From Plectrocnemia conspersa (Eukaryota; Arthropoda; Insecta; Trichoptera; Polycentropodidae): a DNA stretch of 64,000 bases. Positions 1-64,000 of this stretch are shown one piece after another; the first letter of the stretch is position 1; every line of letters starts with the position of its first letter. The position numbers and the translations under genes were made by a program. The notes beneath the pieces are model-generated. The model made no database searches and was not told the DNA's origin. It saw only the letters and a list, made by a program, of their open reading frames with translations. The DNA lies in assembly GCA_009617715.1 (NCBI GenBank), contig VTFK01000526.1, positions 62,001 through 126,000 of the forward strand, written 5' to 3'.

Positions 1-2337
1 TTTATTTGCGCAGATTACCGCCCAATATCGAAATAAGTTCAATATATCGAAAAAGTCAAATGTATTATCGAATGCATACTATATTAAAGATATAAATGAT
101 ATATAAAAAAATAACTTATTTTGACACATTCTTTAGCATTCCTGGTTTAGGTACTAAAGTATATACAAACATTTTGTATTAATAAAGTGATACTTAATTT
201 ATGTTACGTATCGCAACAAACGCGAAAATGTGCTAATTCTAAGGAAGCGTTAACGGAAGATTAAAAAAAACAAAACCTGTTTTTAATATATGGCCAATAA
301 CTGAGATATAATGCTCGGACAACATTTAAATTAGCAAAAAATACACTACTTCAAATATAACAAAAAATCGAAGATCTAGGTGTTCTACATTATTCGACAG
401 AATAGATTGTTAAACTATAACATATGTTATAAAAACAAAAAATACCACACGTTCTAATATTTATCATATGTATTTTTCAATTCGTTACGTATTGTATTTT
501 ATTGCAGAATCATAACATAAATATGTTGCCGTAATATGTTTTTGTTAGCGTTTGTCATTATAGCGCAAAAAATACATATGTGAGTAAAAAACTTTCACTG
601 GGCCATTCCGAGATCCTTGTTCGACTGATGACTTTTAGTTTAGAGAGCGTCGTCTAATTTACTTCGGTTATGCAACGCCCTCGTTCGTTGCTTTCTTTCG
701 GCCACACAATTAAAAAACGATCATTACAAAACGCACAGCTTCACAATATGAAATTTTACCATTCAGAGTGCATAACATGTACCACGCAAGTTTAACAAAT
801 TATATTATACATTGCAATGTATAATAAGAAACTTATTGTCTACTCGCTGCTAGGTTTTTCAGTTATAGACGGCTATGAATCATTTCTGAGTTTTCTAAGA
901 AACGAAAACCCCAAGGAGAGTTCCTGGTAACTAATAAACGTAGTTTCTATATATTGAGACATTTACAAATCAAACTGAATTTTAATAATTTATAATAAAA
1001 ATAAAAGTTTTATAGTGGAGTGGGGTAGGATCCTATTTTTCGGTAAAATGAGATATTAAAAAATATAAATAAATATTCGTGCAACAATAAAAAATAGATT
1101 CATGAAGATATTTTTGATTATAAAAATGAGTAAAAGTTCGTCATTGACAGTATATAGTGTTTTATTGATCTAAACAGCACATTGTATCATAAATACTTTT
1201 GGCCTAAACTAACGAGACTAGTTTCTATCGCAGCTTGTCAAATACTTTTGGAAAATGTAGAAAAACTTTGTTTTAGTTTACAACATAAAAATATTAAAAA
1301 GTTAAGTTTCAAATATAAAGTTAAACATTAGGATTTAAACAAAAAGAAACTGTGCAAAACATATTTTTGTTTTAAACCTGTTTTTTCCTATATAATCGGG
1401 AAAACCGTTGTAAAACGGCAAAAGATTTCTAGCTCATACAAGAACGTGTTCCTATTGCCAGAGCGCCAATCTTCATCGATATGGGCTTTTCCCTGCACCT
1501 TTTATTTATTCGTCATTGTAAGCATTTATTTTATAGATACTTTTCCCTTGTTATTAAAAAAAATTTATGTAATATTTATTTTATTAATTCATTTAGCTAA
1601 TATAGCTAATTGTTTAAATATAACAACTAAAACTTTTCAAACTTTGCAGTTGACCTAGGAAAATATCTTATCATTCTGAAACAGATGAGAACCCAGCTTA
1701 AACAACTACAATAATTACTGAATCCTATCATAAAAATAAAGGTTCATACTTATGAAGAATATACTAAAATAAATGTCATTTAAACTGAAACCAACCAAGA
1801 AAAGTAAACTAGTTCTGAGGAAGATGACTGTAATTATTGTTTAAATTATAGTTATATGTAATCCGAGTCAAACGAAGCTTGAATAGCCTTAAGTGTCTGC
1901 AAGAAGTGAGTCTATGGCATTGAGGTCTGCATATTATGTAATCAATATCAGTGAGAATGTAAGAATAAAACATATATTTTTTTACCCTAACCAATGTAAT
2001 AAGTTTAAGTTGTTTGCTTAACTTCTATACGTGATCATAAAATTATATATTAGGTTCCGGCGCGTGAGGTTTTTCTTGTATTTTTGTAATTTATTCGAAA
2101 AAAATTGAATAAAATATTCATGAAATAAAAAATAATTGTTTTTAATAGATAAAAACAATATCGTTTTTCATTGAAAATATTTAGTATTTATTGACTCATA
2201 CTTGATCGCATGTAGGTTTTAATTAATTTTAATTTAGAAAATAAAAATATTTTTCTTAGCTGAAACGGTAAATAAATAATCTAAAAGCAACTGCATATTA
2301 AAAATTAACTACTTATTAAATAATAAATGTTACTTTG
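1..2337. other. AT-rich intergenic DNA, no gene seen
   Basis: No convincing exon, RNA gene or intact element was found on either strand. The few open frames have no recognisable domain and no paired splice sites. The stretch is AT-rich with many short A or T runs. Confidence 0.6.
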
Positions 2338-2575
2338 GCGACGGGAGGTGATGGGTGGCAATAAGATACAGTTTGAACCGCTGCAGTAGTATTTTTATTG
2401 AATATTATTACAGTAGTTACACGTTTGATATTAAAATGAGTTGCAGTGCGCAGGGCCCACACCGACCATGCGAACCTGCCGAAATCGCCAAGAGAATGTG
2501 TGTCACGCCAGTGTTACCAGTGCCGCCAAGTTTTGGCCACAATAAACCTAAATATAAATAAATAAATGGGCCCTA
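2338..2575 (+). repeat. Solo copy of palindrome-type repeat (family R1)
   Basis: It starts with a GC-rich head (GGTGGCAATAAGATACAG, then CCGCTGCAGTAGTAT) and ends with a module containing AAGTTTTGGCCACAATAAA and a GGGCCC end. Head, middle and tail match, in order, the left arm of the palindrome at 16453-16671, so this is a single-arm, diverged copy. It has no coding capacity. Confidence 0.6.
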
Positions 2576-2892
2576 CACTACTTATCAAAATAAGAATTGC
2601 TTTTTATAAAAGTAATATTCGCAATTTAAAAAATCAAAATAAATAAGTAAGTACCCGGTTTTACCCATGGGTACTTAGAAAAAAGATTACAGCGTTCTCT
2701 TACAAAATATCTTAAAACACATTATATTTTATGCAAAAGAAATTAATTTTAATGCCTTTTGCAAAAGAAATTAACTTTATTATAAATATAAAATGCAAGA
2801 CATTTTCACACGTTCTTTTTTGAACAAAAATCTTTTTACCCATTTCTACGTCACTCACCTTGGCTGCTTCATCACCTACCGAATTCCCCCAG

Positions 2893-3080
2893 ACAGTGGC
2901 GTAGCTAGGGTATTTGCCGCCCACGGCGACCCTTAAAATTGCCCCCCCTCCCCCATACATTGAGAACCTAGCATAAGTCGACTATTTCATGGTTTTACCT
3001 ATCAGTCCATGCAAATTCTGATTCATAAAAGCTTTTTCCATATTTGCAACGTGTTTCTGCAGCGCCCCGCCCCACAGGGG
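2893..3080. repeat. Possible hAT-like MITE fragment
   Basis: CAGTGGCGTAGCTAGG at the left, followed by G/C homopolymer runs and GCCGCCCACGG, looks like the end of a non-autonomous hAT-type element. A GC-rich partner block with GGGGGCCCCG lies near 3065-3090. No clear target-site duplication was found. Confidence 0.35.
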
Positions 3081-3580
3081 GCCCCGAATATTAAACAAAA
3101 TTTAATATTTTAAACTGAAAATAAAAATAGAAATCGTTCATGAGTTAAAACATTTTCACTAATATCACAAAAGCAAAATAAAAGTTTAAGAATCATTACA
3201 AGTGCACTTTGTTTCTGACAATATGTTCATCTGGAGCAAGTGATAACTGACTTAACACTTCTGAAAATTCTGGTGTCCTAAGCACATGCTTAGTGGGCTA
3301 ATGCAACTCCGGCTTTGGGTTCCAAATGGCAAAATCTACATACTATATATTTCATCTTCCTTTTCATTTTTTCTTAGTTTGTTTTCAATGGTTATTTAAT
3401 CATGATAGTATTTAGAAGTGTAATTGTGACATACATATGAATTTGTGTAAGAATAAAAATCTCATTTGTATTTCTTGTTTTAAAGTAATAAATTATCTTT
3501 ATTATGCCCAATTAAGATTTTTCTAATAGTGCCAAAAAGCTAACTAAGCATCTGCGTCATTATATAATGGCCCCATTAGC

Positions 3581-3751
3581 CTATTTTATGGACCTTAGGT
3601 AATCTGAAAACTGCATCCTACGAACAGCAATATATTGGTAAATGTCAGCCGATTCATTCCATTCTCTAAAAAATTCATCCGAAAAAAAGCCAATTCGTTT
3701 TGATTCCACAAAAAGTAATTGATCAATGTCTGGCTTTGTGATTTGCGATTT
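3581..3751 (-). CDS. Orphan coding-like exon, 56 codons plus stop
   Basis: Read on the minus strand, a T-rich tract ending in TAG (a good acceptor) is followed by 56 open codons and a TAG stop. The peptide has ordinary protein composition, with KSQITKPDIDQLLFVESKR near its start and RRMQFSDYLRSIK at its end. There is no ATG at the start, so it would be a terminal exon. It lies beyond the GNS stop and poly(A) signal, so it is unlikely to be part of GNS. No domain is recognised. It may be the last exon of a gene whose other exons I cannot find, a duplicated exon, or a transposon fragment. Confidence 0.25.
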   Translation of the reverse strand, partial: KSQITKPDIDQLLFVESKRIGFFSDEFFREWNESADIYQYIAVRRMQFSDYLRSIK

Positions 3752-3920
3752 CTAAAAAAAGATCACTAGTAAAAAATAAAATGGTTCCACGGACCGCAAA
3801 AAATCAGAGAATAATCGTTAATTGATATTTGCACTGAATTAGCAACTGAAAGGACTGCATACTTTTATTAAACGCATTGTATGTGCATAATTTGAATAAA
3901 ACATTGTATTCTTGAACAGT

Positions 3921-3926
3921 TTTATT
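3921..3926 (-). terminator. GNS poly(A) signal (AATAAA)
   Basis: AATAAA on the minus strand lies about 15 nt after the GNS stop codon and implies a very short 3' UTR. Confidence 0.6.
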
Positions 3927-3939
3927 GTGTGACTACATT

Positions 3940-6888
3940 CTAAGGTAGATTGTACATGTTGCACTCTGCACCTTTGCACTTTGTCATGTGTGCGAGTGTA
4001 TTTTGATATTTAAATTTGATAGCAGGCATTATTTCGGATATAACATTGCTCAATTGATAAGCGTCATTATCAACGTCGTACGCTTCTTCAAAGCGCTGAA
4101 AAAATATTACTCATTTAATTCATATAAATATTAACTAATCAATACAAGCAAAATATATATACCTGAGAATCATTAAATGCACAGTACATAAAATCGATTA
4201 CAGGATGTAAATGACGGACACAGCTATAAGTGTTGTTTCTAGAGTCTTGACACTTGCAATCGTATTCAGATAAGCAGCCCTATAAACAAAATAGTTACAT
4301 GTAAGATTATGGCTTTCGTTGGCACTTTATTTCATGAGCTTATTTTTAACGTATCAATCCTACTTTCAGCTATCGATATGGATCTAGTGGACTAATTAGA
4401 TTCTAATGCCAAATTTTTAAATCAAAATTGTTAATATTTTCATTCAACACATTACATTCACACGTGTTCATCAAAATCTTACGTATAAATCACCAGTTCC
4501 AGGGCAATCCTTCGATTTCTCCGACGAACCTTCACCTTGATACTCTATCAATATTTGTCTATCGTAAGTCTCCGACGATAGTAACTCGTTGGTTTCAATA
4601 GAAGGTTCGAGGCTTTTGTCTTCACCGTCGAAAATAGGTAAATGCATTCCGTCCATATGATCCGGAGGCTCTACACCGGCTATTTTAAGAATGGTCGGAG
4701 CTAAATCTATATTGATAACGGGATGCTTTGTTTGTACGCCTTTTTCTATTCCGGGACCTCTGATCGTCAAGGGAACTTTGATATCGGTGTCGTACGGCTG
4801 TCTTTTATCGAACGGTTGAGAAAACTGACCTGAAAATTATTAATAAATCGATAAAAATAAAATAATTCTCGTTTTTAAATACAACTAGATAAATACCTAT
4901 ATGGTAACCATTGTCCGATGTGAAAATGATATAAGTGTTCTTTAAAATATCGTACATTTCTAAGCGTCCGATTACTGCTTCGACCATTTCGTCGACGGCG
5001 AGTAAAGTTTGCCATCTTTGACGGTAAACAGAGTCCAGCTTTGGAATCGTCGATTCGGGTAAAGGCGCAGGAGGCCTCCGCAACAACCAGTGCTTACCCT
5101 AAAGATAAAACGCGATCGTTATCCGATTCCGATCGTCAGATTTAAAGAAATGTAATACCTTAGCGGGAACGTTGAAATTTGGAGTTCTCGGCGCTTTAAC
5201 GTCGATAAATTTGGATTCGTGTCTCGGAGCCGGCGTGAAAGGCGCATGAGGAGCCGGAGGCGCCGCGACAATCAGCATAGGATTTTCAAAGTTGTTTGCA
5301 TTTTGCTTATCGATGAAAATGATAGTTTCGTCCCTCTGAAAGATAGTTAATCGTTATTTCAATGTAAACTTTTACTTTAAATAAAATTTATACTAATAAA
5401 ACTTACGATAACGTCTGTCAAATATTCTCCATTATTGTACAATTTGGGAATACCGTTTCTCGAAAGCGTGAAATTGTAATATTTCGAGTTTCCGACGAGG
5501 CCCCTCCATGTGCCCCAGCCGACTGGAACATGTTCTGGACCGTTTGCCGATTTGCTTCCATACTGAAAATATATATACGTAAGATTACTAATGAATGATT
5601 AGAATATTATATTAGTAATTTAATTGCTAAATAATTAACGAGACTTAAATGAAGCGTGATAATTGACTATAGAAAATTATTTGGCGGGGAATAAATTTGA
5701 TTTTAATTTTTAACTAGACTTATATGGAAAAAGTAAGTGTCGGGTATTAGAATCGAGAAGTGTGATTTATCGGCCAGTGAGATGTTCGGTGGATCGGTGC
5801 CTTTCGAAACGAGTCAGCGTGTGTGAAGTCAGAGTTCTTGCGAACCCTTTTATATGTTTCCCGCAAGCAGCTTTACCGAATGGTGAATGGTTCTCTAATG
5901 TATTCTCCTATATGCTAGAGTAGCAATCCGTAAATGAGAATATTATATGGTGATTTACAGTCCTTTATAAATAATTTAAAAACTGTCACTGTTTTTTATT
6001 ACAATATTATCATTTAGTTTGTTATTAATTTTTTTTTAAAATAAACAAAAATTGTTTAATGTAATTTAACCATTTGAATAGTGAGTTATTTTTTCAGTAA
6101 TAAGTTTAATTTTTACGTTTTTTTTTAATTTGCTTTATTCAATTTTTTTTAATATTGTAATTTTAATTTATTGTATTATATTTATTTATGAAGCAAATTC
6201 AGTTGTTCTCAACATTTTTAAGTATTTTTTTATTTACGTCTCACTTTTATCAACTTCAATTTATTTTATTTACGTCTCATATTTATCATAATTTTTAATT
6301 ATATTATATTTATTGATGAAGCAAATCCAGTGGTTCTCTAAAAACTGAAAGCTTAATTGATAACGAACCTCGTTTAGATATTTTCCAGCATAAAATGTAG
6401 CATATTTGGCTTTCTTCTGTAATATAGCAGCGAAAGATTCGGGCTCGAGATTCTTCTGCCACGATTCACTGCTACATCCACCGGCGACTGTATTATTGAC
6501 CGTTTTGTGATTATGAGGATACATGCCGGTCAAGATGGAAGATCGACTCGGACAACAAATCGGAGCTGCGGCAAACTAAAACGCTCAAAGTTAATAACCG
6601 TTCAGAATACGTTGGTTCATAAGTAAACTTACACTGTTGAGGAATGTCATTCCGTTCTTTGCTATCAATTTTTCCGTCATCTTCATGGGCGTCTGCGAGA
6701 AGCGTTAACATATAATACAGTTTATTTGCACTAAAATAAAAATAATAAATAATTACCATTCCGCCCAGGACGGAGTCTTGATCGTCCGTGATGAACAAGA
6801 CGACGTTGGGTCTGACGCTCGCGGAGACGAACGCGTCGCGCCAGATTAGAAAGTAAATTACGAAAATAGTTTGGATGCGAGCTAACAT
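3940..6888 (-). CDS. GNS: N-acetylglucosamine-6-sulfatase, lysosomal
   Basis: Nine exons, all phases checked: 6888-6757, 6692-6633, 6575-6369, 5562-5407, 5335-5159, 5098-4897, 4829-4483, 4279-4163, 4095-3940; 517 residues. Residues 1-24 form a hydrophobic signal peptide. [18 protein letters not shown] is the metal-binding start of a sulfatase. Exon 3 carries C-C-P-S-R, the CxPSR motif whose Cys becomes formylglycine. [10 protein letters not shown] in exon 6 is the second metal and active-site segment of this subfamily. The N-terminus, GNS-type order and Cys-rich tail (CKGAECN) favour GNS over other sulfatases. By family knowledge it removes 6-sulfate from N-acetylglucosamine during lysosomal breakdown of heparan and keratan sulfate. 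It lies 72 nt behind the TOM6-like stop on the same strand. Confidence 0.92.
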
Positions 6889-6960
6889 TTTAAACTTAAT
6901 TTAAGCACTAGGTAGAAATTAACGACGGAAAGTCTATTGATGCGTATCACTGGTAGTCGG

Positions 6961-7286
6961 CTATTGGATAACGTTGGGCATGAACTCCACTCCGATGCAC
7001 TCCTTAGCTATCACTATTCCGAACGCGAAGAAGCCGACGCTCTTCACGATTGACCTGAAATTTATGGGATCAATTCGTCAATTATCAGCGCCGAGGTTAT
7101 CGAACGCTTGTTATTATTGCTCAAATTTAGCCGAAACTGACTAATTCGCGATAGCGTGAGCGTATAAGGTAGTAGAGGTTGCCGGGATTAAGTTCAAGGT
7201 TTGAAGGTTTTTCAATTAATCGAATACCATTTGAAGCTGTCTCTGTAGAGATCCATAACCATGTCGACAACTCCGCCTTCTGCCAT
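6961..7286 (-). CDS. TOM6-like small mitochondrial outer-membrane protein
   Basis: Two exons, 7286-7228 and 7054-6961, joined in phase 2 across a Trp codon, give 50 residues. It starts MAEGGVVDMVMDLYRDSFKW. A single hydrophobic helix follows, roughly residues 22-37 (SVGFFAFGIVIAKE), then a short tail ending EFMPNVIQ. Length, the N-terminal acidic/aromatic segment, the G-x-FA-x-G helix and the short tail resemble animal TOMM6, a small subunit that stabilises the outer-membrane protein import channel. This rests on recalled family pattern, not on a search. Alternative: another small tail-anchored mitochondrial protein. The exon structure itself is solid. GNS starts 72 nt downstream on the same strand with no AUG or AATAAA between. 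Confidence 0.6.
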
Positions 7287-7949
7287 TTCCGAAGATAGAG
7301 CGCGAAAAGATTACTGCGACAGCGACGACCTACACCGCAATATAACTTAACCTCAATTATTCGATCTGTCAATGACGACCCGAAATCGAACGGCCATTGC
7401 CGTAATTTATATATGTTTTTTAAATATAATAAAATATTAACATACATTGTAAAAAATAAATAAATAAATACATAATATTATTTTGCCCTACAATACAATT
7501 TTAGACATCTTTCTATTTAAAAAATAAGTGAATAAAAACTACACAAGATGCTTGCTTCTTTTTCCCTAAAAGTGACAAATATCTTTAATGCAAGTTCTAA
7601 GGTTCATGATTTGGAGGTCATTGGAGTTATATTACAGATTGTGAAAAATTCGAGATCAAAAAGAAGTTTGGTTGATATGGAATACGGATTTAGCAGGTTG
7701 AAGTCCATTTTTTTTTATCTCAGACTACATTTTGAGAGGATGCAAGTCTGTTATTTTAAACCCTCTTCGATTTATACATATTTAATTTAATTTTGAGATC
7801 CACAGCCTGTTTTCCAGAGTTGGAAATGCTCAGTAGCGTTGCTTTCAGTACCTGTAAAATTATTTAAAATTATATTACATAAATATATTTTAAATCATTG
7901 TTGTTGTATGCTTCTACTATTGTTGTTGTTTGTTTCGAGATCATTGTTC

Positions 7950-8270
7950 TCTGGTTTACAAGTGGACTTTATATGCACAGATTTTGAAAAGGCGTTCGAT
8001 AAAATTAATAACGATTTATTTGTGAAAAAATTATCTGAATTCGGGTATTCTAAAGGTATCATAAAGCTATTCTCAAATTACTTACCCAATAGATATCAGT
8101 TCGTCAAGTATGAAAACTATTTTTTCAAAACACAATAAATCGCTAATTTTTTTATTATATGTGGATAAGTTGATTTCCTCGATCTGCAGTCGGATCTTAA
8201 TTCTTTATGGAAGTTGACTTGCTATAACAGATTGTCTTTTCAGTGTAAAGAAATGTCAAACAACTTCATT
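7950..8270 (+). mobile_element. Non-LTR retrotransposon RT fragment (Jockey-like)
   Basis: Conceptual reading gives CTDFEKAFDKINNDLF, the block holding the first catalytic Asp of a LINE reverse transcriptase, followed by SNYLPNRYQFVKYEN. After a stop, another frame near 8175-8265 reads SDLNSLWKLTCYNRLSF, the thumb region of the same family. The intervening GVPQG and YADD blocks are missing or broken. This is a dead fragment. The stretch 8270-8980 holds no convincing exon; a GGCCACCCCTG end near 8373-8383 may be a small hAT-type remnant. Confidence 0.7.
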
Positions 8271-8983
8271 CTCAGGGTCCTTAATATCTATCTTTACTAA
8301 GGATCTATGTGTGAGTTTTGAAACACATAGATCCAAAGTGGCCCGAAAGATCATTTGGATTGGCCACCCCTGCTCTAGTCCATAGCGTACTAGAAGCCGA
8401 CTCTATCGCATTGATTTCAGGCGTAAGGAGTCAATGTAATGTAAATTCCTTCTGTATTTATACTTGAAGGAATATGTGTACTATCTGTTTCTGTTTTACA
8501 GTACTTTCGTCTTAGAAGCGCTAGGATACGTTTCGTTGTCAACACTTTTAGAAATTGCTCAAAGGCATAGTAGACAATCGTTCGGTACTCGTGCAGCTCT
8601 AAATGTGGGCTCCGGAAGGTGGTCATTGTTCTCGGTCGCGTCCACTGTTCTATCCTGTAGAGTCTAGGAGTGGAGCACTTGCAAACTCTTCTCTGGCGAA
8701 GGCCGCCCAACTGCTCAATACGGGGAGTTGGTTCAGTTCGTACGTGACAATGCACACATGTTGAAGTGAATTGTGTCTCTGTTCTTTTACCATGTCTTTT
8801 TTTAATATTTGTAATTTTTTGTCTGCTCGATCACGGATGTTAAATAATAAATGTCATAATCGGGAAGGGAAGGCGTTTGGCGGTTAGGTTGGCGCTCCTG
8901 GATGACAGTAGGAAAGAAAGGAAAATAAGCGTATGGTAACACCGGTAAGTGTCGAGTAAGTGTCGTCCGACGATGCGCGAGAA

Positions 8984-9578
<595 letters not shown>

Positions 9579-9731
9579 TTCCTCCGTTGGTTCGGTTCGC
9601 GCGTGCGAGACAAAGCGACAAAGCGTCGCCGGCTGTGATTACTCCATGACGAGAACGTCCGCCACCCGCTTCTATTTATAAACCAGATCTTGTACATACA
9701 TCCCTAGATTTACAAATAATAATTAATTAAT

Positions 9732-9737
9732 AATAAA
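9732..9737 (+). terminator. CHIC poly(A) signal (AATAAA)
   Basis: AATAAA lies about 155 nt after the CHIC stop, at the end of a plausible 3' UTR. Confidence 0.6.
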
Positions 9738-9989
9738 CGGAGAGATTCTTATTTCTATCGTTTCTTTTATTGCTTTAATGTAAATGAATTTTATAGAAAA
9801 TAATACCAATCAAATAAATGAACATAACAAAAAATATCTTGCAAAAATTATTATTAAAACCTAGTCAATTATTTGCTATAAATGCATCGTAAAACTATTT
9901 TATTTGCTCTGCGGAAAAATCAAATACAATCACACGTTCGCAACTTGATTTTTTCACTTAAATCAATTTATTATCAATTAATTTTATAT

Positions 9990-11100
9990 TTTTTATTCAA
10001 GGTAATGGATAATATTGACGATGGCCAACTCAAAATGTCAATCGCTTGTGCAACGGACAATACTTAAAATTAAGATTTACCTGAACCAGAAATACAGATT
10101 GTCATTTTTCAACTAAACATAAAAAAATAAACAATCTTAGGTCAGAGTCCTGCTGTGAAATAGTGACATTTATGTTTGGTGAAGAAGTAAAGAAGGAAAT
10201 TTTGAAGATTCCGATATCTGACGACAATTCACAGAAGAATTAATGACATGTTCTGCAAAACTGAAAGAACAGTCACAGATGAACTCATTAACATGCTCTT
10301 TGCATTACGAGTAGACGAATCGACTGATATAAGTGGCAAGGCGCAGCTCTTAGGCTTTGTACGATTTATTAATGAACAAGATGACAAATCAAATTTTATG
10401 CTGCAAAAATCTTTTGGACTAATTTGACGCGATAACGTACTTGAATACGTTAAAATTATTTTGGGATTAGTGTCGGTATTTGTACCGACGAGCAGCTTCT
10501 ATGATGCGATCAGTCAAAGATTTGTGACTAGCGAAAACAGTCAATCCAAATATAATATTTTATCACTATTTTTTGCACCGAGAAGTACTTGTCACATAAA
10601 CAATACTTACTTCTTCGTACAGAAGCAAGGTAGAGACTTTGTAAAATATCTAAAAAATGATAATTGGTGCAATAATTTGTCTGATATTTTTGCTTACTTT
10701 AATATTGCCAATATAAGTATGCAAAGAAACGACAAAAACCAATTTAATTAGATAAAAAATCCGTTTCGTTTCTTCCTACTTCTCCATTTTTACTTTGAAT
10801 GAAGAACTGAAGTTGCTCTCTATTGTGGATTAAAATCGAAGCTCATTGAAAATACTCCTGAAAAATTCTGGATATCTATTAAAGATGAATACACAAGTCT
10901 GGTAAAAGAACCACTAAGCACATTATTATTTTCCATGTCATATCTTTGCGAGGCAGGATTTTCAACGATTGTTAATATTAAAACAAAGAAACGCCAGAGC
11001 CTGGGAAATTTAGAAAAGGAGATACGAATGGCTTTATCATATATTCGTCCCGATATTGGTGAAATCTGCAAACATCACCAAGCTCGTATACGAGAGTAGT
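9990..11100 (+). mobile_element. Decayed hAT transposase (ZBED5/FAM200-like)
   Basis: Broken reading frames in one direction give LFALRVDESTDISGKAQLL (catalytic-domain entry), NLSDIFAYFNIANISMQ, and near 10930-11080 SYLCEAGFSTIVNIKTKK followed by a peptide ending SYIRPDIG, the C-terminal hAT dimerisation block. Several stops and frame changes interrupt it. No terminal repeats were found. It is the same broad family as the element at 51594-53065 but in another, more degraded copy. Confidence 0.7.
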
Positions 11101-11226
11101 CTGAACAGTTTCAAGTCTCGACACGAAGATGAGGTTACTTGTCAAAAATATTCTGATAATATAATTACGCATGTGTTGAAAGGTACTTGTAAAAATTTCA
11201 GTTTAACAGTCGATGTTAGTTTTTTT

Positions 11227-12060
11227 GTAAAAATGTCATTAAATTCTTGGGTTTGAAAGACAATATGCCTACACAAATTAAAGCTGAGATGCACACTGTT
11301 TACGGGGACTCTGCACTATCATTTGCCGCAGTGAAATTTTGGGCAGTTGAATTCGGGACGGCCAAAAACTGCAACCATTACCGATAACATCGGAAAAGTT
11401 CACCCAATGGTACTAGATGACCGTAGAATCGAGGTTAGAGAAATAGCAGACGCTCTGGGCATCTCGAAAGAACATGTTTGTCATATATTGACTGAAGATT
11501 TGGGCATGAAAAAGCTAACCTCGCGTTGGGTGCCACGCTTGCTCACTCTGGACCAAAATCGCATTCGAATGAACACTTCCAAAGGCCTGTTGAAGCAGCT
11601 TAAGCAACATAAATTGGGGTTTTGGCGTCGATTAATAACTGTAGATGAAACTTGGATACACCACTACAATTTTGAATCCAAGATACAGTCAAAACAGTGG
11701 ACTGCGAAGAGTGAATCGGCTCCAAAATAGGCGAAGACTTGAAAAATGAAAAACAATAACGTGAGCATACTACGCATCATTAGTTGACAAGATGAGGGCA
11801 GATATTGCTGAAAAACGACCACTTTTGAAGAAAAAGAAAGTTTTGTTGCACCAAGACAACGCACCGTCTCACACTTCAATAGTCGCCATGGCAAAAATTC
11901 ACGAATTGGAGTCCGAATTGATTAACCACCCACTGTATTCATCAGATCTGGCTCCCAGCTGCTTTCTTCTACATTTTTTTTACGACATAGATTTTCATCA
12001 AACGAAGAGGCCATCACATAACAAGATGCCAACTACTATTTAGACGGATTAGAAATAGAA
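11227..12060 (+). mobile_element. Mariner transposase pseudogene
   Basis: The N-terminal helix-turn-helix (PTQIKAEMHTVYGDSALSF and SGRPKTATITDNIGKVH) and the GISKEHVCHILTEDLGM block precede VDETWIHHYNFE (first catalytic Asp) and LLHQDNAPSHTS (second catalytic Asp). Expected DLAP-S-D reads DLAPSCF, so the third catalytic Asp is a Cys. Frames shift at about 11730-11790 and stops are present. This is a dead mariner copy. Confidence 0.8.
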
Positions 12061-12802
12061 CCGTCGCTGGGAATAGTTTATAGACTGTTGAATAATAAAA
12101 CTGAAATTGACAAAAAAATAACACTGAAACAGGGATGGTCAAACCCACGCCTGTGACACAATACTGTTTTTTTTTTCTTGGAGTAATTTTTGCAATCAAT
12201 GACATTGTTTTTATTACTCTTGATTTCAAAAGTTGACTTTTTTGTGTTCCATGCAAAAATATCAGAATTTAGTATTCCTAGACTTCAAAAAAAATTTAGT
12301 ATCACGGGATTACACATTAACTTTCCTGGTGTAATGCGAAACCGGTAGATATAGATTTCACACTATCGCCGGTGACGTCGGCTCGTGGCACTTTTTATCA
12401 TTATTCTTGACCCAATTACACCGCAAATTTTATTATCGTACTGTATTGTAAGTTCAAAGCTTGTTCAATTGCTACGCATTATCGTTAACATTGCGAACGA
12501 TCTCGTAATTTAAATAAAACGACATATTAAAGTAGATATACAATTTAATAATACCGTTGATAATATTTACATGATTTTGTATACAATCGGTTAAATAAAA
12601 TACATACAAATATACATATATATATTATGTTACACGTTATGATAATCAGTACGCGTTTCAGACCGACGAAGTCCGAAACGAAGGCACCGCCGTTGGTCCC
12701 GAAATCGGATCACCTGCATAAATAATTTACACTAAAAGTAGTTTAGGCGCTTTGGAAAGAAGGCGACGGAGCGCGCGCTCCGCAACGTCGCAAGATTGCA
12801 GA
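12061..12802. other. Non-coding, includes 3' UTR of the SH3 gene
   Basis: No independent gene is seen. The part next to 12803 is the 3' UTR of the minus-strand SH3 gene. A T-rich tract near 12165-12180 and degenerate mariner tail sequence occupy the rest. Confidence 0.45.
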
Positions 12803-15040
12803 CTATGGGGGTCCCCGAGGCAGATCGGAGGGCGACGAGTCTACGTACACGGACGGAAATTGGCCGCTCCTGCCTCCGGATTCCCCGCACAGCCAGTCGT
12901 CGTTGACCCTGTACAGCAATTTTACCCTAGCGCCGGACTTGAAGTCCAAATCGCCCGCTTCTCCGGACATAAAATCGTACAACGCCGTCGCCCACCATTC
13001 CTTCTCCGCTGGGAGCGGTACTTTTACGTCCACAAAGTTGGCCGGAAACATTCCCTCTACGCCGGAGCGCAGTTTTCCGAATAGCCATTCGTCATTGACT
13101 TTACGGAGTAATCTGATTTTATCGTCGACCTGTAAAACCAGTCGATCAAGTAGAGTTTTCATTATGTTAAAAACGAGACTAAAATAATTACCCTAAAAGG
13201 TAGGTCGTCCGAATGCGATCCTGGAAAGTCGAAGAGTGCGACAGCGTATGGATCTTCGTGTATATATTGTTCGACTTCGAACAGCTCTAGAACTTCCAGA
13301 TTGGGCGGAGGAGGCGGCGGAGGCACGGTCGGCATCGGAGGAGAACCGTCGCCGGTATCTAGTTCTCTGGAAATCTACCAAAAAATTGTTAAAATACATT
13401 GAAAAAATATTTATTATATATACTAAATATTTCGTCACTCAACGCCTGGACAATTTTGCAGCATTGTAATTTTACAATAATAACTAATAAAAGATTTATA
13501 AGAAATGATAAAGCTTGTAACGAAAATTTATATGAAAAATTAAACATCCATTGCATAACTTATAAGTTTTCACTTTGCATGTATAGTTTTTTGTTATTAC
13601 TAACAATAAATTTTATACTATGATAAAGATGATAATTTTCTACAAAATAATACTGAACAATTTATTCAATTAAGAAAAGAAGTATTCATATACAAATAAG
13701 AATATTCAAATACTTGAGCAATAATTCGAAATATTATATATACTGTACATCATAAAATATGCTATTGACAATGTTTTCTTTAACTCCTTCCCGGTCTTGT
13801 CTGAGTTAACTCTGAAATTTGTATTTTGTAAATTTTCATCTAAAAATCAACATATTTCTTGAAAAAATTGTGTCAAAATAAAGTTTTTCCATACTAGGTC
13901 CCTTTTATCAAAACTAACGGCGCCGATGACATAATGTTATGCGACACCTATGTGTGATGAGATGCATTTTAACATTTTATTTTACATTTGATGAATCAAT
14001 TTAAGGCAATAAGACTATCCTGCATAAAGTTTCGTGTAAATTAGACAAATATATATTGTCTATGTGGTTTAACAGCCATTCGAAGGAATGTGCTAAAATA
14101 ATTGCATAAAGCCTTTACCCTTTGAGTAGTGAGTTAATTAAATGCCCCCCCCGTCCCCCCCCGTCCCCAAATGACAAATCTAGCGTTCATATTAAAAATG
14201 AATCATATCAAAACCAAATTTTGATCGACCAATAGAAGAGCGCAAAAACAAATATCATTTCAAGAAGTGATAATTGTAAATTCGGTTCGCATACACTTGG
14301 GCCGGTTTCACACGTGCCTGGCGTCGTGTAGTGGGGGTTGTGTTGTATGGGCAGCGTCAGGCCGGCGCCGGATGGATTCGTCCGGCACGTCTGAAATGGT
14401 CAGTACTAGCCCATACAACACCACCCCCATTACACGGCGCCGGGCGTATCCATCCGGCACGTGTGAAACCGGCCTTAGTCCGTAGTAATGTCGGTAAGGA
14501 TGGCCAAAATATTTTGTAAAAGTAAAGTTCGTAGATATTGTACAATGATACCTGAGGCGGCTTGGGCCTGGCCGGTTTCGCCGGTTTGGCCCTGATGACC
14601 GTGGGGGCGCTGCGGATCTGGGGCTTGCAGCGTACGGCGGCACCGTTGCACAGACGATCGGGGAACTCGGCGGCGTCGTAGACGGTGCGAGAGGCGACGG
14701 CCCTGCGCAGCGCTCGAGTCGGCGAGAAGGGGTCGGGCGGCGAGTCGGTCCTCGAGTCGGAAAAGGCGTCGAAATCGTCCTCGAAGCCGCTCTCGACGCG
14801 CGAAGACGCCGCGGAGCCGAAGCTGTCGACGCTGAGGCCGTCCGCGTTGGAGCGAGAGTGAGAGTGCGGGAGAGGAGCGGGGGAGCCCGGGGGCGACGAG
14901 AGGTCGATGAGGAGCGGCGACGTCGAGCGCTGGGGGCGCGGCGGCGGTGGCCGGGGCGGCGGAGGCTTCTTCTTAGGGGGCGGCAATGGCGCCGACCGTA
15001 GGGGGACTCTCATGCCCCTGAGCCCCTCCGATCCTGACAT
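12803..15040 (-). CDS. Proline-rich adaptor with two C-terminal SH3 domains
   Basis: Three exons, 15040-14552, 13374-13192 and 13129-12803, give 332 residues. The N-terminal half is disordered, with basic poly-Pro runs (PPPKKKPPPPRPPPP), a Ser/Asp-rich stretch (SGFEDDFDAFSDS) and PAKPARPKPP. SH3-1 (about residues 200-250) starts AVALFDFPGSHSDDLPF and ends GMFPANFVDV; an intron splits it. SH3-2 starts ATALYDFMSGEAGDLDF and ends GQFPSVYVD. Both keep the ALYDF, WL/WLF-G and FP-x-x-Y/F-V ligand-groove residues. It resembles SH3D19/EVE1-type endocytic adaptors, but orthology was not established. Start: ATG 15040; an upstream in-frame GTG is not used. More 5' exons are possible. Confidence 0.75.
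14293..14474. mobile_element. Palindromic MITE in SH3-gene intron
   Basis: Inverted ends GGCCGGTTTCACACGTGCC (left) and GGCACGTGTGAAACCGGCC (right) flank a body that also pairs with itself (TTGTGTTGTATGGGC against GCCCATACAACACCACC). The flanking bases TTG and TTA could be a 3-bp target duplication, as in PIF/Harbinger-type elements. It has no coding capacity. It sits in the 1.2-kb intron between exons 1 and 2, with C and G runs just outside. Confidence 0.7.
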
Positions 15041-15059
15041 TCGGCCGGGTGTTGCCACC

Positions 15060-16100
15060 GCTCGCGGCCATTATCTACTCTGGAATCACTATAAGCTTAA
15101 ATTCAATTTGTTCGCGTTATTTCGGAATCGGCATATAACGCAAATATATTCAACAAAAAAACAATGCTTTAAAAATATATTTACATTATATAACATAATC
15201 AAAAACAGCAATTAAAAATATAAACAGGGGAAGATACTTGTGTATTGTTACCCTTCACCACCCGTCCGCAAAACTAACACTATTTTTTTTAATTTCAAAA
15301 AAATACTAATTAATCATATATGTAAAGATATTTTAATTTACAAGTTGTTTAAAATTATATACAGTTATTATATATCTTTTGTGAAATGCAATAAGGGCTA
15401 TTATTTGTAAGATGTATATCAATATAAGCTTAAATCATCAAAAACGCGTATTTATTTTGATTTGTTTTAACTCGTTAAGATTATAAATATATAAATAGAT
15501 CGTCCAGATACGATATAATATTGATATTACGTAATCACAATAAAATAAATCGCAAACGCGTAACACATCTTTCTTTTATAATGGCAAACGTGTGTTTACA
15601 AAAAAGGGTGCTTAACATCGTATATGTACTTGTATTTTTATTAAAATATACGACAGATGTTGCTACAATTCGATTTATTTTTTCAATAGGTGTCTTCGTA
15701 TCTGAACGAAGGGTAGTAGAATTCAAAGCTGGGCAAAAAACCATTAATTCGTTAATTTGTTAATTAACGAAGCTATTAACTTCTGTTAATTGAAGTAGGT
15801 ATTTTTTTTAAATAAAAAAAATATTTTATAAAAAATAAAATGCATTTATATAAAAAATAATAATAGAATTACAATATGCTTTTAAACATTTAAATAATAA
15901 AAAGTTAAAATGGGAATATTTTTAAAGAACAATGAAATAATATTAAACACAAAGTTTTTATAAAAAAGCTAAGAACTAATAACAAAAACGTACAATATAT
16001 AATTAGGAATTCAGATTAAAAAAAACACAATAGACACTAAAGAAAAAATATAAGCACAAAATAATAAAAAAATAATACCAGAAAGTAAAAAGTCTCACTT
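15060..16100. other. AT-rich intergenic DNA
   Basis: It carries the presumed promoter side of the SH3 gene, then long A/T-rich sequence (15780-16080 is mostly A and T). No exon is recognised. Confidence 0.5.
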
Positions 16101-16104
16101 TTTT

Positions 16105-16260
16105 CTCTGCAAAATCTCGTATGAGTTATTTAAAACACAATTCATCACATAACTCATGCTCGATAGCTATCCAGTTAGCATATCCTGATTCATTGTGAAT
16201 CTTGAATAGTTTTTGATGATTCTTAATTTGGAAAAACTTCTTTCATTATTTACAACTTAT
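16105..16260 (-). mobile_element. hAT transposase C-terminal fragment (ZMYM1-like)
   Basis: The minus strand reads ERSFSKLRIIKNYSRFTMNQ, then LSIEHELCDELCFK, a stop, and LIRDFAE. This is the conserved C-terminal dimerisation block of the ZMYM1-like hAT group. Upstream parts are missing. It is distinct from the ZBED5-like copies at 9990 and 51594. Confidence 0.65.
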
Positions 16261-16452
16261 ATAGGCAGTTATTAAAATTCTAAAGATAATGTTTATATTC
16301 GGCCCAAAAGTTAATGCTTTTATGAATTTGAATACCTCCTTTGAAGACATATTTTTTTTAATAACATGCACAAAGTTGACAACCCATCTGGAAGGATTAT
16401 TGCGTTTTAATTAGTCGTCTCGCATCCGCTTTGTAAACATGTTTTAGGGACT

Positions 16453-16887
16453 GTGATGATGGCGGGTGGCAATGAGACACAGATTGAGCCGCTGCAGTAG
16501 TATATTTATTGACGGTTACGGTGTTTACATGGTTAAAATGGGGCGGACGCGCGACGGCACGCGTCCGAACCCTTACAAGCTTGCCGGAAGAGAGAAAACC
16601 GTCACAACAATGCCACTTTAGCGCCAACCAGTTTTGGCCATAACAAATCTATATTGGCCCCCATATGGCTCCGGCCCCTTTGGGGGCCAATATAGATTTG
16701 TTATGGCCAAAACTGGTCGGCGCAGAAGTAGCATTGTTGTGACGGTTTTCGCTCTCTCGACCGGCAAGCTTGTAAGGGTTCGGACGCGTGCCGTCGCGCG
16801 TCCGCCCCATTCTTGTAATGTAATCACTGTAACCTTAAATAAATATTACTGCAGCGGCTCAATCTGTGTCTCATTGCCACCCGTCAC
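16453..16887. repeat. Near-perfect palindrome of ~430 bp (family R1)
   Basis: Arms at about 16453-16671 and 16682-16887 are inverted copies with only scattered mismatches. The outer ends read GGCGGGTGGCAATGAGACAC and its complement. The inner ends TTGGCCCCC and GGGGGCCAA leave a loop of about 10-18 bases. The arms include GGACGCGCGACGGCACGCG and GCTTGCCGG. Single-arm or end-only relatives lie at 2338, 16922, 18212 and 23130. It would form a strong foldback if transcribed. Confidence 0.85.
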
Positions 16888-16921
16888 CAACACACCGCTA
16901 AAATGTAAACAACTTCATAAA

Positions 16922-16990
16922 AACATTACTGCAGCGGTTCAATCTCTGTCTAACTGCCATCTGTCAAAAATCACCATCCCGTCGCCAAAA
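16922..16990 (-). repeat. R1 end fragment, minus orientation
   Basis: ATTACTGCAGCGGTTCAATC, then CTGCCATCTGTC and CCCGTCGCC, is the reverse complement of the R1 outer end. It abuts the piggyBac-like remnant that follows. Confidence 0.6.
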
Positions 16991-16995
16991 AACTA

Positions 16996-17965
16996 ACTTT
17001 AGTTTAGAAAGATATAATGATTCCGATGATTTGGTTCTCGAATTTGAAGCTGTAGAATTTCTCTCGGATAACGAAAATGTGATTGAAATATTCGAATCGA
17101 AATCAGATGAAGATTATTGCAATTACGAAGTAAATATTTTTCACATTTAGATTTAAAATTATTATTTTTTAAATTATTATTAGCAGAGAAGTTAATCAAG
17201 GAATGAGAGTCATCAAAGACACGACAGCGAAATATAACGGTACTAAAAGAAATATTATCACAGACAATTTTTTCACATCTATTCCTTTAGCTCAATATCT
17301 ATTACAAAGCGATTTATTTATTACCGGAATAATGAGGGCCAACAAGCCTGATATAAAGAAAGAGTTCTTAAGGGATAAGTTGAAAGAATTGATACTTATG
17401 TTTCAAAACAATTTCACACGATTCTGTTGCTCAGTACAAAAGATTTTAACACAGATAGTGAAGGCTGCAAAAATAAACGACAATCTGTGATTAACTTTTA
17501 TAACAAAACAAAAGGCGGAGTTGATCTAGGAGACAAAATGACTCGTGAATATTCTTGCATACGAGCGACAAGGTGATGGCCTTTCAGAATATTTATGAAG
17601 CTCAATGCTATTATGGCTTTCAATGCCTATACGATATTTCGAGTTGCGAATCAACGATTGATGCCATCGAAAGTATTTCATACGCCTCCTATGGGTAAAT
17701 TTAGTAAGAACGACAGGAGAATGTTTCTTAACATAAAGTTTATGCAAAGAAACTTTACGGTTTATGCCATAAACCGTAAAAGTCTGCGATAGAATTATTC
17801 GCGAAGATTTTTGCCCTCGAATATCTTTCTCAGTAGTACTCGTAATATTGGACGAAGACTTACGTGTAACTTTTGTTTTGGTATTAAAATTACGCGTGTA
17901 TCATGTTTTGTTTGTCACAGAGCTGTGTGCCAAATGCATAAAGTAATAATTTTTTTTTTTGTATG
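16996..17965 (+). mobile_element. Decayed piggyBac-like transposase
   Basis: In order: an acidic N-terminal piece (NDSDDLVLEFEAVEFLSD), then NIITDNFFTSIPLAQYLL (catalytic Asp block), then KGGVDLGDKMTREYS (last catalytic Asp block), then MAFNAYTIFRVANQRLM, and after stops TCNFCFGIK, then CFVCHRAVC, the C-terminal Cys-rich finger. Frameshifts and stops separate the parts and the region before NIITDNFF is largely missing. It is not functional. R1 repeat ends lie on both sides. Confidence 0.8.
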
Positions 17966-18211
17966 TTATGTGTTTATAGATGCAAGTTTTATTTTAAGTA
18001 ATTCATGTTTAATTCGTATAGATAAGTTTTTTATCATTTCTTTTTGAATAATATTATTTGTAAAGAAAAAATATACTGTGTTTTAATACGTACTAAGTAG
18101 GAAATGCGTTTATATGCGTGCATAAGCAATGACAAAAAGGTAGAGCATGGTCTAGTTCCACGTTCGATTAAAAATATTTCGGTCTCTCGATAGTTGAAAG
18201 AATTAACGATT

Positions 18212-18310
18212 AACGGCGACGGGTGGCATAATTGACACAGATTGAGTCACTGCAGTAGTATTTTTATATTTACATTTTATTATTGTTTTATGAATGAACG
18301 GTGAACTAAT
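18212..18310 (+). repeat. R1 end fragment, plus orientation
   Basis: GGCGACGGGTGGCATAATTG, then ACACAGATTGAGTCACTGCAG and TAGTATTTTTAT, matches the R1 outer end. It mirrors the fragment at 16922-16990 across the piggyBac-like remnant. Confidence 0.6.
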
Positions 18311-18529
18311 AAAATAAATACATATAATTTTCTTTTGGCGCGTAAAGAGAGAATAATTAAACACAATAATAAATTGTAAAAAAATAAGAAACGGTAAGAA
18401 CGTAGCGAAAGAGTGATTTAAAAATGTTTTCGTAATTTATAATGCAATTTGGAGCGGGAAAAACGATTCGGCAATCGATCGGTGTTGCCAGCGTCAGTCG
18501 TTCCGCGTTCGTCCGTTCGGCGCTGCCCC

Positions 18530-18546
18530 TCCGCTTCCTTTCGTGT
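18530..18546 (+). promoter_or_regulatory. Candidate 5' TOP-like start of RpS27 mRNA
   Basis: A pyrimidine run (CGCTTCCTTTCGTG) lies 20-35 nt before the RpS27 ATG, as expected for the terminal oligopyrimidine start of ribosomal-protein mRNAs. The transcription start is inferred, not shown. Confidence 0.35.
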
Positions 18547-18566
18547 CGAGCCGCGCCGCAGACACC

Positions 18567-21464
18567 ATGCCGGTGAGTGTGAGGGGCGACGGAGAAGGCG
18601 CCGGCGATCGAGGGCGCCGGGGGCGAAGTCTCCCGGGCGCTCCTCGTCCGAGGAGCCGATTCCGAGTCGCGCGGTCCTCTTCCGCCGCACACGTGGCTTC
18701 GGGGTTATGCTGACTGAAGAGTGCGTGTGTTTTCAGTTGGCCGTGGACCTATTGCACCCGTCTCCCGTCGTCGAGAAGAGGAAGCACAAGCTAAAGCGGC
18801 TCGTGCAGCATCCCAACTCGTACTTCATGGACGTCAAGTGCCCCGGCTGCTTCAAGATCACGACCGTCTTCAGCCACGCGCAGACGGCCGTCGAGTGCCC
18901 CGGGTGCTCCACCATTCTCTGTCAGCCCACCGGAGGAAGGGCGAGGTTGACCGAAGGTCTATATCACTGCTTCCATTTAACGTCAATTTTAAATTGCAAC
19001 GTGTGGTGAAATATGTCTCACTGTTGAATACATATGCTCAGAAACGTTCTTTAGATTAGGTGCGAGCGATAACTCGCCATAACTATATGAGATGGAACCT
19101 TGGTAAAATGTTGACCACTTATGGCCAAATGCCACTGATGTGTTATACATTTTTTGATTACAGATTTTAAATCGTATACATCAATAAATCAATTTATTTT
19201 TCGATTAAAATCGATTTCAGATGAAATAAGAAATCAAAATATAAATTGAGTTATGTAACTGCGGTAAAAAAAATAAGCATTACTATTTAAATATTGATTA
19301 TTAGTACACTAATATCCCAAAGTTTTGCGATAGGTAATAAAACATCAATTTTGTTCAATTGGGACAAAGGACTAACAAAAAATTTAATTAAAGTTGTAGT
19401 TCTTTATACATATGAATTATGGAAAAATATTAAGAAAACAAACGAGTTAGGTAAATTAAAATTTAAAAACACTTTCACATACAATTTCTTCGTAGCGAGC
19501 CAATACTATTTTTTATACTTGGCTTTGTAGCCATAACCATAAAGAGTCCACGGTTTTAAACACTAGTAAGCCTTTTTCAATTGAGCCGAGTATCGGATTG
19601 TACTTCAGTAACGTTTTCCTATCTCGACTGAATGTTGCCATTATTACCATCGATCACCTTCTCGTTTTTGTATAAGAGACAAGTTTCTTCCGGATATCAT
19701 TAAAATATTTTGTGAATATTACATAATAGAAAAATATGCTATTGATGCTGAACTGTAGATTCTAGATTCCTTAACCCTTCAGGCTCGTATGCCTGAAACA
19801 GATTTTCAGTTCCAGGTACGTCATATTTTTTTAATGGAGATAAAGGTAAAATTCATATAAATATTTGATATTAGGTTTTATAGCCAAATTTTGATCAATT
19901 AATACTTTGAGAACCACTGGAATGCTTTTTTATTTAGTTCCAATATAAAAAACAACATTTATCATATTTAAATGGTAAATGTAGTTTTTTTTTTGTTATT
20001 CTGGGCAACAATGATTTTCCTTCCCAGTGGTTGTCGAACTTTTTTTTATTTAAATCGTAATAAATTATTTAATTTCAATAAAAAAATATAATCAACTTTC
20101 AGAAAAAATGTCTTTCTGTTAGACTACTAAGTAGATTTTCAGAGGGTGTTCTGTGTGTTGGAGTTTCTGTTTTGGACCCATATTTAAAATTTATCCCTCA
20201 ACAAGTTGCATTATGTATGAAAGATGCTCAATTATTTTCTCGGTATTTTCCCTATCATTGAATTTATAATCGAAGAATTCAGTAAACGCCGGAAAATCTT
20301 CATGTACCATTTTTTCATATTTTTTTCTTTCAATGAGTTTTTTCAAAAAATTGTCTACTTGGACTTTATAAATAAAAAAAATTATCGTAATAAAAACAAT
20401 GTAATAAATATCGCAAAGTAATCAGGCAAACTACTTACACGCAAATGTAAAAGAAGATCGCAAATTATAACGCGAAAAAGCTCTTACTCGAACAGATTTC
20501 AGTAACGCGCTGACGAACATATGTACAAAAATCCGAAAAAAAAAATTCTTGAAATACTCTAATAAACATCATTATTTATAGGACTTGAATGCAGCTTTAG
20601 TTTTAATTAATGCTACAACAAAAGAAAAAATGTAGACTGGTGGATCCCACATATCGAAGAAATAGCTGGCTCAGCTAACAAAGAGAAAACGTACTAGTTT
20701 AAAGCTGGCTTTATGTTGCATCAAAAGCGATTCGAGTCGGTATTGTCGTTTCTTTCATATTTGTTCAACACTCGCAACAATGACACGATTTCGTTGTGGT
20801 TACCTTCTTAAAGTTGGGCGATTTATTCATCTTGAAGAGTTTAAAGTCATAATAAAATATCATAGGCAAAGGTATGAGAATTCAATGCGTCATAATGGCG
20901 TTAAAATTATACAGTAGGAATGATACATTACTGAATCTATCGTATTGTTAAGATTTAAATTAGAACATGCATATAATTTGGAAATATTTTCGTTTCATAA
21001 TTTTAATGTAACTTTGAGAATATATGTTTATAGATCCATTATTAATTCATCTTCAAATAGAATTACCAGCTTTTACATCATCGGACTTTTATTATTGAAC
21101 TTTGGAATCGGCTGAATATATAATATATATGTATATTAATATTGAGTTTGGACATCGATCGCAATATAATTGGTTATTCATCATCATACAATTATTGTCA
21201 CAAATTACATTACTATTGAATTTTAATCAAGAACAAGAAGTAATTATTTCTTTCTTCATCTTTCAAAGGTGAATCTAATAGAAAAATTTTCACATGAGTA
21301 AAGTTCGTTAAAATTGGACTCGTGTTATTGCAACTAATTTGTATTGTTTATCATGAAGCGATGTCGTTATCTTAAAATCTATATTACACAACAGTTGTTG
21401 TTCTACGATTTAACATTGTATTTTTTTCGTTTCAGGATGTTCGTTCAGAAAAAAGCAACATTAA
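18567..21464 (+). CDS. RpS27: Small ribosomal subunit protein eS27 (RpS27)
   Basis: Three exons, 18567-18572 (ATG CCG only), 18737-18956 and 21436-21464, give exactly 84 residues, the usual eS27 length. It reads [32 protein letters not shown], a four-Cys zinc ribbon (C-P-G-C at 37-40 and C-P-G-C at 56-59), [12 protein letters not shown], and the end CSFRKKQH. It is part of the 40S subunit. The first exon encodes only two residues, a common layout for ribosomal protein genes. The second intron (2.5 kb) is AT-rich and holds no gene. The middle exon is GC-rich. A TOP-like tract precedes the ATG. Confidence 0.97.
18957..21435. other. Long RpS27 intron, no gene seen
   Basis: AT-rich, with no conserved exon, no recognised snoRNA box pair and no intact element. 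TTAACCCTTCAGGCTCGTATG near 19770 may be the end of a decayed piggyBac-type MITE. Confidence 0.45.
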
Positions 21465-21514
21465 ACACCATCATGCCGGTTTTACTATGTATATTTAATT
21501 TTATAAGATGTTGA

Positions 21515-21520
21515 AATAAA
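21515..21520 (+). terminator. RpS27 poly(A) signal (AATAAA)
   Basis: AATAAA lies about 50 nt after the RpS27 stop. Confidence 0.65.
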
Positions 21521-21638
21521 GAAGTCTTTCTTTTCCACTAAACTTAAAGTTTGTTTGATTATGTAACGCTGCGCGCATCGACAGACGCCCAAAATTCCAT
21601 CGTTTATTTAAATAATAAAACTTGTATAAACCGCAACA

Positions 21639-21644
21639 TTTATT
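21639..21644 (-). terminator. Riboflavin kinase poly(A) signal
   Basis: AATAAA on the minus strand lies about 80 nt after the riboflavin kinase stop and about 120 nt from the convergent RpS27 signal. Confidence 0.5.
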
Positions 21645-21723
21645 TTATTTATATTTCTCTAGATATATAATATATTATATGATAATAAATTTTTCTAAAC
21701 AATTAAGTACAAATTTGATCCAG

Positions 21724-22308
21724 TCATTGGAGAAAATATTGGTGGTGTCGGTATGGCGAGTTCTCTTGGTCGTTCAGAGACTCGTCCGCGTCCAATATGT
21801 CTCGCTTGATGGCGGCTATCAGTTCGTCCAAGTTGGAGAAGTTCTTTTCGGGGCGTAAGTATTTTGTGACGCACACCTTCAGATCGGCTCCGTAAAAGTC
21901 GTCGGAAAATTCGTGCAGAATGTGGGTTTCCTGAAAAGGAGAGTATAGCAATATAAATATGTAAGACCGAAGATAATTAATAGTTTTTACCATTGATTTT
22001 TGTCGGTTGTTATAATACGGACACCAGCCGACGTTCATGACCATCTTGTAAACAGGCGACCCGTCGACGGAGGCCCACCCGCAGTACACTCCCGTGTCCA
22101 AGGACTCCGGCAACGCGTCCACCACCTCGCGCGAAAAATTGGCTGCGAAAACAAAGACGATCAATCAGGCGAAAGGGAAAGTCGACAGCAGTCGTAACGA
22201 GAGAAGTTAGATACCCGTCGGACAACCGAGCTGCTTGGAACCCCGGCCGAAACCCTGGACCACCGTTCCGCGGACGAACAGCGGCAGCGCTGCGGAGAAG
22301 TTCATCAT
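21724..22308 (-). CDS. RFK: Riboflavin kinase (FMN synthesis)
   Basis: Three exons, 22308-22215, 22142-21991 and 21930-21724, give 150 residues, close to the usual length of about 155. Exon 1 encodes LFVRGTVVQGFGRGSKQLG, and CPTANFS is formed across the first intron; GKQ/GSKQ-LG-CPTAN is the kinase signature with the conserved Thr and Asn that bind Mg-ATP. Next come TGVYCGWASV, YKMVMNVGWCPYY, THILHEF-x-D-FYG and LRPEKNFSNLDELIAAIK, all in family order. It transfers phosphate from ATP to riboflavin to make FMN. The first of two adjacent ATGs (22308) was taken; the second is equally possible. It converges with RpS27 and diverges from the E3 ligase gene. Confidence 0.95.
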
Positions 22309-23129
22309 CGACTGTCACATACTTGAGTCTAGTGTCGCACGTGTCCCTGACGTTCGCAACAAAAAGTTGCATTGCGCTTGCGCGTGTCGCCCGTTTAATC
22401 ATATGTTTGTTGTCAAAATACAAGATTTGCCAGATTTCATAGCGTCGTGCGCATGCGTCGTCTTAACTTTTACTTCGAGCGCAGGTCTACCACCACAATC
22501 GCAGGAAATATCGCGCAATCGCGTAAACGCTCGAATTCATTAATTAGATAATATTATTATATTGCAATTTTTAAATTATTGAAAAAGCATATAAATAAAC
22601 AAAAAATTAAAACTGTTTATTATTAATTACTATTTTACCCATAGGAAATATTGTACTTCATTGGTTTCCAAACTTCATACCTTCGATAGATATCGGTTTT
22701 CTCAAATGGACTTATGGCAGATTTTAAAAAGTACACTGCAAAATAGCAAAAAAATTGTTTAATTAAAGGTTAGGCAAAAAATAGCAATAGTAAATAATCA
22801 TTTTTAGAGGCTTCTAATGGTAAATAGATATTACTAAGTAAATTACCGATTTACCCCACATTGAATTGAAATAAGAAATAAAGTTATGTAACGGCACGTA
22901 TACTTTAAAAACCATTGATGTAGTTCATTTAGCGGTTTAGTAAGTAATGTCGATATTTTTTCCATAAAAAATTAATTACAGGAAAACGCAAAAAAATACC
23001 ATTTTTTTTAAATAAAACAACTTGTGTTATTTCTATGCCTATACATCCATATATATTTTATTTATTTTAATAAATTTTTTATAGTTTTTTAGCGGACTTT
23101 ATTTACCTATAGTTTATATATGAAGTATA
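22309..23129. other. Intergenic, upstream of riboflavin kinase
   Basis: The first 200 bp are relatively GC-rich and probably the riboflavin kinase promoter and 5' UTR. The rest is AT-rich, and no exon is seen. Confidence 0.4.
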
Positions 23130-23256
23130 TGCGTTGGCGTTGGAAACGTCCACTGGCCGTTGTCTTTCCAATGAGGTCTACCAAAAGTATGTACTATCCG
23201 CCAAATTGTGGTCATAATGAATGAATAAATAAATATAAAAATAGGCCCCCGCATAA
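23130..23256 (+). repeat. Degenerate R1 tail copy
   Basis: CCGCCAAATTGTGGTCATAA, then ATAAATAAATATAAA and GGCCCCCGCAT, matches the tail module of the copy at 2338-2575. The head is not recognisable. Confidence 0.4.
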
Positions 23257-23744
23257 CAAAAAAGTATGCACGCGCTACAAATATAAACGCACTGAACTAT
23301 AATTTTATAATTATTTTTAAATAATCTTTCGACACTTCTCGAGGCAAGACCAAAAAGATCTCACTGAAATGTTTAAGAAATACATTTATAAAAATTAGTA
23401 AGCGATAATGAGGGTTTGCACGTGCAACTGATTTCTCATTAATATCAACTTTAGTGCTACACTCGAGTAAAGCTGAACGGGCTAAATATAGGGGTGGCTG
23501 TGGTTCAACAAATACATATTACAAAAATCTGATTAAAACATGTTGGTTAAATCAGATTTTATTTCACATCTGGTACAAATTAAAAGCGACCGAAAGATTT
23601 TTTCGGTACGCATACGGCCACCCGTTTTCATTGCACACATCGTATATTTTCGCTAGTAGAAACATTTATCTAATGGTAAAAATATATTGGACTTCGTTAG
23701 CGAATAAACAACTTCAGCGAAAAATCACATTCACAGTAACATTC

Positions 23745-24065
23745 ATTCATATTTTATTTATTTTATTTAATTTTACTAGTACCTGCCAGATAAATTATAT
23801 TTTCACTGGTAAAAATACATATCTACCGGTGAAAATGTATTCCGATATGATTTTACGGAAATGATATATTAAAAAAATATTTTCGGGATAGATTTGAGAC
23901 TGCTTTTTTTAGATTTTTTGAGGGATAGTCTGAAATTTTTTTAGGGGGGGGAGGAGTTGGTAGGTTAGTGGTCGTTTCTTAAATATTTCGACTTCATTAA
24001 GATTCATAGTATTCATATATGCATTTTTTATGGGCAAATTCAAGGGGAAGAAAATTCCCCCACGT
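23745..24065 (+). repeat. Dispersed repeat family R2, copy 1
   Basis: It starts with a TTACTAGTACCTGCCAGATAA and CACTGGTAAAAATA block, then a run of G's, TTAGTGGTCGTTTCTTAAAT, and GGGCAAATTCAAGGGG. Relatives lie near 38060, 49870, 54890 (minus), 55240 and 61430. Confidence 0.55.
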
Positions 24066-24323
24066 AATAAATATTTTAAATTATAAATAATTAATTTTGG
24101 AGGTTGTAGACGCTTTAATATTCGATGGCGACATGGACACGTAATAATTAATAATATTAGCCATAAGTAAAGTAAAGTAAAGCAACATTTGTCGTTATAG
24201 TCTCCGTCGTCGTTATCGGTAGTAAAAGCGAAACGCTAGTGTTTGGCTGTGGATCGGTATTGGGCGTCGAGGAGGCGTCCGAGGGTAGAGTCGTCAACAC
24301 TGGGTCGGGTCGGCCGTCCTGCG

Positions 24324-31999
<7,676 letters not shown>

Positions 32000-32029
32000 A
32001 ATGTAAAACTGCAAGCTCGGCTAGAGACG

Positions 32030-32035
32030 TTTATT
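32030..32035 (-). terminator. Poly(A) signal of the DIABLO-like gene
   Basis: AATAAA on the minus strand lies about 24 nt after the stop. It falls within the short gap before the opposing E3-ligase stop, so the two 3' ends probably overlap. Confidence 0.55.
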
Positions 32036-32058
32036 TTTAAATACAAAAGTCGCACGTA

Positions 32059-35000
32059 TCATTCTAGGATCTCTTCGGACGTCGTGGAGGAGTCGATCGC
32101 GTCCCTCTGCAATGACAGGCTCTCGGCCAGAGAGGCTTCTCTGCGCTCGGTCTCCTCGTCGCGCACGCGGCGAAATTGCTCTATCCTCTGGCAGACGGCG
32201 TCCGAAGCGACGGCGTTGCCCGACAGATACGACAACTCGGCCGCGATCGTCGCCAGTCTCTCCGCGTCCTCCGCGTAACCTGAAACGTTCCAGTCGCGCG
32301 ACGATCAGTCGCAGCGCGATCGACGGAGGCTTTTTTGTTCCATTTTACCGCGTTGTAAAGTAAGCACTAGATTTAACGGAATACGCTCGCTCGGATAAAA
32401 AAGTAATAATATGTACGATCGGCTGCATACGATCTCGTGTAATTTATGTAAAAATATAGATATTTAGTGTCTGTACATACTGTAAAAATATTTATAAAAC
32501 TGACTATGAATGTGATATATTATGCGCTATTGTAATAAATGTATGTATATATATCTATAAATATATATATAGAAATGAAAAATGTTAGTTACGAAAGACG
32601 AGTTGATCAGGGTGGCCTTCCAGAAAGTGCGGTGACGATATATGTATATGTTTTTAATAAATATTTTTACGACATACTCAACGCTTCTTTCAGTCGATTC
32701 TGCAGGTCCAATATCGTGCTCCTCGTCAAGACCATTTCGTCGTAGTACTCCTGCGGCGCGTCGGCGGCCTCTAGCTCCCGCAGCCTCGTCAGTATCGTTA
32801 TCTCTCGCGACCGAGCTTCTTCCAATCTAAAATAGGGCGATGATATTATCGAAATTGTATATTTCGAATAGGAATATGGAATTGTTTTTGCTCAAATAAT
32901 AATTTTCGCTTGTGTTTTAAAGTATTAATAATATTGAGTCTCTATTTTAGGCAATGTGACATTAAGACGTTTACCGTTAACATCTTAAAATCGTGAAAAT
33001 CATCTTGCGATCGCAAACCTGAGAAATGTCATTAGAGTGTGATAGATTATTGTAGATTTTTTAAAGAAATTATCTATGTGCACAAAAGAGCAATTTTTTG
33101 TAAAAGTGGCATAGCTCTCGTGTTTTTTTTTATCTATTGTCGATGATTAATGTAATGGGTTAAGAAATAACTTAATATTTATATTAAAAGAATGGAAATT
33201 GTTACCAAATAGTTATGTTATCAATGTCCACCGAACTATGCTACAGTTAAATTAAATCATGTTATCCCATCTTTTTAGCAAATTTTACCGATAATAAAAA
33301 GACAAAGTAAAAATTGGTCGACGTCCTATTCATTAGATTCAACGGGACCTATTATATATTTTTTATTATCTGATGGGAGTATTTGTATTTGGATTACCTA
33401 CAATTATTTGAATATTCTTAATTTAAGATATCGGCGTTGGGTGAAAATTATTATTTGAATAAACGCAGCGCTAATTCTAATACATTATAATAAGGATATC
33501 GTCGCTGCAGTTCTGTTTTATTTGTTCGCTCGGATGTAGTCGAATCTCAGACTTCGGAAGTTATGTTTAACAGCTTTCTCTAGTTTTTCGAGCGGACAAT
33601 GCCGAGAGAAGGCAATCAAACGACTACGTGAACTGTCTGTGCTGCCAATCGAGTCGTCGATAAGACATACAAAACTTAAACCCGTAATTTTTCTTTTATA
33701 TCTAATAGTTTTCAACTCTCTTTAGTCAAGGAATACGTCATCGATTCAATAGTGATGGTACATTGCGACTGCAACTGTGACTCAAGTCGTTTTTATATAT
33801 TTTAATTTTATTCAGAATATTATCAACAGGTATTTTTAGTAAAATATTGCAATAAAAAAAGAATAAATAAGGATTGATAATACCGGAAGAATGCTAGAAG
33901 CGCCATTATATTTATATTGTTTTTACTAACTACTGAATTTTTATAGAGAACATTATTTTAAAATAAAGCAAAATTCTACGCTAATAAAAATCGCCAATAC
34001 GACTACTAGGGTTATAACTATTTTTATGTAAGGAAGTTTTTATTTACGTTAATAATCGAATAGGATCAAGAGGATGATATTGAAGTATGTAATAATCGAA
34101 AGTGTGATATGGGATAAAAAAAATCCACATCTGAAATTAATTTATTTATTACCAGACACTGGAAAACATTTTCTTGACTTTCTGAATTCTGTGTTAAGAA
34201 GTATGCCACGTTTCTTTGCATTTGTAGTGTTTTGTAAACTTTTATAATTTGTGAACATATACAATATTTTGTTTCTATGTAAAAATCATTTACATCATAT
34301 TTTTTGTAAATATCTGTAATCAATCGTAATGCTTGTCAAATAAAATAAAATTTATGTTTTGGTAATTTTGAAAATTTTATTATATTTTTGTCAATTTATG
34401 TTTTAAATAAAGATTTTTCTTTATATTATACCTGCTGTAAGTATATTGTGTCATGGGAAAATACAGTTTTATATCTGTGCTATAAAGCATGATTAAATGT
34501 AAATATGTCACACAGATCAGAGGATAGAATATCTGTTTTTTAGCTATTTATTTATATGGGGAATGGGACAGCTGTAACGGAGGAGTTTTAATCGGTGGTG
34601 AAAAATTATTCAAACTTTGATTCACAGGTGAGATACTTCAACAGATCTTGGTAATCGATTTAAAAAAGTTTATTGAATGACAATTTTGGAGAATTCTAAT
34701 AGAAAATAGGAAGGTCGATTATAATGGTGCATCTCAATTATGTACGGAAAGATAGAGATGTTTATATGGAAAAGTGAACCATAAATAAAATCAGATGCTT
34801 TTGAAACGTGGCAATGGACGCCGACAATACGTAATAAGTGCAAAAGTTTCTGATCCACTATTTTTAAGATTCTTATTACATTAAATTCGATTAAATTAAG
34901 AAATTGAGTAGTCTTGCGGAGTACCGCAAGGATTTAAGTTGGGTCCGTTGATGTTTGCACAGTATTGAAATATTTTTTTTATTAAATAGTATCATCAATT

Positions 35001-36199
35001 AAGTACCATATATTGATAACAAGTTAAAAAATATACTACATATAAAGATGATTAAATGTTAAATATATAACTAATAATGCTTTAAAACTCGAGTAAGAAG
35101 TCGATTACTAATAAAATATATCCATCTTATAATTCACTGTTGATACTTATATAGATAAAATCTTAAATTGTTGTCATACATTTATTAAGTTCATTCGTAT
35201 TGATTTTATCACGGTCTAGGAACTGCGATAAATATATTAAAATTATAAATCTATAGCAATTGATCAGTTTTAATGAATCCTTTTTTACAAGACATTCCAA
35301 TTTATTTTAATGTAAAATTGATTCAACCTCTTATTGTTCAGAATTCAACTATTGATATAATCTGGATTTTGTTGTCTGCTCTCAGTTATTTATATTTTTT
35401 AATAACTAGTAAGTATTAGATCAGTATTTATATTTTGATGATAGTTGGTTGGTATATTTGTCAAATACCGCTAGATAAAAACGTCTTAGAGGAAAGATAT
35501 TATAATATGTAAAAACTATGCACTGTTCATTAATATCATTTATAAGCAGAAGAAAAGCGTTAATGAGCCGAGATTGGAACCTTGAAGAATTCTGATGTGG
35601 CGTATTCAGACGGCTTGTGTTGCGCATATTGAACATGTTGACAACGATTTGAAAAGTATGATTCAAAAATTCATAATAACCACCGTTTCCCTAAATAAAT
35701 ACTGAACATCTTGTTAACAAAATACTGACTTTTGTATTATTTAAAGACTAGTCGTTAAATACATAAATGTTATTCATCATCACTGTCTAGATTAAACGAT
35801 GGCATCAAAGAGAGTGAACTTCAGTTGCAGCGAAGTGGGTAGGAAGTAATGCAAAAAAAGAGCATGGGAAAAGATAAGAAGTAACGAGGTACGGCGATAT
35901 GACGATCATAGGTCAGCGACTGGCATCGAGTAAAAAAGCGCGACTGGCAATCGTCCAGACGAGTGGGAATCGCCGCTACCTGTCTTCGGTAATTCAATAC
36001 TAGTATGAAATAGGGACCTAGCGCCGAGGTCCTGCACGGCCACCGCCAGAACGGTCAGCAGCTGGTCGGCCGCGTTGGCGTTCACCGTGCAGGCCTGCCT
36101 GAGCAAGAACTCGTGCTGCAGGGAGGCGTCGAGTCGAGGCGACAGCAGGGCCGCCCCCAGAGCCCCCGCCTTTAGCGCGGCCCTGCAAGCGCGCCGCAT
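32059..36199 (-). CDS. Smac/DIABLO-like small helical mitochondrial protein
   Basis: Three exons, 36199-36018, 32826-32678 and 32279-32059 (phases 2 and 1), give 183 residues. The N-terminus (MRRACRAALKAGALGAALL) is basic, free of acidic residues and then hydrophobic, like a mitochondrial signal. The rest is helical and charged: LLRQACTVNANAADQLLTVL, LTRLRELEAADAPQEYYDEM, a peptide including RLKEALSYAEDAERLATIAA, GNAVASDAVCQRIEQF. Order, length and the LSxxAxxAAxxxG / A-S-x-A segment resemble DIABLO, the mitochondrial IAP antagonist with a three-helix fold. No clear A-V-P-I-type IAP-binding tetrapeptide is seen; A-L-L-S or A-S-L-Q near residues 17-26 are weak candidates. An in-frame stop lies upstream of ATG 36199, which favours that start. 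Alternative: another small coiled-coil protein. Confidence 0.5.
32534..32539 (+). terminator. Candidate E3-ligase poly(A) signal
   Basis: This is the first plain AATAAA I see after the E3-ligase stop, 535 nt downstream. If used, the 3' UTR would run antisense across the last coding exon of the DIABLO-like gene. Confidence 0.4.
32827..36017. other. Intron of the DIABLO-like gene
   Basis: A 3.2-kb AT-rich intron. No nested gene was recognised. A LINE fragment at 34870-35080 is listed separately. Confidence 0.4.
34870..35080 (+). mobile_element. LINE RT fragment with GVPQG block
   Basis: The segment around 34915-34965 reads CGVPQGFKLGPLMF, the RT block that precedes the YADD site in Jockey-type LINEs. 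The sequence on both sides is shared with 36372-36600, including TAGTATCATCAATTAAGTAC. There is no open frame. Confidence 0.65.
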
Positions 36200-36371
36200 G
36201 CGTGACGTATCGGCCGACCGAAAAAAACCAAACGGCGCTCGGCTATTCGGGGACTCGGCCGCCACGAGCGCTATTTTTATTTACGACATTTTTATAAATA
36301 ACGCCCAATTAAATCATGTTAGCGCTATCCGAGTTTTCTATTTATCGTCGCGCAAAAATCATACAGCCGCA

Positions 36372-36600
36372 CAACTTATTACATCAAATTCGATTAAATT
36401 AAGTAAACACTGGGATTCAAATTGGGGTGTCTCACGGAGTACCGCAAGGACTTAAGTTGGGTCCGTTGATGTTTGATGATAATGTGATTATGAAATATTT
36501 TTTTATTGAATAGTATCATCAATTAAGTACCATATATTGATAACAGGTTAAAACATATACTACATATAAAGATTATTAAGAAAATTAGGATAAATATTAT
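36372..36600 (+). mobile_element. Second copy of the GVPQG LINE fragment
   Basis: It repeats 34870-35080 with few differences (GGAGTACCGCAAGGA, then TTAAGTTGGGTCCGTTGATG, then TAGTATCATCAATTAAGTAC), in the same orientation about 1.5 kb away and just upstream of the DIABLO-like start. It is either a duplicated genomic segment or two truncated insertions of one subfamily. Confidence 0.65.
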
Positions 36601-37139
36601 ATTTATTTGTAAAAATAAATTATGGAACTTAATTTTTTAATAAAATATATATATGTAACAAAATGGATGGTATTTCATTAATTATGAAAAATAATATCAA
36701 TTAAATGGCTTTTAACATTTTGCAGCAGCCGATCCTTTGACACTGACAAACCAGCATTTGACACTTTGAGCACCGTAATCATTGACAGTTGTCTGATTTG
36801 CAGTGTTTTATTCACATCTGAATCACTTTGCGCTTCAAAACAGTATAAATAATAAAATTGAACATATACCTAATGCACATTTACATCGATATATAGATTG
36901 TTTCGTAAAAAAACGGCCTTGCACAAATACAGCGAGGTTATAAAATTCAGGCAGAAATGGTTCGTTCCGTTCTCAACATTTGCAGCATTTTATGAAGACG
37001 TAAACATATGGTAAAAAATATTTGTCGTCTAGAAATGCTGCTATTATAATTATAATTTATAAATCGGAACGGCCTTCCTAAGAGTTCCAGATTACATTCA
37101 ACCGTAGATAATGAATTATTATCTAATACCCGATCTAAG
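36601..37139. other. AT-rich, mariner-type end fragment
   Basis: ATTGACAGTTGTCTGATTTG near 36780 matches ATTGACAGCTGTCTGATTTA at 47482, the outer part of the mariner-like remnant there. No gene is seen. Confidence 0.4.
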
Positions 37140-37405
37140 GTCGGAATAGCGCAGTATGTAACGTCTCAGACTAGTAACCCTGAGGTTGCGGGTTCGAGTC
37201 ACGTTAGCAGACTCGAATTTTTATTTGTAAAAATGCGCTAGTATTAAAAACCGGCCCCAGCTCCAAAGTGACAAATTATAGTTTATAAATAATATAGTTT
37301 TCACCGACACCCAGACGTTCGGTCTGGTGGTAAATATTTACTTGTTACATTATGTACGATTGCCTAGCCCAGTTTGTACAGATATACCCCCCAACCTTAT
37401 AAAAA
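37140..37405 (+). repeat. tRNA-derived SINE, copy 1
   Basis: The head has pol III promoter boxes: TAGCGCAGTATG (box A-like) and GGGTTCGAGTC (box B). A shared body follows: AAAAACCGGCCCCAGCTCC, GTGACAAATTATAG, TCTGGTGGTAAATA and a tail near CAGTTTGTACAGATAT. It matches 46351-46640 and the tail of 60870-61028. Its acceptor stem does not pair, so it is not a tRNA gene. Confidence 0.75.
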
Positions 37406-37799
37406 TAAAATCGCATCGAAAATGCAAATTGTATAATATGTAAGACATTACAAAATATGGAAAATACAACTCTGCACTTGTGTGCCCAATAACGAGCTCA
37501 TGCCACCAAAATTATTTTGGAGTGTTAAAATCCAGGAAGATTTAGAGGATTCACCGGTTCTAAGCGAAGCGCACAATTTGCGCTGACAGAAAAGCATATG
37601 ATAACTATAATAATATCGCTGACGCTTTCGCGGAGTATTTTTACTTCGTCTATGACGAATAATCTTTAGCTCCCGATCGCAATTGAAGCAATGCAACTTC
37701 ACGATCCAGTTTTTGGGAATCTCAAACTACTTTATATTACTTGAATGGTCGCAGTTTTTTATTCGTAGAAATGTGCAAAGGTCTCCAGGGATTAATTAT

Positions 37800-37920
37800 A
37801 CAGTACGTTATTTGATATATATTTTACGAATCTATCCATAAGCACTTTAGTAGACCAGCAACGCGGTTTTCGTCAGCATCGTTCCGCGGTCATTAGCTTC
37901 CCGACGGCACGGGCATTGTT
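37800..37920 (+). mobile_element. LINE RT fragment (finger region)
   Basis: The frame reads LVDQQRGFRQHRSAVISF, the Q-x-GF-x-x-x-RS block at the start of non-LTR reverse transcriptases. No open frame continues. Confidence 0.55.
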
Positions 37921-38059
37921 CCTCGATACTAAAATTTATACTAGATTTAAAAATAAAACATATCTGAAATTAAGATTCTTCGGTTTCTCACGTGGTTTTG
38001 TAAAAATTTAAAAATTTTTAATACGTCATTTCAGTGAAATCATATCATAATTCAATTTA

Positions 38060-38170
38060 AATGGTAGATATATATTTGTATCAGTGAAAATATAATTTAT
38101 CTGGCATGTGCTGGTAAAATTATAAGATCTTTACTTTTCCATACATAGTAATTTATACATTTAAAAAAAG
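38060..38170 (+). repeat. R2 repeat fragment
   Basis: TCAGTGAAAATATAATTTAT, CTGGCATGTGCTGGTAAAAT and ACTTTTCCATACATAGTAA match the head of R2 copies at 23745 and 55240. Confidence 0.4.
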
Positions 38171-41100
38171 TAATAGTTAATGGTAATATATTATAATTTT
38201 GGCGCTGAACGGCTACATATAATTAATTCTTGATCTAATTAAAGTTTGGCTATATTTGCAGCCCTGAAAGGATGCCGACATCTGTGCGTATATATGTAGT
38301 AAGGATTATATTTAGATACATATGTTTCATATAGTGGGCGTTTTATAAAGATTATGTTCGATATTTCACTTTTTTGTTTTTATATATTATTTACAGATAA
38401 TAAATCTTTCAGTATGAAAAGTTTAGTTGTTTAATATTTAATTATGCGCTACAACCGCAGTGATGTGTCTTTAATCGTTTTATTAAGGTAGCTTCTTTAA
38501 AAAAATCCGGATAGCGTCGGAGCTAATAATAGCCGGCGACGAGAACGCGCGCTTTTTAAATTTACTATTCGCTAATGAAAAAGTCTTCTTCATTTCCAGA
38601 AAGGTGTCAAAAAGCTACCTTGACATATAAGAGAGGCTTGAATTGAGTTTTGATCATTCAGCAGTGATTTTGATCTTTAGTAAAATAATAATTAAGAGAG
38701 AAATTAGACCAACTCTCACTAACAAAATGACAGTTTGGTAAGCTTTCGAGAGTACTGAAAAACAACATCAAGTTGAATTTAGAATTTTAAAACAAAAAGC
38801 AACTCGAAGCAGAAGTTGAATACTACTTTAACGACATACAAAAAGCAGCTTGAAACAATATTAAAGAACTCACACACATGGCAGTAACAAATAACTACAA
38901 AATAGAGATAAGAAATGTGGTATATTAAAATAGAGGGGCAAGGATATAATTGCATAAAACCAAAGAGATACAAATATTATAAATAATGAAGCACAACAAT
39001 TAAAACAAAAAATGAAGAAACTAAAGGAAGATTGAATAAATAATTACCTGAATAATTTAACAGTAGGTAAAATACCTATAAGCCATAAGCCGCTAATCAA
39101 AACGATGGAATGTTCGCAATAAAGACATACATCGTGGCTAGGCGTTGAAGACGTTGCCAGTGCTATAAAATTTTTTGCTGCTAAACATGAAACGAGTATC
39201 CAACAGCACTTCAACATCGAGGTAACAAGCTCCTCAATGTGGACAACTTGAAAAGACAGCTGAAGAACTGGCCTAGTTATCATTACTGGAACTCATTTAC
39301 TATTTATAAGTAATTGTTTAGTATAGAGCAGAAAACGCTTGCACGCCAATGGTCAGTCAATTTAAAATATATTAAATAGGGTTAAAATGAAAAATATGAA
39401 TAAATGTGAAAATGGAACAAAAGACATCTACAGTCTTTCAGTAAAATAATGCATTTTAAGCTGTGTGTTAGAAGTCTATGTCGGCTATTTTACATTTTGT
39501 TTTGTTTTTGTAATATTGTTCAGCCGCGTAGTGAGTTTTTTTTACATTTTTTTAAATTATAAATGAGCATTTCAATTCAATATTAACCATTGTCAATGTT
39601 TAAATGCTTTTCTTTGAATATTCCAATATTTTCTTTATATATATTTGTCCAGTTTAAAGGTATAAAAAATAAAATGCTGCATAAAAATATTTTGTAAACA
39701 ATTTAATACGGAAGCGTAACTTACCCCATATACGGGATATATCGGGAGAGATGGTCTAATGCCCGAAATGAAATGTAATCTTCCAAGTCTAATGACGTAA
39801 TGACATACTAATGAAAATAGAATCGCATACATCAGGGCTGTCAAAAACGCAGCTCGCGACCTTTAGATTTTAAATTCCATAGATTAAAAAAAAACAATCC
39901 ATATACATCTTATACGCATATTCCTATAGTATAATATATACCGGTGTTTTTTTAGAAAGTTAATTTCGTCAGATAATTTTTTTAGATAAACAAGTGTTAT
40001 TTGTGTGCCAAATATCCATACTGTTTTTATTATTCTGGATGCGGTCGTCATGTTACTTAAGGTTGGACGGCTCTGACCTAAGGTTAGATTATCAAAAATA
40101 ATCTTTTCGATTGTGCCTAAGCGCCCAGGGCCATTTTTATAGGCCAGCGGTCCCGCAAATCATATTTTCAGATCTTTCACGCGCCACAATGTGACTCAAT
40201 AGCTAAGGATTCAGCTACCTGGCCCTGGATTAATTTAAAGGATAATCTAAAATTTCATAACGTATGTTAACACACTAATAAAAGTTTGCCGAAATAACAT
40301 TTACATTTTCATTACATAAATAAAATTCGGATAACCTAGAAATAAAAGTCACATAACATCGAATCGATAATATTTTTTTTAATTACGACTCAAACACTAC
40401 CTCGCAAGGAACTTTTAAGGTTTTTCCAATCAAATGAATAAATCTTTTCATGCAGAAATAACTGACGAAAATTTCGAAGATAGTTACAATAGTGACGCAT
40501 TGGGGTAACCTGTTAGGTCACGATAGTCTTAATTTAATTGAAATAAATAAATAACAATTGTGGAGTAACTTTTTAGTTATAACTAAAAATATATTCGTGT
40601 TCAACGTAAATACTCTTCTACTCTATTAACTACACTGTTCAGAAATCAAAGTCAGTAGACAGATTTTTTTTTGTCTAAAAAGCCGTCGTGTACTTTCAAC
40701 TATTCCATTGTTTTACTGATTTTGATCATGCAGGAACGTCTTTCTAAATAGGTGCATGTTTTGCAATACTGATTCTTTGTACAGATGCATTATTTTCTGA
40801 TGTAATGTCCTGCTTTCATAAAAAAGTTTTAACCCAATAAACGTGATTATTCTCATTATTATTGATTTAAAAATTACTGGAAATATTATATATTAGCGAT
40901 AAATAATTTTAAAAAGGTGTACTTTTGAGAACAGTAGTAGTTCTTTAAATTGTTTTTTATCGTATAATTATTTACCTTCGAAAACGCGTAAACGGACAGA
41001 CCGCTAAGTTTCGCTATCACGCGAAAACGCGTGAACGGACCGTTAATAAATATTACTATATTTATATATTGTCAACGATTTTTTTAAATTTCAACTTGAT

Positions 41101-41754
41101 TTTGGCAAAAAACTACTTATTTCTTTGAATTAAATGTTTTTTGGATTGCAAATTTATTAAAAGAAAACTTAGAGGTTTAATATCAACCTCAATATTTAAA
41201 TAAATATTTTTAATATTAACAGAAAACAAATGAAAAATTCATTCCATATAATAAAAAGCATATGAAATCTCATTTAGGAACTGAAAAATTTAATTGAGAA
41301 TATGTTGTTTTATTTTGGCTACAACTAAAGATTGTAAGTTCAGAGCTGTTTTGGAAAATCCGAATTTTTTGATTTCTTGAAACTGCAAATCTGAATATAC
41401 GAATTTTATCCAAATTTTTTTTTAAATCTTTCGCTTTTTAATTAGAGATTTCTTTTTTGAAAATTCATACTTATTAAAAAAAATCAGAAAGTCGGTTATT
41501 GCAAAAGTTTTTCACAGTGTTAATAATAAATTATAATATATTCGTGCAATCTTTTAATCATGAGCAATCCCACCTTATGTCCTTTAGTATTTTGTTATTA
41601 TATTTGCTATTACTATTATTATAACTACTAGTTCTAATATTATATTACATTTCATATTTCCTATTTATTGTTTAAATTAACACTTACATTCCATTTTCCA
41701 CTCCTCTTGAGAATGGGGGGCTTGAAGGGACCTCATAAGTGGAATAGCCTAGAG
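38171..41754. other. Gene desert with unplaced remnants
   Basis: No gene is recognised in about 3.5 kb. CAGGGCTGTCAAAAACGC near 39835 and a GCCCAGGGCCA...CTGGCCCTGG pair (40128-40230) look like hAT-type element ends. GAAAACGCGT(A/G)AACGGAC occurs twice at 40981-41040. Open frames near 39044-39283 are not attributable. Confidence 0.4.
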
Positions 41755-42011
41755 CAGTGGTCGTCAACCTGTCCGTATCGCCCACTAGTAGGCGATTCAA
41801 GCTTCCACGGCGATGTTTTTTGTCCTGTGTTACAAATATTGTTTTTCCTTCATTAATTGAATCATTGCTACATATCAATTTCGCATGTTAAATTTTAGTA
41901 CCTATTTTTTTTACAAACCTTTCCTCTTTTTAAAAAATATTTCACACTTGCACTAGATTGAGTAACTGCAACGCTAGTGGGCGGTAGGTAGAAAGAGGTT
42001 GACGACACCTA
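41755..42011. mobile_element. hAT-type MITE with imperfect 8-bp duplication
   Basis: Inverted ends are CAGTGGTCGTCAACCTGTCC and GGTTGACGACACCTAG; inner parts also pair (CGCCCACTAGTAGG and CTAGTGGGCGGTAGG). The flanks GCCTAGAG (41747-41754) and GTCTAGAA (42012-42019) agree at 6 of 8 positions, the duplication size of hAT elements. It has no transposase. Confidence 0.65.
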
Positions 42012-42059
42012 GTCTAGAACCTCTCTTTATTTAAATCTGTCTCTGGGCGACGAGGATGC

Positions 42060-42230
42060 TTGGGTTCGTTATGCCAAACGCGTGCCACTTAATTTATTAT
42101 CGATTCGCGTTCTGTACGTTACGCTAGTTCGTAGCGTCCTCGAATATGTCGCGAAGTATGTACATCTTATTGTTGGAGAAAATTCAAAGAAAATTTACGA
42201 TATCTCGACAAAAACGTGTATGTGTCGTAT
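42060..42230 (+). mobile_element. LINE C-terminal fragment
   Basis: The frame reads LNLLSIRVLYVTLVRSVLEY followed by VAKYV, like the LVRS-LEY block beyond the RT thumb of Jockey-type LINEs. It is truncated at both ends. Confidence 0.6.
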
Positions 42231-42249
42231 CCATGGTTGTATCCAAGTA

Positions 42250-42585
42250 ACCAAGGCCGGCCCGAGGGGAGGGCTGTACGGGCGGTCGTTAATTACTCCG
42301 AAGGTGTGGGGGGGGGGGCAGTTGATTATATTTAATACTGTGTTGAAAGTGTGTATAAACACAAACAGCACCGCCCTACTGGCACAAAAAATCACCTCAG
42401 AAATTTTTGTTCGTTTAAAAATGTGATGGATGACCTTTTTTTATCTCCCGCTAAACAAACAAAAATTTCACAGATTACTTATTTTAGCTCTCACATGATT
42501 ACTGAATGAACAAAAATTTCCGAAACGACATTTTTTAGCTCTCGCAGAATCTCTAAATGAACATTTTTTCGGACCGGCCCCGCTA
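42250..42585. mobile_element. Non-autonomous element with GGCCGGCCCG ends
   Basis: AAGGCCGGCCCGAGG at the left and CGGACCGGCCCCGC at the right are imperfect inverted ends. A run of G's lies near 42308-42317. It is non-coding and directly follows the LINE fragment. Confidence 0.5.
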
Positions 42586-43473
42586 CTACTTTTTTACTTT
42601 GCTTTTGTAAGGTAACAACGACAGATAAAGCAAATCTTTCTTGTACTTTATTTTTAAGTCTACAAGTATATTATTTTGGAGTAACTTACCTTATTTTATT
42701 GACTCCTGATTTAAATAGAATGAATATAGATCAATTGTATTTCGCAATACTGACTAGATTTAGCTACGTTTACATAGAGTGAACGTGTATTTTCTACGGC
42801 AGTTATATTTATACAAAAATTAGATTAGATTCTCAGATACGTGTTTTTTTCACCTCGCAGATACATTTATAGTTAATAAGAAACATATTTCTAGACACTG
42901 TGCATTTTTAGCCTATCGGATAAAACAGTCCTGTTGCAATGGCGCAGTGAAGGCCCTCGATCTTCAGGCTATGCTCGATGGGTTTTAGGACTGTTTTTAG
43001 AACTCGAATGCCGAGAGCCAAATATTGCAAAATTGCGTTGACGCGGTTCGATCGTGATTCATCGCATCGCCGAGGTCTATTTTAATAGAGAACGTGAACG
43101 TTTCGAGAGCGTCTTCGGCGACCCTAACGCGCGGCAACCCTAACGCGAAACGTAGGGCGGGCGACTTTTCGGTCATCGGACGTCGCGGAAAAATTACCGC
43201 ACGCGAAACTGGGACGACGGAAATAGAAGTTACCAAGATGGGTATTTCGGCGAGGGCTATTTCGGCGTCGGAGCGTAGGGAAGAAGCGCGACGGAAAGTA
43301 AAGTAGGGCGGCTAAGGGAGAAGGAGGGCGCGGCATTGACATTGGACGGGGCTCGCGACGGAACGGTCTCGTAGCTGCAGCGAGCGCAGCTTCTCGGCTG
43401 ACGGCTATTTTTACATCGGGAGCGGAGCCGGCGGCCGGGCGCGCATTCGCGAGCGCACGAGCGAGTCGCCGGG
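42586..43473. other. Upstream region of sarcalumenin
   Basis: The first part is AT-rich. From about 42950 the sequence becomes GC-rich and is probably promoter and 5' UTR of the sarcalumenin gene (GCGAGTCGCCGGG just before the ATG). Open frames here on both strands are composition artefacts. Confidence 0.4.
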
Positions 43474-48464
<4,991 letters not shown>

Positions 48465-48653
48465 AGTCGCACGGAGCGCGACCGCCTCCGTTCGAAATAG
48501 CCCAGCCGTTTCTCACAAACTCTAGTCAAAAGTCTGCAAAGAGTCGCCGTCGAACGCTCGCGGGTCGCGCCGTATTTATCTCAGCATTTCTGGCGGAGAA
48601 CCTCGCCGAGGCGACGCCCCTCGCTTCGTATTATTATTTTTACTCGTTATGTA

Positions 48654-48659
48654 AATAAA
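48654..48659 (+). terminator. Sarcalumenin poly(A) signal (AATAAA)
   Basis: AATAAA lies about 190 nt after the sarcalumenin stop. Confidence 0.6.
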
Positions 48660-48664
48660 TACCT

Positions 48665-49869
48665 GTTATATTTTGATTTGGATTAAACGATCCACGACAT
48701 TCTCTCTTTTATTTAATTCACCTTCTTATTTTGCAGCCCAACGGCATGGCAATAGCAGTTTTACCGTTCTTCGAAAGCAATTATGTAATACTCATCGCCC
48801 AAAGTCTTTGAATTTTTAACAATATATTACTCTCTGTGATCTTGAGTAATATATTGCAACGTAAAAATGTTTCATTTCTTGACCGTTTTATCTTAAACAA
48901 GTAAAACTCTCATTTAATACATAACATATCATTCTATGCATCAGCAGATATATCTGGATGTTAGTTTTCTGATTCAAAAATAATAGTTCTAGTGAAAAAT
49001 AAAAATTGTTTATTTTAAGACGCAAGCTTTGATCATCTTTCGCCCCCGAGTTTTAATCTGCCAGTGGTTACGTGCATTAGGAGATTGTACCGGATCCTGT
49101 ATTGTCTTTCTTCTCGTCAGTTCCAAATATAGTCTATTTATTTTCTTCTCTTTCTCGCACAATCGAACTTAAAATTGTTTTACATAATTCAATATAATAT
49201 TATCAATTTTCCCGTGTGTTTCCGCTAATTATCATAGCATATGGGTTAGTCATCTTTAGTACTTATTAATAATTTTCGTTTATCTCAGACGTCCATATTC
49301 AGATGCTTTCTTGCATTAATCATTTTAGGCTATATTCTGATTTCGATGTTATTAAAATATCGTCTGATTTTTACCTCTATGGATACCGTGGTATTTTAGA
49401 TTACAAAAATATCAGCTTGAGCCAAAAACGTCGGAAGAATGTCGGGAGCCGATTGATTTATTTTGTATTGTTTTTACTAACTTTTTTTAGAGTATTTGCA
49501 AGGGAACAAAAGACTACGCTAATAATAAAATTGCCAATGTGAATACCGGGATTACCTAGCTATATATTTTTAGAGTAATATGTATTTAGAGAGCGACGCT
49601 TTCTAAAATTTTTAGTCGTTGATAAACTTTATCAAAAAGTATCGAAAGGTTGTCAATTATATGAGCAATATGGTTAGTATTTTCATAAATTAATGATCAG
49701 TATTAATAAAACGCGAACAACCATACAATGCTGAATGCACTGCTTTTCATACGATCACCGAAGTTAAGCAGCATTGGGCCTGATCAGTACTAGGATGAAT
49801 GACCGCTTAGGAGCATCGGGTGTCATTGGACATAATGTGACAAGTTAATCACCAGTTCATCCAAAAAAA
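48665..49869. other. Intergenic, no gene seen
   Basis: AT-rich DNA between sarcalumenin and ABITRAM. No supported gene was found. GCATTGGGCCTGATCAGTAC near 49770 resembles the internal promoter region of 5S-derived sequence (a possible degenerate 5S-like SINE), but it is too short to be certain. Confidence 0.35.
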
Positions 49870-50240
49870 TTGGGTTCAGAGACTTCATTTCAGCTTTTTT
49901 TCAGGAGAGGCAAAAGTTGGCCAGTCAGTGGTTGTTTTTTTAATATTTCCATTTCATTAAATGACATGTATTTTTCTGGCCAAATTCAAGTGTGTCCCTG
50001 CTTAGTCCATGTCAAAAGCAATAAAATCATGCCGTCGCTCATATTAAGACTTTTTATAACAATATTACGACTTACACTAAGTGAGAATTCAAATGAAGCG
50101 TATCTAAACCGAATTTGGATCAATAGAAGTGCAAAAAAATTATCGCTTCTCAGAAGTCAAAAACCCACATCAAAAGCAATAAAATCGTGCCTTCTACATC
50201 ACGATTTTATTGCTTTTGACTTCTGAGAAGTGATAATTGC
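49870..50240 (+). repeat. R2 repeat copy plus inverted TCAAAAGCAATAAAA motif
   Basis: CAGTGGTTGTTTTTTTAATA, ATGACATGTATTTTTCTGG and CCAAATTCAAG match R2 copy 61430-61800. It is followed by TCAAAAGCAATAAAATC twice direct and once inverted. The last pair (50171-50187 and 50202-50219) makes a hairpin around a 14-base loop. Confidence 0.55.
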
Positions 50241-50605
50241 AAAAATGAAATGTCATACTTTGCCTTTTGAATGTGCCTACTGTAACAAATATGGTACGGT
50301 TGATTCATAGCAACTCATTCATAATTTATTTTTTTCCATATTTTTTAGATGAGATTCAGACCTCCTTAATCCCATTAATAATAAAAAGTTATGAAATTCT
50401 GATAAAATTAGTTTTAGGTCTAAATGGATTAATTTATTTAGAATTAATTGTAAGGTGATTTGTAGCTAATAAGCAAATACTTACATATTAAGCTTTGTAT
50501 TTGTTCTGGGCTAGCGAATGGTTTGTCTATAATGTCTCAACGCTTAACGGGATAATAAAATTGAATGTAAAAGGTTAACAATATATTTACAATTTTTATA
50601 CAATA

Positions 50606-53600
50606 CTACACATCCCTCGCTCTCTCGGCTAAAGCTTCCGAGTACTGCTCGGGCGTCAACAGCTGGCCCTTCTTGGCGTCGCTCTCGGCTATCCGGGCCA
50701 GGACGACGGCGACGTAGCCGTCCGAGTCCGGATAGTCTATCAGCAACGACGGGTTGGATGCGAGCGCCTCGTTGATCTCGACGAGCTTCCCCTCAATGCA
50801 GCTTGACACCTTGTACTCTCTTCCGCTTTCAGTGACTATCTTGCAGAGCACCGAGTTCTCTTCTAAAGTCTGACCTCCACGTTTGCCTTTCCCCTTGACT
50901 ACGTTCTTTGTCCTGTCTGCTCGGTCGGTCTGAAAGTCCACTTCGAAGACTTCGTTCTCGGAGAAGAGCGGATGACTGGGAGCCAACGTCACCAGGCATA
51001 TTCGGTTGGAGTGAAACAACAGCATGTGGTCGTTGCCGGCGGCGTTCTTGACGTCCAAGCAATAGCGGCGAGAGAAGTATCTATCGGTGACTGACCTGTA
51101 TTTAGGAATATATTCATAAAATTATTTATGTTATATCGTATTAGTAATTCTATGGATGTGAGGCGATGACTTTGAGCGTCGGCCGTTTCAGATTCGGGGG
51201 GCAGTTCTTTTATATCTGCGTTTTATACAATCATTCCTCGATTATGCAATAACATTCTTGTAACCAGTCGATTCAAGATTTATGATTAAACCTTTGACTG
51301 CGGAAGACACCTATAAAAAATCATAGACTTTTGAACATTATATCGCAATTGTTTCATATATTTTAGGGTTGAAAATTCCTTTAACGGAATATTAAAATCT
51401 TTAACTAACGACATCTCTTGATGTTTGCTTAAAAACATTTGTAGATATATTAGAATTAAATATTTTTCAAAAAAATATTGGTGTTTCCAATTCTCGCCAC
51501 CCAGGTGCTGCCATCGATTTATCATAGAATTGTATGACGTAGGTTTCACGTTCAGTCTGCCGTCAGGACTGACAACAGACTGATCGTGTAATACAGGGCT
51601 TCTTAAACTATGGGTGCGACCCCAAATGGGGTCGCGAAATTTTATTGTTAATAATAATTTAAATACATGAATTTAAATTAAATGTTTTAAATCATATTTT
51701 CAAGCTGCTCATTATGATCATATAACTTTTACTCACTGACTTATTCAGCAAATGCAGCAAAAAAACTAGAACCAGAATTGAACGATGTGCTGTTCGTTCA
51801 GGATGCTGTTAAGATTATACATTTTATTAAGAGCCATGCCCTTAACAGCCGTCTATTTTCAAATCTCTGTAAGGATACGGATTCCCACTATACAAATTTA
51901 TTATTACATGCAGAAGTAAGATGGATATCAAAAAGTCAAAGTTTAAAAAGATTATTGTTATTTAAGGATGAAATCGAAATATTTTTAACCGAACAAAAAT
52001 GTGATCTTGCGGCTTTTTTTCAAAATGACCTATGGCTATCAAAGCTGCGTTATCTGTCAGATATTTTTGAGAAATTAAACGATCTCAACTTGTCTCTTCA
52101 AAGAAACAATTGCGATATATTTACTTGAAATGAAACAATTGAAAGTTTTATTAAAAAGATCAACATTTGGAAAAGTAGGGTAGAAAAGGATTCGTTGGAA
52201 ATGTTTTCCAGTATCGACAATTTATAATCGAGAAAAATCATTGTAAAACTTTTATCGCAAAAATTATTATAGTTCACTTAAAAGCGCTAGAAACACAGTT
52301 TCGTAAATATTTTATATCAAATATTGATTTAAAAAAGTTATCTTGGATTCAAAAACCATTTTTTATTGGCTTGAGTGAGATTCATCACCTGCCATATAAA
52401 GCTTAAGAGGAATTTGCTGAGCTTTCGAGTGACTCAAACTTAAAACTAAATTTTTCAAAAAAGCCCTTGACTAAATTCTGGATCGGAACTAGAACTGAAT
52501 TTCCCACAATTTTTGATATGGCATTAAGTGTTCTTCTGCCATTCAACACCATGTATTTATATGAAATTACTTTTTCAGCTTTAACACATATTAAATCCCA
52601 ATATCGTTCATCGTTAGAAAGTTTTACGTCCAGCAGTGTCAAATATTGAACTAAAATTTAATTTGTTATGCAGTAAAAAACAAGCACATCCGTCTCATTA
52701 AAAAACGATTTTCCCTTTAATTTTTGTGTACTTTTAATATATACAAGCGACGATATATTTTGCTCAATATTCTTTTTTATTTATGTTATTGCAAAAAATG
52801 CAGTTGTGATGAAAAATAAGGCATATAATTTTTGTAACTATAATAAATACAATTTTACAACTTTTTGCGCAATTTTTTATTTTAGTATGTTTCTAAGCAA
52901 ATTCTAAAACTATATTTTTTCATATGTATGTAATATGTATATTGTTACATAATCAATAAATCAGCACAAAATATTTATATATCTTTATTTTATATTTATC
53001 TGGGGTCACGAAGAAACTCACAATCATAAATGGGGTCGTGAATGAAAAAAGTTTAAGAAGCCCTGGTGTAATACATTCCATCAGTGTGATCTTTCAGTCA
53101 CCGCTCGGACAGCGATGGAGGTATGCGCCGCCAACTACGAAGCCATTTGAGGCAGAGAAAGATTTTTTATTCACATTAGAATCATTGCTATTCTCTGGGA
53201 TAAAACCCATAAGAATTATGTAAATAAGTATTATATGACAGAAATAAAGCTTTGGAAAGGTTGTTAATAATCTATAAAAAAAATTAAACCTCTGGCCACC
53301 ATCGACGATATTAAAAAAATAAACACATTAAGACCAAATTAGCGCGGAGAATTAAAAAAAAATAACGTCTCGAAGATCAGGGGCTAGGGCAGATGATGTT
53401 TATACTCCGAAGAGTTGGAACTTTGAATATCTAAGTATGTTATTTTCAAATAAAAACGCTTAAAATATTTAATGCATTTATTAAAACGAATACAACGTAA
53501 CCTAATAAATGAATACAGTTAAATATTTATTATTAATTCATGCCAATATCCAATATACCCTCGTTATTGAAATAGCGACAAAATTTTTCTCTTATCGTTT

Positions 53601-54366
53601 TTTCATCATTTGGTGCTAATGGGCTCCAAATCAAGTAATTCATTTCCATATTGTTTTGTGATTTTCCAATTCGATGCCAAATAAAGCCATGGTTGGGTTT
53701 TAACCAAATAATTATGTAAATAACAGCAATATTTTTTTCCGCGGAAAACATCCATCAGTCCGCTATCAGTATTTTAACCTACGTATGGCAGACGTTTTTT
53801 ACAATTTACACCGAATGTTCAAAACATAATCCAACTTTTATGAATTGAAAAGAACTTTAGTTATAAATCGACAAGTTCATTATCTTTTACGAAGTCACAG
53901 GATAAGTTTATGTAAAAAGAACTCAATTCTTAATTCATTAAAAACAGTGCCGTGCACGAATGTTGTATGTCAATGACACCTAGTGAATTTTTTACTAATT
54001 CATTGGTGCTAGTTAATTATGTCGGCACTATAAAAATTGTTCTGTATTTTGCTACATAATACATTTTAAAATGAAAAACTTGGTTTGTTATCGATAACAC
54101 ACGACAGTTTTAAATTTTAAAACGGTGTTGGCTACAGATGTTTCTGAGAGTGATAAAAGAACGGTTTTTGTCATTGTCCTTTTTATGAAGTTGATGATTA
54201 CGTAGTTAGGAAATTTGTGATAATTATTTTGAATAAGCGAAAAAGGGTTGATTTTTTGCAACATAAAACCTTAACCATGGATTAAAACTTTATAAACATT
54301 TAAAGAAGTATACCTATAGTCCGAGTCGATCGGCGCCGATTCTAAGATGGAAGGCACTGCGTCCAT
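50606..54366 (-). CDS. ABITRAM: ABITRAM (FAM206A/Simiate) homologue
   Basis: Two exons, 54366-54314 and 51095-50606 (phase 2 across Arg), give 180 residues, matching the family length of about 181. Exon 1 encodes MDAVPSILESAPIDSDYR. Exon 2 reads SVTDRYFSRRYCLDVK, HMLLFHSNRICLVTLAPSHP, a short basic loop KGKGKRGGQTL, SVLCKIVTESGREYKVSSCI, GKLVEINEAL and DGYVAVVLARI, all characteristic of ABITRAM, a glycine-cleavage-H-like fold protein reported to bind actin in neurons and modulate transcription. Its ATG lies five bases after the CMC2 stop, within the same exon, and is followed 53 nt later by a splice donor. It therefore most likely rides on the CMC2 transcript. The 3.2-kb intron carries an hAT insertion. 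Confidence 0.93.
51594..53065 (+). mobile_element. hAT element with intact TIRs and 8-bp TSD
   Basis: The terminal inverted repeats are CAGGGCTTCTTAAACT and its complement at the right end; subterminal GGGGTCGCG/GGGGTCGTG motifs also mirror. The host duplication GTGTAATA is perfect at 51586-51593 and 53066-53073. Inside, plus-strand frames read LLLHAEVRWISKSQSLKRLL, LSDIFEKLNDLNLSLQ, and, near the end, YLYEITFSALTHIKSQYRS, the C-terminal block of ZBED5/FAM200-like hAT transposases. The N-terminal half is deleted and several stops occur. It is an internally deleted, inactive copy in the ABITRAM intron. Confidence 0.9.
53074..54313. other. ABITRAM intron remainder
   Basis: AT-rich intron sequence upstream of the hAT insertion. 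A minus-strand open frame at 53751-53533 (containing HGFIWHRIGKSQNNMEMN) has protein-like composition but no recognised domain and no splice support. Confidence 0.35.
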
Positions 54367-54371
54367 CTCGC

Positions 54372-54688
54372 CTAAACCTCCTGCGTCCTCGTACTGTTGA
54401 GAATACGCGCCTGGCGCTCCCTGGCGAGACGGTGGTTCTCTTGGCGTTTGTCTTCTCTCTCTTTCTTCGTACAGTTGAGCATCTGCTGGTGAATCTCGGA
54501 GCACATGCCGAATATCAACCCTATCTTGTGCTGCGACCGAAAGCGAACTTACGACATCTTGCCAGCCTCGATACCTTTATGTACCTCGGTACAGATATAA
54601 CGCTCACCTCTTCGTAGCAATCGGTCAGTTTTTTAATGATGATATTGCACTCATCCGTGTGCAGGTTAGGAGCCAAATTCTGGTGCAT
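54372..54688 (-). CDS. CMC2: COX assembly mitochondrial protein 2 (CMC2)
   Basis: Two exons, 54688-54608 and 54530-54372 (phase 0), give 79 residues, exactly the usual CMC2 length. It begins MHQNLAPNLHTDE and carries twin C-x9-C motifs: CNIIIKKLTDC in exon 1 and CSEIHQQMLNC in exon 2, joined by HKIGLIFGM. A basic tail (KKEREDKRQENHRLARERQ) follows. Twin C-x9-C proteins are oxidised in the intermembrane space by the Mia40 relay; CMC2 takes part in cytochrome c oxidase biogenesis. The TAG stop is followed by GCGAG and then the ABITRAM ATG. The minus-strand intron is only 77 bp. No poly(A) signal can fit between the two frames. Confidence 0.95.
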
Positions 54689-54889
54689 TGTCAAACTTTG
54701 CGGCCGAAACGCGACGATCGTCGGCCAGTTCGGTTTACGTAATATGTAAAATTTTCCTATTTCATTTATTTTGCATAATTAAATGCCAAATAATAATGTT
54801 ATTCAATATATTATTCATTTCACCTTATTAAAATTTAAGTCTTTGGCTAAATTAACAGGAATTTCATAAAATATATGTATACACCCAAG

Positions 54890-54990
54890 AACATCGGTTG
54901 GGCAAGAGGGCAGGGGGGGCATTTGTACTCCTTTGAAAAATTCATGTCATTTATTGAGATACTACGAGTATTATTTAAATCGAAATATTG
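54890..54990 (-). repeat. R2 repeat fragment, minus orientation
   Basis: GGGGGGGCATTTGTACTCC then TTTGAAAAATTCATGTCATT is the reverse complement of the CCCCC-ended tail of the R2 copy at 61430-61800. It lies about 200 bp upstream of the CMC2 start. Confidence 0.45.
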
Positions 54991-55239
54991 ATCAAATTTT
55001 AAACGCTGGTGCAGATGTGCCATGAACTGCATTCAACTCGGCTTTCGGTGTTTTGTTTTGCAAATGAAAATCGTTTTTCCATTGATCGAAAATAACGAAG
55101 GTTGTTTGCTTTAATTCATCGTAAAAATGAAAGGATGCAATGCAAACGACAGACAACTTGACAGTAGTCTATTGACAGATGGTACTTTTCAGAAACAAAC
55201 TTGTTTCGATATTACTAGTGCCATCTTTTAGTTTTTCTA

Positions 55240-55345
55240 ATGACTTATAGGTATACATTTTTACTAGAGAAAATATTTATCTGGCAGGTGCTAGAATTTT
55301 TTTATTATTGCAACTTTTCCATTCGTAGTAATATATAATTTACAT
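55240..55345 (+). repeat. R2 head fragment
   Basis: ATTTTTACTAGAGAAAATAT, TTATCTGGCAGGTGCTAGAA and TTCCATTCGTAGTAATA match the R2 head near 23745 and 38060. Confidence 0.45.
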
Positions 55346-56427
55346 GCTATTTTCCTAAAGCCTCCCTACAGCTCGATAACGGAAAATCGATTTTTCTCAT
55401 TTCTTACTGAGCCGTAGCAATTAATTTATTCAATTATTTTGTATAATTTCTTTCTTTCTTGGCACTTACGACAATTTGTCAGTATTTCTCTATGATGGCG
55501 AGTGTTGAAATTTAAAAAAATATTAAGGGAGAACATCATTATTATAAAATATTGTACAGAAAGGCAACGCATGACGCTTCTCGTTCCTTGTAGATATTAA
55601 CTAATAGTTCCAAGCAATGTAAAAAAATGAGGTGTAATAACAATTTTCGCCGGAGGGAAACTAATACGTAGAGTTGAATAGAAATCCCTTTAATAATTTA
55701 TTATTCATATATCAATAAAAATGGTGCACATACATTTATATACATTCAATGCGCAAAATAAACATATTTCTTAAAAATAATCAAACAATATACATCTGTA
55801 TACATTTATAATATTATCATTTTACAATAGTATAATAATTATTTAAAAGCGGGATCTTTCTCCGTCGAATCCGGATGAGTGCGCGACCGGACCGGAGCTT
55901 TAGATACGATCTCGGGTCCGACCGAGACTCGGCTGGAACAGATATAAAAACATAACCGCGCGCGTACGAAATTTTTTCGACTAACCAGACTAACAAAATT
56001 ATTAAAAAAAACTAGGCATAAAAAATTATATGATAAACTTTTGGCTGACGATTATACACATAACATAGAATGGAATCGATTAAAAATAAAACGTATCGTA
56101 CGTCAAATAAACGCTAATGTTTGTTCTTCGCGACGATCGTCACAACTCGGGCGATAAACTTTAGGCCCCTAACCCTGCGATGCCAAAACGACGACTAATT
56201 TTTGATATGCCCTTCGAAAGTGCGTCCAAACGACAACTTTGCGACCTTCCGTATTACATTAGCGGCGTTCGTACGCATACGAACGTCGCGGTCCCGTTCT
56301 ACGCGAAGAAACGAACAATACGCAAACTCCCAGAGTCCGACGGGATCTTTACTGCGACGATGCGGACGGACAGATATAAACGATCCGTCCGCTAGTACAA
56401 TATTCGATCGGACGCTCGTCCGGGTCG
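55346..56427. other. Intergenic and syntaxin 3' UTR
   Basis: The part from about 55700 to 56427 is probably the long 3' UTR of the minus-strand syntaxin gene (AATAAA-type signals on the minus strand near 55697-55702). No separate gene is seen; the short plus-strand ORFs at 56180-56438 are not supported. Confidence 0.4.
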
Positions 56428-57704
56428 TTATCTCTTAAGCGACGTGACGATTATGATGGTCAACACGATGCCGGCGACCAGAGCGATAGTGAGGAGGATC
56501 AGCATTTTTCTGCGGAACTTGGCCTGATACCGCGACGCCTTTACCAGCTCCTCCCTACCCGTTTCGACTCTCGCTTCGGCGCCTTCTATGCTGCTCTCGA
56601 TCGTATCTGAAAAGAGATACGAGTTTCGGTAGGGTTGGATCGTACGGCGAGAGCGTCGACTCGGACTCACCTATTGTGGAACCTTGACAGTTGATTATCG
56701 CGCTGAGCTCTTGCATCACTTGGTTGATGTCCAAAACGTTGGATTCTATCTGTCGAACGTACTCTTCCCTCTCTCCCAGCAGTCCGTTGTCGAACTCCAG
56801 CATTTGAGCCTGCCAACGGAGCGTAATCAATATTCGTCTGTTCTGTTGAATTTTTGAAAAAGTCGATCGCTCACCTGCGTCTGTTTTAGAGCTAAAAGCC
56901 TGACGGTGTCGTCGTCTTCCACGTGAGCGTTTCCTTCGGCCGTAAAATCCGTCATCGGCACCTTCGGTGGCATGTATAACTGCATTTTTTCGGATAATTG
57001 CTGAAATGGGTAGTTTTGAATGTTTAGTTTTGCATGTAAATTCAGTTTTAAGCATTTCTTGATTCAAGTGTATTAATAAACTCGAGTGTCTTGAATAATT
57101 TAAACTATTTTCTTTTGCTGAGAAATTTTATTTACATTAAAATAATTTAAGATTCCAAACACTACCTAGTAAATTGTGCAGGGGTTTTTTAAAAAATATC
57201 AATTGGATAAGGATTGATGTCCTTCATAATTTACATTAAGAATATAAAGAAAAAATAACGGACCTTCTGCACTTGCGAGTACCTGACGACGGACTCGCTG
57301 AAATTTTGCGCGAGCTTCTCGAATTGCAACTTCTGCCTCTTGTCGCCCTTCCTGACGATGACTTCGAGGCGACGCAGGTCCCTAGTGGTGGCGCTCACTG
57401 TCGTGTTGACGCTCTGCTGGGTCTCCTGCCTGCGACCGAGACAATTGCAACAATAATTTTCATTCGCAAATCGGCGGGTAGTAATAGTATATTATATTCA
57501 CGCTTGGCTCCGCAGCGCCTCGGTGTCTCTGGGCGAGCCCAGGTGTCGCTCGGTCCTCTCCAGTTGGCGCGAGGCCGCCTGCACGGCCGTCACTCCCGAC
57601 GCAGCCGCCTCCACCAGCGTGTACAGCTCGGTGGGGCTGAAGCCCTCGCCGGAGGGCTGCAGCGGCGAGGGCCCCGGCCCCGCGGTGCCGTAGTTGCGCG
57701 ACAT
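56428..57704 (-). CDS. Syx7: Syntaxin 7/12-type endosomal Qa-SNARE
   Basis: Five exons, 57704-57502, 57429-57264, 57000-56875, 56809-56671 and 56606-56428, all in phase, give 270 residues. The N-terminal part is a helical Habc-type domain (YTLVEAAASGVTAVQAASRQ; DLRRLEVIVRKGDKRQKLQF). The SNARE motif runs from ERE-EYVRQIESNVLDINQV through QELSAIINCQGSTIDTIE to ARVETGREELVKASRYQ, with the zero-layer Gln kept in C-Q-G-S. A basic RRK precedes a single C-terminal membrane anchor (MLILLTIALVAGIVLTIIIV) with a three- to five-residue tail. Family members drive early and late endosome fusion; Drosophila Syx7/Avalanche is the likely relative. ATG 57704 gives MSRNYGTAGPG, typical of this group. Confidence 0.93.
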
Positions 57705-59048
57705 CTCGACTGTCAGTCGCCACCCCACGGCTGCCAACCGTCGCGTCGGCGAGAACAAGAAAATCGGCGAAACCCCGATAACGAAAACCTATTGCGTCTT
57801 GCCTTTTTTCTACGACTTGACGACATTTTTATTTAAATCCGACGCATTATATTTATTCGGGCATGGCCGACGATTTTGTTATGGTCGAAAACTTTACAGA
57901 ATTATCAAAATCAAAAATACGCCCCTCCCCCAAAGGTAGCAATGTCATAGGTAAAAAATGTATTTGTATATGTTCTGCATATTAATCATATTCATAAACG
58001 TGTACGTACAAATGCATATATTATACATATATGTATATGAGAGTGAGAAATAGCAAACTCAACGACACATGTATTGGTTTTACAGTTATATTTTTAATTA
58101 AAATATTTTCGGAAGGACTGTACTTATTGTATTGCCTTTTAGGAATATTATTTTTAAACAAAGAGGCCAAATGTATTCATTATACAAAGGAAAAAATAAT
58201 AACAATATTTGTAAGAACAAATAATACAGGAAAAAACATGTATGAAGCAATCGACAATCACTCTGTTTTAATTTACAGCTCTTCTGCTACATGTAGTTTT
58301 TTATTTAGATTTTTAAATTATATTTTTTTTAAATTTTCCTCTCTATTATATGTGTAATTTTATTAAAATTGCTAGCTCTTCCTTATCTAATTACAATTCA
58401 TCAAAATCATCCTTTGATTGAGAAATATGAATTAATATGCAGCTATTTCATTTGAAATTGGTGTTATTCTGGTTTCTTGTGTAAAGACCAGGCTAAATAT
58501 ACTTTTAACAAGCATTAAGCATGAAAGATTTCACCTTCTTGGTAGACAAATTCTATACGATTCAAAATTTAAAATTATATATATATATATATATTGGAAT
58601 CAGAATCTATTTAAAAAAATGATTAATGTATTCGACGTATGTAAAATGATTTAAAAGTTTCGACTACGCCCTGATTTAAGCGCTGAAGTAACGAGGCTAT
58701 ATTAGATGGTAGAATTACTTTCACATTAGGATAAGTTAAATCTAATTTCCGTGTAAATTTCTAATCAGTTAAAAAAACCTTTTTGGTACACTGGAAAATT
58801 AGATTTTGTTAAGTGATTTCCCGATGCATAGTTACAAAGAAGCAGATTTTACATTTCTATAAACGAACATTTTTCTAAACCTGAGAAACCAGCAATGTAC
58901 TTGTTTAACCCATTTAGATATATTGTATATTGGATTGACAGGATCCGACGATAGCTCGACAGCTATCGCTTCAAATACAAAAATGTTTACATTGCACTGA
59001 TCCAAGTGTGTAAACGAACGCGTGACAAATAAAATGTAATAATAGGAA
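57705..59048. other. Intergenic between syntaxin and E2F7/8
   Basis: A shared upstream region of 1.3 kb between two divergent genes. AT-rich, with a TA microsatellite near 58577-58594. No exon is recognised; if E2F7/8 has further 5' exons they could lie here. Confidence 0.4.
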
Positions 59049-62000
59049 ATGCTGTCGTTGTGGCGCGAGATGTCGTTTTTAATTTTGGCCAAAAGCGCAT
59101 TCGGGGCGGCCAGCCTCGCGCGGCTGTCACCGGCGAACGATGCTCGAGCCCTCGGGCCGCTCGCGAGCGAAGGCCGGTTGAGGACGAAGAGGCGCGCGCT
59201 CCTCGTCGGGATGCGCGACGACTACGGTTTCGGCGCGAACGCGATGCACACGCCGAAGCGCTCCGCCCTCGCCGAGGTGACCAACGTGTCGCCCACGGCC
59301 AACCTGAAGCTGCTGACGAACGTGGCGCTGCAGTGTCCCTACCAGCGCAAGGAGAAGTCGCTGCAGATCCTCTGCGATCGCTTCCTGGAGCTGTACCCGC
59401 TGAGGGGACGCGGCTTCGACGGCGGCCGTCGCCCCGAGATCCACCTGGACGCGACGGCCCAGCGGCTGGGCGTCGAGAAGCGCCGCATCTACGACATCAT
59501 CAACATCTTGGAGGCGCTGCAGTGCGTGGCCCACCGCCGCAAGAACACGTACGCTTGGCACGGAGGCTCCGACATGGAGCGCTACATCGCCTCGCTCAAG
59601 CGGCAGGGCGAGTCCGCCGGCAAGCGCTCCTCTCGCTCCACCGCTCCGCCCAAGCGCCGCTCGCTCGGCAACCTGGCGCAGAGGTTCCTCGTCATGTTCC
59701 TCGTCCGCCCGCCGGTAATATTCACTTTTCATTAATAGTCATTTTTCATTGTTTTCATTATACCGTTCGGTGGACCGAAAAGTAATCAAAATTTTTGTTT
59801 GCTTGCAGAAAACATTTATTTTTAAATCATCATTATCGTAACCAATGTTCTATTAACCTAAATAGATGGTTATCAGACAGTGCGAAATCTGGTGAATGTG
59901 GGGGATGGGGTAAAACTTCCAACTCCCTTATTTTTTCTTGAGTCAATTTTGCAGCAATGATGCAAAATTCTTGGCTTATTATTGACTAAAACGACTAGTT
60001 TACTCCAGGTTAAAGCAACTCGTAGTCTATCACTCCAGACAAATCCCATCATACGCAATGAAAGGCCTTTTTTTTTTTTTTTAGGGCTGGTCGAGGGGTG
60101 GAACAGGTACTCGCTAGGAAGAAAGCCATTGTTTTTTCTTACAGGATTATTGTATAGCACCCACTTCTCATCTCCAGTTACAAAACTTCAAAACGGGATC
60201 AGGAATGCACAGATCGAGCGCTGTTGCCAAATTTCTTGTTTATGATCTTTTCTCAAACGGCGTAGATGATCCTGGACTGTCGATAACTCTTTTATGATCT
60301 GACTCCACCATTGATTTCAGGACATCATCGTCTAATTTTTGAGGTCGTCCTTTTCGAGCAATGTCCTTGAGGTCCTTATTTACATTTTTTTTAAATTATA
60401 ATGACACTTGATAAGTTTTAAAACATCACCATAAGTATTTTTGATAACTTGTGTTGCTTTGTTAGCCTTCTTTCATTGATCGAACAAAAACAGCATATAA
60501 TAGCGCAAATGCATCTCATCAATGGTTGGGCTCGACATTCCTTTACCTAAGGGTAAAGTTTTTTTTTAAAAGAAACCATAAATTTACAGTTTTTACTTTA
60601 ATGTAATGATAAAAACTTGTGCGTTATTACTAGACCGCGTATTGAGATAAACAGATTTGAAAACAAAGTTTTAAAAAATTTTGATTACTTTTCGGTACTC
60701 CTAATAATTAATTTTTAAGGGCAGTTGGAAAAGTAAAAACAAATACATGAAAACATCAAAAGCAATAAAATCGTGTCGGCGCCTATAGCCTACAAATATT
60801 ATTGTTCTTTTGAAAAAAGGGGCTGTAAATTTACAACCATCACTAAAAATCGGAATACAGTTCTCAGACAAAATTTTTATTTATAAAAACAAATGCGCTG
60901 TAGTGACATCTATTGGTTATAAATTGCACTGCACATAATAATTTATAATTATTAATTAATATTCTCTGAAAACTCTGCTGGTATTGATTATATCTGATTG
61001 ACTTATTCAGTTGGTACAGATTTATCTTTATTAAAAATAAAAGATAAATCTGTACCAACTGCCATGGTTTTATTGCTTTTGACGTGAATTTTTCATTCTG
61101 AGAAGTGATAATTGTTTTTGCGCCCTCCTATTGACCAAAATTAGATTTAAATACACTTTGATCAGCCCTTTTATATCAGAAATTTATAGTAATATTGGTA
61201 AGGATAGCTATCATATTTTTGAAACTAAGGGTAATATCCAAGTGCAGACAAACCACGAAAACTTCTTCTGCTGATTTTCCCCTGAGAGTTGAGCTGGCTC
61301 AGTTTATATTTTGGACTTGACGTAATAATTACTTTTACCACTTTAATTATGTAAGGTTTGGGCTAGAACAGCAAATGGACTGTGTCAAATGTGAAATTGA
61401 GTTTCATAGACATTTTAGAGCAGAATATAATTTCACTAGCGCCTATTATTTAAATTATATATTTGTTAGTTAAAATATATATTTATTGGTGAATATATAT
61501 TTGGACTTCACTGGTGAAAATATAACTACTGAAAAATATACATTCACTAACATTTATACATCACATGTAAATGTATATAGTTTTCTCTAGATTTTCTTTG
61601 AAGGATAACTGAGAATTTCTGGTTTAGAATTGAAGACGTCATTTGGGAGGGGGGGGGGCAGAAGTTGAGAAGTCAATTGTCGTTTTTTTAATATCTCGAT
61701 TTCATTGTAATTCATAGTATTTCATTGAATGACATAAATTTTTCTGGCCAAATTCAAGGGGGGGGAGGCAAATACCCCCACCTGCCCCCCCATCGACTTC
61801 TTTGATAACTTTGCAATGAATCCTATTCTGAAGAAAAATCCGAAGAATTTATCTTACATAAATGCATAAACAATTCGTTTTATGGAACAAAGTATTTATC
61901 TTAAAATAATTCCCTGTTAAATAGAACCCTTTAATTATTATCAATCGTCAATCCAAAAATTCGATAAGTTATTAGATTTAGTAAAAGCTCATATAATCGA

Positions 62001-62910
62001 GACCAATACACAGTTTAGGAATGCTGTCTGCCAAATGTATTTGTAAAAGCAAATTGATCCGTGTAGGAACATCCCTTAAAATGCTCGACGAAAGGGAGCA
62101 AAATGACGTTGCCTATATTATGTCGAACAAAAGATCGTTCAGTCATCCGTTGACCTATTCCACCATCACAGATATAAACAAAAATGTCTATTCATTTTTA
62201 TAGAATGTTCGTCTGTAATCCTCGGGAGAGTTCCACGCAGATGATGGAACGTTATGTGTCCGATTGGCATGCTAGCGAATGCGATTTGAGAGTAGTAAAT
62301 TCCAGCCATCATCGTATAAACATAAACACGTCTGACACAAAATTGGTCATTTTATGCGCCAACAACCTAACCAAACTCTGCTATACGAATTTATTATTCT
62401 ACTGTAATAATTTATCGCCCCTTTCGTTTTCAGAATACGCTGGTCAATCTGGAAATGGCCGTGGCGACGCTGATTCAGCCGCCGCAGCGCAAGAACGGGG
62501 AGGGCGCCGAGCCGGACAAGTCGGACAGGCTGCTCAAGTCTAAGGTGCGCCGCCTCTACGACATTGCCAACGTGCTCACCTCCGTCGGACTGGTGGAGCG
62601 CGTGTCGGCGTCGACGCTCAAGAAGCCCGTGTTTCGCTACGTGGGGCCCTACTGCGGGTTCGAAGATGTTACGCCCGTCTCGTCCGCGATGATGACGCCC
62701 GACTCGCTGGTGCTGCGCGGCGAGGCTCCCGCGCGCGCCCTCCCTGTTCGCTCCAAGAGAAAACTGGAGTTCTCGCCTCCGCCACCCTCAGCGCCCACCC
62801 CGCCTTCGGCGCCCACACCGCCCTCCACCCCCACCCAGAAAAACAAGAACTGGGACGTGCTCATGCAGGTGGTCGACATGGAGCTGCGCCCCTACGAGAG
62901 CCCGCGTTAG
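59049..62910 (+). CDS. E2F8: Atypical E2F transcription factor (E2F7/8)
   Basis: Two exons, 59049-59714 and 62434-62910 (phase 0), give 380 residues. DNA-binding domain 1 (about residues 95-170) reads RKEKSLQILCDRFLELYPLR, then GVEKRRIYDIINILEAL and RRKNTYAWHG. Domain 2 starts SLGNLAQRFLVMFL, crosses the intron, and ends KVRRLYDIANVLTSVGLVER, then FRYVGPYC. Two RRxYDI winged-helix domains and no dimerisation or Rb-binding region define E2F7/8, DP-independent repressors of S-phase genes. Domain 2 is split by a 2.7-kb intron. The C-terminus after it is short and Pro-rich (PPPPSAPTPP); vertebrate proteins are over twice as long. The first ATG of the frame was used, but upstream exons cannot be excluded. 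The 1 versus 2 paralogue label is nominal. Confidence 0.92.
59774..60696 (-). mobile_element. Mariner-like element with matching TIRs
   Basis: Ends ACCGAAAAGTAATCAAAATT (left) and AATTTTGATTACTTTTCGGT (right) are matched inverted repeats. The minus strand holds a broken transposase: KWVLYNNPVRKNN, MGFVWSDRLRVALTWSK, and PHSPDFALSDNHLF, which keeps the last catalytic Asp. An A/T homopolymer (60068-60083) interrupts it. It lies in the E2F7/8 intron. Confidence 0.8.
60870..61061 (+). repeat. 5'-truncated SINE copy ending in a perfect hairpin
   Basis: GTGACATCTATTGGTTATAA and the tail CAGTTGGTACAGATTTATC match SINE copies 1 and 2; the tRNA-like head is missing. The tail (61008-61028) is followed after 12 bases by its exact 21-base inverse (61041-61061). 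TCAAAAGCAATAAAATC at 60757 and its inverse at 61067 bracket the unit. Confidence 0.65.
61430..61800 (+). repeat. R2 repeat, longest copy
   Basis: The head has CACTAGCGCCTATTATTTAA and TTCACTGGTGAAAATATAA. The middle has a G run and TCAATTGTCGTTTTTTTAAT. The tail has TTCTGGCCAAATTCAAGGGG and CACCTGCCCCCC. Other copies lie at 23745, 38060, 49870, 54890 and 55240. Confidence 0.55.
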
Positions 62911-64000
62911 TTTTAAGCGATGCGAATATTTTTTTATTTATTTTCGTAAATTAAACATACGTAAATATTAAATCATATATTTATAGAGAAACGAGGACGA
63001 AAGGATAAGGACTGAAAAAAATATGTAGTCCTCTGTTTGTATTATTTTAGCGATTATTATACAGTCGGTCCTCAACGAGAGATACGAATATTTTCCGGTC
63101 GGACGAAACTCCTTTTAAATCCGCGGAAAAAAGTATATAGACGATATTCTCTTCCACCGGTTACGCTAACAGCGACTTGTTTATTGGCTCGTCGCATTAT
63201 ACTGGCTGAACTGTCAGAGTCTTCATCTTCCATGAAGTGTTGTTTCCGTTTAGCAGTAAGTAATTGATAATTTATCACGAGCTAAGCTCGTATGCGTTAT
63301 TCCGTACGACAACTTCCGGAAATATTTAGTCTAAACGAAAAGATGCGAAACGAGGCTCGACTGTACTTCTTTTTTTACTGACGTCGTGTCGACGATTGAC
63401 GATATACGATTTACTCTAAGATTTTCTCTCTACGACTGTTATCGAAGATTAGAGTTTTATTTATTTTATCAAATTTATCGAATATAATTGAATTTATCGA
63501 AACGAAAAGTCTACTTTAGTGCAATAGTGACGCTCGAGCGTTAGGCGCTCGTTTTGTTTTCGTTCTCATGAAATTTGTGTTTTAGCAATTTTTTGTCAGA
63601 CGCGGTTCGACGCTTCTCCGACGGCGATTTATATGAATATTTTTTAAGGCTGTCGTTTACTGTGAGAGTTTTATACGAAACGTACTTTTATATGAGTTTT
63701 TATGGACGAGGGACGGAGCGCCCGTCCGTCTGCAATTTTTCGCTTCTTCGTATGTGCAATGGAAAATTTTATGTTTTAGAGTGACTTTGTTGAATTTTAT
63801 TCTTATGCATTTTTTTATGACTTGTTTTTTTTTGATTATATATTTATATACGATGCATATTATACAATATAAGATTTGAACGAATCGCTCGTGTTTGATT
63901 ATTTTTCATACTGACATTCTGAGGAATTTCGAAATACGAATGGATTTTATTTTCTACAGTCGGATGCTTCGTTAGAATTATGCGCACGGTAAGAATAAAT
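62911..64000. other. E2F7/8 3' side and an uncertain coding-like stretch
   Basis: The first part is the E2F7/8 3' UTR. On the minus strand 63278-63072 an open frame reads LLTAKRKQHFMEDEDSDSSA, then SIMRRANKQVAVSV; its acidic patch looks protein-like. A GTAAGTAA donor lies at 63256 on the plus strand in the same stretch. Neither can be joined to other exons here. The rest is AT-rich. Confidence 0.3.

Follow-up and report, generated by a model that had tools for sequence, protein, structure and literature searches.

Introduction

Dicistronic genes are ordinary in flies, with 159 dicistronic pairs in Drosophila melanogaster and a polycistronic transcript for 2.5% of protein-coding gene models (Crosby 2015). 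Among the systems closest to the one described here is sloth1/sloth2, in which a 79-residue first frame, encoding an assembly factor of a mitochondrial respiratory complex, is followed after only five nucleotides (GCAAA) by a second frame in another register; the two products are likely paralogues belonging to one complex (PMC9681215). Hayden and Bosco (2008) placed D. melanogaster CG9288 among 44 conserved upstream frames: an 80-residue frame with CX9C motifs precedes a longer main frame on the same transcript, both are under purifying selection (Ka/Ks of 0.16 for the upstream frame and 0.17 for the main frame), the farthest EST found for the upstream frame is from Aedes aegypti, and the main frame carries the label 'Pyruvate kinase', derived from InterPro (PMC2276209). 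In Mocs2, the large and small subunits (CG10238/CG42503) are encoded in a deeply conserved two-frame message.

Here we analyze the junction between CMC2 and ABITRAM in a 64,000-nucleotide stretch of the Plectrocnemia conspersa genome (the window, to which all coordinates refer unless another contig is named). A first-pass annotation of this DNA had proposed that the two genes share one mRNA. Set beside the fly genes, the pair is a further example of a familiar arrangement and is less surprising than that annotation implied.

Arrangement of CMC2 and ABITRAM

Both genes lie on the minus strand. CMC2 begins with a coding exon of 27 codons (54608–54688, ATG at 54688), followed by a 77-bp GT-AG intron (54531–54607) and the coding part of exon 2 (54372–54530), which closes with a TAG at 54374–54372. 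The five nucleotides GCGAG (54367–54371) are all that separates this stop from the ABITRAM ATG at 54366, after which the exon continues through 53 coding nucleotides (54314–54366), encoding VPSILES, to a GT donor at 54313. One exon, 54530–54314, thus carries both the stop of CMC2 and the start of ABITRAM. ABITRAM intron 1 (51096–54313) is 3218 bp long and contains a repeated transposon-like element, and the second ABITRAM coding exon, stop included, occupies 50606–51095. When the coordinates were re-read, the junction proved exact to the base as first annotated, from the CMC2 TAG to the donor; the short intron upstream of it (54607–54531) does measure 77 bp, and the products had the expected lengths of 79 residues for CMC2 and 180 for ABITRAM. 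These are two separate, non-overlapping coding frames for conserved proteins on one strand, as expected of a dicistronic gene in the sense used by FlyBase, and the shared exon makes a processed mRNA with both frames likely.

The likeness to sloth1/sloth2 extends to the 79-residue first frame, the length of the spacer, the frames lying out of register and the nature of the first product as an assembly factor of a mitochondrial respiratory complex (PMC9681215). The two systems differ in the relationship of their products, as the Pfam families matched by CMC2 and by ABITRAM are unrelated, and in the start context of the first frame, which is poorer in sloth1, the CMC2 AUG having an A at -3 (PMC9681215). 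Mocs2 resembles the present locus as a two-frame message but differs in that both of its products are subunits of one enzyme. We know of no link of this one-enzyme type for CMC2 and ABITRAM. In a literature search that left most subscription papers outside its reach, no paper was found that names CMC2 alongside ABITRAM, FAM206A or dicistronic messages.

The element in ABITRAM intron 1 spans 51594–53065 and has perfect terminal inverted repeats of 16 bp (CAGGGCTTCTTAAACT). It is bordered on both sides by TATTACAC, an 8-bp duplication such as hAT transposons make, and in our own reading it is a hAT transposon. When 51600–53090 was searched against the insect's own genome, at least 51 matched stretches were found among the best 40 of 157 candidates (self included), the best of the others being 97% identical; no Pfam match was obtained for any of four frames of the intron. 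Upstream of CMC2 on the same strand lies a gene with a SNARE domain at its end (56431–56670; Pfam, 2.4e-12) and a C-terminal hydrophobic stretch, which by eye is syntaxin-like.

Identity of the two proteins

The CMC2 protein matches PF08583 (Cmc1) at 1.2e-12, above the Pfam cut-off, and its cysteines at positions 14, 24, 37 and 47 make up two CX9C motifs; a search of the PDB with it gave no match. Searched against the insect's own 393-Mb genome, the protein returned two matches among the best-scored candidates, and these are the two CMC2 exons described above. The Pfam Cmc1 profile also found one match in this genome, on contig C454 (L004:1501–1710), and missed the intron-split CMC2 of the window, so that other split genes could escape such a search likewise. 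Read by eye, the C454 match is CMC1, and the idea that the window gene is a stray CMC1 was rejected on this basis. The window gene appears to be CMC2 and not CMC1, as judged by eye against the C454 sequence.

The ABITRAM protein matches PF01597 (GCV_H) at 5.4e-7, likewise above the Pfam cut-off, and a search of the same 393-Mb genome with the protein returned only this locus among the best-scored candidates. Where its homologues carry names from their sources, most are called Abitram or Simiate, with many nameless and one called a glycine cleavage H protein; a protein of Periplaneta americana is 51% identical to the window protein over 98% of the query. We rejected the identification of the window gene as glycine cleavage H protein, since contig C307 carries a GCV_H match that is far stronger (2.2e-31) and presumably is the true glycine cleavage H gene. 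An alignment was built from the window protein and 19 of its 72 homologues. In the PDB it retrieved 11 distinct sequences, every one a glycine cleavage H protein, and in viral contigs 145 stretches fitted a pattern derived from it, none encoding a relative.

This alignment also bears on the start of ABITRAM. The motif I-x-x-S, encoded ahead of the ABITRAM intron, aligns in 10 of the 19 homologues, VPSILES of the window being matched for instance by TPSILDS of homologue P0003, VPSIEDS of the dragonfly Ladona (P0011) and IPPIEES of the mayfly Ephemera (P0016), and is absent from the other nine, which include wasps, an ant and both molluscs. The N-terminus is therefore conserved in part only. Within exon 2, the ABITRAM frame has no ATG ahead of the conserved SVTDRYF, and upstream of this it reads FYEYIPKYR to a stop. 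Taken together, the shared motif and the missing ATG indicate that ABITRAM probably does start in the shared exon, which would then be its true first coding exon, although an alternative first exon elsewhere is possible.

The gene pair in other insects

A deposited hypothetical protein of the mayfly Ephemera danica (P0016, 256 residues) combines a Cmc1 domain at residues 1–57 with a GCV_H domain at 193–251, and its CMC2 part is 42% identical to the window CMC2 over 57 residues. The simplest reading is that the two genes are neighbors and that gene prediction ran past the stop separating them; the gene order is the same in the mayfly either way. As to synteny in other insects, proposed at the outset as a check, the mayfly model shows the CMC2-then-ABITRAM order, but a joint model occurs in just 1 of the 72 ABITRAM homologues, a count to be read in the light of the fact that fused models are barred wherever a true stop codon separates the two frames. 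A joined CMC2 and ABITRAM query scored on its CMC2 part gave no candidate, and a search with residues 1–70 of the mayfly protein returned itself alone out of two candidates, with no further fused model. Since both frames are conserved genes and stand in the same order in the mayfly model, their adjacency is more than chance, and the repeated order suggests that the linkage is old.

One gene list for a 37-kb interval of the fly genome contains both CG42375 and CG9288. We take CG9288 to be the fly ABITRAM and, as a guess, CG42375 to be the fly CMC2 frame. CG42376 was also considered as fly CMC2 and was dropped, as the literature calls it a COA6 orthologue. If CG9288 is indeed the fly ABITRAM, the pair was probably already listed in 2008. 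The CG9288 transcript shares with the present locus a CX9C frame of CMC2 size (80 against 79 residues) upstream of a longer gene, whereas its frames are not named CMC2 or ABITRAM in the portions of that paper available to us (PMC2276209).

One message or two

We consider it likely, from the layout of the DNA, that CMC2 and ABITRAM share one dicistronic mRNA. A single message is favored because the first coding exon of ABITRAM is continuous with the last exon of CMC2, because five nucleotides are too short to hold a separate 3' end and a promoter, as the first-pass annotation had rightly argued, and because the gene order is repeated in the mayfly model and, if CG9288 is the fly ABITRAM, in flies. 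For CMC2 to have an mRNA of its own, the transcript would have to end within ABITRAM intron 1. Past the CMC2 stop a canonical poly(A) signal is first met at 53531, with no AATAAA or ATTAAA before it; the first AATAAA 3' of the ABITRAM stop (50433–50438) begins at 50438, 168 nt below that stop, and by its match to the consensus alone is a candidate shared signal. A separate ABITRAM mRNA would in turn have to start within the 322 bp that separate the two ATGs. Separate mRNAs for either gene are possible, and the sequence points to neither. In the proposed scheme, one promoter upstream of 54688 would give rise to a pre-mRNA covering both genes, splicing would remove introns of 77 and 3218 nt to leave CMC2, the 5-nt spacer and ABITRAM in one mRNA, and the shared 3' end would lie below 50606. 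The initial proposal of a dicistronic mRNA thus holds as the best reading, supported by the continuous exon, the 5-nt gap and the mayfly order, but the mRNA is deduced from genomic DNA and ABITRAM transcription may start inside CMC2.

This last arrangement, in which a private promoter between 54688 and 54366 yields a monocistronic ABITRAM mRNA, would mean that the genes overlap on the DNA while the message need not be shared. We regard it as unlikely, as such a promoter would be confined to, or to the surroundings of, 322 bp that are mostly coding and include the 77-bp intron; a bacterial promoter scan of the locus is uninformative for insect DNA. Far less probable is that alternative splicing sometimes joins the frames to give one CMC2-ABITRAM protein. 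The mayfly model is a single predicted protein with both domains, and once the window message is spliced, no stop interrupts the ABITRAM frame over the 189 nt that precede its ATG (54367–54632, which take in the final 25 nt of exon 1 and the CMC2-coding stretch of exon 2, with no in-frame ATG). Yet the mayfly protein is a hypothetical one whose CMC2 match ends at residue 57, as expected from a predictor skipping a stop, and in the window retention of the 77-nt intron leaves CMC2 out of the ABITRAM frame and meets a stop at 54521.

Translation of the second frame

On a shared mRNA, the cap-proximal AUG would direct translation of CMC2. To make ABITRAM, ribosomes would most likely reach the second frame by scanning past a leaky CMC2 AUG or, as the second choice, by reinitiation coupled to termination; we favor leaky scanning over reinitiation and reinitiation over a private promoter. 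The start contexts are GACAATGC for CMC2, with A at -3 and C at +4, and CGAGATGG for ABITRAM, with G at both positions. The CMC2 context is moderate and not clearly weak, which fits modest leakiness without proving it. Since it is fairly good, and better than the ACACATG of sloth1 (PMC9681215), the case for leaky scanning is weakened, and given a shared mRNA we assign this mode a chance of about one half. Apart from the CMC2 start, three AUGs precede that of ABITRAM in the spliced message extended by 60 nt before the CMC2 start; all three fall after the CMC2 start, two of them in its frame, and the third begins a frame of 9 codons. We detected no depletion of out-of-frame AUGs beyond chance in this interval, with one observed against 0.98 expected and 75% of codon-resampled versions having one or fewer.

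Reinitiation after CMC2 termination is the main competitor on the same mRNA, although we consider it rather unlikely. The ABITRAM start is only 5 nt past the CMC2 stop, and with A at -3 of the CMC2 AUG most ribosomes should begin there; Hayden and Bosco also raise the possibility that reinitiation is more efficient in insect cells (PMC2276209). Against this, the CMC2 frame is 79 codons long, and reinitiation in plants and mammals drops with longer upstream frames, sharply so above 34 codons in plant protoplasts, in work that used viral components, a caution voiced by the same authors (PMC2276209). Reporters of sloth1/sloth2, with the same geometry, favored leaky scanning (PMC9681215). We find it very improbable that ABITRAM is translated through internal ribosome entry close to the junction, even though IRES use may be common in fly dicistronic pairs (Crosby 2015). 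The junction RNA (54314–54530) is not unusually stable (z of -0.43, with 63 of 200 shuffles folding as well or better), and Rfam at its gathering threshold gave no match over 50000–57200, results that leave room for an unstructured or undescribed IRES.

Leaky scanning is the mode that we prefer, and one feature of CMC2 may help to sustain it. The second residue of the protein is a His here and in the mayfly model alike; a His codon dictates C at +4, so that the first AUG would stay somewhat leaky. It is a tentative suggestion that the dicistron is as old as the winged insects, spanning mayflies, flies and this insect, and that it has been kept because the CMC2 AUG meters ABITRAM output. Functional co-regulation of the two genes, at which the first-pass annotation hinted, finds no support in our analysis.

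Implications

What is new here is a further insect with the pair, together with a mayfly gene model in which the two are fused, CMC2 again coming first. If the two genes do share a message, the set of insect dicistrons conserved between orders would gain a pair whose members are unrelated, and with a first frame of 79 codons and a 5-nt gap this pair would offer a compact natural test of leaky scanning against reinitiation. RNAi against ABITRAM/Simiate has been done in water striders; in any insect species whose pair shares a message, such treatment would deplete CMC2 as well.
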